Source: Desulfobacterales bacterium (GTDB taxonomy: Bacteria; Desulfobacterota; Desulfobacteria; Desulfobacterales; JAHEIW01). From it: a DNA stretch of 64,000 bases. The notes beneath the pieces were generated by a model. It had not been told where the DNA came from, searched no databases, and saw only the letters and a program-made list of their open reading frames with translations. The stretch spans positions 1 through 64,000 of the forward strand of contig JASJAN010000020.1 in assembly GCA_030066985.1 (NCBI GenBank). The letters are read 5' to 3'. The position numbers and the translations under genes were made by a program. Positions 1-64,000 of this stretch are shown here, piece by piece. The number at the start of each line of letters is the position of its first letter. The stretch's first letter is position 1.

Positions 1-470
1 AAAAAGCCGATGACCATGGCAAATACCGGGGAAATTACCCAGCTTAGAACTACTGCGGCGAGTTTGCCCCAGTTGATCACCGAAAATCCGCCGGCCATGA
101 TGCCAAAGCCGATCATGGCCCCCACGATAGAATGGGTGGTGGAGACGGGTAGTGATTTCCAGGTGGCAAAAGATACCCACAAAGCAGCAGCCAGCAGAGC
201 GGATAACGCGCCAATCAGCGCCATATGTGGGTCGGTAAGAATATCAGTTGAAACGATTCCTTTGCGGATCGTTTTAGTGACATGCGAACCAATAAAAACA
301 GCGCCGACAATATTTAAAATTCCGGCAATGAATATGGCCTGCCGAATCGTGATCGCTTTGGCGCCGACCGCAGATGCCATTGAATTGGCCACATCATTGG
401 CACCTATATTCCAGGCCATGTAAAATCCGAAAATGTATCCGATGATCAGTACGGTGTATTCAGATCCCAT
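1..470 (-). CDS. pit: PiT-family inorganic phosphate transporter (3' end beyond window)
   Basis: This is the N-terminal ~156 residues of a low-affinity inorganic phosphate permease that takes phosphate up across the inner membrane with a cation. The translation begins MGSEYTVLIIGYIFGFYMAW and contains the PiT hallmark NIGANDVANSMASAVG, then hydrophobic segments and a second signature around PVSTTHSIVGAMIGFG. The start is the ATG at 468-470. The gene runs off the left edge. It lies downstream of and in the same direction as the PhoB/PhoR pair, so phosphate control is plausible, but a 307-base gap separates them. Family identity is clear from the GANDVAN motif; the ion coupled is not visible. 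Confidence 0.9.
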   Translation of the reverse strand, partial: MGSEYTVLIIGYIFGFYMAWNIGANDVANSMASAVGAKAITIRQAIFIAGILNIVGAVFIGSHVTKTIRKGIVSTDILTDPHMALIGALSALLAAALWVSFATWKSLPVSTTHSIVGAMIGFGIMAGGFSVINWGKLAAVVLSWVISPVFAMVIGF

Positions 471-777
471 GCTCTTGTTCTATACGTGAGTCACTGTCTT
501 TAGTAGAAATGTCGGTTATTTATCTCAGCTTTTAGGCAGGTCCATTCGTCAGTTTTCAATATTTTCCTGAATGGTTGAAATGGTTGGCGAGGCAATAGCA
601 TGTTGGGTGCGGTAAATCAATGATAAACCGCAGTCTCGGTATAAAATCACTAAATTAAAATTTATACAATGATTTTATATGGTTAAAATAGGATTGGCTG
701 CTACACACGCGCTATTTAATCATGAGGGCTGAATATAAGTGCAGCGTAGCCGGCTTTGAAATGACTTTGAATTGTGA
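471..777. other. Intergenic stretch, nothing recognised
   Basis: About 307 bases between the phosphate transporter start and the histidine kinase stop. It is AT-rich, has no open frame I would defend, and shows no clear terminator hairpin. It presumably holds the transporter promoter, but I cannot place it. Confidence 0.5.
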
Positions 778-2556
778 CTAAACTTTTTGAGGAATGTGAA
801 TGCTAAAGTGGCTGCCTTCACCGAGCTTGCTGTCAACTGTAACATGCCCACCGTGGGCCTGGGCAATATGTTTAACAATGGCCAGCCCCAGGCCGGTGCC
901 ACCCATGCTGCGGCTGCGCGCCTTGTCGACCCGATAGAAGCGCTCAAAGAGGCGCGGCAGATGCTTTTGGGCAATGCCGATACCCTGGTCCTGAACACTG
1001 AGGATCATCTCGTTTCCCTGGTGATGGGACTTGACATGAATCGTACTTCCCGGTTCACTGAATTTAATGGCATTATCAAGCAGATTCACCACCGCCTGCT
1101 CGATCAAGGCGGGGTCCAATAAGGCAGTGGTGTCTTTTTCACAGTCAAGGTTAATATGGATATTTTGTTTTTCGGCTTTTGGTCGGCACAATTGGATAGC
1201 GGCTTGAAACACATCCGCAATTTTAACTGACTCAAATTGAATTTCTTTCTTATCGTCTTCCTGCTCAATTCGTGACAGCGCCAACAAATCTTCGATAATG
1301 GCATCCAAGCGGTCTACGTGTTTTTGAATAATACCCAGGAAGCGTTCCTTTTCCTGTTTCTTTTCAACTTTGCCCTGCTGCAAGGTTTCGACAAATCCTT
1401 TAATGGCGGTCAGGGGCGTTTTGATTTCATGTGAGACGTTGGCCACAAAATCGCGCCGCATGTTTTCCAGGCGCCTCAGCTTGGTTACATCGTGAAATAC
1501 TACCAAAGTGCCGATTTGATCTTGATTTGCGTCGAAAATAGGTGAGCCTTTGACACCGATCACGCGTTCTTCATTTTGAAATACCGTGATGTCTTCTTCA
1601 GTCGGGTTTGTGTTACTGATCGCTGCGCGGATAAACTGCTGCAATGCCGGAGAGCGGATGATTTCCTGAATGCTTTTTCCCTGGCAATCTGCCGGTTCTT
1701 TTTCAAAAAGCCGGGCAGCCGTCTGGTTGATGCTCACAATGCGCTCTTCGGTGTCGATGGCAATCACCCCTTCCAACATGCTGGCCAGCACGGTTTCGAG
1801 CTGATTGCGCTGGCGGATGATGGTTTCAATTCGATCATTGAGCTGGGCGGCCATCTGATTCATGGCGTCAGCCAGTCCGCCCATTTCTTCGGTCTGTGGC
1901 GGTGTCAGGCGATGGCTCAAATCACCGTTGGCAAAATGTTCGGCACTTTTTTTCATCTGCTCGATCGGCTGGCTGATGCGGCGGGAGATGACCCAGCTGA
2001 TACCCGCCGCCAGCAAAGCAATAATGCATCCACCCAGGGCGATTTTAAGTCGAATGGATCGGATTTCAGCTTCGACCGCAGTGGCCGGCAATGCCGTGCG
2101 CAGTACGGCCACAATTTTCTGGCGATCTTTGACCGGTACAGCAACATAATACATCTGTTGCATGAGCGTATTGCTGAAGCGCATGGACTTTCCGGTCTGA
2201 CCGGCCAGTGCGGTCATGATTTCCGGCCGGTTGGCATGATTGTCCATCAGGTGGGGTGCTTCTCGCGAATCTCCGATGACTTTGCCATCCGGCAGGATGA
2301 CAGTGATGCGAGTGGCCGAAAGCCTTCCGGCTTCTTTGCTGATGGAATCGATGGCAGCGGCATCCAATGGTGACAGCAGCCCTGATATCTGCTTTTCAAG
2401 TAGGGCCGCTCTGGCCTTCAAGTCAGTGGCGGTCTGGTCCAGAAAAAATTGGCGCATGGCCTCGGAGGCATACCAGCTAACGGCCAGCAATGAAATAAGG
2501 GTAATCAGTAAATATGAAGGAAAAAGCCGCCACAGCAGGCGTTGACGCTTTTTCAT
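778..2556 (-). CDS. phoR: PhoR-type membrane sensor histidine kinase
   Basis: 592-residue inner-membrane sensor kinase, probably for phosphate limitation. TM1 (~9-31), a periplasmic sensor stretch, TM2 (~171-191), HAMP (~192-244), PAS (~250-360), HisKA with phosphoacceptor H376 in DFVANVSHEIKTPLTAIKG, then the ATPase domain with NLLDNAIKF (N box), DQGIGI (G1) and GGTGLGLAI (G2). TM-sensor-TM-HAMP-PAS-HisKA is the usual layout of PhoR in Gram-positive and delta lineages. The start ATG overlaps the stop of the response regulator gene (ATGA), and its SD AAGGAG lies inside that gene, so the two are translationally coupled. The nearby phosphate transporter supports the phosphate assignment, which is still inferred. 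Confidence 0.85.
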   Translation of the reverse strand: MKKRQRLLWRLFPSYLLITLISLLAVSWYASEAMRQFFLDQTATDLKARAALLEKQISGLLSPLDAAAIDSISKEAGRLSATRITVILPDGKVIGDSREAPHLMDNHANRPEIMTALAGQTGKSMRFSNTLMQQMYYVAVPVKDRQKIVAVLRTALPATAVEAEIRSIRLKIALGGCIIALLAAGISWVISRRISQPIEQMKKSAEHFANGDLSHRLTPPQTEEMGGLADAMNQMAAQLNDRIETIIRQRNQLETVLASMLEGVIAIDTEERIVSINQTAARLFEKEPADCQGKSIQEIIRSPALQQFIRAAISNTNPTEEDITVFQNEERVIGVKGSPIFDANQDQIGTLVVFHDVTKLRRLENMRRDFVANVSHEIKTPLTAIKGFVETLQQGKVEKKQEKERFLGIIQKHVDRLDAIIEDLLALSRIEQEDDKKEIQFESVKIADVFQAAIQLCRPKAEKQNIHINLDCEKDTTALLDPALIEQAVVNLLDNAIKFSEPGSTIHVKSHHQGNEMILSVQDQGIGIAQKHLPRLFERFYRVDKARSRSMGGTGLGLAIVKHIAQAHGGHVTVDSKLGEGSHFSIHIPQKV

Positions 2557-3245
2557 GGAGACTCCTTAAACCGATACCCGACTCCCCGTACGGTTTCGAT
2601 ATATTTTCCATGGGCGCCGAGTTTTTTGCGCAGCCCCACGATCTGTACATCCACACTGCGGTCGGTGACCGGGTAGTCGTTGCCGCGGATCGAATTGACG
2701 ATGTGAGAGCGGGTAAATACCCAGCCGGGCCGCTTGGCCAACAGCAAGAGCACCTGAAATTCGGTGTAGGTTAAATCAACGGGCTCTCCTTTGACCACAA
2801 CACGGCGCCGGCCGGGATTGATTTCGATGTCATAGATTTTCACCAAGGCCATTTCATCTTGCGGCTCTTCTTTGTGTCGACGAAGGGCCGCGCGCACGCG
2901 GGCGATCATGACTTTGGGGCTGAAGGGCTTGGTTATATAATCATCGGCACCTAGCTCGAGTCCGGTGACGATGTCGGCTTCTTCGCCTTTGGCGGTCAGC
3001 ATCACTATGGGGATGCTGCGCAGTCGGGCATCATTTTTAACGGTTCTGGTAAACGCCAATCCATCCATGCCCGGCAGCATCAGGTCCAGCACGATCAAAT
3101 CAAATGGATCTGAACGAACTTTGCGCAGCGCATCTTCCCCGGTCAGCGTCCCGGTGACCTGATATCCCTCGCGGGAGAGATTGTAGCGCACAAGTTCGAG
3201 AATATCCTCCTCATCATCAACGACCAATATTTTTTCCTTTGCCAT
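2553..3245 (-). CDS. phoB: PhoB-type OmpR-family response regulator
   Basis: 230-residue cytoplasmic transcription factor. An N-terminal receiver has the acidic pair D10/D11, phosphoacceptor D54 in LIVLDLMLPGMDG, and the conserved Lys in ITKPFSP. A C-terminal OmpR/PhoB winged helix (~130-228) ends in the typical VRGVGYRF. It is the first gene of a two-gene operon with the sensor kinase (4-base overlap). It is expected to bind Pho boxes at phosphate genes such as the neighbouring transporter. Family and operon partner are solid; PhoB rather than another OmpR-type regulator is inferred from the kinase architecture and context. Confidence 0.87.
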   Translation of the reverse strand: MAKEKILVVDDEEDILELVRYNLSREGYQVTGTLTGEDALRKVRSDPFDLIVLDLMLPGMDGLAFTRTVKNDARLRSIPIVMLTAKGEEADIVTGLELGADDYITKPFSPKVMIARVRAALRRHKEEPQDEMALVKIYDIEINPGRRRVVVKGEPVDLTYTEFQVLLLLAKRPGWVFTRSHIVNSIRGNDYPVTDRSVDVQIVGLRKKLGAHGKYIETVRGVGYRFKESP

Positions 3246-3544
3246 TTTTTAATTTACCTTTGCTGTTGGGTTATGAAGTGATGCTAACACAATTCTAATA
3301 TTTGTCCCTGGCCAAGGAAAATATTATAATATTGTTATCATAAAGTTACGTTACTGTTAAGAACCTGTTAAAAAATGCATCCACATAGTAAGGGTTGGCC
3401 GGTTGAGTTGGCTGTGATGGTTCCCGTGAAACGGAATTGAGCCCATTACCCGTTAACTCTTTTAAAAAGTAAAACTCGGTATTGTTCCTTTTTTAAAACC
3501 GGCACAACCGGCAACGGGCAAACCGGCTCAACAGATTTTAAGCC

Positions 3545-3589
3545 TTGACAAAAGGATGTAAAGAGGTTATATGAATATATGTTCATATA
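3545..3589 (+). promoter_or_regulatory. Promoter with ArsR/SmtB operator ahead of the metal-sensor gene
   Basis: A -35 TTGACA (3545-3550) is followed after 17 bases by TATATG (3568-3573). Lying over the -10 is a perfect 8-bp inverted repeat, TATATGAA (3568-3575) and TTCATATA (3582-3589), separated by 6 bases. An imperfect palindrome of this kind over the -10 is the standard ArsR/SmtB operator layout, which predicts autorepression relieved by metal. Confidence 0.75.
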
Positions 3590-3603
3590 TTCAAGGAGTG
3601 GAT

Positions 3604-3978
3604 ATGAGTACTGTAAAAGCGCAATGCTTGGATGGGGATGACTGTCAAATCAGGGTGATCCACCTTGATAGGGTTGAACAGGCGCGCAGAGACACCGTAT
3701 CAGAAAAAGAAATTGAGCGGCTGTCCTCGATTTACAAGATCCTGGGAGACCCCAGTCGTCTGAAGATCGTCATGGCGCTTAAAAACGTGGAAATGTGCGT
3801 TTGTGACCTGGCGGCCTTTCTGGGTCTGACCGAGTCAGCAGTGTCCCATCAACTTCGGCGTTTTCGCGATCTGGCCCTGGTCAAAAGCCGCCGTGATGGT
3901 CAGGTGATCTATTATTCGCTGGATGATGAGCATGTGGCGGAGTTGTTGAATGTGGGGCTTGAGCATGTCTCCGAGTAA
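3604..3978 (+). CDS. CadC/SmtB-type metal-sensing ArsR-family repressor
   Basis: 124-residue winged-helix repressor that should leave its operator on binding a thiophilic or borderline metal such as Cd, Zn or Pb. Two classical metal sites are visible. The alpha3N-type site has C65 and C67 in EMCVCDLAAF, with C8 and C14 in the N-terminal arm. The alpha5-type site is D108, H110, H121 and E124 in the final helix, with exact DxH-(10)-HxxE spacing. Carrying both sites resembles CadC. The start is the ATG at 3604, preceded by SD AAGGAG; an upstream in-frame ATG at 3571 lies inside the operator and has no SD. The efflux permease follows on the same strand, so this is very likely its regulator. Confidence 0.85.
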   Translation: MSTVKAQCLDGDDCQIRVIHLDRVEQARRDTVSEKEIERLSSIYKILGDPSRLKIVMALKNVEMCVCDLAAFLGLTESAVSHQLRRFRDLALVKSRRDGQVIYYSLDDEHVAELLNVGLEHVSE

Positions 3979-4100
3979 TTTTTCGATGCCTAAATAGGCC
4001 TTTTTCCGATATGCTGTGTTCTCCGCGGGTTTACTTCCTCGACGTACTACGAGTACGCCTCTTTGTAAACCCTTGTGCGGCCTTGCCTATCGAAAAAATT
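3977..4100 (-). repeat. Nested-palindrome element, class 2 (copy F)
   Basis: Outer arms AATTTTTCGAT (3977-3987) and ATCGAAAAAATT (4089-4100) enclose an inner hairpin with perfect 8-bp arms, GGGTTTAC (4027-4034) and GTAAACCC (4065-4072). Read on the minus strand it has the family marks: ATAGGCAAGGC before the inner stem and AACACAGCATAT after it. It sits between the repressor and permease genes. Confidence 0.65.
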
Positions 4101-4156
4101 CCTTATCTATGCATCGAAAAAACATTCATTAAAAAAAACAAAACTAAGGAAGAAAA

Positions 4157-5341
4157 TTGAATTTCATATTTGAAATATTGCTGGCGACGTGGCATCTACT
4201 CGTTGACGCTTCGGTTTACATCTTGTTCGGATTGCTGGTGGCTGGATTGCTGCGGGTATTTTTAAATCCCAGCTCGATCACCCGGCATCTGGGGCAGGGT
4301 CGGTTTAAATCGGTCCTGAAATCAGCCTTTTTTGGTATTCCAATCCCATTGTGATCATGCGGTGTGCTGCCCGCAGCCGTGTCGCTGCGCAAACAGGGTG
4401 CCAATAATGGCGCCACAACTGCATTTTTAATTTCAACCCCGGAGTCCGGGGTGGATTCCATTTCCATCACCTATGCTTTGCTGGATCCCATCATGACCGT
4501 CGCGCGCCCGGTGGTGGCTTTTATCACCGCGGCGGTGGCCGGCATTACCGAAAACCTTTTTGGGCCCAAAAATGAAACCACCCGCATCACACCGGATCTG
4601 ACCTGTCCGGTGGATGGCTGCTGCGACGGGGAGAATTGCTCACCAGAAGAGCACCGCCTGCATCACACCTTCGGGGAAAAACTTGCTGCCGGCATGCGTT
4701 TTGCCGTCGATGATCTCTGGAATGATCTGGCCGGCTGGTTTATGATCGGAATGATATTGGCCGGATTGATTACGGTGCTGATCCCGCCAGACATGTTCGG
4801 TAAATATCTGGGCGCCGGCCTTCCGGCCATGCTGATCATGCTGGCGGTGGGCATTCCGTTGTATATTTGCGCAACAGCCTCCACCCCGATTGCCGCAGCC
4901 CTGATTCTAAAAGGCGTCAGCCCGGGCGCCGCTCTGGTATTTCTTTTAGCCGGGCCGGCCACCAACATCGCCTCCTTAACGGTCTTAACCGGTGTGCTGG
5001 GCAAGCGGGCCACTGCCATTTACCTGACATCCATTGCAGTATGCGCGGTTGTGTTTGGTTTAATCGTTGATCAGGTATATGTTTCTTTAGGGATATCGGC
5101 CCAGGCCGTAGTGGGCCAGGCGTCGGAAATTGTGCCCCGTTGGGCGGGGGTCATCGGTGCGCTGATGATACTGGGAATGTCGGTTAAACCCATCTGGAAG
5201 GCGCTGCGGGCACGCTTCAGTCCGGCCGCAAAGCAGGAAGAGACCCTATCTGAGACGAAGAAAACGTTGGCTGAGCCGCTGCCGGTGGTGTCTGATTGCT
5301 GTCCGAAATGCGATAGTTCTTCCGATACACGCCGCAACTGA
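4157..5341 (+). CDS. SO_0444-like heavy-metal efflux permease, predicted selenoprotein (Sec66)
   Basis: 394-residue polytopic permease of the COG0701/DUF318 type, related to the SO_0444 Cu/Zn efflux family, expected to export metal across the inner membrane. The frame starts at TTG 4157 (SD AAGGA) and is interrupted once by TGA at 4352-4354. It then continues uninterrupted to 5341. The TGA falls exactly where the family has the first Cys of its PLCSCGV motif: GIPIPL-U-SCGVLPAA. A short stem-loop 17 bases downstream fits a bacterial SECIS. The middle has a Cys/His-rich loop (CPVDGCCDGENC) and the C-terminus ends in CCPKC, both likely metal-binding. The metal-sensing repressor lies just upstream. 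The alternative, a nonsense-broken pseudogene, is unlikely because the long downstream frame is intact and the stop sits at a catalytic Cys. Confidence 0.82.
4372..4389 (+). promoter_or_regulatory. Candidate bacterial SECIS stem-loop for the permease
   Basis: CGCAGC (4372-4377) pairs perfectly with GCTGCG (4384-4389) around loop CGTGTC. The loop has a G in its first two positions and lies 24-29 bases after the UGA at 4352-4354. This matches the known bacterial SECIS rule of a small apical stem-loop roughly 16-37 bases downstream. Confidence 0.6.
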
Positions 5342-5377
5342 TCCTTATATCACACCCGCTCCCTTTGGTCGCTCGAG

Positions 5378-5460
5378 ACGCAGAGGGCCCAGAGAGATTT
5401 TTCATTTTTTCGGTTTCCTCTGAGGAGGAGGAAACCGAAAATCAATCAGCCTCTGCGGGG
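5378..5460. repeat. CGCAGAG-flanked hairpin remnant
   Basis: A strong hairpin (TTTTCGGTTTCCTC ... GAGGAAACCGAAAA) is flanked by GACGCAGAG on the left and CTCTGCGGGG on the right. The layout resembles the fuller element at 36355-36592 but the terminal repeats are degraded. Confidence 0.4.
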
Positions 5461-5627
5461 CAAATCAGGTACAGGTAACACCCACCTTAAATTCGGATAA
5501 TCGGAATCTGACACCTGAATCCGCCTGCGGCGGAACACCTGAAACCTATCGCTTCTGAAAGAAGCGATCATTACTTTTCATTCAAATTTTATTGTCACTG
5601 AATTTTGAACGAGTTGTAGGCTTTCAT

Positions 5628-5677
5628 ATGCAAGGCACTTAAGGCCGGGGCTATAGTGAACTATGCCCCGGCCTTAA
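5628..5677 (+). repeat. Nested-palindrome element, class 2 partial (copy P)
   Basis: CATATGCAAGGCACTT leads into a perfect 13-bp stem, TTAAGGCCGGGGC (5639-5651) and GCCCCGGCCTTAA (5665-5677). Inside it a second 5-bp stem, ATAGT/ACTAT, flanks GA. The CAAGGC lead and the ATAGT-GA-ACTAT tip are shared with the copy at 54564. Confidence 0.65.
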
Positions 5678-5733
5678 TAATCCGCCAGAGGCGGGCAGGC
5701 GCCCAATGGTCCGCCAATATTTGTGGCGGATTA

Positions 5734-5834
5734 AAAACCGATTCAAAATGCTCGAATACTATCGTGTATGCTCCACTTTTGAATCGGTTTTCGCCTTGCC
5801 TTTGAGCGTGATCTACTATTTTTGAAACAGCTTC
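5734..5834 (-). repeat. Nested-palindrome element, class 1 (copy D)
   Basis: Perfect 15-bp arms AAAACCGATTCAAAA (5734-5748) and TTTTGAATCGGTTTT (5777-5791). On the minus strand the core reads GGAGCATACACGATAGTA followed by TTCGAGCAT, preceded by CAAGGCG, identical in layout to copies at 12829, 35484 and 50991. The left outer arm (GAAGCTGTTTCAAAAA on the minus strand) is present; its partner is missing. Confidence 0.7.
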
Positions 5835-5895
5835 GAGTTAAACGATAATTTTTATTCTAAAAAAATTTTATTTCTCATTACTTTTCATTCAAAAT

Positions 5896-8412
5896 TCAGT
5901 TTTGGACTTTTGCGACTACAAGTGTAATATCATCTTCAGATTTGAGCCCCCGGGTAAAATGGTCCAGCTCATCATAAACGGCGCCCAGTATATGATTGGC
6001 GTCTTCTTTTGAACAATCCCGGATCACTTTCTGAAATCGTTTTTTACCGAACATTTCCCCATTGGGGTTGCAGGCCTCCCAGATCCCATCTGTGCCGATG
6101 GCAACGATCTGCCCATCGGAAAGCCCGGTCTTATTATAGGCTTCATATCGAAAATCATCTTTGACCCCCAAGGCAATACCGGTGCCGGCTAATTCCTCAA
6201 ATGTATTTTGGGCCGGATCAAAAAGGACGGCCGGATCATGGCCGGCACGCACCCATTGAAGATGCTCATTTTGCGGGTCGATGGTCATATAAAATAGGGT
6301 CATAAAGCGTCCCGTATCCAAAACATCCAGGGCTAAATGACGGTTCATTTCAGAGATGATGTCAGAAATATCTCCGGACTGTGCGGCGCGCATGCGCAAA
6401 AAGGCGCGCGCTGAGGTCATCAGCAACGCGGCATCCACTCCGTGGCCGGTAATATCACCCACCACGATGCTAAACGGCGCGTTGGGATATTCTTTTTTTC
6501 CCAGAAAGTCAAAATAATCCCCACCGATTTCCTCACAGGAGACATTTTTGCCGGCCACATCGAGGCCTTGAACCTGGGGGCTTGCCTGGGGAAGAAGACT
6601 TTTTTGAACCTCGGCCGCCAGCGCCAGCGCCTTTTTTTGTTCGGTCATGTCGGTCACAAAAGCCATGTTCCCGATGATGTTATTGCTATCGTCGCGTAAC
6701 GTATTGCCGTGAACAAGGACCGGGATGATTCTGCCGTCCCTGGCAACCAGAGAGCATTCGAACCGGCGGTATTCTTTGGACAGAATTTTTTCCTGGTTGA
6801 TCTGCATAAATTGTTTAAAATCGTCGGTTGCCAGATCTAATGGTGTTTTGCCGATAATGTCATTTTTGGCGTAGCCGATCATCTGACAGTAGGCCTGATT
6901 GGCATCCGTGATGACCAGATCTTGATTCATTAAAATAAAGCCTTCGCCGGCAGTGGTAACAATGCGACGGTATTTTTCCTCGCTTTTTCGTAAGGCCGCT
7001 TCTTTTTGCTGAATTTCCTGGCGGGCCTCCTCGACCTCCTGGATGATTGTATGGTGCATGCGCGAATTGAAATCCTTAATCTCCTCCAAGCGCTGGCGAT
7101 AGATTTCTGAGCGGTTCAGTTTTCTCGTCAAGAATTCATTGGCTTGCTTTAGCTGCGCAATCTCCTGCTGCTCATCCTGATGACTTTCGGCCGCTTTTGA
7201 TGGCTCAATGCCGAGTGGCCGCAAAAATTCGGCCTCATCGCGTTTTAAAACTTCTCCATTACCCTGACCGACCAGCAGGGTGACCAGGGTGGCCCCATGG
7301 AAAAAGCTATCCTGGCCTTTGACCAGAGGAGCGATCTCACCAAATGAATAAAATCCACTCAGCGGCAACTGTGCCGGCAGGTGGTCCTGCAAAATTTTGA
7401 GTTCTTCCCCGACCTGAGTGCCCAAAACATCTTTGCGAAATGCGCACGAGAAGGCTAATCCGAAGGTCGGCTGAAATTCGCAATCGTCAGCCATCAGTTT
7501 TTTTACAGATGTTTTGGTATCATCAATTAAAAATTCACGGATGGCCTCGGTCAGCTGAACAGTCGAGCCTTCGGGGATTGATTCCGAGAAGGTAATACTG
7601 CCATCCGGGTTATAAATTATCGGGGCGCGCAAGTAAGAACGCTCGCTGTTTTCCTCGAACACCGCCAGAACGAATTCGCGGGCTGGCTCTGTATGATCAC
7701 CCAGGTAATGTTGATAGAATTCGATTGCGGTCATATTTTCGATTCTTTTAACGGTACGGTCCTCTGCCGCGGTAACCCTGGCCCGCTTTCCAACGGGTTT
7801 CCAGCTGTTGGCAATCGAAAATGCATATTCGAGCGGTCCGCCGAATACCATAATCGGGATGGCGTCTTGCAAAATTTCATCCTTATAAAATTGATAAATA
7901 ATATCTTTTTCATGCCAGAGGGTGCCGGCAGCACCGCCAAAAACCGGGCAGCCATGACTGAGCTCCTGATTGAGCCTTTTCATAATCGGATCAAATGAGC
8001 GGTTGTACCCGTCAGGCAACGCCAAACACATTGATGCCGGTTTGGTCAATCCCTTTTTGGCCTGTTTGACGGCGCTTTTAACCGCAGCATCTGGATTTTC
8101 CGATAAACGACGGCCGATCCCGGCGTTGATTTCAATTTGATCTGAGTAGAAGACCATCAGGGCGATCGAATCGTCGCTGAACCCGTAACTGGATGAAAAT
8201 TCGCCGGAGGTGGTACAGCCGATTAGCGCCAAGTCCGGGAAACTGCTGTTGATGTGGTCAAGCATCAGCCGATGATCAAAATTGATGCCGGCAAAAACGA
8301 TTCCGGCCTGCGGCATATGGCCGTTTAGATGCTGCCGGCACTGTTTGACCGCAGCCTCAACCGCCTGCTGTGTATCGATATCCTCTGCCTGGCCCAAGCT
8401 TGCAATAAACAT
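5896..8412 (-). CDS. FIST-PAS-PP2C (SpoIIE-type) sensory phosphatase
   Basis: 838-residue cytoplasmic signalling protein. Residues ~1-400 are a FIST_N/FIST_C sensor module, thought to bind small ligands such as amino acids (for example GCTTSGEFSS and later LSGFYSFGEIAP). A coiled coil (~405-475) follows, then a PAS domain (~480-590), then a SpoIIE/RsbU-type PP2C phosphatase (~600-838). The phosphatase keeps metal-binding motifs GGDYFDF, GDITGHGVDAALLM and GTDGIWEA, so it should be active. Such enzymes usually dephosphorylate an anti-sigma-factor antagonist or similar STAS protein; no partner is encoded nearby. The start ATG has SD AGGAG nine bases upstream. It is a single-gene unit divergent from the ribosomal protein operon. 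Confidence 0.85.
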   Translation of the reverse strand: MFIASLGQAEDIDTQQAVEAAVKQCRQHLNGHMPQAGIVFAGINFDHRLMLDHINSSFPDLALIGCTTSGEFSSSYGFSDDSIALMVFYSDQIEINAGIGRRLSENPDAAVKSAVKQAKKGLTKPASMCLALPDGYNRSFDPIMKRLNQELSHGCPVFGGAAGTLWHEKDIIYQFYKDEILQDAIPIMVFGGPLEYAFSIANSWKPVGKRARVTAAEDRTVKRIENMTAIEFYQHYLGDHTEPAREFVLAVFEENSERSYLRAPIIYNPDGSITFSESIPEGSTVQLTEAIREFLIDDTKTSVKKLMADDCEFQPTFGLAFSCAFRKDVLGTQVGEELKILQDHLPAQLPLSGFYSFGEIAPLVKGQDSFFHGATLVTLLVGQGNGEVLKRDEAEFLRPLGIEPSKAAESHQDEQQEIAQLKQANEFLTRKLNRSEIYRQRLEEIKDFNSRMHHTIIQEVEEARQEIQQKEAALRKSEEKYRRIVTTAGEGFILMNQDLVITDANQAYCQMIGYAKNDIIGKTPLDLATDDFKQFMQINQEKILSKEYRRFECSLVARDGRIIPVLVHGNTLRDDSNNIIGNMAFVTDMTEQKKALALAAEVQKSLLPQASPQVQGLDVAGKNVSCEEIGGDYFDFLGKKEYPNAPFSIVVGDITGHGVDAALLMTSARAFLRMRAAQSGDISDIISEMNRHLALDVLDTGRFMTLFYMTIDPQNEHLQWVRAGHDPAVLFDPAQNTFEELAGTGIALGVKDDFRYEAYNKTGLSDGQIVAIGTDGIWEACNPNGEMFGKKRFQKVIRDCSKEDANHILGAVYDELDHFTRGLKSEDDITLVVAKVQN

Positions 8413-8500
8413 TTCTTTATACTCCTGTACCGTTTAGATTTATACGATTGAAACCGTCCATCGATAATATGTTTATTCTGCATCAAAATTCAACTTTTTC

Positions 8501-8529
8501 TTGACAAATTTATCTGAAAGATTAATTAT
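8501..8529 (+). promoter_or_regulatory. Probable promoter of the L21-L27-Obg operon
   Basis: TTGACA at 8501-8506, 17-base spacer, then AATTAT (8524-8529), about 50 bases before the rplU start codon. The -35 is consensus and the -10 is weak. Confidence 0.5.
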
Positions 8530-8581
8530 TCGTGGTTTTAGGATGATGGAAAAGTCGGACATTTTTAAGGAGGCAAATTCA

Positions 8582-9205
8582 ATGTACGCGGTAGTGACTT
8601 CAGGCGGCAAACAATATAAAGTTAAAGAAGGCGAAACGCTGCGGGTTGAGAAGATTTCAGGTAAGGTCGGAAGCCCGGTGACATTTGACCAGGTTTTGAT
8701 GATTTCCGACGGAACCGATGTCAATATCGGCCAACCCGTTCTGGCTGATGCGACGGTGGAAGGTCAAATTGTCGAACAAGGCAAAGCAAAAAAAATTATT
8801 GTTTTTAAATATAAGCGCCGCAAACGCTATCGCCGCAAGCAAGGGCATCGGCAGCAATACACGGATATTAAAATAGTCAGCATCAAAGCCAAAGGGGTAA
8901 AGGCCGGCAAGAAGGCTGCACCTGAAGGCGACGCCAAGAAACCTGCGGCCGAAAAAGTAAAACCCGTGGAGAAGAAAGCGACGCCTGAAGCAAAGGTTGC
9001 TGAGGCGCCGGAAGCTGCGGCCAAGCCAAAAGAGACCAAAAAGCCCGCGGCCAAGGCAGCCCCCAAGAAAGCGGCTGCCAAAAAGGCTGCGCCCAAGAAG
9101 GCAGCTCCAAAGAAAGCGGCTGCCAAAAAGGCAGCCCCCAAGAAAGCAGCCGCTAAAAAAGCGGCTCCCAAGAAAGCGGCGACGAAACCCAAAGACAAAA
9201 GCTAA
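8582..9205 (+). CDS. rplU: Ribosomal protein L21 with long lysine/alanine tail
   Basis: The first ~103 residues are a normal bacterial L21 (MYAVVTSGGKQYKVKEGE start, KRRKRYRRKQGHRQQYTDIKI end), an early-assembly protein of the 50S subunit that binds 23S rRNA. A further ~104 residues follow, rich in Lys, Ala and Pro. The last part is tandem KKAAPKKAA/KKAAAKKAA repeats resembling the tails of histone-H1-like bacterial proteins. Total length is 207 residues, about twice the usual L21. The start at 8582 is fixed by SD AAGGAGG and by homology. rpmA follows 45 bases later, the standard order. The tail should be disordered and strongly basic; its role is unknown. Confidence 0.95.
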   Translation: MYAVVTSGGKQYKVKEGETLRVEKISGKVGSPVTFDQVLMISDGTDVNIGQPVLADATVEGQIVEQGKAKKIIVFKYKRRKRYRRKQGHRQQYTDIKIVSIKAKGVKAGKKAAPEGDAKKPAAEKVKPVEKKATPEAKVAEAPEAAAKPKETKKPAAKAAPKKAAAKKAAPKKAAPKKAAAKKAAPKKAAAKKAAPKKAATKPKDKS

Positions 9206-9250
9206 CGAAGCATCCAAAAATATTGACACATATCGTAAGGAGCAGCAGCC

Positions 9251-9505
9251 ATGGCTCATAAAAAAGCAGCAGGAAGTTCCAAAAACGGGCGCGACAGCAA
9301 CGCCCAACGGCGTGGTGTTAAACGCTACGGCGGCCAAAAGGTTAAAGCCGGTAATATCCTTGTACGCCAATTGGGAACCCGGATTCATCCGGGGGATAAC
9401 GTCGGCATCGGCAAGGATTATACCCTCTTTGCCAAGATCGACGGCATTGTTGCCTACGAAAGAGTCGGTCGCTCACGCAAAAAAGTCAGCGTATATGCCG
9501 AGTGA
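9251..9505 (+). CDS. rpmA: Ribosomal protein L27
   Basis: 84-residue large-subunit protein whose N-terminal tail reaches the peptidyl transferase centre. It begins [16 protein letters not shown], the classic L27 N-terminus, and contains [18 protein letters not shown] and [12 protein letters not shown]. It is the usual length. SD AAGGAG precedes the start. Its stop codon overlaps the GTG start of obgE by four bases. Confidence 0.97.
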
Positions 9506-10506
9506 AATTTATTGATGAAGCACGAATCACCTTGCAGTCCGGTGATGGCGGGCGGGGATGCGTCAGTCTGCGACGTGAAAAACATGTTCCCCGCGGCGGC
9601 CCGGACGGCGGTGATGGCGGAAAAGGCGGAGATGTAATCTTAAAGAGTTCATTGCGCCGCCGCACCCTCTATCCCTTTCAATTCAAACGCGAGTTTAAAG
9701 CCAAAAATGGCGCTCATGGTCAGGGCAAGCAAAAGACCGGGAAAAACGGCCCGGACCTGATCATCGAAATTCCACCCGGCACCCTTGTCAAAGACGCCGC
9801 TACCGGCGAAGTTCTTAAGGATTTTATTTCTGCCGGTGAATCTTATACGGTCGTAAAAGGCGGCCGGGGCGGCCAGGGCAATGCGCGCTTTAAAACATCC
9901 ACCCATCGAACACCCCGTTTTGCTCAACCCGGTGAAGCCGGACAAATCCGCCATCTGAAACTGGAGCTCAAACTCTTGGCTGACGTTGGCATCATCGGCC
10001 TGCCCAACGCCGGCAAATCAACTTTGATCAGCGTGATTTCATCCGCTTCCCCTAAGATTGCCAATTACCCGTTTACTACGCTAACTCCCACACTGGGTGT
10101 TGTCGAAACCGAATGGGGCGACCCGTTTGTGGTTGCCGATATTCCCGGTTTGATTGAAGGCGCCCATCAGGGGGCCGGTCTGGGTACTCAATTTCTGCGG
10201 CATATTGAGCGCACCCGCATCTTAATTCATCTGATCGATGCCGCAGCCATTGATCCGCGACATCCGCGCAATCACCTTAAAACGGTGAATAGGGAATTGG
10301 CTTCCTTTAATCCGCAATTGACCGAAAAGCCGCAAATTGTGGCCCTCAACAAAATGGATTTGCCGGGTGCCCCTGAGGCGGCAGAAGCTTTTGTTGCCGC
10401 ACTGGATCCGGAACCGGTCTTTTTGATTTCGGCTAAAGAAAACCAGGGCGTCAAGCGCCTGATGTCACAAACCATTGAGCTACTGGATAAATCGGACGAA
10501 AGGTGA
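9502..10506 (+). CDS. obgE: Obg GTPase (ribosome assembly)
   Basis: 334-residue GTPase involved in late 50S assembly and stress control. The N-terminal glycine-rich Obg fold (~1-158) includes [14 protein letters not shown] and [12 protein letters not shown]. The G domain has G1 [10 protein letters not shown]3 [10 protein letters not shown]4 NKMD and G5 SAKE. The C-terminal OCT domain seen in some Obg proteins is absent, as is common in deltaproteobacteria. It starts at GTG 9502, overlapping the L27 stop, so it is translationally coupled to rpmA. Confidence 0.95.
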
Positions 10507-10593
10507 TGGGACAAGAGCGGTCTGAGCCAGGCATATAACAACTGTATAAGCAATTGTTTGATTCGGACTCAATGGATATGGTATTGAAAAACT

Positions 10594-11259
10594 ATGCGCA
10601 TTGGATTATTCGGCGGCACGTTTAACCCCATTCATCGGGGGCACCTGCGGGCTGCATCAGAGGTTAAAAACATTTATAGCCTGGATCATATCTTTTTGAT
10701 TCCAGCCGCATTGCCGCCGCATAAAACACCCGTAGCGGTGGCCAGTGCCGATGACCGTCTTGCGATGATCCGCCTGGCAATCGGCGACAATGGCGGTATA
10801 ACCGTTTCGGATGTCGAATTGCAGCGCAGCGGGCCATCCTACACAATTGATACGGTTTACCATTTTAAAGGCACCCAGTCTGATGATGCCAGCATATTTC
10901 TGGTTATGGGACTGGATGCTTTCCTTGAAATTGATACCTGGAAATCTTACCGGGAATTACTCGAGCAGATTCCCATGATCATCATGGGGCGTCCCCAACA
11001 TCCGAATCAAAATATACAGCAGGGCTGGAAAATCCTGCAGGAATACCTTACCTTTAAAATAGCGGCGGAATACCGGTTTTCAAAAACTCAAAAGGCCTTC
11101 ATTTCAGAAGGCAGGCAGACTGTTTACGTCTGTGATGTCCAGGCGCTGGATATTTCATCGACACAAATCCGGCAAGCTGTTAAACAAAATCAAAGCATCG
11201 ACAATTGGGTTCCCGCCCCGGTAGCAGAATATATACATCAAAAAGGACTCTATACATGA
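10594..11259 (+). CDS. nadD: Nicotinate-nucleotide adenylyltransferase
   Basis: 221-residue cytoplasmic enzyme that adenylates nicotinate mononucleotide with ATP to deamido-NAD, a step of NAD synthesis. Nucleotidyltransferase motifs are clear: GGTFNPIHRGHL near the start and the C-terminal ISSTQIR. The substrate-recognition region contains FLVMGLDAFLEIDTWKSY. The length is normal. It lies in the widespread obgE-nadD-rsfS order, and its stop codon overlaps the start of rsfS (ATGA). Confidence 0.93.
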   Translation: MRIGLFGGTFNPIHRGHLRAASEVKNIYSLDHIFLIPAALPPHKTPVAVASADDRLAMIRLAIGDNGGITVSDVELQRSGPSYTIDTVYHFKGTQSDDASIFLVMGLDAFLEIDTWKSYRELLEQIPMIIMGRPQHPNQNIQQGWKILQEYLTFKIAAEYRFSKTQKAFISEGRQTVYVCDVQALDISSTQIRQAVKQNQSIDNWVPAPVAEYIHQKGLYT

Positions 11260-11633
11260 GCAGAGACGCGGCTGTTGCGCTTGATGTGTTCATAGAAGCA
11301 GTAACGAAAAAGAAAGCATTGAATTTAGTGGTTTTGGATGTCCAGAACCTGACCTCCATCGCCGATGTTTTTATCATCTGCAGCGGACAATCCAACCGCC
11401 AGGTAAACGCAATTGCAGACGCGGCGATTGACCATTTAAAAAAGCATAAAATCAAACCCCTCAGCGTTGAAGGCACCGGCGAGGGCCACTGGGTGCTAAT
11501 GGACTACGGAGATGTGGTCATTCATATATTCTACGAGCCGGTGCGTGAGTTCTTCGACCTCGAGGGCCTGTGGGTGGATGCCAAACGAGTTGAAACCCCG
11601 ATTCTGAAAAAGCTGCAAAACTCAAACAAATAA
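11256..11633 (+). CDS. rsfS: Ribosome silencing factor RsfS (Iojap family)
   Basis: 125-residue factor that binds L14 on the 50S subunit and blocks subunit joining in starvation. Family marks are VVLDVQNLTSIADVFIICSG and EGTGEGHWVLMDYGDVVIHIF. The start at 11256 (MSRDAAV) overlaps the nadD stop; the longer frame starting at 11205 would run deep into nadD and is not favoured. Confidence 0.92.
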   Translation: MSRDAAVALDVFIEAVTKKKALNLVVLDVQNLTSIADVFIICSGQSNRQVNAIADAAIDHLKKHKIKPLSVEGTGEGHWVLMDYGDVVIHIFYEPVREFFDLEGLWVDAKRVETPILKKLQNSNK

Positions 11634-11726
11634 GAAAATGCACTTATATCGGGGAGCCCGTGGTGAACGCATTAATTTAAACTTAATTCTCTGTGTTCTC
11701 TGTGAGCTCTGTGGTGAAATGTTGAG

Positions 11727-12275
11727 ATGATAAAACCGCTAAAACCCTACTCCATGATAACCGATTTTGTGACCGGTAAGGAAATTCCCAATGTCGGGGC
11801 TGAGGAAAACAGGCAGAAGGTGGAAAAATTCTTGGTCAATGAAAAAGGGTATGCCAAAGCAGATATCGAAGTCGATGTTGACCTTGAAATCAGCGTTGCA
11901 GGTGAAACCTACCGCTCGCAAATAGACCTTGTGGTCAGCCTCGATGGCGGCGCCAGCCGATTTATGGCCATAAAATGTGCCGCGGCTTCTTTAGGCTCAC
12001 GGGAAAGAGAAATTTTAGCGGCTGCCCGGCTTGTGGGGGATGCTCAAATTCCGCTGAGTGTCGTATCTGACGGGAAAACCGCAATTGTGCTGGATACGGT
12101 TTCCGGCCGTAAGCTGGCAGAGGGGCTGGAAGCCATTCCTTCAAAAGAACAGGCTCACGAGCAGCTTAACAAGCTGAACCTGCAGCCCTTTCCTGAAGCA
12201 AAACGGGAGCGCGAAGGCTTAATTTTTCGAACCTATGACAGCATGAACGTTAATGTGAGCCGAAATTTGACGTAG
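11727..12275 (+). CDS. HSDR_N-like nuclease-fold protein of unknown role
   Basis: 182-residue protein resembling the N-terminal domain of type I restriction endonuclease R subunits (HSDR_N_2). These stand-alone proteins carry a PD-(D/E)xK-like fold but no helicase. Visible features are a conserved opening (MITDFVTGKEIPNVGAEENR), a core SQIDLVVSLDGGASRFMAIKCAAASLGSRE split by the usual active-site strand, and RLVGDAQIPLSVVSDGKTAI. The usual active-site pair of this fold appears as D...(M)AIKC, with Lys kept. No methylase or specificity gene lies nearby, so a restriction role is not supported. Confidence 0.6.
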   Translation: MIKPLKPYSMITDFVTGKEIPNVGAEENRQKVEKFLVNEKGYAKADIEVDVDLEISVAGETYRSQIDLVVSLDGGASRFMAIKCAAASLGSREREILAAARLVGDAQIPLSVVSDGKTAIVLDTVSGRKLAEGLEAIPSKEQAHEQLNKLNLQPFPEAKREREGLIFRTYDSMNVNVSRNLT

Positions 12276-12311
12276 GGCGCAAGGCGAACGGTTTCAAAAA
12301 TAGGTTGGAAA

Positions 12312-12692
12312 TTAAACTCGGGCGCCATTGATCACAATGGGCTCTGATTCAAATTGCTGATAGGCTTGAAATAAACGAGTTGCAAAGGCGATGTTTTCAT
12401 CGGATTCGCCCTGAAAATTGATTCCGCTTTTGTAATTTCCGTCTTTGTTCTTGACGGAAAAAACCACCCTTCCGATGATCCGGGTCATGTTATCTTCCAG
12501 GTCAACAAATACCAGATAGATATTCTTTTGCTGAATCATCTGGGCAGTTTCCAGCAGAATGCCGTTTTGGCTGATGTCCAGGGCAATTCCCATATTTTGC
12601 TCGCACAGAACACCATCTTTGTCCAAACAATCGTAGGCAACCGGATTACAGACTTTTATCCTGGGGAATTTTCTGCGGTCTAATTTCTTCAT
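12312..12692 (-). CDS. PilZ-domain protein (c-di-GMP binding candidate)
   Basis: 126-residue cytoplasmic protein with a single PilZ domain. The N-terminal DRRKFPRIKV gives the RxxxR motif and ALDISQNGILLET gives the D/NxSxxG motif, so both c-di-GMP contact motifs are present. It is a stand-alone PilZ with no output domain, so it would act by protein contact. Its gene converges on the HSDR_N-like gene and is separate from the riboswitch-linked PilZ gene 1.3 kb away. Confidence 0.8.
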   Translation of the reverse strand: MKKLDRRKFPRIKVCNPVAYDCLDKDGVLCEQNMGIALDISQNGILLETAQMIQQKNIYLVFVDLEDNMTRIIGRVVFSVKNKDGNYKSGINFQGESDENIAFATRLFQAYQQFESEPIVINGARV

Positions 12693-12828
12693 GCTATAAA
12701 TATCGGTAATTTAACAAGAACCTTAAACTTTTTTTCTCAATTTCTTACTTTTTTTAGAACCTACCCTTGGCTCAGGGCAATAAGATATTACTGGAAAGAT
12801 ATATTAAAATGATATGAAAAAATAAATG

Positions 12829-12971
12829 AAATTGGCTTTAAAATATCAGATTTTGATTGATAACAAGGCGCGAAAGGGGTCAAAAGCGGAGCGTACACGA
12901 TAGTACGCGAGCATTTTTAGCCCTTTTGCAACACAGTTATCGAGCAAAAGATGAGGTTTTAAAGCCAATTT
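12829..12971 (+). repeat. Nested-palindrome element, class 1 (copy A)
   Basis: Perfect 15-bp outer arms AAATTGGCTTTAAAA (12829-12843) and TTTTAAAGCCAATTT (12957-12971) enclose CAAGGCG (12864-12870). An imperfect inner stem (AAAGGGGTCAAAA ... TTTTTAGCCCTTT) carries the core ACACGATAGTACGCGAGCAT. The right arm overlaps the stop codon of the zinc-ribbon gene at 12970. Confidence 0.7.
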
Positions 12972-13647
12972 AGAGGCCGGCGACATCCTTGCTACAATGC
13001 TTGCAGACTTTGGCCCTTTTCTTGATAATCTCGGCGCAAAAGGGGCATTCGCGGGTATAGAATTTTTTGTGAATACTTGAAATAGCGTTTTCGACTGTTT
13101 CCTGCAGAATTTGATTGCCGAAATTGACATTCTGGATAGGCTCGATGGCTTCCAGTTCACCGATGTCTCCGATCATCTCTGCGGCCTTAACCCTGACGCG
13201 AACCGGCTCGGTGACATCGAGCAGGATTTTGAGAATCTGGGGCCCGTCTTTGCTCACATAGCAATCCGCCAGGATTGAAAATCCTTTTTTGGTCGCTTCT
13301 TTAAGGGCTTCCTGCTCAGCTATTACCTGGTCATCGATGACCTGGCCGCGGCCTCCCATGCTGCTGAAAACCGGCATGATTTCAAATGTTTCGGTCCCTG
13401 GGTAGTTCATGCAGCGATAGGAAGCGTTCTGAGCATAGTTTTCCTTCATGTGATCCCAGCCGGACTCGTAACAAGAACAGCTGTCATTAAAGCAGATATA
13501 CAGATAAGGCGTTCCCCAGCCGAGGCCATCGCCTACAGACACCGGAGGGACCTCCCATAGGTTCATCTCTTCACTGCAATGCGGACATAAGGGCTTTTCG
13601 CGAGACATTATCCGTTCCAGAACCTGTTCTTTGGTTTCAAACGCCAT
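12970..13647 (-). CDS. Double zinc-ribbon, HEAT-like protein of unknown function
   Basis: 225-residue soluble protein, not recognised as a named family. The N-terminus carries a zinc ribbon (CPHCSEEM ... CFNDSCSCYESG). The centre (~110-195) is helical with HEAT-like repeats (VRVRVKAAEMIGDIGELEAI). The C-terminus has a second ribbon, CPFCAEIIKKRAKVCKHC. Such layouts suit protein-protein or nucleic-acid contacts. SD GGAG precedes the ATG. It stands alone between a repeat element and the riboswitch promoter. Confidence 0.6.
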   Translation of the reverse strand: MAFETKEQVLERIMSREKPLCPHCSEEMNLWEVPPVSVGDGLGWGTPYLYICFNDSCSCYESGWDHMKENYAQNASYRCMNYPGTETFEIMPVFSSMGGRGQVIDDQVIAEQEALKEATKKGFSILADCYVSKDGPQILKILLDVTEPVRVRVKAAEMIGDIGELEAIEPIQNVNFGNQILQETVENAISSIHKKFYTRECPFCAEIIKKRAKVCKHCSKDVAGL

Positions 13648-13858
13648 CGTGCATACTCCATTTCTGAGCGTTCTTTGAACGCAACTGTTAATCTTATTAA
13701 AATTAGGTGACGTTAAGTTAAGTTGCTTATTTAAAATGTCAACTGATCCTGTTGGGCTATGATCACAGGTGCGCCAAGGATTAAATAATAGTGAAATGCT
13801 GGTTATACCAATAGTTGGTTGCCGTCGACTAGCTGATATAAAAACCCCATTTTATGTA

Positions 13859-13887
13859 TTGACATTGTAATGCATATGATATATAAT
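13859..13887 (+). promoter_or_regulatory. Consensus sigma-70 promoter of the riboswitch transcript
   Basis: TTGACA (13859-13864), a 17-base spacer and TATAAT (13882-13887) are a perfect match to the housekeeping consensus. Transcription should begin just before the aptamer, near 13894. Confidence 0.85.
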
Positions 13888-13910
13888 TGGTCTAAATTTA
13901 ATCCTTCTTT

Positions 13911-13990
13911 CCTGAAAAAGCCAAACCCTTCGCAAGATGGGGACGGAAAGCCACGGGTCCGTCGGAGGCGGATAGCCGGGTTGCCAGATT
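13911..13990 (+). ncRNA. Cyclic di-GMP-I (GEMM) riboswitch aptamer
   Basis: The conserved GEMM-I blocks are present in order: GCCAAACCC, a GNRA-like capped helix (TTCGCAAGA), GGGACGGAAAGCCACGGGTCC, and GATAGCCGGGTTGCC. These form the three-way junction that binds c-di-GMP. By hand alignment to the Vc2 aptamer the ligand-contacting G20 seems kept, which favours c-di-GMP over cGAMP; this is a low-confidence call. The downstream gene encodes a PilZ protein. Confidence 0.88.
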
Positions 13991-14010
13991 TTCGGTGGTC
14001 CGGCTATTTT
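13973..14010 (+). terminator. Intrinsic terminator forming the riboswitch expression platform
   Basis: TAGCCGG (13973-13979) can pair with CCGGCTA (14000-14006), followed by TTTTTG. The left arm is also part of the aptamer closing region, so aptamer folding and terminator folding exclude each other. That predicts read-through when c-di-GMP is bound, an ON switch (inference). Confidence 0.7.
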
Positions 14011-14030
14011 TGTTGGGAGGTAACCAGTCA

Positions 14031-14558
14031 ATGAAAAAAGATAAAATCTATTCTCTGCGAATGAACAGCAAAGTCCGCGAGGCGCTTCAACGGGCATCGA
14101 ACAAAGAGCAGCGCTCTGTGGCCTCATTAATGGACAAAATCATCATGGATTATTTGACCCGGGAAGGATTTCTCAGTGACGCGGATTACGGGGTCGAGCG
14201 ACGTCAGTTTAATCGCAAAAAAATTACGGTACCCACAGAGACAACCTTCACGGAAGGCCAAACCCAAAAAGCAGTGCCCGGGGTTGTGCTGGATCTGTCT
14301 CTGGGCGGTGCTTTAATCACCTACCCGAAGAGTTCCGATGTTCGGTTTTCATCGGTTGGTAAATTGCCTGAATTCGGCCTTGAGCTGCAGGTACCCGGCC
14401 GGACGGATTTGTTGCACTTCGATTGCAATGCCAAGCACATGCGCGATACCGGGGAAGAGATTCATGTGGGCGCCAGCTTCAGCAATCCAGAAGACAAAGA
14501 ATTACAGAAATTAAATGAATATCTTTCTGACAAGCAATCGGAAAAAAAAGATAGCTAG
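14031..14558 (+). CDS. Ribbon-helix-helix/PilZ protein under riboswitch control
   Basis: 175-residue protein. Residues ~3-45 look like a ribbon-helix-helix DNA-binding segment (KIYSLRMNSKVREALQRASN then RSVASLMDKIIMDYL). Residues ~60-165 are a PilZ domain with RRQFNRKK and VVLDLSLGGALI. It could be a DNA-binding PilZ regulator whose expression and activity both depend on c-di-GMP. The start at 14031 follows SD GGGAGG; the longer frame from 13995 would begin inside the terminator stem. No operon partner follows. Confidence 0.82.
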   Translation: MKKDKIYSLRMNSKVREALQRASNKEQRSVASLMDKIIMDYLTREGFLSDADYGVERRQFNRKKITVPTETTFTEGQTQKAVPGVVLDLSLGGALITYPKSSDVRFSSVGKLPEFGLELQVPGRTDLLHFDCNAKHMRDTGEEIHVGASFSNPEDKELQKLNEYLSDKQSEKKDS

Positions 14559-14824
14559 CCGTCACGACCGGTCCTGATTTTGTCACGGAGCATTTGATTT
14601 AACCCAATCGTAATGTGCCATTTTGTCAAGCCTATATCGATTGATGTGCGCATTTGACCTGCCTTAATGTCACCCTGTAACGGGTTCCATACCAGACATC
14701 TCAATGGTATTGAAAATAATGGTGTAGTTTATTATGGTGTCTGCCAACCTGCCCTATGAACATCAAATGTTTTTTCGCCATAATGTTGTTTTAATGATTT
14801 GAGATCATCAATAGGGGTGTCATC

Positions 14825-15268
14825 ATGAGCGATTCTGTGATTGCCTATCATGAACAACCGCCACCGGCCGACGATTACGATCAACTGTTTGAAACCACCG
14901 GCTGGAACAAATCCTATAAAGCCAGCCCGCAGCAGCTGCACCGCGCCATCTCCGACAGCTGGTATGTGCTCTCTGCCTATGAGAACAATCAGCTGGTTGG
15001 CTTCGGGCGCATTATATCCGATGGGGTTTTATATGCCCTGATCTGTGATCTGATTGTCAACCCCGCCTGCCAGGGGCAGGGCATCGGCAGCACCCTGTTG
15101 AATAAGTTAATCGAATACTGCCGTGCGCAGGATATCCGGGTCATCTGGCTGTTTGCCGCCAAAGGCAAAAGTGCTTTTTACAAAAAGTTTGGTTTTTTGG
15201 AACGGCCGGTTGATGCACCGGGCATGCAAATGACGTCAAGCGCTCCCACAGGCGGGTCTGCGATTTAA
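14825..15268 (+). CDS. GNAT-family N-acetyltransferase
   Basis: 147-residue cytoplasmic acetyltransferase. Motif A (DLIVNPACQGQGIGSTLLNKL) carries the acetyl-CoA pyrophosphate loop Q/RxxGxG/A, and AFYKKFGFLERP is the usual C-terminal GNAT signature. The substrate is not predictable; small GNATs of this type acetylate amines of metabolites or proteins. It is a single gene. Confidence 0.85.
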   Translation: MSDSVIAYHEQPPPADDYDQLFETTGWNKSYKASPQQLHRAISDSWYVLSAYENNQLVGFGRIISDGVLYALICDLIVNPACQGQGIGSTLLNKLIEYCRAQDIRVIWLFAAKGKSAFYKKFGFLERPVDAPGMQMTSSAPTGGSAI

Positions 15269-15347
15269 CAGACCCGCTAGCATTGAATTAAATGCCGCAA
15301 CAGCAGATGGGCTGCCGCTGCGGCAGTTTAATTTGAACACGAGGCTG

Positions 15348-17207
15348 TTATTCCTGTGTTGCCCAGACAACCGCTGCATCAAACAGCGCCCAACCGCTAT
15401 CGGTAAACCATTTGGCTGAATTTTTATGCGGAAACATGCCCACGCGTCGAGCCGGGGCAGGCATTCCGTCCACCAATTGGGCATTCTTATCATAGGTGAA
15501 GATGGTTGCCTTGTCTGAAAAACGGTTCAGGAAAGCGATGATGGTTGCCGATTTAGCCGGGATACCCCAACCGACGCTTCTGCTGCGAGAAGTCACCCGT
15601 ACCTGGCCCTGGTGATCTGCCGCAATGGGTTCATCCACGGTGTTAAGATAAATCGTGTCCTGGCGCCGCCAATTCCCGTAATCTTTCTTTGGCTGTGCTG
15701 CGGTCATTTTCAGATCATCATATAAATAGGACTCAAAACAAATCACCGGTATATCGATGGACGTAAACCGTTCACCCACCAACTGCGACCATACCGATTC
15801 AGAAATGACTATCAATTTCAGGTCTGCCATTTCGGCCTGTTCAAGTTGATTGTCATCGATAACCTCAACCAGGTGGCCTGAACGTTCCAGGCGCATTTTG
15901 ATTTGACGGTCGCTATAGTTTGGCAGTGTACGCCCCACCACCAGAAGTGTCTTATCCATGGAGGCCGTATCATTTGTGGCTTGCATCATCGCTTCGATGG
16001 CCATATCCAAGAAAACATACTTTTTAGCAGCCTCACCGCATTGAGCGACGATGGCAATGACATTATGATCTTCTTGCAAAGCATGGCGAATGTTGAACAC
16101 GCGCGGCTTACCGCCCTCACCGAGTGTGGGGCCCTCCACCAGAATGGGATGGCCGTTAATATACAAACTCAATTTTCCCGGGTTGGCCACATATGCTAAC
16201 GCTTTGGTAATCTGTTGTGGGTTACAGGGGAGATTAAAGGTTTTATGAAAGTAGGCCATCGACGGAATACTGCTGCTTTGCGGATCAACCCCCGGTGGGC
16301 AGAACCACATCTTTTCGGCTTCGGTGTCCGGGCGCATTTCTGAGGGATGCTTTAGATGCGCAAATCCGGTCGCCGCCTGCTTCCAGTGGGAAGGGGCTTC
16401 AGGGGTTGCCGGCCATATCTTGACGTTGTTACATCCCTCACCTGCACAGGCTTTCCAGCTCTGATCACTGACAATGGTGAACGTAACCGGCACCGGCGGA
16501 ACCGGCATCAAACACCAATCCACCGCCGCCTCGAACAATGCCCAGCCTTCGGGTGTCAGATAGGCTGCGGTATTGCGGTGCAAAAAAAAGCCGACCCGCT
16601 TGTCGGGCGCAACCATACCGGGCATCTGCGCTCCTTTATCATATGCAAAAATGGGACAGCGGTTGGTATCATCGATCAAGGTCGCAATTTTAATAGCCCC
16701 TTTGCCTGCCAAACCCCAGGCCAAAGCCCGGCGCCGATAGGTTATGGAGACGCTACCCGTCATTTCGGCGGTCATTTGGTGCGGAAATTCGGTTAAGGTA
16801 ATCGCGGAACGACGCCGGGCATTACCGAAATCAGTGCCATATGTTGATCCGGCCATACCCATGTAATGAAATAGCCAGGGCTCGGATACAATAATGGGAA
16901 CAGGGAGGTTTCGAAAGGTGGTATTGATTCTTTTGGAGTAAACTGATTCAGAAATAACCACCAGGTCTTTTTCAAGGGCATCGCTGATGCTGGCATCACG
17001 GTCTGAGACGACACTAACTGAGAAACCTCGGCTTTCAAGATTTTCCAATATGGCAGCGTCGCCAGCATAAGGTCTTGTGCCGGTAATCAAAAGGATTTCG
17101 GCACAAAAGACTGTAGCGGCGCTTGCCAAAAAAAATAATGTAACTACTGCAAATAAAAAGATCTTTAGTGGAATAAATTTGGATTTCAATAAATTGCTGT
17201 GCAACAT
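15348..17207 (-). CDS. Exported protein with two ThuA/DJ-1-like repeats around a jelly-roll region
   Basis: 619 residues with an N-terminal signal sequence (hydrophobic ~14-35, cleavage near VFCAE). Residues ~37-230 and ~428-619 are clear internal duplicates. Both start with LLITG/LLVVG, have VVISESV(Y/W)S, a D(F/Y)GN(A/W)RR motif, and end with RVG(F/M)F.H.N(T/S)A...GWALF(E/D)AAV.W. The fold suggests a glutamine-amidotransferase-like (ThuA/DJ-1) domain. The middle (~240-420) resembles a carbohydrate-binding jelly roll (LSLYINGHPI, HNVIAIVAQ). The chosen start has SD AGGAGG at 9 bases; the longer frame to 17282 lacks support. A role in periplasmic polysaccharide chemistry is only a guess. Confidence 0.65.
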   Translation of the reverse strand: MLHSNLLKSKFIPLKIFLFAVVTLFFLASAATVFCAEILLITGTRPYAGDAAILENLESRGFSVSVVSDRDASISDALEKDLVVISESVYSKRINTTFRNLPVPIIVSEPWLFHYMGMAGSTYGTDFGNARRRSAITLTEFPHQMTAEMTGSVSITYRRRALAWGLAGKGAIKIATLIDDTNRCPIFAYDKGAQMPGMVAPDKRVGFFLHRNTAAYLTPEGWALFEAAVDWCLMPVPPVPVTFTIVSDQSWKACAGEGCNNVKIWPATPEAPSHWKQAATGFAHLKHPSEMRPDTEAEKMWFCPPGVDPQSSSIPSMAYFHKTFNLPCNPQQITKALAYVANPGKLSLYINGHPILVEGPTLGEGGKPRVFNIRHALQEDHNVIAIVAQCGEAAKKYVFLDMAIEAMMQATNDTASMDKTLLVVGRTLPNYSDRQIKMRLERSGHLVEVIDDNQLEQAEMADLKLIVISESVWSQLVGERFTSIDIPVICFESYLYDDLKMTAAQPKKDYGNWRRQDTIYLNTVDEPIAADHQGQVRVTSRSRSVGWGIPAKSATIIAFLNRFSDKATIFTYDKNAQLVDGMPAPARRVGMFPHKNSAKWFTDSGWALFDAAVVWATQE

Positions 17208-17510
17208 AACCATTCCCCTCCTTTGGCTTGGGCAGCCCAATTGGTCTTGCTTTGCCCTGCCGGTCTGATTATGTAGAAACAATTGAAAATGAAAATTTCC
17301 CCGGAGCGAAAAAGAGCAAGATTTAAGCCATGGCAGCGTTGCAGACGGCGGGTTCTAAAAATCAGGATCAGATTTAATGAATTATTAAAAACTTAGGCTG
17401 AGATACGAATAGTTTGAAATTTCTGGAAGAGAACACGTGGTGTGAGCTGGGGTTACTGGGTTGAAACTTAAATTACCATCTGGTAACCAGAACCTTTATC
17501 AAAAATGTAT
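17208..17510. other. Intergenic stretch, nothing recognised
   Basis: About 300 bases upstream of the duplicated exported protein. It holds that gene's SD and probably its promoter. I see no gene, strong hairpin or named motif. Confidence 0.5.
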
Positions 17511-17819
17511 CTAACCCGTCTGAGGCAGGCAAGAACCAAAGGTTTGACTAATAATCGATGAGGCGGCCATGTAATTTTTGTACAGGCGCCATGATTTACA
17601 AGTTGCCTGTGGCCTGGTATTAGGGATTACATATACAAAGTCAGTAAATTCTAAGGATGGGTTGCTGGTCATCCCAAATATCAGGCCACAATCTGCCATG
17701 CGGGTAATCTCTTTGCATAGCGCCTTACAGAAAACAACATGACCTTGATCGACGCAAAAACCGAGCTATATTCTGACATCGCCATCGATTCTTCGCGAGA
17801 TTGATGAGTTTTTGTACAT
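17511..17819 (-). pseudogene. Possible decayed ORF interrupted by one amber codon
   Basis: Read from ATG 17817-17819, the frame runs 103 codons to TAG 17511-17513 with one internal TAG at 17766-17768. The translation is Cys-rich and protein-like (GFCVDQGHVVFCKALC, CGLIFGMTSNPS). I do not recognise it and the SD is weak. It may be a fragment of a lost gene, or chance. Confidence 0.25.
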
Positions 17820-17854
17820 CTTAGCTTATCAAGGTTGCAAAAAAGGAAAAACAG

Positions 17855-18184
17855 ATGCCATATAATGAAGAGATCAATGCTCGGATCAGAAAGATTGTCA
17901 GCCGCTGGAAAAATGCCGATGCCAAAAAAATGTTCGGCGGGGTCTGCCACCTGCTGAATGGAAACATGGTTTGCGGGGTTTATAAAGATTATCTCATCCT
18001 GCGGCTGGGTGAAGAGGCGTCTGTCAAAGCGTTAAAAAAGACGTATTCGCGACCGTTTGATATCACCGGCAAACCCATGAAAGGTTGGGTGATGCTTGAA
18101 GATCGGGGCTTTAAAAGCGAAGATCAACTCAGAGCCTGGCTGAACAAGGCCAAAGATTTTGTCAACACCCTGCCGCCCAAATGA
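17855..18184 (+). CDS. TfoX N-terminal domain protein
   Basis: 109-residue protein matching the stand-alone TfoX_N family: an N-terminal amphipathic segment, then KKMFGGVCHLLNGNMVCGVYKDYLILRLG and a C-terminal KGWVMLEDRGFKSEDQLRAWL. TfoX_N proteins are distantly related to the Haemophilus competence regulator, but the single-domain versions have no proven role. The stop overlaps the start of the next gene by four bases, so the two form an operon. Confidence 0.82.
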   Translation: MPYNEEINARIRKIVSRWKNADAKKMFGGVCHLLNGNMVCGVYKDYLILRLGEEASVKALKKTYSRPFDITGKPMKGWVMLEDRGFKSEDQLRAWLNKAKDFVNTLPPK

Positions 18185-18723
18185 ATTTCACTGTTGACAT
18201 CCCGGAAATAGCCCCGCTGTTTGAGGGATCAAACTATATCGATATTAAGACCATCGAAGGCAAAACATCATTGCGTCGGTTTGTGGCGTCAATGCTGTCT
18301 TACTATCCTTGGTGGATTGTGTTGCTTTATCGTATTCGGAGCGCTCTGGTGAAGATCCTGGGATTAGTGGCGCACGAAGCACCGGAAGTTTTGCCGAGCC
18401 TGCAGCCGGATGATGTGTCCTTTGTGGTGGGTGATGTGGTCACCTTCTTTACCGTGCGATTGGCAAAAGAGGAACATTATTGGGTCAGCGAGACACCGCA
18501 AGATAAACACTTAAAAGCTTTTTTGGGCGTTGTCGTCGAACCTATAGCCGAAAACCGCAAACGCTTTCATGTGGCCACCATTGTACACTACAAACACTGG
18601 ACCGGCCCGCTGTATTTTAACTTGATTCGCCCCTTTCACCATCTGGTGGTCAGTCGCATGATGCGAGCCGGGTTGACGCGCCGACCATCACCGCTTATGG
18701 CAAGCGCTCCAGATGACGGTTGA
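18181..18723 (+). CDS. DUF2867-family protein
   Basis: 180-residue protein of the DUF2867 type, a family often fused to or neighbouring SDR-like proteins. Visible marks are YYPWWIVLLYRIRSALVKIL, VSETPQDKHLKAFLGVVVE, and a C-terminal VHYKHWTGPLYFNLIRPFHH, all typical of the family. Function unknown. It is coupled to the TfoX_N gene. Its last 29 bases overlap the convergent thioredoxin-fold selenoprotein gene. Confidence 0.72.
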   Translation: MNFTVDIPEIAPLFEGSNYIDIKTIEGKTSLRRFVASMLSYYPWWIVLLYRIRSALVKILGLVAHEAPEVLPSLQPDDVSFVVGDVVTFFTVRLAKEEHYWVSETPQDKHLKAFLGVVVEPIAENRKRFHVATIVHYKHWTGPLYFNLIRPFHHLVVSRMMRAGLTRRPSPLMASAPDDG

Positions 18724-18967
18724 TCGCTTGTTCCAATTTTCTTTTGCGAATATCGGTTCCCTCAACAATAATTTCATCACCCACCATCACTGCTGGCGCC
18801 ACCGGCAGATCGAGCTCAAAATATTCGTCGGTCATAAATTCGTCTTTTGGTTTTTCTATTGTTTCAATCTCGATATCGTATTTTGCGCCCAACCTGGGCA
18901 TCATTTTTTTGAAGTGCTTTCAGGGTTTACCATTGGGCAGGTTCATGAAAAATATGACCTTTAACAT
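18695..18967 (-). CDS. Small thioredoxin/glutaredoxin-fold selenoprotein (Sec16)
   Basis: 90-residue cytoplasmic redox protein if TGA at 18920-18922 is read as Sec. It begins MLKVIFFMNLPNGKP-U-KHFKK and continues in frame through a typical thioredoxin-like core with the cis-Pro segment LPVAPAVMVGDEIIVEG. Sec sits at the end of strand 1/start of helix 1, where such folds place the active-site (resolving) Cys; the other Cys is replaced by Gly. SD GGGAGG five bases before ATG 18965-18967 fits the full-length start, whereas the internal Met used after the UGA has none. A candidate SECIS follows. It lies just downstream of the rhodanese-DsbD selenoprotein on the same strand, so it is a plausible partner. 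Confidence 0.78.
18886..18900 (-). promoter_or_regulatory. Candidate SECIS stem-loop for the thioredoxin-fold protein
   Basis: On the minus strand GCCCA (18899-18895) pairs with TGGGC (18891-18887) around loop GGT, with an extra U-G pair at the base. The loop starts with G and lies about 26 bases past the UGA, within the known bacterial SECIS window. Confidence 0.6.
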
Positions 18968-19099
18968 AAAATCCTCCCTTTATGACTTGAATCTTGCATT
19001 AAAACTAATGAGACGTTTTAGTATTTATAATAGCAGCAGATTAAGTAAGTCGGATAATTAGACCAATTAACGATCAAGTCACACCAAAACCTCCGACTC

Positions 19100-19147
19100 G
19101 CCCTGTTGAATGCTGCTTCGCGGCCCCCATAGGGGATTCAACAGGGC
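19100..19147. repeat. Long hairpin between two selenoprotein genes
   Basis: GCCCTGTTGAAT (19100-19111) and ATTCAACAGGGC (19136-19147) are perfect 12-bp arms around a 24-base loop. No T-run follows on either side, so it is not a standard terminator. It could affect read-through from the upstream gene. Confidence 0.6.
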
Positions 19148-19164
19148 TCGTGCAAATTCAAGTT

Positions 19165-20898
19165 CTAGTTTCTAATTTCTGCCATGTGCACCAAAAATTG
19201 ATCGGATGGCACAAAATCCACCAGGCGCAATCCGCTTCGTTCATTGCCCTGCCGATCCAAAAACACAATCGTGGGAACACCTTTAACGTTATATTGCCGT
19301 AAAAGGTCTTCATAAACAGGGTTACCTTTGCGTGTGAGGTCAACCTTGATCATGATAAAATTGTTTTCTGCCTGCTTGACAATTTCAGAATCATGAAAAG
19401 TGACGTTGTCCAGCTCACGGCAGGGGGCGCACCAGTCGGCATAAAAATCAAGGATCACCGGCTTTTTTAACTGCCGGGCTTCCAGCAGCAATGATTCCGT
19501 ATAGGGCTGCCAACTCACGCCGGGGCCGCGTAGCAACCATGAACCGATTAGAATCGTGGCCATCACCAGCCCCACTGTTACCGCAGCGACCCGCAGCCAC
19601 TCGAACGCGCGAAATCCGGCCCGGGTCCTGTCAATCCACCCCAGGTGCAATGCCGCTGCCAGCGCCACCGCTGCCAGCAAAAAGATTCTTGCGGTTTCAG
19701 ATAATAACGGCTGAAGAAAATAAGCCGCCATACCCACCAAAATCCAGCCGAGCAGCTTTTTGACCCATAGCATCCATTCACCCGAACGAGGCAGTTTGCT
19801 CAGCTGTCCGGAAAACAGAGCCAGAAAAAAGAGGGGAAGGCCCAGGCCCAGGCTTAACGTAAAAAAGATTGAAAAAGCGATCCATAGGTTTCCAATCGTC
19901 GCCACCCATGTCAGCAGGCCTAAAATAAACGGTCCGATACAAGCAGAGGCAACCACCCCCAATGTCAGCCCCATGAAGAGGCTGCCCAAGTAGCCGGTAT
20001 ATGTCTTTGATGCTGCCTGCGATAAAGCATATGGCAGACGGATTTCCCAGAGCCCAAAGAGGCTGGTGGCAAAAAAGATCAGGACAGACGCCACCAGAAT
20101 GAGAACGATGGGATGCTGCAGTGAACTGCCGAACATGCCGCCGGTCAGAGCGGCTACTACTCCGAGCACAGAGTTGGTTGTTGCCAGCCCCCCGATATAG
20201 CAGGCGCCATGGATGACCAGCTTTCCCTGACTCTCAGAGCGCTGGCCGCCGAAATAAGAAACCGTAATCGGAATCAGCGGATAGATACACGGTGTCAGAT
20301 TCAGTGCGATTCCGCCGGCAAAGATGCCCAGTAGCGTCCAGATAATGGCCCAGCCGTGTAAGGGTTTGGATTGTTGGGGGGTCAGCGATGTTTCAGACAG
20401 ACCGGCCGGGGAGCTTTCAACCGGAAACTTCCGGGAATGCCATTCCGGATAGCCCATGGGATCGCGAAAGACGTTTTGATAACCCAGTTTTACGGCCACC
20501 CGGGCCGCCGAGTCGCTACGGGCTCATGCCAGCCCCGCTCAGTAAAATATGGTGAAACGAGATTTGTCCGGGTCGAGCAATTTTTCAAGAGCGCCTTTTT
20601 TACGCCAGCGGGACAGCCAGGTCGGCTCCATCGGGAAATTGACGGCGCCTTTTATATGTCCGGTGCGGTATTCCCATTCCTGACGAGTGTCCACCAGAAG
20701 CAGAGATTCCGGATCCTCCTTATACTGCCTGAATAATTCATCCGTGGTTATCAGTTGGTAGCCACCTTGAGTGGCCTCGCTCTTAACATCATCCCAGGTG
20801 GCCTCTTTTGGAGGAACAGTCCGGTTTGCGTTCCAGATAACACCCATCGTGATGGCGACAGCCATCAGTGAGATTATTAATTTTTTAACGTCTTTCAT
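19165..20898 (-). CDS. Membrane rhodanese-DsbD-thioredoxin fusion, predicted selenoprotein with two Sec
   Basis: 577-residue inner-membrane protein spanning two frames joined only by two in-frame UGAs (20539-20541 and 20524-20526), Sec120 and Sec125. N-terminal anchor (~6-24), periplasmic rhodanese domain (~45-160) whose active-site loop reads FY-U-AGLA-U-ARSDSAARVAVKLGY, then a DsbD/ScsB-like eight-helix domain with redox Cys in LTPCIYPLIP and ASACIGPFIL, and a C-terminal thioredoxin domain with ADWCAPCREL. The neighbouring rhodaneses have YC-SGRT-C and YC-RGPY-C at the same place, so both UGAs replace conserved Cys. DsbD domains move electrons from cytoplasmic thioredoxin to the periplasm, so this fusion may reduce or transfer persulfide or selenide sulfur on its own rhodanese domain (inference). 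The start overlaps the ArsR-rhodanese gene by 14 bases. Confidence 0.83.
20492..20508 (-). promoter_or_regulatory. Candidate SECIS stem-loop for the rhodanese fusion
   Basis: On the minus strand GCGGCC (20508-20503) pairs with GGCCGT (20497-20492, one G-U) around loop CGGGT, with G in the second loop position. The stem begins 15 bases after the second UGA and 30 after the first, so one element could serve both. Confidence 0.5.
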
Positions 20899-21577
20899 CG
20901 GTCAATCTTTCGGCCGTTTCAATTAGAAATCCAAGGGCTTTCAAATCCTGGATTCCCTCCTCGAGTCGTATGGCTTGAAAGCCTTTGGCGCGCAGCATCT
21001 CAACAGCCTGTATCGAGAGGACGCAATAAGGCCCTCGGCAATAGGCTACAATATCCTGATCGTGCGGCAACTTGGACAGGCTTGCTTTTAAATCCTGAAT
21101 GGGGATGGATAAGGCCCCGGGAATATGCCCGGCGTTGTATTCTTCTACAGGACGTACATCCAAGACTGTCACTGCCTCCTTACGGACAAGCTCGAGAAGC
21201 GCCTCACGGTTTACCGGCTCCATTCCTTCTTTTCCTTCCAGAAAGCGACGCTTGATTTGTTCCACCTCCGCCAGCCGGCTCTCAGCAAGTACACGCATAA
21301 CGCGGAAAAATTCACAAACCGTCTGGTCGGCAAGACGGTAGATAACGTACAAGCCTTTTTTTTCGGTCTCCACGAGGCGAGCAGCGCGCAGAATCTGTAG
21401 ATGTTGAGAGGCATTGGCAACCGTTAAGCCGGATTCTTTGGCCAAGGCCTCTACGGTGCGCGGGCTTTGGCATAGTAGATCCAAAAGTTCCAGCCGTTTC
21501 GGACTGGAAACCGATTTGCCGATACGTGCAAACTGCTCATAAATCGCATCCTTGAAAGCCCGATTCGGATTTTTCAT
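20885..21577 (-). CDS. ArsR-type repressor fused to a rhodanese domain
   Basis: 230-residue transcription factor. Residues ~10-100 are an ArsR winged helix (SPKRLELLDLL, LTVANASQHLQILRAARLVE) lacking the usual metal-binding Cys cluster. Residues ~115-220 are a rhodanese domain with DVRPVEEYNAGHIPGALSIP and catalytic loop AYCRGPYCVLS. The fusion suggests a regulator that senses a sulfur transfer state, such as a persulfide on the rhodanese Cys; this is inference from architecture. It begins the operon with the Sec-rhodanese-DsbD gene (14-base overlap). A strong palindromic operator overlaps its promoter. Confidence 0.85.
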   Translation of the reverse strand: MKNPNRAFKDAIYEQFARIGKSVSSPKRLELLDLLCQSPRTVEALAKESGLTVANASQHLQILRAARLVETEKKGLYVIYRLADQTVCEFFRVMRVLAESRLAEVEQIKRRFLEGKEGMEPVNREALLELVRKEAVTVLDVRPVEEYNAGHIPGALSIPIQDLKASLSKLPHDQDIVAYCRGPYCVLSIQAVEMLRAKGFQAIRLEEGIQDLKALGFLIETAERLTDERR

Positions 21578-21592
21578 GATGCACTCCTTAAG

Positions 21593-21640
21593 TATTCAAT
21601 TGATTAATTGAATATAAAAGATATCTTATACTTTTGTCAA
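21593..21640 (-). promoter_or_regulatory. Promoter and operator of the ArsR-rhodanese operon
   Basis: On the minus strand TTGACA (21640-21635) is followed by TTATAT/TATATT (21617-21611) at 17-18 bases. Next to the -10 is a perfect 9-bp inverted repeat, TATTCAATT (21593-21601) and AATTGAATA (21606-21614), spaced by GATT. An ArsR-type autoregulatory operator is the simplest reading. Confidence 0.72.
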
Positions 21641-21641
21641 T

Positions 21642-21677
21642 AAAAAAAGGCAGCGGAAACCATGTATTTCCACTGCC
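21642..21677 (-). terminator. Rho-independent terminator after the MauE-like gene
   Basis: On the minus strand GGCAGTGGAAA (21677-21667) pairs with TTTCCGCTGCC (21659-21649), one G-U/mismatch, followed by seven T. It should stop transcription from the rhodanese/MauE unit before the ArsR-rhodanese promoter. Confidence 0.85.
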
Positions 21678-21766
21678 TGCTATTAAAGAAATTTAGAAGC
21701 CGCTTGTCCTAGTAAAATTATTTTATCTCATCTACCACTGGGCGGACGCCAGGCAGGCATCTTTGG

Positions 21767-22243
21767 TTATTTTTGAGAGCTCAGACGGCCAAAGCTGGTT
21801 CTACGGTGACCATCAAATAGAACAATTTGCAGACCCAGGATAAAGTAGATGATGTCGCGGACCAGGGTTACTCTGGCAGAACCGGAATTTTCGTTCTGGC
21901 TGACTGCAAAACAGCCGCAATCAAATTCATGACCGCGAATCAAATTAATTGTTAAAACCGTCATAAAGGCGAGCAGCAAACCCACAATGACAAAGGCAGC
22001 CGAGCGCGGGTAAATACCGCCAATCAATGCCAAGCCAGCAACCAACTCCAGAAACGGTATGATGATGGCAATCAGATTAATGAACGCATGTGGAAAAAGG
22101 TCATAACCATATACAATTTTGGCAAACTCCGCCGGCGAGATGATCTTGTGAATACTGGCATAGATAAAGGTCAATCCCAAAATCCAGCGGGCCGCCAGTT
22201 CGATCCAGCTATTATTGATGATGGATAGCGTAAAATTATTCAA
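21767..22243 (-). CDS. MauE/DoxX-like membrane protein
   Basis: 158-residue inner-membrane protein with four predicted TM helices and the MauE/DoxX pattern (ELAARWILGLTFIYASIHKI, PFLELVAGLALIGG). A Cys pair (FDCGCF) lies after TM3. MauE-like proteins are linked to disulfide formation and thiol redox maturation; DoxX-like proteins to sulfur oxidation. It overlaps the upstream rhodanese gene by eight bases. A two-gene operon of a periplasmic rhodanese and a quinone-linked redox membrane protein is plausible. Confidence 0.75.
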   Translation of the reverse strand: MNNFTLSIINNSWIELAARWILGLTFIYASIHKIISPAEFAKIVYGYDLFPHAFINLIAIIIPFLELVAGLALIGGIYPRSAAFVIVGLLLAFMTVLTINLIRGHEFDCGCFAVSQNENSGSARVTLVRDIIYFILGLQIVLFDGHRRTSFGRLSSQK

Positions 22244-22730
22244 TCGGGTAGCCCTCTGCTTCCCAACCCGGAAAGCCGTCGATAAAAACGCGCACCTCTG
22301 TGAACCCGGCCTCCAAAAGTAACTCGGCCAGTTGATGGCTGTCCTCGCAGGTTCGGCCTGAACAATAGGTAACGATGGGTTGATCCGGCGGGAACTGATT
22401 CATAAACAATTCAATTCGTTGATCAAATCGTCCCACTGGCAATGATATGGCTTCCGGGATATGTCCTTTTTCATAGTCTTCCGCCGAGCGGGCATCTACA
22501 AAAAGCGTATCACCGGTATAAAATATTTTGGCGGCCTCGGTTACCTGGTCAATTTCCGCAATGCGATATTTATTTTGATCTGCGGCCTGGGCGGTAATCA
22601 CCCCTGTGGCGGTGTCCCATTGGCCCACCAGGGCAATACCCCTCGGCGACAGATGATTGACCACCAGCGCCAACAACACCGAAACACCCACCAGAATGAT
22701 AATCTCTTTTATTGTTTTACCGTAAATCAT
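22236..22730 (-). CDS. Membrane-anchored periplasmic rhodanese
   Basis: 164 residues with one N-terminal TM (~8-27) and a rhodanese domain (~55-160): FVDARSAEDYEKGHIPEAISLP, catalytic loop TYCSGRTCEDS with a CxxxxC pair, and C-terminal FIDGFPGWEAEGYP. The likely role is sulfur (persulfide) transfer in the periplasm. It serves as a useful in-window template for the Sec-containing paralogue, whose UGAs match both of its Cys. Confidence 0.85.
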   Translation of the reverse strand: MIYGKTIKEIIILVGVSVLLALVVNHLSPRGIALVGQWDTATGVITAQAADQNKYRIAEIDQVTEAAKIFYTGDTLFVDARSAEDYEKGHIPEAISLPVGRFDQRIELFMNQFPPDQPIVTYCSGRTCEDSHQLAELLLEAGFTEVRVFIDGFPGWEAEGYPIE

Positions 22731-22903
22731 TTACAAATCCTTAGATCAATTTGTTAATGATCTGGAGTTTTATTGGAATTGACTTCAAGACTTCAGGTCT
22801 TGTCCGAGGGTCCCCGCATAATGCGGGATTTCACATCTTGATTTTATACATTAAGGCGTTCAAGCGGCGTGCTAATAGATCTACCTGCAAACGGGCCCGC
22901 CAG

Positions 22904-23770
22904 CTAATCTGTCTTTATAAATGTGCCGTTCCTAATTTCATTTAATGTTTGTTGAATCTCTGCCTGAGTATTCATCACAAACGGCCCATAGCGCACGATG
23001 GGTTCGTTTAAAGGTTTGCCGGCAATCAGCAGGAACCTTACGCCTTGATTTCCTGACTGCACCGATACCAGATCCCCATCTCCAAAGACAATCAGACGTG
23101 GGTGCCCAACTACCGATTCCTGGCCACCACCATTTTTACCAAAATCGCCTTCACCTTCGAATACATAAGCAATGGCGGCGTGGTCGCTGGCAACTGCCTG
23201 TGAATATGAGTTGTCCGGGGGTACGGATACATCTTGATAGATCGGTTCTGCATAGATTTCTTTTACCGGTCCGCTGACACCATTGACTTCACCGGCGATT
23301 ACCCGGATGATGACGCCATTATCTTGCTGAACTTCCGGTATTTGCTCTGAGGTAATATTCTGATAGCGCGGGGCGGTCATTTTGAGATTTGCCGGAAGGT
23401 TAACCCATAGCTGAAAGCCTTTCATTTCACCTTCAATCTGTTGGGGCATTTCCTCATGCAAAATACCCCGACCAGACGTCATCCACTGGACATCGCCGTC
23501 GGTGATGCTGCCTGAATTGCCGATGCTGTCTTTATGGTTAACACGCCCTCGTATCATGTACGTCACGGTTTCAATCCCACGATGCGGATGCATGGGAAAT
23601 CCCTTCATGTAATCATCAGGATTGCTGGATCCAAAATGATCAAACAGCAAAAATGGATCGACATGATCCAGCTCAGCGGTGGCAATACTTCTGATCAATC
23701 GCACGCCGGCGCCTTCAAGCACCGGTCGAGGCTCGATGATACGCGCCATTTTTCTCACATGATATGTCAT
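22904..23770 (-). CDS. Pirin-family cupin protein
   Basis: 288-residue bicupin of the pirin family. The N-terminal cupin keeps the metal ligands in FPMHPHRGIETVTYMIRG and the family motif MTSGRGILHEEMP. Bacterial pirins include quercetin dioxygenases and redox-linked regulators. It lies 38 bases after wrbA on the same strand, with its own SD (GGAAGGGG), so it is probably the third gene of a marR-wrbA-pirin operon responding to quinones or electrophiles. Confidence 0.9.
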   Translation of the reverse strand: MTYHVRKMARIIEPRPVLEGAGVRLIRSIATAELDHVDPFLLFDHFGSSNPDDYMKGFPMHPHRGIETVTYMIRGRVNHKDSIGNSGSITDGDVQWMTSGRGILHEEMPQQIEGEMKGFQLWVNLPANLKMTAPRYQNITSEQIPEVQQDNGVIIRVIAGEVNGVSGPVKEIYAEPIYQDVSVPPDNSYSQAVASDHAAIAYVFEGEGDFGKNGGGQESVVGHPRLIVFGDGDLVSVQSGNQGVRFLLIAGKPLNEPIVRYGPFVMNTQAEIQQTLNEIRNGTFIKTD

Positions 23771-23808
23771 ATTTTTCCCCTTCCGATATTTATCATCAAA
23801 GTCGCTGA

Positions 23809-24420
23809 CTAAACGCTCAATTTTGACGCGATTTCAGCCACATGTTTGCCCTGGAAGCGTGCACCCTCTAACTCATTTTCGGTAGGCATGCGCGAACCAT
23901 CTCCCCCGGCAATGGTTGCGGCACCATAGGGGGAACCGCCGGTAATCTCATCGACGCGCATCTGGCCCTGAAAGGCATAGGGCAAGCCGACCACTACGAA
24001 ACCGTGATGCAGCAGGGTGATATGAAAACTCAGAATGGTCGACTCCTGACCGCCATGCTGGGTGGCGCTGCAGGTAAAGACGCTGCCGACTTTGCCGACC
24101 AGAGAACCGTTGGCCCACAGTTGTCCGGTAGCATCCAAAAATTGACGCATCTGTCCGCACATATTGCCAAATCGGGTCGGTGTGCCGAAGATAACGGCAT
24201 CGGCCTGGGCCAGCTCGTCTACCGTGCATTCGGGTATGTGAGAAAACGTTTTTTGGGCCTCGACCGCGCCCATTTTCTCGAGAACTTCCGGCGTCAAGGT
24301 CTCCGGTACCCGCCGAATATCGACTTCAGCGCCGGCCACTTTTTTGACGCCTTCAGCAACCGCCTCTGCCATTTGATAAACGTGTCCGTATGTGGAATAA
24401 AAAACAATCAGTACTTTCAT
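23809..24420 (-). CDS. wrbA: NAD(P)H:quinone oxidoreductase WrbA
   Basis: 203-residue cytoplasmic flavodoxin-like FMN enzyme that reduces quinones by two electrons. Family marks are [22 protein letters not shown] at the start, [24 protein letters not shown], and [12 protein letters not shown]. The length is normal for WrbA. It overlaps the MarR gene by four bases and has SD AAGGAG inside it. Confidence 0.93.
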
Positions 24421-24896
24421 GGTTCACTCCTTTTGCTCGTTCTGTGTGCTTTATTGCCAAGTCCTATCTTTTTACACAACCTGCTAAGCGTATTCTGTTC
24501 TTTTTCACTCAAAACGCTCATTTCTGCTGCAATCACAGCGGCATGCCGTGGGAAAATGCTGCTGATAAGTTTATGTCCCTGATTCGTAAGATGGATAATG
24601 AAATAGCGCCTGTCAACTTCAGAGCGGTTACGTTTGACGAGTCCACTTTTTTCAAGATTGTCGGCCACCATGGTAATGTTGCCGCTGCTCCTAAGAATTT
24701 TTTGTCCGATTTGTTTCTGGGATAGGGGGCCCAGGTGGTACAGCGCCTCCAGCACGGCAAACTGACTTAACGTCAGTCCTTTTGACGATAGATGCTGGTG
24801 GGTGCGCTGGGTCACCGATTCGGCCGCCCGCATAAGTTTGACGTAAGTGTTCAGCGCCCGGCGCTCATTTTTATGTCCGTTGTATTTTGCTGCCAT
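24417..24896 (-). CDS. MarR-family repressor
   Basis: 159-residue winged-helix regulator ([27 protein letters not shown], then [20 protein letters not shown]). It is the first gene of a likely operon with wrbA and pirin. MarR-type repressors upstream of quinone reductases usually sense quinones or oxidants. An AT-rich palindrome lies just ahead of the gene. No Cys-based sensor pair is obvious apart from the C-terminal Cys in SRLCKKIG. Confidence 0.85.
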
Positions 24897-24908
24897 AATA
24901 CCTCTATG

Positions 24909-24954
24909 TTAAATAGTTTAATATTAAATTAATATTAACCTATTTAAATGTCAA
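24909..24954 (-). promoter_or_regulatory. Promoter and MarR operator candidate
   Basis: TTAAATAG (24909-24916) and CTATTTAA (24940-24947) are perfect inverted arms. Between them are two TTAATATTAA-like palindromes. A minus-strand TTGACA lies at 24954-24949, so the operator covers the spacer and -10. Confidence 0.6.
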
Positions 24955-25072
24955 GGGTTTTGGCTTGATTTTTATATGTCAAAGGAAATTAAGGTCACAG
25001 GTCCGGGGAGAATTCTAAACTTTTGAGCAGCACTTTTGAACCCGGTGGGATAAAAATTCAACAAAATGGAAT

Positions 25073-26038
25073 CTAAGAGGGTTGCTCCTGTCCAGCAAGG
25101 CACGGATCGCTTTCGGCTGGATTCACCTCTACGGTGACATGCACAATTTCGTCGTAGTCTTTCAACAAGTTTTTGTAGTGATCCGGTGACTTGGGAAAAT
25201 GGGTAACGATGGACACAATCGCTGCCAGATGATGGGTGCCCACGCGCCACACATGCAGATCCGACACGCGATTATCCGCATCCGACTCTATCAGGGATCG
25301 AATTTCCGCTACGGCTTCCGGGTTGACATCGCGATCGAGCAGCACCTTGCCGCTGTCTACCAGCAATCTGTAAGACCAGCGGCTGATGATGATTGCGCCC
25401 ACAATGCCCATAATAGGATCCATCCAGACCCAGCCGAATGCCTTGCCGGTAAACAGTGCAATGATGGCCAGCAGCGAGGTGAGGGCGTCGGCGAGCACGT
25501 GAAAGTAGGCAGCCCTGAGGTTGTGATCGCGAAATTTTTGTTGGTGGCTATGATCATGGTCAGAATGGCCATGGTGATGATGATGTTTTTCCTGCAATAA
25601 AAAGGCGCTGATGACATTGACCACCAGACCGACAAATGCCACTAAAATGGCCTCATTGAAGCGGATGGGCTGGGGAGAAACCAGCCGCTGAACAGATTCA
25701 ACGCCGATGAGCAGGGCTATCACAGCCAACACCACCGCGCTGGAAAAACCGCCCAAGACGCCGACTTTACCGGTGCCAAAACTGTAATTGGGATTATCTG
25801 AATTTTTACGCGCAAAATAGTACGCAAAGGCGGTAATGCTCAGCGCCACCGCATGGGTTCCCATGTGCCAGCCATCCGCCAGCAGTGCCATAGAGCCAAA
25901 CATATAGCCTGCCGCGATTTCGATGACCATCATCGACAGGGTCAGCATAATTACCCGGCGGGTATTGCGCTCGCCGCGGTCATCATCAATGTTATAGCGG
26001 TGGTGGTGCTGCCATTTTTGCAGTGTATGGATATGCAT
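25073..26038 (-). CDS. dmeF: DmeF-like CDF Ni/Co efflux transporter
   Basis: 321-residue inner-membrane cation-diffusion-facilitator with six TM helices. DmeF-type signature ALLADGWHMGTHAVALS in TM2 and HVLADALTS in TM5 supply transport-site ligands. The cytoplasmic loop between TM4 and TM5 has a His-rich stretch (KHHHHHGHSDHDHSHQQ). It starts MHIHTLQKW, the usual DmeF N-terminus, so ATG 26036-26038 is preferred to the GTG three codons earlier. A C-terminal cytoplasmic domain is present. No regulator lies next to it. Confidence 0.85.
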   Translation of the reverse strand: MHIHTLQKWQHHHRYNIDDDRGERNTRRVIMLTLSMMVIEIAAGYMFGSMALLADGWHMGTHAVALSITAFAYYFARKNSDNPNYSFGTGKVGVLGGFSSAVVLAVIALLIGVESVQRLVSPQPIRFNEAILVAFVGLVVNVISAFLLQEKHHHHHGHSDHDHSHQQKFRDHNLRAAYFHVLADALTSLLAIIALFTGKAFGWVWMDPIMGIVGAIIISRWSYRLLVDSGKVLLDRDVNPEAVAEIRSLIESDADNRVSDLHVWRVGTHHLAAIVSIVTHFPKSPDHYKNLLKDYDEIVHVTVEVNPAESDPCLAGQEQPS

Positions 26039-26216
26039 GTGCGTCACTCAAATGAAATGAACAATTGTAAATAAATCTAAGCAAGGCAGGGGCGTTTGTA
26101 AACCTTAAGTTCAAAACTCTTGCCGTGCAATATATGTATAATTGAATGCGGGTTTGGGTAACTTGATTAGAAGAGAATGTGCTGATGTGCGGTTGCTGGG
26201 TGTGTGGATAGACAGA

Positions 26217-27164
26217 TTAATTTGCCCTTAACGCTTTTGCTTCCATGGCTTTTAAAACCGTAGAGGGTGCCTTAAGCTGAGATAATTGATATTTGCGGTT
26301 TAGATCTTTTGATCGCATCCAGAACAAACCGGTTTGATTCGCTTCAACATACTTAAGCATTCGGTCGCTGTGGATGTCGGACCACAAGTAGCGATCGGGA
26401 TGATTCTCGCTTTTGAGGCCGACGCCAAACCGGTTAAATATCTCACTGCGGAGTGCCAGATAATTGTCGTGCCCGGAGACCCAGATTGTCACCGCATACA
26501 ACCGATAACGCCAGAATGCATAAACGATCGAATCCAACTGGGCGTCACCCAATTTCAGGTCTTCGTTTTTGCGGACGTATTCTTTGAGGTCCATCTGGTC
26601 GCTTCCGGTGTCGATTTCCTGCATCATCCCTATGGCCGACCGGTTGATGCCCCAGCGTAAATTCAGCAGGCCGCAAGAGCGGGTTTCAGACTGAATTTTC
26701 TCCGTTTGCGTAAGGGTTTGTTTTTCGGATGGCTGAGGATCGATCTTTATCTTTTTTTCAACCCGCGTGCTTCGGTGTAAAGCCTTTTTCTGCTTGGCAT
26801 TTTTGCCGGATAGCGTTTGAGTCGGCTGTGGATTGGTTTTGATTGCTTTTTCAGCCTTCACAATCTTACTAGACGGTGGTTTAGGTGTAGCCGCTTTTCT
26901 TTTTACCCTGGCCGGTGGGGCAACTGAGGCTGCATTGGTTTTGTCGATGCGCACTACCATCGACTTGGAAACCCGCATTTTTAACCCCTGCAAATAAAAA
27001 ATAATATCTTCTTCGTGCTGATCTATTTTGTCGGTAACAATGGACTGACCGTTTTTTAAGACAATCGTATCAGCCAAAGACAGCGGCGACAGCAGCATCA
27101 ATATGATGGTAGCGAAAACAAGCCGGCTGATCATTTTAATCCCATTTTCCATAAAGACAACCAT
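26217..27164 (-). CDS. Exported protein of unknown function, third gene of the mot operon
   Basis: 315-residue exported protein. A signal sequence (MISRLVFATIILMLLSPLSLA) is preceded by ten optional residues; the true start may be 27134. Residues after it (DTIVLKNGQSIVTDKI..) look like a small beta-rich module common in secreted delta proteins. A basic Pro/Lys-rich linker (~70-150) follows, then a C-terminal globular part (~155-300) with CGLLNLRWGINRSAIGMMQE, resembling domains that read surface or envelope proteins. It lies six bases after motB, so it may be linked to motility or be a passenger. I do not recognise a family. Confidence 0.6.
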   Translation of the reverse strand: MVVFMENGIKMISRLVFATIILMLLSPLSLADTIVLKNGQSIVTDKIDQHEEDIIFYLQGLKMRVSKSMVVRIDKTNAASVAPPARVKRKAATPKPPSSKIVKAEKAIKTNPQPTQTLSGKNAKQKKALHRSTRVEKKIKIDPQPSEKQTLTQTEKIQSETRSCGLLNLRWGINRSAIGMMQEIDTGSDQMDLKEYVRKNEDLKLGDAQLDSIVYAFWRYRLYAVTIWVSGHDNYLALRSEIFNRFGVGLKSENHPDRYLWSDIHSDRMLKYVEANQTGLFWMRSKDLNRKYQLSQLKAPSTVLKAMEAKALRAN

Positions 27165-27170
27165 TCGTAG

Positions 27171-27884
27171 TTATATGCTGAGGATAATTTCAACGCGCCG
27201 ATTTTTTTGTCGGCCCTCGGAGGTGCCGTTGGGTGCCAGGGGACGAAATTCACCAAAGCCCATGGTAGACACCCGTTCAGATTTAATCGAACTGTTGGTG
27301 AGCAAAAACTCCGCCACCGAACCGGCTCTTGCGCCCGAAAGCCCGAGGTTGGAGTAGAAGCGCCCGCCTTTCAGCGGCACGTTGTCGGTATGACCGGCCA
27401 CGATGATATCACCTTCTGTTTTTTCAATCAGCGATCCAATTTTTTTCAGCAGGGGCTTGTACTCGGGGCGAATGTCAGCTTTGCCGGTATCAAACGTGGT
27501 TTCTCCCATCAAAAGGATTTTGACTAGTTTTTCGGTCATAACTATTTTGACCTTATCTTCCAGGTCCTTGAATTTGCCCTTGAGCTCCATTCTTAAAGGA
27601 TCAACGATTTCTTCTTCGATGCGAGCCAGTGCAATGGCCTGATCAAACTCGCGGGATATCATTTTCTGCCCTTTGGGCGATTCAAAGACCGGAATCTTAC
27701 GCTGAATACCAAAGGCCTCTTTCATAGAACCGGAGATAACGCGATACTTTTTACGATCCATCTCCGAAAAAGACAGCATCAGGACGAAAAAACACAGCAG
27801 CAGGCTCATCAGATCGCCAAAGGTGACGACCCAGGCCGGTGCCCCCTCTTCTTCCTGATTATTTATCTGGATGTCCTCTGCCAT
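27171..27884 (-). CDS. motB: Flagellar motor stator subunit MotB/PomB
   Basis: 237-residue stator protein with one TM helix holding the ion-binding Asp (TFGDLMSLLLCFFVLMLSFSE) and a periplasmic OmpA-like peptidoglycan-binding domain (GHTDNVPLKGG, RVSTMGFGEFRPLAPN). With MotA it forms the ion channel that drives flagellar rotation. Its start overlaps the motA stop by one base. The long unpaired linker is typical. No other flagellar gene is in the window. H+ or Na+ coupling is not decided by what I see. Confidence 0.93.
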   Translation of the reverse strand: MAEDIQINNQEEEGAPAWVVTFGDLMSLLLCFFVLMLSFSEMDRKKYRVISGSMKEAFGIQRKIPVFESPKGQKMISREFDQAIALARIEEEIVDPLRMELKGKFKDLEDKVKIVMTEKLVKILLMGETTFDTGKADIRPEYKPLLKKIGSLIEKTEGDIIVAGHTDNVPLKGGRFYSNLGLSGARAGSVAEFLLTNSSIKSERVSTMGFGEFRPLAPNGTSEGRQKNRRVEIILSI

Positions 27885-28669
27885 TAAGATGCCTGAGCTT
27901 TTTTGGCTTTAGACGGCACTACCTTCAAGCGCTCTTTTGGCGAAAGATGAACCTTTAGCGTTTCCTCGAGCACCATCCCGGATAAACCGCGACAGATACC
28001 CAGCGCGCCATCAATGATAAGGCTTTTCGTCTCCTGCTCCTGTTGGGTTCGAAGGGCCAATTTATCTGCCAGGGGCAGAAAGACGAGATTGGAAAGCAAG
28101 GCACCATACAAAGTGGTGAGCAGGGCGATTGCCATGGCCGGTCCGATGTTATTGGGGTTGGACATGTTGGCCAGCATCTGCACCAATCCGATCAAGGTTC
28201 CAATCATCCCAAAGGCCGGTGCCGATGCCCCCATACCTTTAAACACTTTTTGGCCGGTTGTGTGGCGTGATATGGTCGATCTTAAATCCTGTTTTAGAAG
28301 CTCTTCAACCCGCTCTTCGTTAAAGCCGTCTGCTAAAAACTGAAAAGCCTTGGCGGTAAATTCATCATCGGGTTTTTCATTTTCCAGGGCAATCAGTCCA
28401 CTTTCCTTGGCGATTCTGGCAAGCGATACCATTTTTTCCATGATTTCTTCGGGTGACTGAATTTTAGCCCTGAAAGCCTTCATTACGACCCTTACAGAGT
28501 TGATGACCTCTTTCATCGAAAATTTGATGAAACAGGTGGCCAGCGTGCCACCCACAACTATCAGTATTCCGGGTATATTCAGAAAGATAACGGCCTGACC
28601 ACCCATAAGGATGGATATGAGAACTAATATTGTGCCGCCTATCAGGCCAATGATGGTAGCGATATCCAT
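27884..28669 (-). CDS. motA: Flagellar motor stator subunit MotA/PomA
   Basis: 261-residue inner-membrane protein with four TM helices, forming the stator with MotB. Family signatures include the N-terminal TIIGLIGGTILVLISILMGG, ALENEKPDD, and GTLIGLVQMLANMSNPNNIGPAMAIAL. The large cytoplasmic loop has the charged residues that contact FliG. It heads the motA-motB-unknown operon. Confidence 0.94.
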   Translation of the reverse strand: MDIATIIGLIGGTILVLISILMGGQAVIFLNIPGILIVVGGTLATCFIKFSMKEVINSVRVVMKAFRAKIQSPEEIMEKMVSLARIAKESGLIALENEKPDDEFTAKAFQFLADGFNEERVEELLKQDLRSTISRHTTGQKVFKGMGASAPAFGMIGTLIGLVQMLANMSNPNNIGPAMAIALLTTLYGALLSNLVFLPLADKLALRTQQEQETKSLIIDGALGICRGLSGMVLEETLKVHLSPKERLKVVPSKAKKAQAS

Positions 28670-29167
28670 ATTAAATTAACGTAAATTCCAATCTAAACGG
28701 TTTAAAACGCGACGCATAGTGCCGGCAAATAACCACCTATGTTATTGTTAATGCAGCTTGAATTGTGGGAGGCATCCAATCCCCCCAGGTTTTAAATAAC
28801 AAGTGGCAGGAAAATGGGCGAACCGTTGTCACCTGAGCACTGATCTACATTCAAAATAGAATTAACTTTCTATTTTTGGTTTATCAACGGACCTGCTTCC
28901 GATAGTTTTTTAATCGGCTCTCGAGCCAAAAACTTTAATGAAATCGTATCTTTTCAATAGGATTTAAGTAATTATGATTGTTTTATATTTTGGAGATTCA
29001 GGACTGCATGTCAATGCCGGGGTGAATGGCGATGACCCTTATCTTTGGGGCAGTAAAATCAGATCAAGCACAAGCGTTCGACCGGAGAATGTCTTTATGG
29101 TTTAAATACAGATAATTATAGTATAAGTTGAACCATTAACCCCAATTTATCCCAAGGAGGTCCTCCG
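28670..29167. other. Intergenic stretch, no gene supported
   Basis: About 500 bases between the divergent motA and Fe-S/SCP2 genes. It is AT-rich and must hold both promoters. A 43-codon frame (28974-29105, +) exists, but it has no SD and no recognisable content. The SD for the next gene is AAGGAGG just before 29168. Confidence 0.6.
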
Positions 29168-30508
29168 ATGAATCTTGAAGACCATCCAACCGTTAAACGA
29201 TACCGAGAAAAAATTGACACGATCCCTGCGTCCCAAGCACCGGATATCGTCGATGCAGAATGGTTAAAACAGAAGGTGCTGGATGCCGGTGCTGATGATG
29301 TCGGGCTCGTTGACATCAATCGTCCCGAACTCAGCGATTATCGGGCCGATACCCTGGACCTATTTCCATGGGCCAAAACGCTGGTAAGCTTCGTTTCGCG
29401 ACTAAATCCGAAAAATATTCGTTGCCTATCCCAGGCTGTGCGGGATCTTGAATTTATAATCACACAGAAAGAAGCTGATGGAATCGCACGGAAGCTGACT
29501 CGGGCTCTATCTCAACAAGGCATTGGCGCATCAAATTTTGCCTGTGGATTTCCAATGGACTTGGATAAATGGCCTGGCAAGATGTGGCCGGTTGCACATA
29601 AGCCGATTGCAGTGGCAGCAGGTATGGGGCATTTGGGACACAACCGCAATTTATTGCACCCTCGGTTCGGAAATTTTGTTTTGTTAAACACCGTTTTAAT
29701 TGATCGCGAGGCCACAGCCTATGACAAACCTTTAGACTTCAATCCGTGTATAGAATGCAAACTATGTGCGGCCGTTTGTCCAGTTGGCGCTATTGGAAAT
29801 GATGGTAATTTCCAATTTTCAAACTGCTTCACCCATAATTATCGTGACCGCTTGGGCGGTTTTTCAGACTGGGTCGAAAACATCGTGTCCAGTAAAAAGG
29901 TTCGCGAATATCGCAAGAAGGTGGCTGATGCGGAAACTGTTTCTATGTGGCAAAGTCTGAGTTACGGAATCTGTAACAAGTCATCCTATTGCCTGGCGGT
30001 ATGCCCAGCCGGCGAGGAGCGCATTGGGGCTTATGTGACAGATCGCAAAACTTACGTGCAGGAGGTTGTGAAACCGCTGCAAAACAAAGAAGAGTCTGTT
30101 TACGTTATCCCTGGATCTGATTCGGAAGCGCATGTTGCGCGACGGTATCCGCATAAAACGATCAGACGTGTCGGCAATGGTCTCCGGCCAAAATCCGCTC
30201 AAAACTTTCTTGATAGTTTGCCGGTTGTATTCCAAAGGGATCAAGCCGAAGGGATGGATGTGACCTATCATTTTACATTTACGGGAGAAGAAAACTTAAA
30301 GGCTACAGTCGTCATTAAAAATAAATCTCTTGAAATTAAGCAAGGGCATGTTGATACACCGGATCTTCACATTCAAGCAGATACGCGCACCTGGCTGGAC
30401 TTTCTGGCCAAAGAAAAGAATCTGCCAGTGGCGTTAGTCAGTCGCAAGCTTCGAATCAAAGGCCCACCCAAGCTGATGATGGCGTTCGCAAAGTGCTTTC
30501 CTTCATAA
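29168..30508 (+). CDS. Epoxyqueuosine-reductase-like Fe-S protein with SCP2 domain
   Basis: 446-residue protein. The first ~300 residues resemble the QueG/reductive-dehalogenase-like Fe-S family: FPWAKTLVSFVSRLNP and GMGHLGHNRNLLHPRFGNF, then two Cys clusters, CIECKLCAAVCPVG and CNKSSYCLAVCPAG, that would hold two [4Fe-4S] centres. The last ~110 residues look like an SCP2 sterol/lipid-carrier domain (VTYHFTFTGEEN ... HIQADTRTWLDFL ... LRIKGP). No cobalamin-binding motif is obvious. A redox enzyme acting on a hydrophobic ligand is a reasonable guess. SD AAGGAGG precedes the start. Confidence 0.75.
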   Translation: MNLEDHPTVKRYREKIDTIPASQAPDIVDAEWLKQKVLDAGADDVGLVDINRPELSDYRADTLDLFPWAKTLVSFVSRLNPKNIRCLSQAVRDLEFIITQKEADGIARKLTRALSQQGIGASNFACGFPMDLDKWPGKMWPVAHKPIAVAAGMGHLGHNRNLLHPRFGNFVLLNTVLIDREATAYDKPLDFNPCIECKLCAAVCPVGAIGNDGNFQFSNCFTHNYRDRLGGFSDWVENIVSSKKVREYRKKVADAETVSMWQSLSYGICNKSSYCLAVCPAGEERIGAYVTDRKTYVQEVVKPLQNKEESVYVIPGSDSEAHVARRYPHKTIRRVGNGLRPKSAQNFLDSLPVVFQRDQAEGMDVTYHFTFTGEENLKATVVIKNKSLEIKQGHVDTPDLHIQADTRTWLDFLAKEKNLPVALVSRKLRIKGPPKLMMAFAKCFPS

Positions 30509-30730
30509 TTTTTCTTTATTGTTCAATCCAATATTGCTGCATTCAGCCATTTTTGCGCTGTTTTAGGTCTTAGATTTTTGGTTAAAGTAAGTTTATACTC
30601 AATATGCTAAACGACAGCTAAATCCGGCACCACCCCCTCCGCCAAAAAGGCTTGCCTTCCACAGAATGGTGTGTAATCCTTCATGTAAAGGCATTCAGAA
30701 AGAGATTGAAACATACGGTTGCGGGAATAG

Positions 30731-31315
30731 ATGATGAAAGTATTTCTTTATACTGTATTTAGTTTGCTGCTTTTAAACCAGACGGTTCTGGGACATGAAA
30801 AAAGTGCTGCTGAAGAATTTATAAAGAGCAACCTTGATGCCGTATTTACGATTTTGCAAAAAGAAGATCTATCGCAGCAGGCAAAAGAAAGTGAAGTCAT
30901 TGAAATCGTTTCCCCCATGTTCGATTTTGAACTTATGGCCAAACTCTCTTTGGGGAAAAAGTACTGGCCGGGTCTATCCGTTAGCCAAAAGGAGAGATTT
31001 ACCGAACAATTTATTAAACGCCTGCGGCAATCTTATCTGAATAAATTGACGGCCTACACCAATGAAAAGATCATTTACGAGTCACCGGTAGCGGTCAAGA
31101 AAAAAGTTCATGTGCCCACCCTTCTAATTTCAAAAGGCAAGAAAATTTCCATGCTGTACAAGCTTTATTCATCCAACAATACCTGGAAGATTTATGATGT
31201 TGAGATTCAGGGCGTCAGCATTATCCGCAGTTACCGGTCTCAATTCAATGAGATTTTGCAGAATGGCACTTTTGACGACCTTCTGCAGAAAATGCAAAAA
31301 TCGGTCAACAACTAA
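30731..31315 (+). CDS. mlaC: MlaC-family periplasmic phospholipid-binding protein
   Basis: 194-residue exported protein with a signal peptide (MKVFLYTVFSLLLLNQTVLG) and the MlaC/Ttg2D fold: PMFDFELMAKLSLGKKYWPGLS, RFTEQFIKRLRQSYLNKL, and KIYDVEIQGVSIIRSYRSQF. MlaC carries lipids between the membranes. Here it is next to an RND/MMPL exporter rather than the MlaFEDB transporter, a combination frequent in hopanoid or lipid-export loci of deltaproteobacteria. Confidence 0.88.
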   Translation: MMKVFLYTVFSLLLLNQTVLGHEKSAAEEFIKSNLDAVFTILQKEDLSQQAKESEVIEIVSPMFDFELMAKLSLGKKYWPGLSVSQKERFTEQFIKRLRQSYLNKLTAYTNEKIIYESPVAVKKKVHVPTLLISKGKKISMLYKLYSSNNTWKIYDVEIQGVSIIRSYRSQFNEILQNGTFDDLLQKMQKSVNN

Positions 31316-31344
31316 AAACACTGTCTTTTGAAATAAACAATCGT

Positions 31345-33873
31345 ATGGTTAAACTTCACTCCATGGTTACCCATTTCTACGATCGCATTGTTCTCGAGTA
31401 CCCGAGAACCGTTATACTCATCATACTGATGGTGATTTCCTTTCTGGGCTATAAGGCAGCAGATTTCAGACTTGATGCTTCGACCGAAACGCTGATTATT
31501 GAGACCGATGAAGACTTGCGATACTCACGACTGATTGAGGCGCGATATGGTGGATATGATTATTTGCTGATAACATATTCCCCCAAAGCCGATTTGTTTT
31601 CAAATGAGTCCTTGGAAAAACTTGCCCGACTGCGCGATGACTTAAAGCAGACGAAGCGGGTCACTTCGGTAGTTTCCATACTGGATGCCCCCTTGCTGGA
31701 AAGTCCTCCCGTGCCGATCAAGGAGCTAACCACCGGCATACAAACTCTTGAATCGCCAACCGTAGATCGCAAACGGGCACAAATTGAGTTCAAAAACAGT
31801 CCTCTGTACCAAAATCTGCTTGTCAGCCCCGATATGAAGACCACCGGCCTGCAAGTCAACTTCCCGGTCGACGAGGTTTATCAGGAATTATTGGCCCGTT
31901 GCGACCATTTTCGAGAAAAAGCAGCCAGGAACTCTCTAACAAGCGCTGAAATTTTCGAATTCAAAGACCTCAAAGGCCAAATCCAAAGGCGCCGAGAAAT
32001 ACAGCGGCAAATCCGACATGGGGACATTGCCGCCATCCGGGCCATTATGGATAACTACCGTGAAGATGGGCAGCTCTTCCTGGGCGGAATTGACGTGATA
32101 TCAGACGATTTAATCCGCTTTGTTAAACAGGACTTGAAAATATTCGGAATCGGAGTCGCATTTTTTCTGATCCTTACCTTAAGCATTATTTTTGGCAAAG
32201 TTCGTTGGGTCGTGTTACCAATGCTCTGCTGTGTTTTTTCCACCATTGCCATGATGGGTCTTCTGGGAATGTTCGGCTGGAAGGTCACGGTTATATCCTC
32301 CAATTTTATATCGTTACAGCTGATCATTACCATGGCGATTGCGATTCATTTGATCGTGCGCTACAGGGATTTATTGTTGCGTAATCCTGAAGCTGAACAG
32401 CGTCAACTTATCCTTGATACGGTGAGTTTAATGCTGACACCCTGCCTGTATGCCGCTCTTACGACAATCGTGGGATTCGGTTCGCTGCTGCTGAGCGATA
32501 TTCTGCCCGTCAGAACATTTGGCTGGATGATGAGTACCGGCATCGCAGTTTCGCTGGCCACAACATTTCTATTTTTTCCGGCCGGACTGATGCTGCTGAG
32601 CAAAGAAGCGCCGCAGACCTTAAAGGCAAAACGGTTTTCTTTTACGGCTGCTCTGGCCAGGTTTACGGAATTACGCGGCACCCTGATAATCCTTGGGAGC
32701 TACCTCATCTTAATTATGAGTGTCGTCGGCTTCACCAGACTCATTGTTGAAAACAGCTTTATTAATTACTTTAAAGAAGACACCGAAATTTACCAGGGTT
32801 TGAAAGTCATTGACGACAACCTGGGGGGTACGACCCCATTGGATGTGATCGTCGAACTCGAGGCACCCAAGGCGCCGGCTGTCGCTACAGTGGGTAAAAC
32901 CGAGGAACAGGGCGACGCAGATTTCGATTCGTTTGCTGAATTTGAAGAAGCCAATGATGAAAAATATTGGTTTACTGCAGACCGCATGGCGTTGGCGATG
33001 AAGATCCATGATTATCTTGACAGCCTGCCTGAAACGGGCAAAGTGCTGTCGTTGGCAACGATGCTGAAAATAGCGATGAAGTTAAACAATGGTCAGCCGT
33101 TGGATAACTTTCAGCTGGCCCTGGTGTACAGCGAACTGCCTGAAAAATTCAAACGCATCATATTAGAACCATACGTATCTCCGCAACATCATCAGCTGCG
33201 CTATTCCATCCGGGTCAAAGATTCCGATAAATCTTTGAGACGCGATGCCTTTTTACAAAAGATTCGACATGACCTGGTCGACGAACTGGAGATAAAAGAA
33301 GACAACCTCCATGTGACCGGTTTGCTGGTGCTGTATAACAATATGCTGCAGAGTTTGTTTAAATCCCAGATTCTTACGCTGGGTGTGGTGGTGCTGGTGC
33401 TTTTAGGTATGTTTCTAATTCTATTTCGGTCGTTGAAACTGGCCCTGATCGCCCTTTTACCCAATTTGCTGGCGATTTCAACAGTGCTCGGCATTATGGG
33501 GTGGTTGAAAATTCCTCTGGATATGATGACCATCACCATTGCGGCCATCAGCATCGGAATTGCGGTTGACAATACGATTCACTATATTTACCGCTTCAGA
33601 CACGAATTCCTGCCTGAAAATGGCTACTTGAAGACAGTTCACCTCTGTCACGGCAGCATTGGTAGGGCCATGTATTACACCTCGCTAACAATCATCAGCG
33701 GGTTTTTGATACTGACCCTTTCAAACTTCATCCCCAGCATCTATTTCGGTTTGCTGACGGCCCTGGCCATGCTGATTGCCCTGCTGGCGGCTCTGACACT
33801 GTTGCCGCAGTTGATCATCACCTTTAAACCATTTGGTCCTGAATCTTGTATGAAAATTAATGCGAAATCCTAA
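31345..33873 (+). CDS. RND/MMPL-family lipid exporter (HpnN-like)
   Basis: 842-residue inner-membrane protein with the RND superfamily plan: TM1 (~20-38), a large periplasmic loop, TM2-6 (~255-400), a second loop (~430-660) and TM8-12 (~680-830). The first loop is full of D/E residues. The two halves are pseudo-symmetric; the second has GIAVDNTIHYIYRFRHEF like the first has MAIAIHLIVRYRD. HpnN and similar MMPL proteins move hopanoids or other lipids to the outer membrane. It follows mlaC by 29 bases, so periplasmic hand-over to MlaC is likely. No hopanoid synthesis genes are in the window. Confidence 0.82.
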   Translation: MVKLHSMVTHFYDRIVLEYPRTVILIILMVISFLGYKAADFRLDASTETLIIETDEDLRYSRLIEARYGGYDYLLITYSPKADLFSNESLEKLARLRDDLKQTKRVTSVVSILDAPLLESPPVPIKELTTGIQTLESPTVDRKRAQIEFKNSPLYQNLLVSPDMKTTGLQVNFPVDEVYQELLARCDHFREKAARNSLTSAEIFEFKDLKGQIQRRREIQRQIRHGDIAAIRAIMDNYREDGQLFLGGIDVISDDLIRFVKQDLKIFGIGVAFFLILTLSIIFGKVRWVVLPMLCCVFSTIAMMGLLGMFGWKVTVISSNFISLQLIITMAIAIHLIVRYRDLLLRNPEAEQRQLILDTVSLMLTPCLYAALTTIVGFGSLLLSDILPVRTFGWMMSTGIAVSLATTFLFFPAGLMLLSKEAPQTLKAKRFSFTAALARFTELRGTLIILGSYLILIMSVVGFTRLIVENSFINYFKEDTEIYQGLKVIDDNLGGTTPLDVIVELEAPKAPAVATVGKTEEQGDADFDSFAEFEEANDEKYWFTADRMALAMKIHDYLDSLPETGKVLSLATMLKIAMKLNNGQPLDNFQLALVYSELPEKFKRIILEPYVSPQHHQLRYSIRVKDSDKSLRRDAFLQKIRHDLVDELEIKEDNLHVTGLLVLYNNMLQSLFKSQILTLGVVVLVLLGMFLILFRSLKLALIALLPNLLAISTVLGIMGWLKIPLDMMTITIAAISIGIAVDNTIHYIYRFRHEFLPENGYLKTVHLCHGSIGRAMYYTSLTIISGFLILTLSNFIPSIYFGLLTALAMLIALLAALTLLPQLIITFKPFGPESCMKINAKS

Positions 33874-34139
33874 TGTTCGTGCTTTTTTTGTTGACGGGTA
33901 TGCGTTTCGAAAAACTGGAGAGAAAACTAATAGAAAAATTAATAGACAAGCAGAGTTGGGTAAAGGAGATGGGCTATGGACGAAATTAATACTGGAGTGA
34001 TGGAGTAGTGGCGTAATGATAATATTTGTCCTGAGGTCATAAATGAATATTTCTCTCCCCACGCATTGCATCTCGAGCAGCTTGTTGGGGCGTAGCTGAA
34101 AGCGAAGACCAAAGCAGGCGCTAAATAATAGGAGTCCTC

Positions 34140-35375
34140 ATGCGCTATTTGATGGAAGATGATCCGGCGGTGGCCCAGATTATCCAGGACGAAGAATCCA
34201 GGGTTGAAAACACGCTGAACCTAATCGCGGCTGAAAACCATGCGCCCCGATCTGTTTTAGAGGCTCAGGGGTCTATTTTCAGCCTCAAAGCGGCCGAAGG
34301 ATTTCCGGGTAATCGCTTTCATGCCGGCTGCCGGCATGCCGACACGCTGGAAAGACTTGCTGTCTCCAGGGCCAAAGATCTGTATGGAGCCGACCATGCC
34401 AATGTACAGCCGCACAGTGGGGTATCCGCCAACCTGGCGGTTTATTTTGCCATGTTGAAGGTGGGTGATCGCATCCTGTCAATGAAGCTTTCACACGGCG
34501 GTCACTTGTCCCATGGTGATGCGGCCTCGATGACCAGCCGCTGTTTTGACTTTGAGCATTACGGGCTCAATCTTAAAACCGAACAACTTGATTATGATGA
34601 AATAGATCATCTTGCGCAACGTTTAAGGCCCCGCATGATTGTCGCCGGTGCCAGCTCCTATCCACGATTGATCGATTATGAAAGAGTTGCTGAAATTGCC
34701 CGATCGGTTGAGGCCCTGTTACTGGTTGATATGGCCCATATTGCAGGTTTGGTGGCTGCCAAAGTCATCCCCAGTCCGGTTCCGCATGCCGATTTTGTGA
34801 CCTTTACCACCTACAAAACCTTACGTGCCGGACGAGGCGGTGTTATTTTATGCACGCAGAAACATGCTGACCGGATTAACCGGGCCATATTCCCCGGAGG
34901 TCAGGGGACACCGTCACTCAATTTAATTGCTGCCAAAGCGGTTTGCTTTCAATTAGCGATGACCGAGGATTTTGTTCAACTGCAAAGGAAAACCTTAACT
35001 AATGCGAACTGTTTCGCCGCTGAATTTGAGCGTCTGGGATATCGAAATGTTTCCGGCGGAACCGAAAACCACCTGGTGCTTATTGACTTGCGCCCCAAGG
35101 GCCTGACAGGGGCGCATGCTGAAACAACTTTAGAATCAGTGGGAATCATCGTCAATCGCAACGTGATTCCCGCCGATCCTGAAAGACCTGAGGTCAGCAG
35201 CGGCATTCGAATTGGCAGCCCGGCAATTACATCCAGAGGCATGCAAGAACCTGAAGTGCGCCAGATTGCCCGTATGATGGACACCGCGATGTCCAATAGA
35301 GCAGATCCACAGATCCTGAACCAGGTTGCCCAGGAGGTACAGGTCCTCTGTAAGCAATTTCCAATTCGACCCTGA
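34140..35375 (+). CDS. Divergent serine hydroxymethyltransferase-like PLP enzyme
   Basis: 411-residue PLP fold-type I enzyme of the SHMT family. SHMT landmarks are LNLIAAENHAPRSV, AAEGFPGNRFHAGC, LSHGGHLSHGD, LLVDMAHIAGLVAA, TYKTLRAGRGG with the PLP Lys, and GSPAITSRGM. Several normally invariant positions differ: the HKT at the PLP Lys is YKT, and the folate-side GGP(H/L)xH loop reads GTPSLN. It may be a paralogue with other specificity, such as aldol cleavage of another beta-hydroxy amino acid. It is followed by RraA-like and cyclase-like genes, which is not a glycine-synthesis context. SD AGGAG supports the start. Confidence 0.78.
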   Translation: MRYLMEDDPAVAQIIQDEESRVENTLNLIAAENHAPRSVLEAQGSIFSLKAAEGFPGNRFHAGCRHADTLERLAVSRAKDLYGADHANVQPHSGVSANLAVYFAMLKVGDRILSMKLSHGGHLSHGDAASMTSRCFDFEHYGLNLKTEQLDYDEIDHLAQRLRPRMIVAGASSYPRLIDYERVAEIARSVEALLLVDMAHIAGLVAAKVIPSPVPHADFVTFTTYKTLRAGRGGVILCTQKHADRINRAIFPGGQGTPSLNLIAAKAVCFQLAMTEDFVQLQRKTLTNANCFAAEFERLGYRNVSGGTENHLVLIDLRPKGLTGAHAETTLESVGIIVNRNVIPADPERPEVSSGIRIGSPAITSRGMQEPEVRQIARMMDTAMSNRADPQILNQVAQEVQVLCKQFPIRP

Positions 35376-35483
35376 AATAGGTACTGAGTCGATCACATAA
35401 ATCCTTGTGTTTTTTTTTATTGTTCCATATATAGCAGCATTCCAATATGCCCATCAGTTGTTACAGCTAAATTTTAATATGTT

Positions 35484-35633
35484 GAAGCGGTTTCAGAACC
35501 TCAAATAATGTTCGCTAGCAAGGCGCAAGGCGATTCAAAAGTGGAGTCCGCCTCCGGCGGATTAGTATTCGAGCATTTTGAATCGGCTTGTAACGCAGCT
35601 AACGGGCATTATAGGGGGTTATGAAGCCGCTTC
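35484..35633 (+). repeat. Nested-palindrome element, class 1 (copy B)
   Basis: Outer arms GAAGCGGTTTCA (35484-35495) and TGAAGCCGCTTC (35622-35633), CAAGGCG (35519-35525), inner arms CGATTCAAAA (35531-35540) and TTTTGAATCG (35576-35585). The inner tip is enlarged by a small hairpin TCCGCCTCCGGCGGAT before AGTATTCGAGCAT. TAACGCAG follows at 35591. It lies just upstream of the RraA-like gene and reaches its SD. Confidence 0.7.
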
Positions 35634-35644
35634 GGGAGGAAGTT

Positions 35645-36352
35645 ATGGATAACAAGAGCCTAAAAAAAGCCTTTGCAAAACTTTCCACCCCTCTAATTAC
35701 CGATGCTTGTATGCGGCTGGGTGTTTTTATGCGGGTGGCGCCTATCGGAATCCAACCGTTGGTGCCGGGCTGGCAAATGGCCGGTCGTGTTCTGCCGGTA
35801 AGGCACTCCGGAAGTGTGGATATTTTTCTGGAAGTTATGCGCAATGCGACCGCCGGAGATGTCCTGACGATCGACAATGCCGCCCGAAAGCATGAGGGCT
35901 GTATCGGGGATTTGACCGTCTTAGAGGCGCAAGCCGTGGACCTGGGGGGTATCGCGGTCTGGGGATTTCATCGCGATACGTCGCAGCTGATTCAAATCGG
36001 CTTTCCGGTCTTTAGTTACGGTTCTTTTCCGGTGGGACCGAAGCGGGCCTACCCACGGGGTTCGGATGCCCTTACGACCGCGCGATTCGGCGATTTTAAA
36101 GTAACGGCCGATGATGTGGTTTTTGGCGATGATGACGGCGTGGTTTTTGCGTTGCTTCAAGATGTTGAAGATATCATCACTGTTGCGCGTACCATAGCAG
36201 AAACTGAAGAAAAACAGGCTCAAAAAGTCCAAAACGGTAAAACCCTGTCCGAGCAATTTAAATTTGATGAATACCTGAAAAAGCGCGGCAAAGACCCAGC
36301 CTACAGTTTCCGGCAGCATCTGAAAAAAATCGGTGCTGCCATTGAGGTCTAA
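35645..36352 (+). CDS. RraA/HMG-aldolase-family protein
   Basis: 235-residue protein of the RraA-like family (once called dimethylmenaquinone methyltransferase), which includes 4-hydroxy-4-methyl-2-oxoglutarate aldolases and oxaloacetate decarboxylases. Typical features are [13 protein letters not shown] near the start, [20 protein letters not shown], a [14 protein letters not shown] turn and a C-terminal [10 protein letters not shown]. An aldolase active-site Arg/Asp pattern (GxxxD-x-R) is not clearly kept, as R is replaced in the DT segment. SD GGGAGGA fixes the start at 35645. Together with the SHMT-like and cyclase-like genes it may form a small catabolic set. Confidence 0.75.
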
Positions 36353-36354
36353 GC

Positions 36355-36592
36355 TCACCGCAGAGACGCAGAGATCGCAGAGATAATTTTTTCTTGGCCT
36401 GATTTCCTGAGAGGGAAAATCAGGCCAAACAATCTGCCTGCGGCAAGAAAAAAGGGCTCTGATGGTTTACCAAGCTCTATAGTATAGCCTTATTGTTTTT
36501 GCCGCGAAGCGGCTGAGTGGTTTTCATTTGTCGGCGTCTCAGCGACAAATGAAAAAAATACTTTCTCTGCGCTCTCTGCGTCTCTGCGGTGA
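36355..36592. mobile_element. MITE-like element with perfect 19-bp terminal inverted repeats
   Basis: TCACCGCAGAGACGCAGAG (36355-36373) and its exact reverse complement (36574-36592) bound a 238-base non-coding unit. Inside are two further strong hairpins, TTGGCCTGATTT/AAATCAGGCCAA (36394-36428) and a 13-bp pair TTTTCATTTGTCG/CGACAAATGAAAA (36521-36555). No transposase is encoded. CGCAGAG-type repeats are common in deltaproteobacterial genomes. Confidence 0.65.
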
Positions 36593-36612
36593 ATATAAAA
36601 AGGACATTCTTA

Positions 36613-37269
36613 ATGACCCAATACATAGATTTAAGCCATACGATCGAAGATGGCATGGTGACATACACCGGGTTGCCCGGCCCGGTAATCAGTGACTACC
36701 TGGGACGTGAGGAATCCAGACCCCATTATGCTGAAGGCACCACGTTTCAGATTGGAAAGATCGAAATGGTGGCCAATACAGGCACCTACATCGACGCGCC
36801 CTTCCACCGTTATGCCGAGAGCATGGATTTAGCCGGGCTTAAAATAACCTCGATCGCCAATCTTGAGGGTATTGTGTTTCGAGTCGATCAAGGGCTGCGC
36901 TCAATTGGTAAAGATGTTTTTGCAAACGATAACCTCAAGGGCAAGGCCGTCCTTGTAAATACGGGTTGGGATCAGCACTGGCGAACCGATACATATTTTG
37001 AGAACCATCCTTTCCTCACCCGTGACGCGGCTGAACACCTGAAATCCACTGGTGCCGCACTTGTCGGCATCGACTCGCTCAACATCGACGACAACACAGA
37101 TGGGACCCGACCGGCGCATTCAATTTTGCTAGAGGCCGGCATACCGATAGTTGAGCACATGTGCCACTTGGATCGATTGCCGGATCAAGGATTTAAGTTT
37201 TTCGCGGTACCGGCCCCGATTAAAGGCATGGGGTCGTTTCCGGTACGAGCTTTTGCAATTGTGGAATAA
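36613..37269 (+). CDS. Cyclase/kynurenine-formamidase-family hydrolase
   Basis: 218-residue metal-dependent hydrolase of the cyclase family (PF04199). Hallmarks are an N-terminal YIDLSHTIEDGMVTYTGLPGP, the metal-motif region NTGTYIDAPFHRY, ALVNTGWDQHW and GIDSLNIDD. The usual HxGTHxDxPxH motif appears as NTGTYIDAPFH, so the first His and the His after GT are replaced; metal binding may be altered. Start ATG 36613 (MTQYIDL) follows the inverted-repeat element closely, so its SD is weak. Related enzymes cleave N-formylkynurenine, cyclic amides or other acyl bonds. It may work with the RraA-like gene. Confidence 0.75.
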   Translation: MTQYIDLSHTIEDGMVTYTGLPGPVISDYLGREESRPHYAEGTTFQIGKIEMVANTGTYIDAPFHRYAESMDLAGLKITSIANLEGIVFRVDQGLRSIGKDVFANDNLKGKAVLVNTGWDQHWRTDTYFENHPFLTRDAAEHLKSTGAALVGIDSLNIDDNTDGTRPAHSILLEAGIPIVEHMCHLDRLPDQGFKFFAVPAPIKGMGSFPVRAFAIVE

Positions 37270-37569
37270 TTTTAGACAGGATTTACAGGATTAATTGGAT
37301 TTTTTTGTTTCGGCACTTTCCGGATGAAAGTGCCGAAATTCAATCCGCTTCGCGGAAATAAATTATTTATCTTTAGAGTCCGTGTACACTGAGAGTAGCT
37401 TATTGTATCATTTCTCTTGATGCCAAAAGAAATTAACTTTCTGCCGATGGGCTGACAGTTTGTCTCCCGACAATGTCGTCGGGAGAAAAGATTTGTCTGT
37501 GTAAGTCTGTGTGGGTCTGTGGCGAAAAAACGCCTTTGCGTCTTTGCGTGAGGCCATCAGAATGTCGCT
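37270..37569. other. Gene-free spacer with hairpins
   Basis: A perfect 13-bp hairpin, TTTCGGCACTTTC (37308-37320) and GAAAGTGCCGAAA (37326-37338), lies after the cyclase gene. A second, CTCCCGACA around a TGTCG tip, is near 37462-37483. A degraded CTGTGGCG/TTTGCGTCTTTGCGTGAG repeat tail follows. No gene seen. Confidence 0.5.
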
Positions 37570-38193
37570 ATGAACGAAAAATCGACCGTATTTGAAGAAA
37601 CGTACTCAAACTATCTGGCCCGGATTGCCAAGCTGGATTTTGCCGAAATTTCCGGGCAGCTGGGGGCTGAAATGGCTGGTGAGGAGCTGGTTATTCCTTT
37701 TTTCGGAAAGCCTTACCGGATATCCAAACAGGGTCTCAGCGACGTCTCCAGCAACCGGCCTGATTTTTCGGCCTGTGTTGTACTGTTCAAATACCTGCTG
37801 CTGTGCCCGAACCATGATTCCATTGAAGATGACTGGGTGACGTTCAAGGATTTTAAGGACGCAGCACCTTTTGCCGGTGCATTCATCAATTATACCGAGA
37901 CACCGCTGGCCGACCATTTTGCAGGAGACCTTGCGCGGCTTGAAGCTGCTGCCCGGAAGCTTAATGGCCAGCCACCAGACGCAGAATTCCCTTATGATCT
38001 AAGCGTGCAGTTTCCGGCCCTGCCAAAAGTGCCGCTATTGATGCTTTTCAATGATGCCGATGAAGAGTTTGGCGCCCGCTGCGCGGTGCTGTTTGAAAGA
38101 CGCGCTGAAACTTACCTGGACATGGAATGCCTGGCCATGCTGGGGATGCAGCTGTTTGAACGGTTGAAAGATGCAGCAGACAGCAAAGTTTAA
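37570..38193 (+). CDS. DUF3786 protein
   Basis: 207-residue cytoplasmic protein matching DUF3786, a family found in strict anaerobes, often near corrinoid or Fe-S enzymes. Family traits are GEELVIPFFGKPYRI, the central VLFKYLLLC..., TFKDFKDAAPF, and MLFNDADEEFGARCAVLFE. Its function is unknown. It is a single gene whose upstream region is repeat-derived. Confidence 0.75.
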   Translation: MNEKSTVFEETYSNYLARIAKLDFAEISGQLGAEMAGEELVIPFFGKPYRISKQGLSDVSSNRPDFSACVVLFKYLLLCPNHDSIEDDWVTFKDFKDAAPFAGAFINYTETPLADHFAGDLARLEAAARKLNGQPPDAEFPYDLSVQFPALPKVPLLMLFNDADEEFGARCAVLFERRAETYLDMECLAMLGMQLFERLKDAADSKV

Positions 38194-38296
38194 CTATTTC
38201 GTGATAAGTAGCAGCACCTGCCAGGTCAAGCCGGAAAACGACCCTTCAGGACCCCGGTAGGACCATTCTGGCCGGAATACGACAGATTATGAGCGC

Positions 38297-39790
38297 CTAT
38301 TCCCAGTCCAGCAGCCGCTGTTGGCCTTCCAGTTTGCGGATTTCGGTCAGGTTCTGGCTGACCTCCAGACATCCCCGATAATACCCGTTGTTATCCCGCA
38401 CGGCAAAATAGCGGATATAAATGAATTTGCCGCCCAACTCAATCCAGAATTCGGCCGTGTCCCGTGCGCCGGATTTAAAGGCATCCAGGATCTGATTGAC
38501 CAGATGAACGCTTTTAGGCGGGTGGCAGTTGCGGACCTCGCGGCCGATGATGGCCGGGCTGCGTGGGAATATGCGCTCCGGCCCTTCCGAATAATAGGCC
38601 ACCCGGTCGTTTTCATCGACAAAAGTTAAGTCCACCGGCAGGTGGGTGAGCATCAAATTGATCTGCTCCAGGGTCATGTGTCCGGTATCCAGCCCCAGCG
38701 CTCCGGCGACATCCTCAACAACCGCTTCCGGCTCGGGTACAGGCGCTTCGGTTTCCTTGATGATATCTTCGGGCCAGCCCGTATCCGGCACTACCCAGGC
38801 AAAACCGATATCGGCTTCACCTTCTTTGACCTTGATCCATTCCTGATCGGAAAGCATATCCAAGCTGGCCGGATAAAGAATGTGCTCTTCTTTGTAGATC
38901 ATATCCCGGATGGCCTGGATGGCTTCTTTGAGCGGTGCGATGGTGCCCTCCGGTTCCGACTGGGCAAATGCCTCCCGGGCCTGCTTGAGGCTGGCGCGAA
39001 TATCGTCGTGGATCGACCACATCACCTGAGAGGGGCCTGTAAAATGATGCGCTTCGAGCATCGGGAAAAGCTGGTTTTCCTTGCGGGTGTAGTGGGTATC
39101 GATTTCCGATAGCCGTTCAATCTGGGCCCCCAGCGCCTGACTGTTTTCTGAGAAGGCTTCCGGTTTGGGCGGATGGCCGATGCGACCCAGGAGCATGCTG
39201 GTCTCAGACATGATCTTTTCCGATGCACGGTTTTCCTTCATAAAGGTGTGAATCGGATGCCCCATCGGAGGATCCGGTCGGTCCTTCTCCTCAAGGGCCT
39301 CTTTAAAGATTTCCACATGAACATCGCACAAGCGCTTGATTTCTTCAGCGGGCAGGCCCTCATCCATCAGGGCCTGTTCCATTTTGGCGATTTCAGTTGC
39401 TTCCACCCCTTTGATCAGCTGGTTGAATCTCTCTTTGACCGCTTCAAAGTCTTCACCATCATGCAAGGACTTGATAATTTCCTTGAGTGCCATCTGCTTT
39501 TCCACAGGGTCGCTGATACCGCTGTCGGTCCCGTCAGGTGCTGGTTCAGCGTCTTCGGTGGGTGTGCCCGCCTGCCGGTCGATTTCTTTGGTCAGCGCTG
39601 CTAAAAAATCGTCCAGGTCAAGCCCGCCAATACCGGCGACTTTGCCGAGGGTGGCGACTTTGCCGATGGTTTTGCGCATAATCGGATTTTTAAGGCCCTT
39701 GAATTTGGGTGACATTGTCACCAGAAACTCTTCCAGAAAAGGGTATTGTTTCAGCAAATCATCGATCTTGGTATTGGCGCTTATTCCCAT
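38297..39790 (-). CDS. DUF1858/DUF438-hemerythrin-PAS sensor-like protein
   Basis: 497-residue soluble protein. The N-terminus (~1-70) has a DUF1858-like helical module (TKIDDLLKQYPFLEEFL). Residues ~95-190 are DUF438-like. A hemerythrin HHE domain (~210-330) has His/Glu pairs in HPIHTFMKEN, ENQLFPMLEAHHF and EEHILYPA that would hold a di-iron centre. A C-terminal PAS-like domain (~400-495) ends with an EVSQNLTEI motif. This layout (DUF438-HHE-PAS) is common in anaerobes, with suggested NO or O2 sensing or repair. Start ATG 39788-39790 has SD AAAGGAGAG; the longer frame adds only MVNVKGELV. Confidence 0.8.
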   Translation of the reverse strand: MGISANTKIDDLLKQYPFLEEFLVTMSPKFKGLKNPIMRKTIGKVATLGKVAGIGGLDLDDFLAALTKEIDRQAGTPTEDAEPAPDGTDSGISDPVEKQMALKEIIKSLHDGEDFEAVKERFNQLIKGVEATEIAKMEQALMDEGLPAEEIKRLCDVHVEIFKEALEEKDRPDPPMGHPIHTFMKENRASEKIMSETSMLLGRIGHPPKPEAFSENSQALGAQIERLSEIDTHYTRKENQLFPMLEAHHFTGPSQVMWSIHDDIRASLKQAREAFAQSEPEGTIAPLKEAIQAIRDMIYKEEHILYPASLDMLSDQEWIKVKEGEADIGFAWVVPDTGWPEDIIKETEAPVPEPEAVVEDVAGALGLDTGHMTLEQINLMLTHLPVDLTFVDENDRVAYYSEGPERIFPRSPAIIGREVRNCHPPKSVHLVNQILDAFKSGARDTAEFWIELGGKFIYIRYFAVRDNNGYYRGCLEVSQNLTEIRKLEGQQRLLDWE

Positions 39791-39904
39791 GACAAGCTCT
39801 CCTTTTACATTTACCATCCATTTTAAAATAAAAATGTTGGATATTTCCCTTGATCCTAATGTGTATTATATTCATTTAAATGAAAACACAAGCAGGAGGT
39901 CAAG

Positions 39905-40237
39905 ATGGCGATCGATGTTATGATTAAAAGAAAGGTGAAACCCGGCCGTCAGGCCAAGGAGCTTGTGCCGCTTATCCTGCATCTAAGAGCCCTTGCAACA
40001 TATCAACCCGGGTACATCTCCGGTACAACATTAAGCAATTTAGAACACCCAGATGAATGCCTGGTGGTTAGCCGATGGGAGTCGATTGACGATTGGAACC
40101 GCTGGCGGCAAAGCTCGCAAAGAACCGAAATTGAGCAAAAAATTGAGGCGCTGACAGGTGAGAAAACTGAATACAATCTGTATGCCCCCATGGTCGCCCA
40201 CACAGATCTGGAGCAGACATTCACAAAAAAACGCTGA
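39905..40237 (+). CDS. ABM-domain (antibiotic biosynthesis monooxygenase-like) protein
   Basis: 110-residue protein with the dimeric alpha/beta-barrel ABM fold: PGRQAKELVPLILHLRALATYQPGYISG and RWESIDDWNRWRQSSQR. Such proteins are small monooxygenases or heme- or ligand-binding proteins. Here there is no nearby partner. SD AGGAGG clear. Its function is not assignable. Confidence 0.82.
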   Translation: MAIDVMIKRKVKPGRQAKELVPLILHLRALATYQPGYISGTTLSNLEHPDECLVVSRWESIDDWNRWRQSSQRTEIEQKIEALTGEKTEYNLYAPMVAHTDLEQTFTKKR

Positions 40238-40298
40238 CAGCTAAATATAACCCTGATTTTTTGCTGCTCAACAGGTTATCAATCAATTAAATAAGCAG

Positions 40299-40328
40299 TT
40301 GACAAGATTTTATCTCTTTCTGTAGTAT
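40299..40328 (+). promoter_or_regulatory. Candidate promoter for the duplicated-domain gene
   Basis: TTGACA (40299-40304) then TAGTAT (40323-40328) with an 18-base spacer, about 180 bases before the start at 40507. Confidence 0.45.
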
Positions 40329-40506
40329 GTCACCGTGGGCTAATCATGACCTGGAATACAATATGTCCGCTAACTTGCGCTGTGTTTTAATTCTTGCTCC
40401 TTGCCGAATCCTCTCAGTGCTTGAAGACGTTTTTCTACGCTATAACCTCATTGCCACCCAAAATTATTGGCTAACTCGCAAACTTTGAAGAGGGGGGGAC
40501 CAAATT

Positions 40507-41172
40507 ATGCCAGTCAAATTTAATCAATATTGGTCAGTCGACTTTGATAAAACCGAGGATTATGAAAAATATATCATTCGAAAATTCATCCCCGGAATGA
40601 ATAAACTCGGGCTTCATATCGTTGCCGGTTGGACAGTTTTGGTTGGTGGCAAAAGTGAACTCTTTCTTGAAGGAATCAGCACCGATTTGGATAAACTTGA
40701 AAACGCGCTGCGAGATAAAAAATACAGGGAGTTAAATGCCGACCTGCAAAATTACGTTCGCAATTACAGAACAAAAGTTCTGGTAGGGACCGGAAAAAAA
40801 GATGATTATTCCAAGGATGTTAAGGCCAATACGGTTAAATTTAACCAGGCCTGGAATATTATCAGTAAAACCAAAGATCAATACGAAGACTATGTCATCC
40901 AGACCTATTATCCATGCCTGGAAGAGCTGGGGATTAAAGTGGCCGGCGAATGGGAAGTCTTTATTGGAGAAGGGCCGCACATCTTATGCGAGGGTCGGGC
41001 TCAGGATACCGATACAGCCACTTTGATCAGCAATCTCAGGAGTGAGAAGTTTCAGAAAGCCAAACACGGTTTGAGGCAATTTATTGAAAATTACGAAAGC
41101 CGTATTTTCATCTTTCACATTCAAAAGATCATCGGTTACAAATCCGCCAGCTATGAGATGATTTCCTTTTAA
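40507..41172 (+). CDS. Two-repeat dimeric-barrel-like protein of unknown function
   Basis: 221 residues made of two related ~100-residue halves. Each begins VKFNQ(Y/A)W and contains a Y-E-(K/D)-Y-(I/V) helix start, (K/E)LG(L/I)...V(A)G.W.V..G, and a strand ending NY(R/E). The pattern resembles a tandem ABM/Dabb-type alpha/beta barrel. The shared fold with the ABM gene just upstream suggests a common origin. No catalytic residues are clear. A strong purine-rich SD (GAGGGGGGG) precedes ATG. A strong terminator follows. Confidence 0.65.
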   Translation: MPVKFNQYWSVDFDKTEDYEKYIIRKFIPGMNKLGLHIVAGWTVLVGGKSELFLEGISTDLDKLENALRDKKYRELNADLQNYVRNYRTKVLVGTGKKDDYSKDVKANTVKFNQAWNIISKTKDQYEDYVIQTYYPCLEELGIKVAGEWEVFIGEGPHILCEGRAQDTDTATLISNLRSEKFQKAKHGLRQFIENYESRIFIFHIQKIIGYKSASYEMISF

Positions 41173-41202
41173 ATAGCTGTTTAGAAATTTATTGTCATAA
41201 AC

Positions 41203-41250
41203 AAAAAAGCCCCTGATTAAAAACGATCTTTTGAAATCAGGGGCTTTTTT
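41203..41250. terminator. Bidirectional rho-independent terminator
   Basis: AAAAAAGCCCCTGATT (41203-41218) and its exact reverse complement (41235-41250) form a 16-bp stem with T-runs on both strands. It separates two converging units, the duplicated-domain gene and the nap operon. Confidence 0.9.
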
Positions 41251-41284
41251 ATTTCACCGATTGGAAACGGCTGTACCGTCTATA

Positions 41285-42535
41285 CTATTGCCCCTTTTCG
41301 TAGCGCTGTTCAATGATAAGCGCCGGTTTGAGCAGCAGCGAGACCACAAAAATTCCCAGGGCCAGAATCCCGAGCGTAATGCTGACCTCCACCCAGCTGG
41401 GTGCGTAATTGACGACTTCCCCCAGTGGTGACGGCACCAGGCCGGGTACGATCAAACCGATGCCCTTTTCGATCCAGATGCCTAAAAACAACAACGCACA
41501 GGCCGGCACCAGTACTTTAGGGTTATTTTTTCCCGGGTTAAAGGCCATTGTCAGGGTGCCGATGACATTCATGACAATGGCTGTCCAGATCCAAGGGACC
41601 AGAGCTGAATGGCCCTGGAGGCCAAAATACAGATAAATGGCCGGCTGGCTGTGATGGGTGGGCAGGTAAAATTCTTTAAAGACCTCGGAAAAGAGCATGA
41701 TCAGGTTAATAATAGCCGCTACCACGCTGATGCGCCTGATTTTGTTAAAGACCTGATCTTCGACCCGGAATGATGTCGTGGATTGAATGATCACCAGCAC
41801 GATGATGATCAAGGCCGGTCCGGCTGCAAAGGCGGACGCCAGAAAGCGGGGGCCCATTAACGGATTGTTCCAGAACGGCCGGGCCGGCAGCCCCTGGTAC
41901 AAAAAGGCGGTTACCAGGTGGATGCCAAAGGCCCAGAAGATAGAGAGAAAAATCAGCGGCAGATATAATTTTTTTATGGGCTCGCGGTGGTAATAATGGC
42001 AAAACAGGATATAGGCCGGTACCAGCAGGTTCAACACCAGGTAGCCGTTTAACACCAGCACGTCCCAGGTCAGCAAAGAGGTCGGCCAGTTAAACAACCC
42101 GATGATGGGTATCATGTGCCAAGCATTCCAGGGGGCGCCCAGATCCACAAAAACAAACATCAAACACATCACCAGAGCGCCGATGGCAACAACCTCTCCA
42201 ACAATGACCACCTTGTGCAGATCTTTGTCTTTGAAGATGTAAGACGGCAATATGATCATTACGGCGGCGGCAGCCACGCCCACCAGAAAGGTAAAATTGG
42301 CGATGTAAAAGCCCCAGCTGACAATATCCGACATATTGGTAACAGCCAATCCGACATTGATTTGAACAAAATATGCATAGACACCCAGCACCATCAAAGC
42401 CATCAGAATACACAGATAGATCTGATAGATCAGACCGCCGGATAGGCTCCAGGTGATCACATCTTTAAAAAATGCGATGACCTCATTGATAATGGATAAT
42501 TTATGCGTCACTAACTTTTCTTGGGTCGTTTCCAT
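41285..42535 (-). CDS. NrfD-family membrane quinol dehydrogenase subunit of the nap operon
   Basis: 416-residue protein with ten predicted TM helices of the NrfD/PsrC (HybB-like) kind, which exchanges electrons with the quinone pool. It is the last gene of the nap operon and 15 bases after the Fe-S gene. Together with the Fe-S subunit it probably replaces NapC or NapGH as electron donor to the periplasmic cytochromes. The family has no cofactor of its own. Closest mechanistic relatives are the polysulfide and nitrite reductase modules. Confidence 0.85.
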   Translation of the reverse strand: METTQEKLVTHKLSIINEVIAFFKDVITWSLSGGLIYQIYLCILMALMVLGVYAYFVQINVGLAVTNMSDIVSWGFYIANFTFLVGVAAAAVMIILPSYIFKDKDLHKVVIVGEVVAIGALVMCLMFVFVDLGAPWNAWHMIPIIGLFNWPTSLLTWDVLVLNGYLVLNLLVPAYILFCHYYHREPIKKLYLPLIFLSIFWAFGIHLVTAFLYQGLPARPFWNNPLMGPRFLASAFAAGPALIIIVLVIIQSTTSFRVEDQVFNKIRRISVVAAIINLIMLFSEVFKEFYLPTHHSQPAIYLYFGLQGHSALVPWIWTAIVMNVIGTLTMAFNPGKNNPKVLVPACALLFLGIWIEKGIGLIVPGLVPSPLGEVVNYAPSWVEVSITLGILALGIFVVSLLLKPALIIEQRYEKGQ

Positions 42536-42550
42536 AGGGCCTCTGCTGGT

Positions 42551-43522
42551 TTAATCGACAAAATACCAGAATTTGGGGTCCGTTCCCAGATCCTCTTTCC
42601 ATCGGAAAACCTTCTTGTTTTTAAGGACAAATCTGATTTCACTGTCTGGATCTAACAGATTTCCAAACACCCGGGCACCGGTCGGGCAAGCTTCAACACA
42701 GGCGGGTAGCCGTCCGGATCGGCTTCTTTGCACGCAAAAGGTGCATTTTTCCATCTGCCCCCGGCCGCGCACACGGTTGCCCAGATAGTGTTGCTTTTTG
42801 GTCATTTCCTCCTTGGGCACAACCGGATCGTTCCAGTTGAACCGCCGCCCGTAATAAGGGCAGGCGGCAATGCAGTAGCGGCAACCGATACACCAGTCAT
42901 AATCGACAACCACAATGCCATCTGGTTCCTGCCAGGTGGCCTTGGTGGGGCAGGCTTTAACACAAGGGGCGTTTTGACAGTGGTAGCATTGCACCCCCAT
43001 GTAGAAATGATCTTCGACCGGCACCTGGTGATAGAATTGGCCATTACCTGCCTCCGGGCTCATCTGACCGTGCTCCATCTCAAAAATGCGGATATATTGC
43101 ATGTTGGATTTACGGTCGAGGTTGTTCTCCTTCACACAGGCCGCCACACATTCCATATACCCTTCACAGCGGGTGACGTTAAAGGCATAACCGAACAGAA
43201 CGCCGTCAATCGGCGCTGTGGAGCTCATCTGGATGTTGACCCCTCTTTGGATCTTGGCCAGGCGTTCAAGACGCCGGACCGTCTCATCTTTTTCCTCCTG
43301 GGTCATGAGCTGGTAGTGCTTCTTAAAATATTCCTTCCAGCGCAATGACAGCTCTTCTTTGGAGCCCAGCATGCTGCTGCCGCCGCATCCGGCCAGCATG
43401 GCCGCACCACCGAAAGCAGCAGCTTTGGCGGCGCCTTTCAGAAAATCTCTTCGGCTGCGCGGTTTGGCCTGTTGACAGTTTTGTTTGTCCGTCTTCTGGC
43501 AGATAGTATTTGGGGGACTCAT
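42551..43522 (-). CDS. Tat-exported Fe-S subunit with lipobox
   Basis: 323-residue periplasmic ferredoxin-like subunit. A Tat signal (RSRRDFLKGAAKAAAFGG) is followed by a lipobox-like LAGC, suggesting a Tat-exported lipoprotein. Three normal ferredoxin Cys sets are visible (CYHCQNAPCVKACP, CIGCRYCIAACP, CTFCVQRS..CVEACP), plus an unusual first set (CEGYMECVAACVKE) lacking the usual CxxC. So three or four [4Fe-4S] centres are expected. It would pass electrons from NrfD towards NapA via the cytochromes. SD AGGGAAACAGC supports the start. Confidence 0.85.
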   Translation of the reverse strand: MSPPNTICQKTDKQNCQQAKPRSRRDFLKGAAKAAAFGGAAMLAGCGGSSMLGSKEELSLRWKEYFKKHYQLMTQEEKDETVRRLERLAKIQRGVNIQMSSTAPIDGVLFGYAFNVTRCEGYMECVAACVKENNLDRKSNMQYIRIFEMEHGQMSPEAGNGQFYHQVPVEDHFYMGVQCYHCQNAPCVKACPTKATWQEPDGIVVVDYDWCIGCRYCIAACPYYGRRFNWNDPVVPKEEMTKKQHYLGNRVRGRGQMEKCTFCVQRSRSGRLPACVEACPTGARVFGNLLDPDSEIRFVLKNKKVFRWKEDLGTDPKFWYFVD

Positions 43523-43531
43523 GCTGTTTCC

Positions 43532-44158
43532 CTATTTGCTTTTGCTCAACGGCGGTGAATAGATAACCGGCCAGCGCTTTTTAAAGCGCGGTGAATGGGG
43601 GTCATGACAACCGGTGCAGTTTTTGACCACCCGTTGGCCGGCCCAGTAGGAGATGCGCTTGCCATGGGCGCCACCCACCCAGTCTTTTTTCTGTCGGAAG
43701 TGGCACTGGCCGCACATCTGGTAGCTGTGATCCATATCGATTTTTGTGCCCTGTTCGGTCACCAGAAAATCGCGTTCATCTTTTTTATGACAGGTATAAC
43801 AGGCCAGGGGGCGCGATTCGCTGCCGTGCTTGAGAATAATTTCACCATGGGCGATTTCAGCGGCCCGTGTCACCTTGACCGGTTTGTTATTGTGGCATTG
43901 GCTGCATTTGAAACGCTGCATCTTGTCCTTGCGGGTTTCGACCCAAAAACGCCCGCCCTGGTACCGTTCGGTCACCAGAACAGAAGGTATCGGAAGTGAC
44001 AGCGCCGCATCGACCTGCTTTTCATCAAAAGGCGCAGTTGCATTTTTGTAGGTCTCAACGACGCCCCCGCCAGCAGTGAAGGCAGCGCCCGCAGGGATCA
44101 TGATTAGCAGCGCCACCCATATCCAACAGAGCCAATGATTTAAGGTTGGTGTTTTCAT
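43532..44158 (-). CDS. Tetrahaem cytochrome c of the nap operon
   Basis: 208-residue exported cytochrome with an N-terminal signal or anchor (~9-29) and four CxxCH haem motifs (CSQCH, CYTCH, CGQCH, CTGCH). Extra His residues provide axial ligands. It lies between the NapB-like cytochrome and the Fe-S subunit, so it may link quinol oxidation to NapAB. I do not place it in NapC, NapM or c3 families with confidence. Confidence 0.8.
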   Translation of the reverse strand: MKTPTLNHWLCWIWVALLIMIPAGAAFTAGGGVVETYKNATAPFDEKQVDAALSLPIPSVLVTERYQGGRFWVETRKDKMQRFKCSQCHNNKPVKVTRAAEIAHGEIILKHGSESRPLACYTCHKKDERDFLVTEQGTKIDMDHSYQMCGQCHFRQKKDWVGGAHGKRISYWAGQRVVKNCTGCHDPHSPRFKKRWPVIYSPPLSKSK

Positions 44159-44173
44159 ATCAAACCCGATCGG

Positions 44174-44854
44174 TTAAGATTTCGGTTTTCTTTGCCACGG
44201 CGGCGCATTGGTTTCCGGCACGTGACACTGCCGGCAATTGCCCCGTGACGGGTGCTCCACTCGTATGGTCGCAACGGTTCCCGGTCCCACATGACAGGCG
44301 ATACAATTCCCTCGGTTTTGAATATCATGCGGAATCGGCAGCGGTGCACCCGGAAGGGACGCACGTCCCAAACGGGGTGGCGCCACGCTCATCCAGTCAG
44401 TTTCAATAAACAGATTGGCCTCGGTAACGGTAACATGGCACTGTCGGCAGGCCTCCTGTTCGGGGTGCGGCGTAACGGGCGTATTCTTTTTGAGCTCTTC
44501 CGTCCAGCCGCCTTGGAGGTGGCAGGTGAGGCACTCGACCGGGGCCAAATCCGGCTCTTCGACCTTATGGGGAATCAGCGGCGGTGACCCGGGATACTGT
44601 CTGAGAGCGTAGTATTCCTCGAGCGTGCGACCGGTGGATGTGCCTTCCAAGTAGTCCTTGGATACCTGATCGTAGTTTACAAAGATGGTTTTTCCACTAT
44701 CGTCAAAGTTCATGTCCTGAGATTCCGCGACCGTGGTTTGCGTCCCTTTCGGCTCGGAAGAAAAGGCCGAAAATACGATCAGCGGTAATACCAAGATGCA
44801 GATCCCGGCGAATATCAGAAAAACCTTTCCCACTTTCTGGTCTGAGTTTTCCAT
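44174..44854 (-). CDS. napB: NapB-like tetrahaem cytochrome with membrane anchor
   Basis: 226-residue cytochrome with an N-terminal TM (~10-30) and four CxxCH sites (CLTCH, CRQCH, CIACH, CRQCH). NapB is normally a dihaem protein with a PPLIPH segment ahead of its first haem. Here that segment occurs before haem 1 (SPPLIPHKVE), and a similar PLPIPHD lies before haem 3, so the protein looks like a tandem duplication of a NapB-like unit. The start overlaps the napA stop by one base. It is the likely direct electron donor to NapA. Confidence 0.8.
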   Translation of the reverse strand: MENSDQKVGKVFLIFAGICILVLPLIVFSAFSSEPKGTQTTVAESQDMNFDDSGKTIFVNYDQVSKDYLEGTSTGRTLEEYYALRQYPGSPPLIPHKVEEPDLAPVECLTCHLQGGWTEELKKNTPVTPHPEQEACRQCHVTVTEANLFIETDWMSVAPPRLGRASLPGAPLPIPHDIQNRGNCIACHVGPGTVATIRVEHPSRGNCRQCHVPETNAPPWQRKPKS

Positions 44855-47163
44855 TATACTCTCTCCAATTTAACCGCACATTTTTTATAATCCGGCTGTT
44901 TGGATATGGGGCAAAATGCATCCAAAGTGGCCTCGTTGATTAAATAGCTTTCGTCAAAGAAAGGTACAAAAACCATTCCACGGGGCGGACGCCCGCGCCC
45001 ATTGATGCTGGCTTTCATGGTCACCGATCCCCGGCGAGAGGACACCTTGACGTTGCTGCCGTTGGTGATCCCCAGGCGGTCGGCATCATCGGGGTTGATT
45101 TCCACATAGGCCTCAGGGACCGCTCGATGAAGGAGCGGCACGCGCCGGGTCATCGAGCCCGTATGCCAGTGCTCCAGGATGCGGCCGGTATTAAGCCAGA
45201 AGGGGTATTCACTGTCAGGTGACTCTGCCGGCGGCTCATATGGCCTGAGCCATATCCAGGCCCGTCGATCCGGTTTACCGTAAAAATCAAAAGAATCTCC
45301 TTCAGCCGCCGGGTCGTATTTGGCATTATAGCGCCATTTGGTCTCGATTCCGTTGACATACGGCCATACGATCCCGGATTTGGCTTTAAGGTCGTTATAC
45401 GGCGCCATGCGGTGTTTGGGGTTGTCATGGAACTGGATGTATTCATTCCAGATGTCTTCAATGTAGGTTTCTTCTGACCATGGGAACTGCTTTTCAAATC
45501 CCATGCGACGGGCCACCTCGATGATCTGCCAGGTATTGCTCATGCAATCTCCTGGCATGGGAATGATCTGCTCGTTGTGCTGGGTGCGCCGCTCTGAATT
45601 GCCGAAGAATCCTTCGCGCTCGATCCACAGGGCGGCCGGCAGGATCACATCGGCCACATCGGATGTGGGGGTAGGATAAATTTCAGATACCACGATGAAG
45701 CGCTCGTCTTTTTTAGCGCCGTCCCGGTAGCGGTTTAGGTTGGGCATGGTCACCATGGGGTTGGTCACCTGGATCCACATGAAGCGGATATCGCCGCGAT
45801 CCAGCGCCCGGAACATTTCAACCGTATGATAGGTGGGCTTGGGATCGATATTTTCCACCGGCACATCCCAGATCTTGGCCGCCAGCTTGCGGGCGCCTTC
45901 TTTCATGACCACACCCTTGGGCAGCTTATGAGTCAGGGTGCCGACTTCACGTACTGTGCCGCAGGCGCTGGGTTGCCCGGTTAATGAAAAGGGGCCATTG
46001 CCCGGTAGGGAGATTTTGCCCACCAGCAAGTGGCAGTTGTAAACAAGGTTGTTAATCCAGGTGCCCCGGGTGTGCTGGTTCATGCCCATGCACCAGTAGG
46101 AAACAATTTTTTTGTCCGGGTCTCCGAATAAGGAGGCCAGGTATTTGATATCTTTGGCCGGCACACCTGATATTTGTTCTACTTTTTCCGGTGTATAGTC
46201 TTCCAGGAAGGCTTTGTAGGCTTCCCAGTCGACGGTTTCGGCTTTGTCCTTGAACTTGAAATGGTCCTGGGTGCCGTAACCGATGTTGGTTTTACCCTTA
46301 TGAAAAGATACATGTTTGTTGACAAAATCCCAGTTGACCCAGTCATTGCGGACGATTTCATAACAGATGGCGTTGGCCACCGCCAGATCGGTCTGGGGCT
46401 TGAAAAGAATGGATTTGTCCGCTGCCTGGCTGGTGCGGGTGGTGCGGGTGGCAAAATCGATAATCTTGACGTGGTTTTTGGCCTTGCGATTGGCAAGCAT
46501 TCTGGAAAACAGCACCGGATGCATCTCGGCCATATTGTTGCCCCAGGTGATGAAGACATCGGCGTGATCGATGTCATCGTAGCTGCCCATGGGCTCATCC
46601 ATTCCGAAGCTGGTGATAAATCCGGTGACAGCACTGGCCATGCATAGACGGGCATTGGCTTCCAAATTGTTGGTGCCGATACAGCCTTTAAACAGCTTGG
46701 CGGAGACGTAGCCGTCGGTAATCGACCATTGCCCGGAACCGTACATGGCCACCGAATCTTTGCCGTGGCCTTTGATGGTTTCCTTCATTTTGCTGGCCAC
46801 CAGGTCAAGGGCTTCTTTGAGGGGTGTTTCCACCATCTGGCCGTTTTTGCGTACCAGGGCCTTGGTGATGCGATCATTGCCATAAAGGATCTGGACGGAA
46901 TGATAGCCTTTGACACAGCAAAGCCCCTTGTTGACCGTACAGTTGGGATCACCTTTGACGGCTACGGCGCGATCTCCGGAAACACCGACCAGAAGGCCGC
47001 ACCCGGTGCCGCAAAACCGGCAAGGCGTCTTTTTCCATTCAATTCCCCCCGAACCCACAGTATTCCAGGCGCCGAAACTGATTCCCGGAAACAGTACCGC
47101 AGCAGAAGCGACTGCGCTTTGCAACGCGGCGGATTTTATGAAATCTCTTCTGGTAATGTCCAT
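44854..47163 (-). CDS. napA: Periplasmic nitrate reductase catalytic subunit
   Basis: 769-residue Tat-exported Mo-bisMGD enzyme that reduces nitrate to nitrite. Tat motif TRRDFIKS, [4Fe-4S] Cys at 48, 51, 55 and 83 (CRFCGTGC and LCCVKG), Mo ligand Cys174 in the NapA hallmark ARLCMASAV, and the C-terminal MGD-binding domain. It is the usual NapA length. Its neighbours are NapD, a NapB-like cytochrome and a NrfD/Fe-S module. SD AAAGGAG precedes the start. Nothing suggests an alternative substrate. Confidence 0.93.
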
Positions 47164-47186
47164 TTGCTTGCTCCTTTTGTTGTCCT

Positions 47187-47417
47187 CTATTGATCCGAAT
47201 GACCAAAGGTCATGCCAAGGGATTCCAACGATTTTATGGTTTTAAGCTGTTCCTGCAATTTTTTTTCGGTGTCTTCATCCGGTGTGTCGGTGACCAGAAT
47301 CAATACCTCTTCATTTTCGGCCGGAGTTACTTCACAGAATTCCAGGGCGGCAAGGTCTTTGATCAGTTGTTCTTTCGAACCCGATACAGGATATGCCAGA
47401 TAGCTGAAGACCGGCAT
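47187..47417 (-). CDS. napD: NapD-like Tat proofreading chaperone
   Basis: 76-residue small cytoplasmic protein with a ferredoxin-like fold ([10 protein letters not shown] start, [18 protein letters not shown]). NapD binds the NapA Tat signal and prevents early export. It lies 23 bases before napA and has SD AAGGAG. The sequence is divergent, but position and length are right. Confidence 0.82.
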
Positions 47418-47806
47418 ACATGCTCCTTAATTAGAATGTGTGATGGGGGTCTTCATCAAGACCCGATTCATGCTGGCAGGTGGATTGATCAACAAAACGA
47501 TTCACCCATAGGGGTGTTTTAAACGCGTATTCGACTATTTATTTGAAATTAAAGTATTTAATATCAGTTAGTTGTATCGTTTTATGATAATGTGAGCGTT
47601 ATGGCAGATTGAGAAAAAAGAGCCTATTTCTGAGCTTTATCGATTTGTAACAGCCTCACCCAGAAAAAAAATTGACTTAAGTCAAGTATTTCATACTAAA
47701 ACGCTATGAATTAGACGGGGCGTGTAGGAGATGATCGTTCAAAGACATACGAGGTGGTGATCGTATTGATCCGATGCATTACAGGTGCATCAGCGCGACA
47801 ATCATC
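47418..47806. other. nap promoter region
   Basis: 389 bases with no gene, holding the Fnr-type palindrome and the 3' end of the TauE transcription unit. No terminator hairpin is clear. Confidence 0.5.
47672..47685. promoter_or_regulatory. FNR/HcpR-family box upstream of the nap operon
   Basis: Perfect palindrome TTGAC-TTAA-GTCAA about 255 bases before napD. The TTGAC half-site is typical of Crp/Fnr members such as Dnr/NnrR or HcpR, which respond to NO or nitrosative stress. Regulator identity is inferred. Confidence 0.55.
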
Positions 47807-48706
47807 TTAGATATTTAAAAACTGTAGAATATATTTGAAGGCGACAGCTGCAATCACGCCTCCGAGCAGCAGCTTTATCCAGCGGGCAGGCACATATTTT
47901 TGTAAGCGGGCTCCCAGGTACATCCCCAGTAAACCGCCCACACCAAATAAAATCCCCAACAACCAGTCTGGAGCCGCTACCGCCCCATTGATGGGAATCA
48001 GGCTGTAAAAGGTTACGCCGGCCAATGATGAAACAAAGGTTCCCAGCAACACTGCGCCGGCAATGGCATACACCGGCAGGCCAAAAAACGTAATTAAAAA
48101 CGGCGCAATAATCGAGCCGCCGCCGATACCATAAACCCCGCCGATGATGCCCACTGCTAAGGCCAGACCGAGCAGTTTGGTCGTGGCAAATGAATAGGTG
48201 GTGCCCTTGAAATCAAAGTGGCTGGTTTTGATTTCAATCGATGCAGCTTTAACCCGATCGGTGATGGAGCAATTTTGGGCCGTCGCAATAGTTGCACCGG
48301 TAAATGCTTCTTTTAGTAGTTTTATAGCGATGAACAGCAACACGCAGCCGACGAAAAATTTGAAAATTATCGGGTTCGGCAGATAGGTGATGCGCAGGTA
48401 ATAGCCGATGAAAACACCGGGGATGATGCCGGCGACAATCAACAATGCCAGCGGCCAGACAAAACGGCACTCGCGAGCGTAACGGTAAACGCCGCCAGGG
48501 GTGCCAGTGACATTGAACAAAAAGTTGGTGGAAGTGACCGAAGGAGAGGTGAATCCCAGAACACTCATTTGAAAGGGCAGCAGCAAAAATGCCCCGGAGA
48601 TGCCACCCATGGAGGTAAAAAAGGATATGCCGAAGGCCACCAGCGGTGGGATTAATATATAGGTTTCAATTCCGGAAATCGGAAATGTAAATGTTAAAAA
48701 TTCCAT
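47807..48706 (-). CDS. TauE/SafE-family sulfite/organosulfonate exporter
   Basis: 299-residue membrane protein with eight or nine TM helices of the TauE/SafE family, which exports small sulfur anions. Marks are GGISGAFLLLPFQMSVLGFTSPSV near TM1-2 and YGIGGGSIIAPFLITFFGLPVY in the second repeat. It is the third gene of a ModE-like regulator-rhodanese-TauE unit. Confidence 0.85.
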   Translation of the reverse strand: MEFLTFTFPISGIETYILIPPLVAFGISFFTSMGGISGAFLLLPFQMSVLGFTSPSVTSTNFLFNVTGTPGGVYRYARECRFVWPLALLIVAGIIPGVFIGYYLRITYLPNPIIFKFFVGCVLLFIAIKLLKEAFTGATIATAQNCSITDRVKAASIEIKTSHFDFKGTTYSFATTKLLGLALAVGIIGGVYGIGGGSIIAPFLITFFGLPVYAIAGAVLLGTFVSSLAGVTFYSLIPINGAVAAPDWLLGILFGVGGLLGMYLGARLQKYVPARWIKLLLGGVIAAVAFKYILQFLNI

Positions 48707-48736
48707 GCGAATTGATTTTAGGCTATATGCGCTGTT

Positions 48737-49315
48737 TTAGGGACGCTGGGGAATCCATATGAGTTGAGCGTTTAGCTGATCCGTCCAGGGAAGGCCTGAA
48801 TTTTTCCAGCCGTTTTTCAAACGTTTGCCATGCATAGAGCTGGCAGGATCTTTAACGCGATCGCCCTCGAAGCCATCGGTCACCGAATAGGCCTTCTTAA
48901 AACCGGCCGCAGCCATAAGATTTACGGCGGCGGCACTGCGGTTGCCGGAACGGCAGATCACCAGAATGGTATCAGAGGTTGTGAATTTCTGGCTGACTTC
49001 AGCCATAAAGTTCTGATTGGCGATCATCAACGGCCCTTTGTTCTGCACGGCCATCTGATAATTAAACAATTGAAGGGGAATATTGTATGCCATGGCGGGA
49101 TGACCGACAAAAACGTATTCTTCCGGCGTCCGGACGTCCAAAATTTTGATTTTGTTCTGGCCGGCGTGCCACATTTGATAGGCTTCCTTGGCCGTTGCGT
49201 AAAGGCCGAGGACGGTCTGCTTCTGGGGCGGTAAAGATGTTTTTGCCAGCGATACCGGCAGCCAAACCATCAGCATGAATATGGCGATCATTAAAAGAAT
49301 AAGTTTTCTGCGCAT
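48737..49315 (-). CDS. Exported rhodanese
   Basis: 192-residue protein with a signal sequence (RRKLILLMIAIFMLMVWLPVSLA) and one rhodanese domain (ILDVRTPEEYVFVGHPAMAY; catalytic VICRSGNRSAAA; SVTDGFEGDRVKDP). It has the normal single Cys with CRSGNR, so it is likely a periplasmic sulfur transferase. The start at 49315 is set by SD AGGGAG; the long frame to 49363 would overlap the regulator. It is followed by a TauE/SafE exporter, which suggests sulfur anion handling. Confidence 0.85.
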   Translation of the reverse strand: MRRKLILLMIAIFMLMVWLPVSLAKTSLPPQKQTVLGLYATAKEAYQMWHAGQNKIKILDVRTPEEYVFVGHPAMAYNIPLQLFNYQMAVQNKGPLMIANQNFMAEVSQKFTTSDTILVICRSGNRSAAAVNLMAAAGFKKAYSVTDGFEGDRVKDPASSMHGKRLKNGWKNSGLPWTDQLNAQLIWIPQRP

Positions 49316-49319
49316 ATCG

Positions 49320-49661
49320 TTATCTCCCTGTTTGCCTGAAAATACCGCTGAAAATTTCATCATCGGCCGACATGCATTGCGCTTTTAACTGTTTGTACTT
49401 TTTTAGCAGGTTTTTACCATCCTGAGATAAGCGCGATCCCTCTTTGCGATCGGTATGCACGATGCAGGCATTCATGTGTTTCTCAGTCGCTTTAATCTTG
49501 CTCCAGACGGCTTTATACGACATTTTCATCAATTTGGCGGTCTGATTCATTGAGCCCGTCTGATCAATGTGCTCTAATATCTTAGCGCGGCCTTCGCCAA
49601 TAATGATATTGTTGTCGGCATCTACAATCCACTGGCTGGATCTTAATTTGAATTCTGACAT
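49320..49661 (-). CDS. ModE N-terminal domain-like regulator
   Basis: 113-residue winged-helix protein like the DNA-binding half of ModE (GEGRAKILEHIDQTGSMNQTAKLMKMSYKAVWSKIKATE). The C-terminal molybdate-binding MOP domains are missing. Such short versions are frequent in deltaproteobacteria. The gene starts a unit with rhodanese and TauE and lies next to molybdenum cofactor genes. Molybdate control is possible but would need a separate sensor. Confidence 0.8.
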   Translation of the reverse strand: MSEFKLRSSQWIVDADNNIIIGEGRAKILEHIDQTGSMNQTAKLMKMSYKAVWSKIKATEKHMNACIVHTDRKEGSRLSQDGKNLLKKYKQLKAQCMSADDEIFSGIFRQTGR

Positions 49662-49696
49662 AATTATAAACCTGCTTGTGATTAAAGGAACTGTGC

Positions 49697-49784
49697 TTTA
49701 ACCACGAAGAACACGAAGGGCACAAAGGTTAAAAAATTAAAACAGAAAAGATATCTTCGTGTGCTTTTTCCCTTCGTGGTTAAA
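49697..49784. repeat. ACCACGAAG-type inverted repeat
   Basis: TTTAACCACGAAG (49697-49709) and CTTCGTGGTTAAA (49772-49784) are perfect 13-bp arms around an AT-rich centre. It belongs to the CGCAGAG/ACCACGAAG family of small intergenic repeats seen also at 36355. Confidence 0.55.
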
Positions 49785-49863
49785 ATATTCCTTCATAATG
49801 TTAAAAATATACAATAAGCTTGCAAATTGTTTTGATTTTTTTCTACACGCAATCTGACGCCGG

Positions 49864-50856
49864 CTAGCCGCCGATGGCGCGCATGGCCCGCCCGCAGGTA
49901 TTTTTATGGTTTTTTGTGTTTAAGTGGTGACCGATTGGTTTATCGGCCACAGATTGTCGGAATATGCCGACGATATCCTTCTGGGTGGCCCCGGTTCTCA
50001 GTGTCGCTTTAATATCGATTTCCTCTTGCGAAAACAGACAGGTTTTGATTTTACCATCCGCGGTCAGTCGCAGGCGGTTACATGAACCGCAAAAATGCCA
50101 ACTGATGGGTGCAATAAAACCGACTTTGCCGATTGCCCCCGGAAGCTTGCAAAGCCGAGCCGGCCCGTACGAATCAGTGGCCGGTTCGATTTGAACGCAG
50201 TCAATTTGATGGATCCTTTTCATAAATTTTTCAACTGGAACGAACAGTGATTCATAGTCGCCGTAGGCCGTGCTGTTGGTGGGCATTAGCTCAATAAAGC
50301 GCACATGGTAAGGTTTGCTCAAGGTTAAGGCAGCCAGATCTTCAATTTCATCATCATTGATGCCGCGCATAACCACGGTATTGATTTTGATGGGGTCCAT
50401 CCCGATTTGTTGGGCACGTTCGATACCGGCCAGCACACGGGGCAACCAGTCGTATCCGGTAATTTTTTCAAAGCGTTCCGGCCTAAGGGTATCCAGGCTG
50501 ATGTTGATTCTGCGCACACCGGCTTTAAACAAAGGTTCGGCCATTTCTGCCAGATACACTCCGTTGGTCGTCAGGGCCAGGCTTTTTAAACCTTCCAGAC
50601 GGGATAGCATTCGACAAAATGCAACCACGCCTTTGCGGACCAGCGGCTCACCACCGGTGATACGGATTTTGGTTATACCGGCAGCGGTTGCCGCCCGGGC
50701 CACCTTAAGCATCTCCTCGTAGGTTAAAATTTCTGAGCGCTCCAGATGATCGCGGCCCGAAAACGGTGTGCAGTAGGTGCATTTCAAGTTACAGTGATCG
50801 GTAATCGATATGCGCAGGTAGTCAATTTTTCGTCCGTATCCATCCACTAATTTCAT
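49864..50856 (-). CDS. moaA: GTP 3',8-cyclase (radical SAM)
   Basis: 330-residue radical-SAM enzyme for the first step of molybdenum cofactor synthesis, making 3',8-cyclo-GTP. The SAM cluster CNLKCTYC is near the N-terminus and the C-terminal [4Fe-4S] set is HFCGSCNRLRLTADGK..CLF. It ends GRAMRAIGG, the double-Gly tail that MoaA needs. SD AGAGGATAA is present. The Mo cofactor supply matches the nap and arr enzymes on either side. Confidence 0.95.
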   Translation of the reverse strand: MKLVDGYGRKIDYLRISITDHCNLKCTYCTPFSGRDHLERSEILTYEEMLKVARAATAAGITKIRITGGEPLVRKGVVAFCRMLSRLEGLKSLALTTNGVYLAEMAEPLFKAGVRRINISLDTLRPERFEKITGYDWLPRVLAGIERAQQIGMDPIKINTVVMRGINDDEIEDLAALTLSKPYHVRFIELMPTNSTAYGDYESLFVPVEKFMKRIHQIDCVQIEPATDSYGPARLCKLPGAIGKVGFIAPISWHFCGSCNRLRLTADGKIKTCLFSQEEIDIKATLRTGATQKDIVGIFRQSVADKPIGHHLNTKNHKNTCGRAMRAIGG

Positions 50857-50990
50857 TTCTGCTTATCCTCTTAGAGCGTGCAACAAATCCGAAATACGAA
50901 GTTCGAAATCCGAAACAAATTCAAAAACCATAAATTCGAATGTTCAAAAGCCGCGGTTCGATTTGTAAATTATTTAAATACACCCTGGTA

Positions 50991-51134
50991 AAAGCGGTTT
51001 GAAAGCCTTGGCTCGGGTTCGAGGACAAGGCGCGAGCCGATTTGAAAGTGGAGCATACACGGAAGTATTCGAGCATTTCAAATCGGCTGGTAACGCAGTC
51101 ATTCGGACGCGAGATGAGGTTTTGAAGCCGCTTT
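50991..51134 (+). repeat. Nested-palindrome element, class 1 (copy C)
   Basis: Outer arms AAAGCGGTTTGAAA (50991-51004) and TTTTGAAGCCGCTTT (51120-51134), CAAGGCG (51026-51032), perfect 13-bp inner arms AGCCGATTTGAAA (51035-51047) and TTTCAAATCGGCT (51076-51088), core GGAGCATACACGGAAGTA, then TAACGCAG and GCGAGATGAGG. It is the most complete copy and touches the stop of the MoeA-like gene. Confidence 0.75.
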
Positions 51135-52159
51135 CATTTGCCAAATGGGCAATGGGGATAAGTGCATTCAGTACAATCACGACATAATCCTCCGTGGCCC
51201 AGAAACGCCAGCTCTTTTTTGCCGATTTTCTCACCGGCCAAAATGCGCGGCAGCACCAAATCCAGCACGGTGATACGGTGAAACAGGCCGCAGGCCGGCA
51301 CTCCCAGTAGCGGCACATCTCCCACATAAGCCACCAAAAACATGGCACCGGGCAGCACTGCAGCGCCATAGTGCATCTCACCAGCTCCGGCGGAACGGAT
51401 TCCCAGACGGGTGACATCATCCGGATCAACGCTCATGCCACCGCTGAGCAGCAGCACATCACAGCCCCGGTCCAGATGGGAGCGAATGGCATCACGGATC
51501 AGGTCGGCATCATCCGGTGCAAAAGCCACTGCAGCCACCTCTGATCCCAGGCCCTTGACCTTTTCAGCCAGTATCGGCTCAAAGCGGTCTTCGATCAGGC
51601 CGTTGTAAACCTCATTACCGGTAATCACCAGGCCAACTTTGCCCTTGCGTAGAGACTTGACGGTCAGCACAGCCCCATTCTGGCGGGCAATGGTGGCCGC
51701 CCGTTCGATGGGCGCTTTTTTCATGATCAGCGGAATGGCGCGGGTGGCTGCGACCTGTTGCCCCTTTGTGACCAGGGTGTGATTGTGGAGGGTGGCGCAC
51801 ATCACCTCATCAACCATATTAAAGGCCGCCAGAGCAGCCGTATCAACGCTAAATAGACCGTCTTTTTCGGCCAGCAGTTTTATCTTGCCCTCCCGCGGCT
51901 CGTCCTTCCAGACAATGCCGTCACCTGCCAGGGCATCAGCCAAAATGGCGGCGGCCTGGTCCTCATGGATTTCGTCATCCTCCAAATCAATGACATAGAG
52001 ATGATTTTTGCCCATTTTTTGAAGCCGGCACAAATCCTCGTTGCAGACCGTATGCCCTTTATGAAAGGCAGCGCCTTTGAATTCACCCGGGCGAATTTCG
52101 GTCATATCGTGAGCCAGTTTGCTCCCTATTGCATCTTTTAGTTTAACTTTTTTCAGCAT
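51134..52159 (-). CDS. MoeA-like molybdopterin-binding protein with C-terminal Cys cluster
   Basis: 341-residue protein. The central MoaB/Mog-fold domain (~170-310) has GLVITGNEVYNGLIEDRF, LLLSGGMSVDPDDV and a C-terminal VPACGLFHRITVLDLVLPR. The N-terminal part resembles MoeA domain 1-2 but is shorter than normal MoeA (~400). The C-terminal tail CRDCTECTYPHC is a small metal-binding cluster not seen in canonical MoeA. It lies between FmdE and MoaA genes, so a role in molybdenum or tungsten insertion is likely. SD AGGAG. Confidence 0.8.
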   Translation of the reverse strand: MLKKVKLKDAIGSKLAHDMTEIRPGEFKGAAFHKGHTVCNEDLCRLQKMGKNHLYVIDLEDDEIHEDQAAAILADALAGDGIVWKDEPREGKIKLLAEKDGLFSVDTAALAAFNMVDEVMCATLHNHTLVTKGQQVAATRAIPLIMKKAPIERAATIARQNGAVLTVKSLRKGKVGLVITGNEVYNGLIEDRFEPILAEKVKGLGSEVAAVAFAPDDADLIRDAIRSHLDRGCDVLLLSGGMSVDPDDVTRLGIRSAGAGEMHYGAAVLPGAMFLVAYVGDVPLLGVPACGLFHRITVLDLVLPRILAGEKIGKKELAFLGHGGLCRDCTECTYPHCPFGK

Positions 52160-52212
52160 TGTTGAGCTCCTATGGATCGGGTCGCATCAAATTTACGCAA
52201 ATGGTAATTGCG

Positions 52213-52284
52213 CGGGCGGGAATAAATCCCGCCCCTACATTTCGTGATTTTGACCAAGGTAGGGGCGGGGTTTATCCCCGCCCG
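52213..52284. repeat. GTAGGGGCGGG-type long hairpin
   Basis: Arms of 26 bases (52213-52238 and 52259-52284) differ at only two positions and form a GC-rich hairpin with a 20-base loop. The FmdE stop codon lies inside the left arm. It looks like a dispersed repeat and could also act as a transcript end. Confidence 0.6.
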
Positions 52285-52954
52285 AAATCGTTTTGGTCGT
52301 CATCGCAGTTTTGCGGATTTGTGTAACGTCGCTTTCCGGTTTCCAATTCATATCCGGCCAGGTGATCTCCCGGGCATCTGTAAAATAACATTTCTGTGCA
52401 CAAGGTTTGCAAAGCACCTGGTCATTTTCAATGACCTCGCGCTGATCGCGCACAACCTGGCCGCAGCGGCTGCAGGAAGCCTTGAAGCGAGTAGGCCCGG
52501 GCAAGTCACAGTCATCTATTTTCACCTTGACCTGCTGGACGCGAAAAAGTACGCCATCCGGCATCCGTTTGTAGGCTGCCAGCTGCTGCAGGTATTTTTC
52601 CGAGATCTCAGGTGCGTAGGCAGCGGCCAGGTCGCGGGCTTCTTCGGTGGAGACCACCCGAAAGGCTTTGCCGGTTTCCAGGTTGACAAAAGTGGCCGCC
52701 ATAATACCGTAGTCCATAAATTTCAGTGAACGCCGCCCCAATTTAACACCGGTGACATGCGCCACCGCATCAGCGGTGCAGCGGTCCATCTCCACATAGA
52801 TGATCAGTTTCTTAATCTGATCCCGGCGTCTGGGCTCAGTGAGGCCGATCAACCGACAGCCCAGCATGGCCAATCGCACACCGACCACCTGCCCCGGGCA
52901 GAGGTGCCCGTGAGTGTCGGCGGAGCTTTCTAGCAATACCTCAAAAGGCTCCAT
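52235..52954 (-). CDS. FmdE-family molybdenum-enzyme accessory protein with zinc ribbon
   Basis: 239-residue protein of the FmdE family (formylmethanofuran dehydrogenase subunit E-like). The conserved DTHGHLCPGQVVGVRLA opens the domain, DRCTADAVAHVTG and KFMDYGIMAATF follow, and a C-terminal zinc ribbon (CSRCGQVVRD ... CKPCAQKC) ends it. Function uncertain; family members occur with molybdenum or tungsten enzymes. The start MEPFEV has SD AAAGGACGAG; the longer frame to 53083 lacks support. A GC-rich hairpin covers the stop. Confidence 0.8.
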   Translation of the reverse strand: MEPFEVLLESSADTHGHLCPGQVVGVRLAMLGCRLIGLTEPRRRDQIKKLIIYVEMDRCTADAVAHVTGVKLGRRSLKFMDYGIMAATFVNLETGKAFRVVSTEEARDLAAAYAPEISEKYLQQLAAYKRMPDGVLFRVQQVKVKIDDCDLPGPTRFKASCSRCGQVVRDQREVIENDQVLCKPCAQKCYFTDAREITWPDMNWKPESDVTQIRKTAMTTKTISGGDKPRPYLGQNHEM

Positions 52955-53332
52955 GTTGGTCTCGTCCTTTCTCATCTTGGTGCCAGTTAACAGATGATAG
53001 GGGTTAAAGGCTAAAGTTAAATAGTTGATTGGTTGAATGGTTAATTTGTCAGAGGATCTAATCCATTTTAACGAATCAACCACTCGACCAATTAACGAAT
53101 CGACTAAACCCAGTGACCATGATCTAACAAAAAGTGATCAACAGCCAAAAACCCTGAACCTTTGAACCTGGAACCCCGGACCTGGGGATGCTTATGTTAA
53201 AATTAACATAACAAACGTTAAAAAAAATGCAAAATTCACAGAGCACCAAAATATAATCTAATGCTCATTTTAAGTAGAGTCATTGATCTAAATCAAAATT
53301 ACTGATGATGTTGAAAAATTGCTTTTTGGTAA
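52955..53332. other. Gene-free spacer with an Fnr box
   Basis: About 380 bases before the FmdE operon. It has short degenerate AACGAATC/ACCAATTAAC repeats around 53070-53105 and the TTGAT-CTAA-ATCAA palindrome near its right end. No gene seen. Confidence 0.55.
53283..53296. promoter_or_regulatory. FNR-box candidate
   Basis: TTGAT-CTAA-ATCAA is a perfect consensus FNR half-site pair. It is about 330 bases upstream of the FmdE-MoeA-MoaA unit and after the CMD gene. It would make cofactor genes respond to anoxia, if used. Confidence 0.55.
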
Positions 53333-53644
53333 TCAGGCGCCTTCTAAGACTTCATTAACCCACCCCATGGCCGCAATCATGTTTGGAAAACCAATGGTGG
53401 TCAATGACAATAGCACCACATGGGCGATTTCGTCCTGGCTGGCACCCGATTCCAGCGCCTTGCGGGTCTGCGACATCACCGCCCCCCGGGAATTGGCGCC
53501 AATGGCAATACCCAGATTGGCAAGATCCTGATATTTTTTCTCCAGCGGCCCGGACTCGCGGCAGGTCTTGCCCAACTGTTGAAATTCTTTGAAAACTTCC
53601 GGAAATTTAGTCGAGAACTTTTCGTAAATTTTGGGAAGATACAT
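53333..53644 (-). CDS. Carboxymuconolactone decarboxylase-family protein
   Basis: 103-residue all-helical CMD/AhpD-like protein (GPLEKKYQDLANLGIAIGANS, ALESGASQDEIAHVVLLSLTTIGFPNMIAAMGW). The AhpD CxxC is not present, so a peroxidase role is unlikely. It is the last gene of the arr-oriented run, 119 bases after arrD. SD AAAGGAGCG gives the start at 53644. Confidence 0.8.
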   Translation of the reverse strand: MYLPKIYEKFSTKFPEVFKEFQQLGKTCRESGPLEKKYQDLANLGIAIGANSRGAVMSQTRKALESGASQDEIAHVVLLSLTTIGFPNMIAAMGWVNEVLEGA

Positions 53645-53763
53645 GATCGCTCCTTTGCTCATTATTTTGCGTGTAATATTGAGGTGATATCAGCATCCCC
53701 TTTACACCTGGAGCGAATTTATTTCAATGTGTTTTTTTAATCAAGCAGTTCGGAATCCAGCAT

Positions 53764-54393
53764 TCAACATACCACCTGATAATTTACCTGTAAAAACGAT
53801 TGGGTTGCTTTTGCCAGATTCGGGTAAAACGGATTTTCAGCATTTTCGATAATGTTTTCAGCAAATTCCGGTACCCAGGCCATGAGGTGGTCTTCCAGAA
53901 ATGATTTCTGCTGCTGAATGAAACCCATTGCTGTTTCGGTGTCTGAGTCGGCGAAGGCTTCGATTTCCTTAAAAATTAAATAATACATGAATTCAAGTTC
54001 AGCCGAGATGTGGTCGGGGGCATCTTTAAAATTTTTGGACGTGTCCAATCCAGCGTCGCGGTATCTGCTTCTGACATCCAGTGTCGAGTCGCCCATCATT
54101 TTTCTTTCGGTGTCTAAATACACCGATCCGTAAGGCGCAGCCAACAGCTTATATGGGCCTACAAACAGTTTAGCAAAATCAACCCTTATCGACTCGAGAC
54201 GATCACCGGTTTTAAATTCTTTTCGCATATTTTGGACTGATTGAACCGCAGTTTCACATACTTCGGCCATACTGGATTCAAGATTTTCCAATTTTTCAGA
54301 TAGGCCCGGCTCAGGAATAAAATAACAGTCACTCAACAGCCTAAACGCTTTCATCCTCGACGCTTCCTGGTTCAACATGTTTTTCGTTTTCAT
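53764..54393 (-). CDS. arrD: TorD/DmsD-family chaperone (ArrD-type)
   Basis: 209-residue cytoplasmic chaperone of the TorD family that folds molybdopterin enzymes before Tat export. Marks are the N-terminal helical region (MKAFRLLSDCYFIPEPGLSEKLE), VDFAKLFVGPYKLLAAPYGSVYLD, and EFMYYLIFKEIEAF. It follows the arrC gene with a gap of ~350 bases holding a palindromic element. SD AAGGAC supports start 54393. In arr clusters, arrD has this role. Confidence 0.8.
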   Translation of the reverse strand: MKTKNMLNQEASRMKAFRLLSDCYFIPEPGLSEKLENLESSMAEVCETAVQSVQNMRKEFKTGDRLESIRVDFAKLFVGPYKLLAAPYGSVYLDTERKMMGDSTLDVRSRYRDAGLDTSKNFKDAPDHISAELEFMYYLIFKEIEAFADSDTETAMGFIQQQKSFLEDHLMAWVPEFAENIIENAENPFYPNLAKATQSFLQVNYQVVC

Positions 54394-54563
54394 AACTGTC
54401 CTTAATATCAAAAACCTGAATTTGCATGAAAATAGATGAGAACCTTTTAATTATCATAATGCAGCAGATCTCATCAACAATGCTGTAAAGGGCCTTTCAT
54501 TTCATATATAAATCGGATGATGGTCATTTTTATTTCTCATCTATTTTCACCCTTGGAACAATG

Positions 54564-54656
54564 CGGCGAACCGGAGCCTCCCATATGCTGCGTTATTCAG
54601 GGCGAAGCATAGTTCACTATCGCTTAACCCTGAAGTGCCTTGCCTATGGAAACCTC
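54564..54656 (-). repeat. Nested-palindrome element, class 2 (copy E)
   Basis: On the minus strand CCATAGGCAAGGCACTTCAG opens the unit. An inner stem TTCAGGG/CCCTGAA (54596-54602, 54628-54634) carries an inner ATAGT..ACTAT tip, and AACGCAGCATATGG closes the unit. The outer CCATA/TATGG arms frame it. It matches copies at 3977 and 5628 in plan. Confidence 0.65.
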
Positions 54657-54745
54657 CGAATCGTGCAAGATTCAGGTTCAAAGCGGTTGAATTTTGGCGA
54701 TGCCGGCCCGACAGCAGCCGGCATCGCATTTGTGGTGTTTTTAAG

Positions 54746-55861
54746 CTACTCCGGTACGTCTGACAATTTCAGGTTGCGTTCTCCCAGGGTGTATACGAAC
54801 AGCAAAACGGCCAGTGCCGACACAAAAACAAACACCTCCCAGATCGTGGGCCAGTAACTGGCAAACGGGGGTTGTCCTTCGGCCTTGGGACCCGTGGGCA
54901 TCACCAGGCCGCTGAGCACCATTTCCAGTCGGCCGGCAAACATACCGACTAGAAACAAAACAGCGGCAGTAACTTTTCCCCAGGTGGCTTGTCGCACTGC
55001 CGGCATGGCAATCAGCACAAGCGGGATGACCAATCCAACCCATAATGCCAGGTGGTACCAACCCGAGCTCAACATATGGCGAAAACCTGCAAACTCGACT
55101 GCTGTGGCTGACGCGCCGCCAACGATTGTTCGCCAGATGAAAAAGACTAACGTCAAAATCGTAACAACGCCAAAGAGCTTGCTAAGGTCATCGTAAAGGT
55201 TTTTGTCTCCTTCGCTCAAGGGGATTTTCGCAAAATGATGGTAGGCCAGGCTGAATAACAGCACGGCTGCCAGTGCGCTGGCGAATCCGGTCAGCGGAAG
55301 ATACATGGCCAAAAAGTTTGCGTTGTACGCCGGCCTTGCATCCGGAAGCCCAAAGAGCCAGCCCAGTGCAGTGGAGGTGGCAATTGCGACGATGAAGGTG
55401 AATACACCAAGCCCTTTGCTGACACCGGCTTTATGCATTTTGCTAAATGATAAGAGCAGCACAACCAAATAAAGCCCGTAGAGCATACCCAGCCACCAGA
55501 GGGGTGAGGCAAAGTTTGGCGAAATTAAATAATAGACAGCGTTCCACGGCGATCCGAGATGTAAAAACAAACAGGTAAAAGAAGCCATCAACACGGCAAT
55601 TTCCAGAAATGCCGTGCGTTTTTCAAGGGGCTGGTAGCGTTTGATACCAAATACGACGGGAATGGACGAGACAAAGGCCAGCCCGGTGCTAGTCAGCGAA
55701 AAAAACACATAGGCTGCGATGGGCATGGTCCAAACCAGTATATCTGTCTTGGCGTACAGGACAAAACCGGTGCCAATTAACACTCTGTAGGCTGTGAGCA
55801 GACCCAGCAGGATTCCCAGCAAAAGCAGGCCATACCACAATTGGATTTTAATGGTTTTCAT
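54746..55861 (-). CDS. arrC: NrfD-family membrane subunit (ArrC-type)
   Basis: 371-residue inner-membrane protein with about ten TM helices, NrfD/PsrC family. It should oxidise menaquinol and pass electrons through the Fe-S subunit to ArrA in the periplasm. It starts one base from the arrB stop (TAG-ATG) and has an internal SD. In Shewanella the ArrAB enzyme works with a separate CymA; here a dedicated NrfD subunit is present, as in Chrysiogenes and Desulfosporosinus arr operons. Confidence 0.85.
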   Translation of the reverse strand: MKTIKIQLWYGLLLLGILLGLLTAYRVLIGTGFVLYAKTDILVWTMPIAAYVFFSLTSTGLAFVSSIPVVFGIKRYQPLEKRTAFLEIAVLMASFTCLFLHLGSPWNAVYYLISPNFASPLWWLGMLYGLYLVVLLLSFSKMHKAGVSKGLGVFTFIVAIATSTALGWLFGLPDARPAYNANFLAMYLPLTGFASALAAVLLFSLAYHHFAKIPLSEGDKNLYDDLSKLFGVVTILTLVFFIWRTIVGGASATAVEFAGFRHMLSSGWYHLALWVGLVIPLVLIAMPAVRQATWGKVTAAVLFLVGMFAGRLEMVLSGLVMPTGPKAEGQPPFASYWPTIWEVFVFVSALAVLLFVYTLGERNLKLSDVPE

Positions 55862-56590
55862 CTATACCCCCCCTTTCGTTCTCTGATAGTGTGCAGGATT
55901 AAAGCTGCGAATATAATAGACGTTCGGCTCGGTGCCGAGCCGCTCTTTGCGACGGTACGGTTTATATTTCCCCAACAGCCGGTTCACCTTGCTGTCCGGC
56001 TTTTCCAGATCGCCAAATATCCGGGCATCGGCGGGACAGGCCTCCACACAGTAAGGAATTTCGCCCACCTTGATTAGGTGGTCGCAAAAGGTGCACTTTT
56101 CAACCACGCCCTTGGGTCTGTTCTCTGGAAGGGTTTTTCCCCTGGCCGGATTGCTATAGGGCGTTCCGTTTCCGTTGTTGACCTTCTGGGCCATTTCTTT
56201 CGGGGAGCTGGTGCCGCCTTCAATGACCGGCTTGGGATCCCGCCAGAATTTGTGGGGGGCCTGCCAGTTGAAATAAATGACCTCATAGGGGCAATTGTAC
56301 ATGCAGTACCGACAACCGATGCATTTGTCGGGATCATGCACGGTGATGCCGTTATCCAATTTGTGCATGGCCGTTGTCGGGCAACCCGTTACGCACGGGG
56401 CGTTTGAACAGTGGTTGCAAAGCGTTGGCAGATAGTGAAACCGTACATTCGGAAACGTGCCGGAAGTCTCAGTTATTTTGCTGGACCAGTAGATGCCCTC
56501 CGACACATTGTTCTCATTTCGACAGGCGATGCTGCAGGCCCCGCACCCGACACATCGCTGTAAATCTATTACCATTGCATATTTAGGCAT
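55862..56590 (-). CDS. arrB: Four-cluster ferredoxin subunit (ArrB-type)
   Basis: 242-residue Fe-S subunit with four ferredoxin-type Cys sets (CVGCGACSIACR, CNHCSNAPCVTGCP, CIGCRYCMYNCP, CTFCDHL..CVEACP) for four [4Fe-4S] clusters. It has no signal peptide and would be exported with ArrA by the Tat system. SD AGGAGGTGAACA lies before the start. The order arrA-arrB-arrC supports a three-subunit complex. Confidence 0.88.
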   Translation of the reverse strand: MPKYAMVIDLQRCVGCGACSIACRNENNVSEGIYWSSKITETSGTFPNVRFHYLPTLCNHCSNAPCVTGCPTTAMHKLDNGITVHDPDKCIGCRYCMYNCPYEVIYFNWQAPHKFWRDPKPVIEGGTSSPKEMAQKVNNGNGTPYSNPARGKTLPENRPKGVVEKCTFCDHLIKVGEIPYCVEACPADARIFGDLEKPDSKVNRLLGKYKPYRRKERLGTEPNVYYIRSFNPAHYQRTKGGV

Positions 56591-56600
56591 TGTTCACCTC

Positions 56601-59180
56601 CTAAACTTTTTCGATTTTAATTCGTGTGGTCGCATAAAACGCCGTGCTCCCACTCAAGCGATCGTATTGAGCCGGGATGAGGTCGTTGCTGCTGCCACCC
56701 CGGGGCACTTTGCCGAATACTTTGGACGCCACCCGCCCATAGGCCCAGTGGCCCTGGCCGTAACACTTGGCAATCGTTCCGGGCCGGACGCCTTCCCATA
56801 AACTTGCCGTACAGGTCAGGCTTCCGGTTGGAGATGTCAGCTTGACTTTATCGCCATTTTTGATGCCAAGCGGCTTGGCGTCTCTGGGGTTGATCTTGGC
56901 CACATCTTCCCAGGGCACATCACCGGGATCTAGATCCTTAAAATCATAATACCAGGTGCAGTTGGCCGAACGGCCCTCGCGGTTGAGCCTAGATTTGTAA
57001 TCCACATGGATGAATGGAAAATCTTTTTCATCTCCGGCAATAAATGCTTCTTCATAATGCGGCACAAACGCCATTTCACCCCGCGCCAGATAGTTGCAAA
57101 CTTCCAGAACATGGTCGACGGTGGTGTTATGCTTTTCCGCATGCTTCTCCAGAGCAGCCTTCAACGTTTCACTGTAAAATTCAAACTTTTTGGTTTTGGT
57201 TTTCATGTTGCTCCAGCGCTTGCGATACGGATAGGGATTAGAATTCCAGACGCCGGCTTTGAGAAAATCCTCCCAGCCGTTGAATTTGTCACCCCCTTTG
57301 TATTTGGCCGGATCCCACAGATTCTGGGTGGCATATTTAAGGGAATAGAGCGCAAATTCTTTCTCGTTGGTCGGGGCTTTGCCCGTTTCCGGATCTTTGT
57401 AGGTTTTGTAGTGATCGAGCAGATTACTGAATCCTTTTTCATTTAACTTTTCGGCGAGGAGCCAGGGAATTTCGGTCTCATCGATCTTATAATCGCCGGT
57501 CGGCTCGATGATCGGCTGCATAAGCGTTACGTGCCGGTATCCGTTCCCGTGTGCCTTGACATAGCCCCATTTTTCGAACATGTGATGGGTATCGGGCAGC
57601 AGGATATCGGCAAACCAGGAAAACTCGGAGGCGTTGGTGGTGATGTGCACCAGAAACGGTATCTTGGCCAGGGCACGCTCCCAGCGCTCCGGCTGCGGGC
57701 AGGAGAACGTAAAGTTGTTCATGTATCCGATGGCCACTTTGATATCATTGGGATCCTCATTTAGGATGCCGTCGGCCGCATTGTTGGTGACCACGCCTTT
57801 GCCTGATTTTCCTTTGTTCAACGCGGGAAACTCCAACCGGCCGCGCTGGTCGATTTTTTTATGCTTTTTACCCTTTTTGGCGATCTCATCCATAAAATCA
57901 TCGGGTTTCGGAAATTTCGAGGTATATTCTTTGTTGGTTATTTGGGTACCGCCGACGTTGTCCACCGCCCCGACGAGTCCGTTTAAGGCATGCACCGCCA
58001 TGGCGGCATATCCGCCGCGCACCTGCATGCAGGGACCGCCACCGAGCCACGAAATGGCATGCGGGGCCGCCTGGCCGTAACCGATGGCCACCCGTTTGAT
58101 CTGCTCGACCGGCAGGTCGGTTATTTTGGCGGCCCACTCCGGTGTTTTGTCTTTGAGCTCCAGGTTCCACCATTGGACAATACCGTTGGTGTGTTTTTCT
58201 TCGAAGAGTTCCGGATCGAGTTCTTGGCCGGCTATAAAGCGGTTGTCACCATCAAAAAAATCGCCGACAAAATCTTTGTACCAGAGCCCCTCGGTAAGCA
58301 GCACATGCGCGATGGCAACCGCCAGGGCGCCGTCGGTACCGGGTTTGAGCGGCAGCCATTCATCGGCTTTGGCGGCCGTGGCTGAAAGCCGGGGCTCGGC
58401 GATGGCAATTGTGGCCGAGTCAACCGCATCTCCCCAAACCGCGGAGTAATACGAGACCTGCCGGTTGGCCGCCAGGGGGTCCGCGCCCCACAAAAGAATA
58501 TACCGGGCCCTTTTAACATCATACTGTCGGTATCCCCAGTAACCCTCTGTATAATATGGTCCGAATTTTTCCGCTTCCGCACAGATCGCACTGTGGGAGA
58601 TGTTGTTGGGTGAACCGATAACTTTGGTCATGCGATCATAGAGGACATCACGCATGTACGAATAACGACCGCGCATGAGCATATACTTGTGAGTTTCATT
58701 GTTCTTTCTAAGCTCCATGATCTTATCGGCGATCGCGTCCAGGGCTTCATCCCAGGAAATGGGCACAAATTTCGGATCTTCGTTGCGTCCTTTTTGGGGG
58801 TTGGTCCGTTTCATCGGGGTTTTGATCCGATCCGGGTCATATACCTGCTGCAGGGCAAGATGGACTCGCGGACAACTCGCCTCTCCATTGACCTTTGAAT
58901 TCGGATTGCCCCGAACCTTTACCGCCCGCCCGTCGACGACATACACCTGTTTGGAGCACCAGGAGGTACATCCCTGGCAGGTGGCTGCTTTCCATTCGCC
59001 AACTCCACCGCCGGTGTTCTCGCTGGCTTCTGCCAGCGACCGCAATGTGGGTTTTACGGTTGCGCCGAGGGCAATAGCGCCCCCGGTGGCGGCTGAGGCT
59101 TTTTTCATGAAAGATCTTCGCGACATTCTGAAATCATTCAGAAAATCTTTCAGCATGCCTTCTTTTTTGTTTGGTTTCAT
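56601..59180 (-). CDS. arrA: Respiratory arsenate reductase catalytic subunit
   Basis: 859-residue Tat-exported Mo-bisMGD enzyme, predicted to reduce arsenate to arsenite. Tat motif SRRSFMKKAS, [4Fe-4S] Cys 68, 71, 75 and 103 (CQGCTSWC), RGRY at 170-173, and Mo ligand Cys200 in HSAICAEAEKFGPYY. RGRY is the reported signature separating ArrA from ArxA (GRGWG-type). Residues H196, S197, K205 and Y217 line up, at a constant offset of seven, with what I recall as arsenate-contacting residues in Shewanella ANA-3 ArrA. A C-terminal GHWAYG is also present. Neighbours (Fe-S, NrfD, TorD, PhnD-like sensor) fit. Polysulfide or thiosulfate reductase is the main alternative. Confidence 0.85.
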   Translation of the reverse strand: MKPNKKEGMLKDFLNDFRMSRRSFMKKASAATGGAIALGATVKPTLRSLAEASENTGGGVGEWKAATCQGCTSWCSKQVYVVDGRAVKVRGNPNSKVNGEASCPRVHLALQQVYDPDRIKTPMKRTNPQKGRNEDPKFVPISWDEALDAIADKIMELRKNNETHKYMLMRGRYSYMRDVLYDRMTKVIGSPNNISHSAICAEAEKFGPYYTEGYWGYRQYDVKRARYILLWGADPLAANRQVSYYSAVWGDAVDSATIAIAEPRLSATAAKADEWLPLKPGTDGALAVAIAHVLLTEGLWYKDFVGDFFDGDNRFIAGQELDPELFEEKHTNGIVQWWNLELKDKTPEWAAKITDLPVEQIKRVAIGYGQAAPHAISWLGGGPCMQVRGGYAAMAVHALNGLVGAVDNVGGTQITNKEYTSKFPKPDDFMDEIAKKGKKHKKIDQRGRLEFPALNKGKSGKGVVTNNAADGILNEDPNDIKVAIGYMNNFTFSCPQPERWERALAKIPFLVHITTNASEFSWFADILLPDTHHMFEKWGYVKAHGNGYRHVTLMQPIIEPTGDYKIDETEIPWLLAEKLNEKGFSNLLDHYKTYKDPETGKAPTNEKEFALYSLKYATQNLWDPAKYKGGDKFNGWEDFLKAGVWNSNPYPYRKRWSNMKTKTKKFEFYSETLKAALEKHAEKHNTTVDHVLEVCNYLARGEMAFVPHYEEAFIAGDEKDFPFIHVDYKSRLNREGRSANCTWYYDFKDLDPGDVPWEDVAKINPRDAKPLGIKNGDKVKLTSPTGSLTCTASLWEGVRPGTIAKCYGQGHWAYGRVASKVFGKVPRGGSSNDLIPAQYDRLSGSTAFYATTRIKIEKV

Positions 59181-59218
59181 CTCCAGATTACCTCCCTTCC
59201 GATTTGCCTCCTTAAGTT

Positions 59219-59623
59219 TTAAAGATCCTTAAGGAACTGATTTCTTGTGGGTTTGGAATTTGCGTGATTTTCTTCAATCGAGCGTAACCAGAAAAAAAGT
59301 TCGTCTGCATCAATCGGCCGGCTAAGACAGGCATAAATATGCTGGCTGATGGCATCTTTTAATTCGGGATGAATCGGCTGGCCGGACAAGCAAAAAAAGG
59401 TGACATTCGGGAAATTTGTGGTCAATTCCCTTATGATACGATTGTCGGCTGGAACCGTGTCGATATCCCAAAAAATTGCCCGGCATCCGGAATCTTTTAT
59501 GAGTCGGTCTAAGTTGTGAGCCGACGCCTTCTCTATTGCATTAAATTGGCTCGCCTCCAAAAGCTTGCAAAGCTCCCGGCGTTGTTCCTTGTTGGCATCG
59601 ATCACCATAATTGATTTTTTCAT
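59219..59623 (-). CDS. Degenerate stand-alone receiver-domain protein
   Basis: 134-residue receiver-like protein. It has the likely phosphoacceptor Asp in AIFWDIDTVPA, and its acidic pair is weakened (IDANKEQ). The conserved Lys-Pro is Arg-Pro (SRPID). It has no output domain. It is the first gene after the sigma-54 promoter and 38 bases before arrA, so it belongs to the arr transcript. A pseudo-receiver that binds another regulator or the chaperone is a guess. Confidence 0.75.
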   Translation of the reverse strand: MKKSIMVIDANKEQRRELCKLLEASQFNAIEKASAHNLDRLIKDSGCRAIFWDIDTVPADNRIIRELTTNFPNVTFFCLSGQPIHPELKDAISQHIYACLSRPIDADELFFWLRSIEENHANSKPTRNQFLKDL

Positions 59624-60022
59624 TCGTCCAATTTCTCCTGGAACGAATTCGGCAGGGAATTAGGAAAAAACAACAGGCGTCACTGCCACAACGTAGCAAT
59701 CGCTGTGCCAAAACAAACCCGCAATAGTCCGAGGACCGTTTCGGGAATAACAGTTCGGCTGCACAAATCATAACCATTTGATACTAATAAAAAAAATGAT
59801 TTATAGAAAAAATAGAGAGTGAAAATTTATTTGTCAAAGAAGGGTTTTTAACTCGCAGAATGGATGTCAACTTGTTCGAAATGCAGACAGCAAAAACAGC
59901 CTTTTAGGTTAATTATATGAATATTAAAGGGTTAGCTGTGTACGATTTCCGGACAGCTTTTACGGTGGCATACACTTATTGGGGTGTCGGGACAGTGAGG
60001 GTGTCGCTAAAAGAAAACCAAA
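59624..60022. other. arr promoter region
   Basis: About 400 bases. It holds the sigma-54 promoter (59695-59710) and possible enhancer sites. These are AGCTGT-(13)-ACAGCT (59934-59958) and TGTC-GG-GACA (59985-59994), both 225-300 bases upstream of the promoter, the usual range for sigma-54 activators. Confidence 0.55.
59695..59710 (-). promoter_or_regulatory. Sigma-54 promoter of the arr operon
   Basis: On the minus strand TGGCACAGCGATTGCT matches the -24/-12 consensus TGGCAC-N5-TTGC, with ten bases between GG and GC. It lies ~70 bases before the receiver gene and arrA. The sigma-54 activator is encoded upstream. Confidence 0.85.
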
Positions 60023-60397
60023 TTATAATATTGAGCTAAATACCTGACACGATTTGCAAATTTTCATTTTTTCTTGCCAGTTTTTTTGAACCGAACCCTC
60101 ACAAACAGTACCATTTATGAGCCAGCAAAGATCCCCGGATCCAAACTCCCAGGCGGGGCACTGACGCCTTTGCTCAGCGGAGCATTTTTTTACCGTCCAG
60201 CAGGGTTTTTTACCCCCGGCTTTTTGTTCGGATCTGAAAAGCAGAAAATAGAACTGCCGCTCGACATGGACCGGCACCGTTCGCCAACCCTGCTCGTAGC
60301 TGTGAATGGCTTTCAGTGATGTGCCCAGAAGTTCAGACATCTGTTTTTGGGTTTTCCCCAGTCGCTGGCGGTATTTTTTAAATTCGTTTTTATTCAT
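60023..60397 (-). CDS. XRE-type HTH with C-terminal two-CW Cys domain
   Basis: 124-residue regulator. The N-terminus is an XRE/Cro helix-turn-helix (KYRQRLGKTQKQMSELLGTS). The C-terminus has eight Cys in a two-CW-like pattern (CWTVKKC, CPAW, CWLINGTVC, CKSC), likely binding a metal or Fe-S centre. The gene is seven bases after the sigma-54 activator gene, so it belongs to the same unit. It could sense redox, arsenic or metal, but no data fix this. Confidence 0.78.
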   Translation of the reverse strand: MNKNEFKKYRQRLGKTQKQMSELLGTSLKAIHSYEQGWRTVPVHVERQFYFLLFRSEQKAGGKKPCWTVKKCSAEQRRQCPAWEFGSGDLCWLINGTVCEGSVQKNWQEKMKICKSCQVFSSIL

Positions 60398-60404
60398 AAC
60401 TTAC

Positions 60405-62603
60405 CTAATGAATTGTGGGTTTGTGAATCTGATATTTTTTGATTTTTTCATACAGCGTGCTGCGGCTGATTCCCAGCTGTATGGCGGCCTTTTTTTTGTT
60501 CCAATCGCACTCTTCCAGAACTTCCAGCAGCAATCGCTTCTCATTTTCAAAGATCGTCCCTGAAGTTTGTGAAAAAACGGGTGGAGCGGCATCGCGAACC
60601 GCAGAGGGCAGATCTGATATGTCAACACTGCTCCGTTTGGCTAAAACGGCTGTATGCTCGATGCTATTTTCCAGTTCGCGCACATTACCCGGCCAGGGGT
60701 AATCCAGGAGCAGACGCATGGCCTCCGAGCTGAAATCCTGAATCTCTTTATTCTGCTCAACTGCAAAACGGCTCAAAAAATGACGCGCCAGCAGCGGAAT
60801 ATCGTTACGACGTTTTCTTAAAGGGGGCAGGTGGATCGGAATCACATTCAGACGATAGAAAAGGTCCTCCCTGAAGCTGCCGTTTGTCACTTCCTTTATC
60901 AGGTCCTTATTGGTTGCGGCCAGAATTCTGACATTGACCTTGAGCGTTTCCTCGCCGCCGATACGCTCAAATTTCTGGCTTTGCAGTACGCGCAACAATT
61001 TTATCTGGGCTGAAGGGGCAATTTCTCCGATTTCATCTAAAAATACCGTGCCGCCATCTGCCTGTTCGAAGCGTCCGGATTTTTGGCGGATCGCGCCGGT
61101 AAATGCGCCTTTTTCATGACCGAAAAGCTCGCTTTCCAGCAGGGTTGCCGGATAGGCGGAGCAATTAATCACGACAAACGGTTTGTATTTTCGCGGGCTC
61201 TGTTGATGAATGGCCCGGGCAACCAGCTCTTTCCCGGTTCCGCTCTCACCCTGGATCAGAACCGTGGCATCGGTGGGCGCGATATCTTCAATCAAACGAT
61301 AGATGTTTTGCATCTGGGGGTCTTTACCGATAATCCCGCTGAATTCGGCGCTGTGCTCGATGCGAGTCCGCAGGGCCCGAATTTCTTCTTCCTGGATCAC
61401 CGAGCGCCGAATTGCCCCTGCCGTCTGGTTTAATATCAGATCGATAATATCCAGTTCTTTGATAACGCAGGCACAGTTTCCGGGGCAGGCGATCAGCATG
61501 GCGCCCTGCAGTTGCTCTTCATGAAAGAGCGGGAAGCTGACAACCTGTTTTGCGGACTGAAAAGGTTCCGGCAGAAAAATGGTGAGGGCAGGATCGATGG
61601 GCAGAAATTCCATTTTTTTCGTTCTAGACAAATACGCGGCAGCTTTTTGAGAGACGGTCTTATCCAGGGTTGAGGATAGCGTTTCAGACTGCAGAAACAT
61701 ATTTTTGCGGTTGCTGCTGAAAATCAAAAGGCACATATCTTTGCAGGTCACGATGCCCTGCAGTTCTTTGATCAGATAGCGGCACACATCCTGCAGATGG
61801 GTCAGGGCGCCGATCTCCTGGGCTATGGTAAATGAGGTGCGTGTTTGCCGGTGAGCGCGGTCGAGTTCCGTGGTTTTTTCTTGAAGCCGCTGCGTGTAGT
61901 CTTTGATACCGGAAACCATGTGATTGAAGGCGGCGGTCAATTTACCGACTTCGTCCTGACTGTGCAATTCAACCTTAACATCCAGATTGCCCGCATCGAT
62001 TTTTTCGGCTGCCTTGGCCAGCACTGCCAGCGGGCCGGTAATTCGCTTGATAAACAGAAGGCTACCACCCAATGCCAACAGAAGAATAGCCAGCGTAAGC
62101 CCGCTCATCTGCAGCCACAGTTGAAATACCTGGTCCCGATAGAATTTCTCGGTAACCCCAAGGCGCAGCAGCCCGGCTTTGCCTGAAAATATGGGCCAGG
62201 CGATGTCCAGATAATTTTCTCCCTCGGTTGAAACGATTTCTTGGAAATGGCCGTAATTATCCAGGACAGCATCATTGGCATCCAGCAGCTCCAGGGGAAT
62301 ACCCTGGCCGAAGGTATGCGCCAGAACCTGGTTGTCGCGAATGATAAACAGATAGGCAACCATGGGATTGCTGCGCATCTTGTAATCCAGCATTTTTTGC
62401 AGGGCGACCCGGTCGTTGGTCAAAATTTTGTCGGTGGCATTGAGCTCGATTGTATGGGCCAAGTTCTCAGCCTGGGCGGACAACGACTGAAACAGACTGC
62501 TGCTGTACCGCTGGGAGACGAGTATTGAGATGAGCAAACCGCTGCCGATGACCAATAACGAGACCGCCAAAAGGAGTTTGCTTTTTAAGCTGAGCGGTTT
62601 CAT
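60405..62603 (-). CDS. Membrane-anchored sigma-54 activator (sensor-HAMP-GAF-AAA-HTH)
   Basis: 732-residue one-piece signalling protein. TM1 (~10-29), a periplasmic sensor (~30-165), TM2 (~165-187), HAMP (~190-245), GAF-like region (~265-390), AAA+ domain with Walker A GESGTGKE, sigma-54 contact loop GAFTGA and DEIGEIAP, and a C-terminal Fis-type HTH (KKKAAIQLGISRSTLYEKIKKYQ). A histidine kinase is absent: sensing and sigma-54 activation are in one chain. It is preceded by a PhnD-like lipoprotein gene four bases away, and a sigma-54 promoter lies upstream of arr. This would be a direct transmembrane activator of arsenate respiration (inference). Confidence 0.85.
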   Translation of the reverse strand: MKPLSLKSKLLLAVSLLVIGSGLLISILVSQRYSSSLFQSLSAQAENLAHTIELNATDKILTNDRVALQKMLDYKMRSNPMVAYLFIIRDNQVLAHTFGQGIPLELLDANDAVLDNYGHFQEIVSTEGENYLDIAWPIFSGKAGLLRLGVTEKFYRDQVFQLWLQMSGLTLAILLLALGGSLLFIKRITGPLAVLAKAAEKIDAGNLDVKVELHSQDEVGKLTAAFNHMVSGIKDYTQRLQEKTTELDRAHRQTRTSFTIAQEIGALTHLQDVCRYLIKELQGIVTCKDMCLLIFSSNRKNMFLQSETLSSTLDKTVSQKAAAYLSRTKKMEFLPIDPALTIFLPEPFQSAKQVVSFPLFHEEQLQGAMLIACPGNCACVIKELDIIDLILNQTAGAIRRSVIQEEEIRALRTRIEHSAEFSGIIGKDPQMQNIYRLIEDIAPTDATVLIQGESGTGKELVARAIHQQSPRKYKPFVVINCSAYPATLLESELFGHEKGAFTGAIRQKSGRFEQADGGTVFLDEIGEIAPSAQIKLLRVLQSQKFERIGGEETLKVNVRILAATNKDLIKEVTNGSFREDLFYRLNVIPIHLPPLRKRRNDIPLLARHFLSRFAVEQNKEIQDFSSEAMRLLLDYPWPGNVRELENSIEHTAVLAKRSSVDISDLPSAVRDAAPPVFSQTSGTIFENEKRLLLEVLEECDWNKKKAAIQLGISRSTLYEKIKKYQIHKPTIH

Positions 62604-62607
62604 AAAA

Positions 62608-63567
62608 TTAATTCTCCAAGGAAGCGATTTTCAGCTCCATATGGCGGATACTGTCGTACCATTGGTCCCGGGTAGGGGTAAAACGATCGATCATCAATTC
62701 TGCCAGAATTTTTTGCCCATTTGCATCCTGATGCATGGAAAAAAGCACCTGGCGAATGCGATTTTTTAATTCTGGCGCCAAAAAGGGCGAGGCGACGATG
62801 GGCGGAATGCCATACGGCTCTGATTTGCGGATGATACGGGTTTTAGAGGTGAAAACCGGGTTTTTTCGGTGGTAATATTCCCATATCAGGCTGTCAACAG
62901 CAGCGCCGTCCACCAGGGATTTGGCCACGGCCATAATCGAGTTGTCGTGACTGTACGTATAGATCGTTTTGCTAAAAAACGTTTCGGGGCGCTCTCCCAA
63001 CTGACTGATCCAATAGGTGGGCACCAGTTTGCCGGTATTGGAGTCCGGATCGGTAAACGCGAAAACCGTTCCCCTGAGATCTTCAATATTGCGAAGTTGG
63101 CTGGTTTTATTAACAATCAGATAGGATTGATAAAAATGGCTCTTTTGAACTTCCGGGGTGGCCAATAATTCAAATCCAAATTTTTCCTTTCCGACCACAT
63201 AAGGCCCTGAACAGATAAATGCGATATCTATCTGACCCTTACCCAACAATTCATTTATTTCACCGTAGGTTTTGCGTTGAATAAAGTGCACGTCTCTACC
63301 GAGATGACGCCCAATATAGTCTAAAAGTTGCCGGTAATAGACAAACGTTTCCTTTGGTGAAATCATAGCCGCCACCGCAACTTTTAGATGATTATTTTGC
63401 GGTGACTGTGTTGCGGGCTTTTCGACCACCACGGTTTTGGAAAAATCAACGACCCGGATATCGGTTTCTGAGCCGCAGGCATACAGCCAAACTAGAGCCA
63501 CAAATATAGCGAGACTGAATATGAAAAGGTTTTTTTTAAAAATGGATCTATATTTGATGGTGCCCAT
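62608..63567 (-). CDS. PhnD-like periplasmic substrate-binding lipoprotein (ArrS/ArxX-like)
   Basis: 319-residue periplasmic binding protein of the PhnD type, with an N-terminal lipobox (VALVWLYAC, lipidation at C31) and the PhnD fold: KVAVAAMISPKETFVYYRQLLDYI, the binding-loop region IDIAFICSGPYVVGKEKFG, and GTVFAFTDPDSNTGKLVPTYW. The only other Cys (C119) sits in the loop where PhnD relatives bind the oxyanion. Arsenite-binding AioX-like relatives use a Cys there (recollection). It probably binds arsenate or arsenite and signals to the sigma-54 activator encoded four bases after it. ATG 63567 (SD AGAGGG) is chosen over the upstream TTG. Confidence 0.8.
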   Translation of the reverse strand: MGTIKYRSIFKKNLFIFSLAIFVALVWLYACGSETDIRVVDFSKTVVVEKPATQSPQNNHLKVAVAAMISPKETFVYYRQLLDYIGRHLGRDVHFIQRKTYGEINELLGKGQIDIAFICSGPYVVGKEKFGFELLATPEVQKSHFYQSYLIVNKTSQLRNIEDLRGTVFAFTDPDSNTGKLVPTYWISQLGERPETFFSKTIYTYSHDNSIMAVAKSLVDGAAVDSLIWEYYHRKNPVFTSKTRIIRKSEPYGIPPIVASPFLAPELKNRIRQVLFSMHQDANGQKILAELMIDRFTPTRDQWYDSIRHMELKIASLEN

Positions 63568-63704
63568 ATACGCCCTCTTCAAAGAGGTGGTTATGTGTTC
63601 TTCGAAAGGCGGGAAGTCTTCGCAGATTTCGTTTTATTAGAGGTAGATGAAGATCCACTGACTTATTGCCACATTGTGGTAGATTTTGTCAATAGAAATT
63701 TCAG

Positions 63705-64000
63705 TTAGGATACAAGCAGAAAAGACTTGCGGCTGAATTTGTGCAGCACCGGGGTGCCCATGCCGTGGCGAACCGCTTTGATAATGTGATCTTTATCAAG
63801 CGGAACCGTGCCGGCCAGCATGTGTACCGGCAGGTGCGCAAAAGCTTCCGCCACCATGGGTGTGCTGGGCCCCAGCAAAGCGGCCTTTGCCCGTTCATGA
63901 AGGTGGCTCAAAATCTCCTCGGTGGTATTGTTGAGGATGGATGTTGAGGTCAGCAGCAATACATCGGCCCAGTCGGTTAGCTTTTGATAAAAATCTTTGC
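63705..64000 (-). CDS. DUF364-like putative heavy-metal-chelation protein (5' end beyond window)
   Basis: C-terminal ~98 residues of a DUF364-type protein. Reading from the right edge: KLTDWADVLLLTSTSILNNT, then LLGPSTPMVAEAF and GTVPLDKDHIIKAV. These are signatures of the putative heavy-metal-chelation family, with a Rossmann-like fold. The start is not visible. It is oriented like the arr genes and separated from the PhnD-like gene by ~137 bases. Confidence 0.75.
   Translation of the reverse strand, partial: KDFYQKLTDWADVLLLTSTSILNNTTEEILSHLHERAKAALLGPSTPMVAEAFAHLPVHMLAGTVPLDKDHIIKAVRHGMGTPVLHKFSRKSFLLVS

Follow-up and report, generated by a model that had tools for sequence, protein, structure and literature searches.

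The gene at positions 4157–5341 of the window (the 64,000-nucleotide stretch of a Desulfobacterales contig, JASJAN010000020.1, that was analysed) almost certainly encodes a selenoprotein form of an SO_0444-family metal exporter, as judged from comparison with its homologues, and the reading of its in-frame UGA as selenocysteine (Sec) is strongly supported by the same comparisons. The frame opens with a TTG codon and closes with the TGA at 5339–5341; its only internal stop is the TGA at 4352–4354, which replaces the first cysteine of the motif PL-C-S-C-G (GIPIPL-U-SCGVLP). With the UGA read as Cys, the product matches NF033936 (SO_0444 family Cu/Zn efflux transporter) with 421.5 bits and covers residues 1–349 of the 351 in the model. 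Since this score lies above the curated cut-off of 300 bits and the motif residues U/C66, C68 and C238 are present, the protein is a member of the family; its score against PF03773, again with UGA as Cys, is 152 bits. The preliminary description, in which a single UGA interrupts an otherwise intact permease at the first Cys of its signature motif, is thus borne out. The window holds 46 in-frame stops with at least 40 open codons before and at least 80 after them, a plain count in which many are ordinary neighbouring genes; the codon at 4352–4354 is the only TGA followed by more than 300 open codons. The features of the locus are collected in Table 1.

Table 1. Features of the permease gene and of its upstream neighbour (window positions).
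Feature	Position	Strand	Details and basis
ArsR/SmtB-type metalloregulator	3571..3978	+	Upstream of permease; true start possibly the ATG at 3604; NF033788, 93.8 bits
Shine-Dalgarno-like AAGGA before TTG start	4146..4150	+	Sequence
SO_0444-family Cu/Zn efflux permease (predicted)	4157..5341	+	394 aa including Sec66; profile matches, AlphaFold model
UGA codon, putative Sec66 in PL-U-SCG	4352..4354	+	Codon tally among homologues
bSECIS hairpin CGCAGC-[CGTGTC]-GCTGCG	4372..4389	+	6-bp stem, 6-nt loop CGUGUC, G at loop position 2
Cys/His-rich inter-half linker CPVDGCCDGENCSPEEHRLHH	4604..4666	+	Second Sec site of other homologues falls here
Second-half motif PLYICA	4856..4873	+	Invariant Cys238, internal-repeat counterpart of Sec66
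C-terminal Cys-rich tail (CCPKC)	5297..5311	+	Sequence

The SO_0444 family is already listed as a selenoprotein family, and the window gene is a further well-supported member. The listing is found in a table of a 2026 review, where the NF033936 family appears with the motif UxC and the protein WP_014809615.1, taken from GenBank annotation (PMC13188914); this was the only earlier description of an SO_0444-family permease as a selenoprotein that a literature search found, two older surveys making no mention of it. The listed form belongs to the same family by score and carries its Sec in a U-x-C motif, as does the window permease. Beyond the published listing, the present analysis adds the repeated exchange of Sec and Cys, several hairpin geometries at the first Sec site (site 1, codon 66), a second Sec site, and proteins that carry both.

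A total of 198 distinct homologues were gathered from two family searches (116 relatives; 395 genomes of the phylum) and a named scan of genome contigs. Codon 66 is TGC in 85 of them, TGT in 77 and TGA in 36, with no other codon found, and the 36 proteins with TGA are distinct and spread over many families. Internal TAA or TAG codons are absent among the full-length matches listed above the family cut-off; the one match with a TAA (G484) scores below it. In a class-wide search of 389 genomes, the interrupting codon is likewise solely TGA among the matches listed. The three nearest genomes of the same genus, which are other species in separate assemblies, have the identical TGA, and it is therefore not a sequencing error. 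Carriers of the UGA include Desulfobacterales genomes from metagenomes and the Delta 1 symbiont associated with Olavius. A permease paralogue (G000:C18) was considered as a further UGA-Sec gene and rejected, its TGA being a plain stop.

The canonical stop could also mean that a nonsense mutation has inactivated the permease, leaving a 325-residue downstream open reading frame to decay, and a shorter frame could indeed start at the GTG at 4364. The preliminary description had named non-Cys residues in all close homologues, or a shifted downstream frame, as signs of such a broken gene, and had proposed both an alignment of this position and a look for UGA in other anaerobes. All 198 homologues have Cys or UGA here, the UGA is found in other anaerobes, and the frame continues beyond it, the protein remaining collinear with its homologues through to the C-terminus. 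Measured against the same-genus genes, dN/dS is 0.07–0.11 on the 3′ side of the UGA and 0.04 on the 5′ side; by these ratios the downstream frame is under strong purifying selection. As 36 distinct proteins from many families share the TGA, and TAA or TAG never stands in its place, the probability left to a decaying gene is negligible.

The UGA is followed by the hairpin that the preliminary description had noted at SECIS distance, a 6-bp stem with a CGTGTC loop, which is present 23 nt from the UGA to the loop, with an energy of −9.1 kcal/mol. It satisfies every criterion of the published bSECIS model, namely a loop of 3–9 nt with a G in the first two positions, a stem of 4–16 bp, a distance of 16–37 nt from the UGA and an energy of −7.5 kcal/mol or lower (PMC13188914). 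A hairpin with G in loop position 1 or 2 occurs in all 36 UGA genes. In the first search, 33 of the 36 had a hairpin of −6 kcal/mol or lower, compared with 22% of the Cys homologues (p = 7e-13, a value that is optimistic because related sequences are not independent). By loop position, the hairpins of the 36 genes group into CGUG(U/A)C at +26 (the window gene and 17 others), GGC at +20, xGUN at +23 and GGUC at +30, while in L166 and L177 an AGGU loop at +23 is closed by a weaker stem of 4 bp; judged from these predicted folds, site-1 hairpins occur in at least three geometries.

The hairpin is stronger than expected from synonymous recoding (p ≤ 0.05) in 28 of 36 Sec genes as against 23 of 162 Cys genes, and the window hairpin by itself gives p = 0.027. 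The fold energy of the whole 45 nt is uninformative (mean −15.9 kcal/mol for Sec and −14.7 for Cys genes), so that only the position-constrained hairpin separates the two groups. The hairpin stem of the 18 window-class genes is so nearly constant that its pair covariation lacks significance (99 of 500 shuffles); freezing of third positions was therefore used as evidence instead. Among 90 invariant columns with four- or six-fold degeneracy in these 18 genes, four have zero entropy at the third position, and three of the four, at +8, +9 and +11, fall inside the hairpin; elsewhere the third positions vary freely (mean entropy 1.2 bits at invariant residues). Such freezing speaks against a decaying gene, which the codon tally, dN/dS and hairpin conservation together exclude in practice. 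A change of the genetic code is rejected on the same three grounds.

A wider form of that last explanation is that the UGA is read as Trp or Cys, through reassignment or near-cognate read-through. In its favour, the alternative residue is always Cys, so that Cys read-through would also keep the function. This reading is nevertheless very improbable: the SECIS hairpin is conserved and enriched among the UGA homologues, the genome has a complete selABCD set, and UGA still terminates ordinary genes here, the permease gene included. The source genome encodes SelA, SelB and SelD alongside a tRNA-Sec of 75.2 bits. A strong tRNA-Sec is found in all UGA-permease genomes of the phylum sample; its presence discriminates poorly, since about 90% of that sample has one. 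The Sec form of SelD is well known, and the selD gene of the source genome (L048, G000:C48:37903-38817, minus strand) has an in-frame UGA of its own in SRTCG-U-AAK followed by a hairpin, which indicates a Sec-containing SelD and provides a positive control within the same genome. For the permease, SelB bound to the hairpin 23 nt 3′ of the UGA would deliver Sec-tRNA(Sec), giving the protein of 394 residues.

In a tree from which the Sec column was withheld, at least seven changes between Sec and Cys are needed on well-supported branches, and the window gene sits in a supported all-Sec clade of 10; as reconstructed from this tree, Sec and Cys have been interchanged repeatedly at site 1. Four Cys genes with TGT or TGC (L165, L044, L167 and L138) adjoin Sec genes on the tree and still have a SECIS-like hairpin in the corresponding position; they look like recent replacements of Sec by Cys. 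In genome G050, a Cys copy (L044) occurs together with a partial UGA copy (L094); the two may be paralogues or come from strains mixed in the assembly.

Insertion of Sec is in general dependent on the supply of selenium. The UGA might serve as a regulatory truncation, the full-length permease being made only when selenium is available and a 65-residue product, or the downstream GTG start, being used otherwise; the exchange of Sec and Cys on the tree suggests a cost and benefit that depend on supply. The position is always the Cys of the metal motif, however, which points to chemistry. Such regulation is unlikely to be the explanation, and it would be compatible with the Sec reading rather than opposed to it.

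In other members of the family, an in-frame UGA is found at a second site, about 83–112 residues beyond site 1, where a Cys-rich linker joins the two halves. It occurs in seven homologues of the first set and in 30 loci from the class search, the 37 loci being L027, L053, L054, L067, L068, L072, L087, L245, L254, L255 and L263–L289, in other genomes. The motifs are PGCG-U-P, PT-U-xxNxCSCG, GG-U-GC and related forms, and nearly all of these UGAs are followed by a hairpin of their own, in which an AGUU loop at +26 is common. The linker-site stem covaries in 16 sequences: five of six pairs change on both sides, and none of 500 shuffles reaches the observed score, under a control that is lenient because the rows are related; the scores of slid versions are likewise far below the observed one. 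Both Sec sites occur together in three proteins, L072, L264 and L265. The published table entry does not say whether it means PL-U-SCG or GG-U-GC (PMC13188914), and as U-S-C and U-G-C both fit the published UxC, one of these positions, if not both, may be undocumented. We consider it probable that the SO_0444 family uses Sec at two places, PL-U-SCG and the linker, each with its own SECIS and both together in three proteins, and that at least one of these positions is undocumented. The linker site lends support to the view that this family recruits Sec as a ligand for metal. With Sec used at both places, these would be metal exporters in which it has been recruited repeatedly, to a likely entry site as well as a likely transport site.

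The AlphaFold model of the permease is a confident one (mean pLDDT 86.9) and has helices broken at residues 60–66 and 236–238. The two halves form an internal repeat (score 130, against 32.8 ± 5.8 for shuffled sequences) in which Sec66 aligns with Cys238, and 81 homologues without exception have U/C66, Cys68 and Cys238. The position of Sec66 opposite the invariant Cys238, at paired helix breaks in the model, suggests a soft-metal ligand. The closest solved fold is that of ArsB (10tp; Z 12.3, 271 aligned residues, rmsd 5.0), where a Z under about 13 may reflect a common helical arrangement, followed by the CNT, NaS1, INDY and TRAP transporters. Foldseek gave no match with E below 0.001 and a sequence search of the PDB chains no relative; an elevator-type exporter, like the ArsB/INDY-type ion transporters, is therefore a suggestion drawn from the model.

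We infer the geometry of the metal site, its substrate and the advantage of Sec as follows. Sec66 would lie where a discontinuous helix of the first half is interrupted, with its repeat counterpart Cys238 in the second half and Cys68 nearby. The three residues may form a site for Cu(I), Cd(II), Zn(II) or a similar soft metal at the centre of an elevator-like transporter, which the Cys/His-rich linker and tail might feed. A selenol is more acidic and more polarizable than a thiol, and could allow tighter binding or faster exchange of thiophilic metals. The suggestion of the preliminary description that Sec at this position could alter metal affinity or redox control is plausible.

Export of Cu and Zn by the window permease is inferred from its homology to SO_0444 of Shewanella oneidensis, a member of the same transporter family that the cell requires to grow under Zn or Cu stress and whose mutants are sensitive to both metals (PMC3219624). 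In Nitratiruptor, Cd and Cu induce a homologue (PMC10092412), and according to the 2026 review more work is needed on what Sec does in metal detoxification (PMC13188914). The related SaoE efflux transporter (NF040736) matches the window protein over its full length at 196.5 bits, below the cut-off of 325, so that membership in that family is rejected. The name SaoE refers to a separate system rich in selenoproteins. The window permease also shares a Pfam family, PF03773, with the ArsP_1 permeases, among them the ArsP organoarsenical exporter; the NF033936 signature marks its subfamily, which has links to Cu, Zn and Cd.

Where the function of a selenoprotein is known, it is in most cases that of a redox enzyme. 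Here, Sec occupies an invariant and predicted intramembrane position of a metal exporter and is repeatedly swapped with Cys, which provides a natural set of matched Sec and Cys transporters and, with it, a test of why a cell pays selenium for moving metals. What was a single line in a catalogue becomes a testable system through the sample of homologues, the types of hairpin, the second Sec site and the traces of SECIS left in Cys copies. In standard annotation, such genes may be split or taken for pseudogenes.

SO_0444 forms an operon with the ZntR-like SO_0443 and is predicted to be regulated with it (PMC3219624), whereas the window permease has an ArsR-type repressor upstream, whose score lies above the 55-bit cut-off of NF033788, a generic metalloregulator model. 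The repressor has the motifs EMCVCDL and D-x-H-(10)-H-x-x-E together with N-terminal Cys residues, mostly kept in the neighbours of homologues. These resemble the α3N Cys site and the α5 D-x-H...H-x-x-E site of CadC/SmtB, and the two Cd/Zn-type metal sites claimed for the repressor hold at the level of these motifs. Metal sensing by the repressor would lead to expression of arsR and the permease gene. An arsR gene lies directly upstream of 19 of 36 Sec homologues and 98 of 162 Cys homologues; none was found upstream of the other 17 Sec homologues, some of which are on short contigs, and the coupling is thus not universal. The ArsR upstream of the permease of the Olavius Delta 1 symbiont (L162) has EMYVCD in place of EMCVCD, with the loss of one Cys of the putative metal site. 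Elsewhere in the window, a c-di-GMP-I-GGC riboswitch (RF03167, 71.8 bits) is located at 13911–13989 on the plus strand, just 5′ of the open reading frame 13995–14558.
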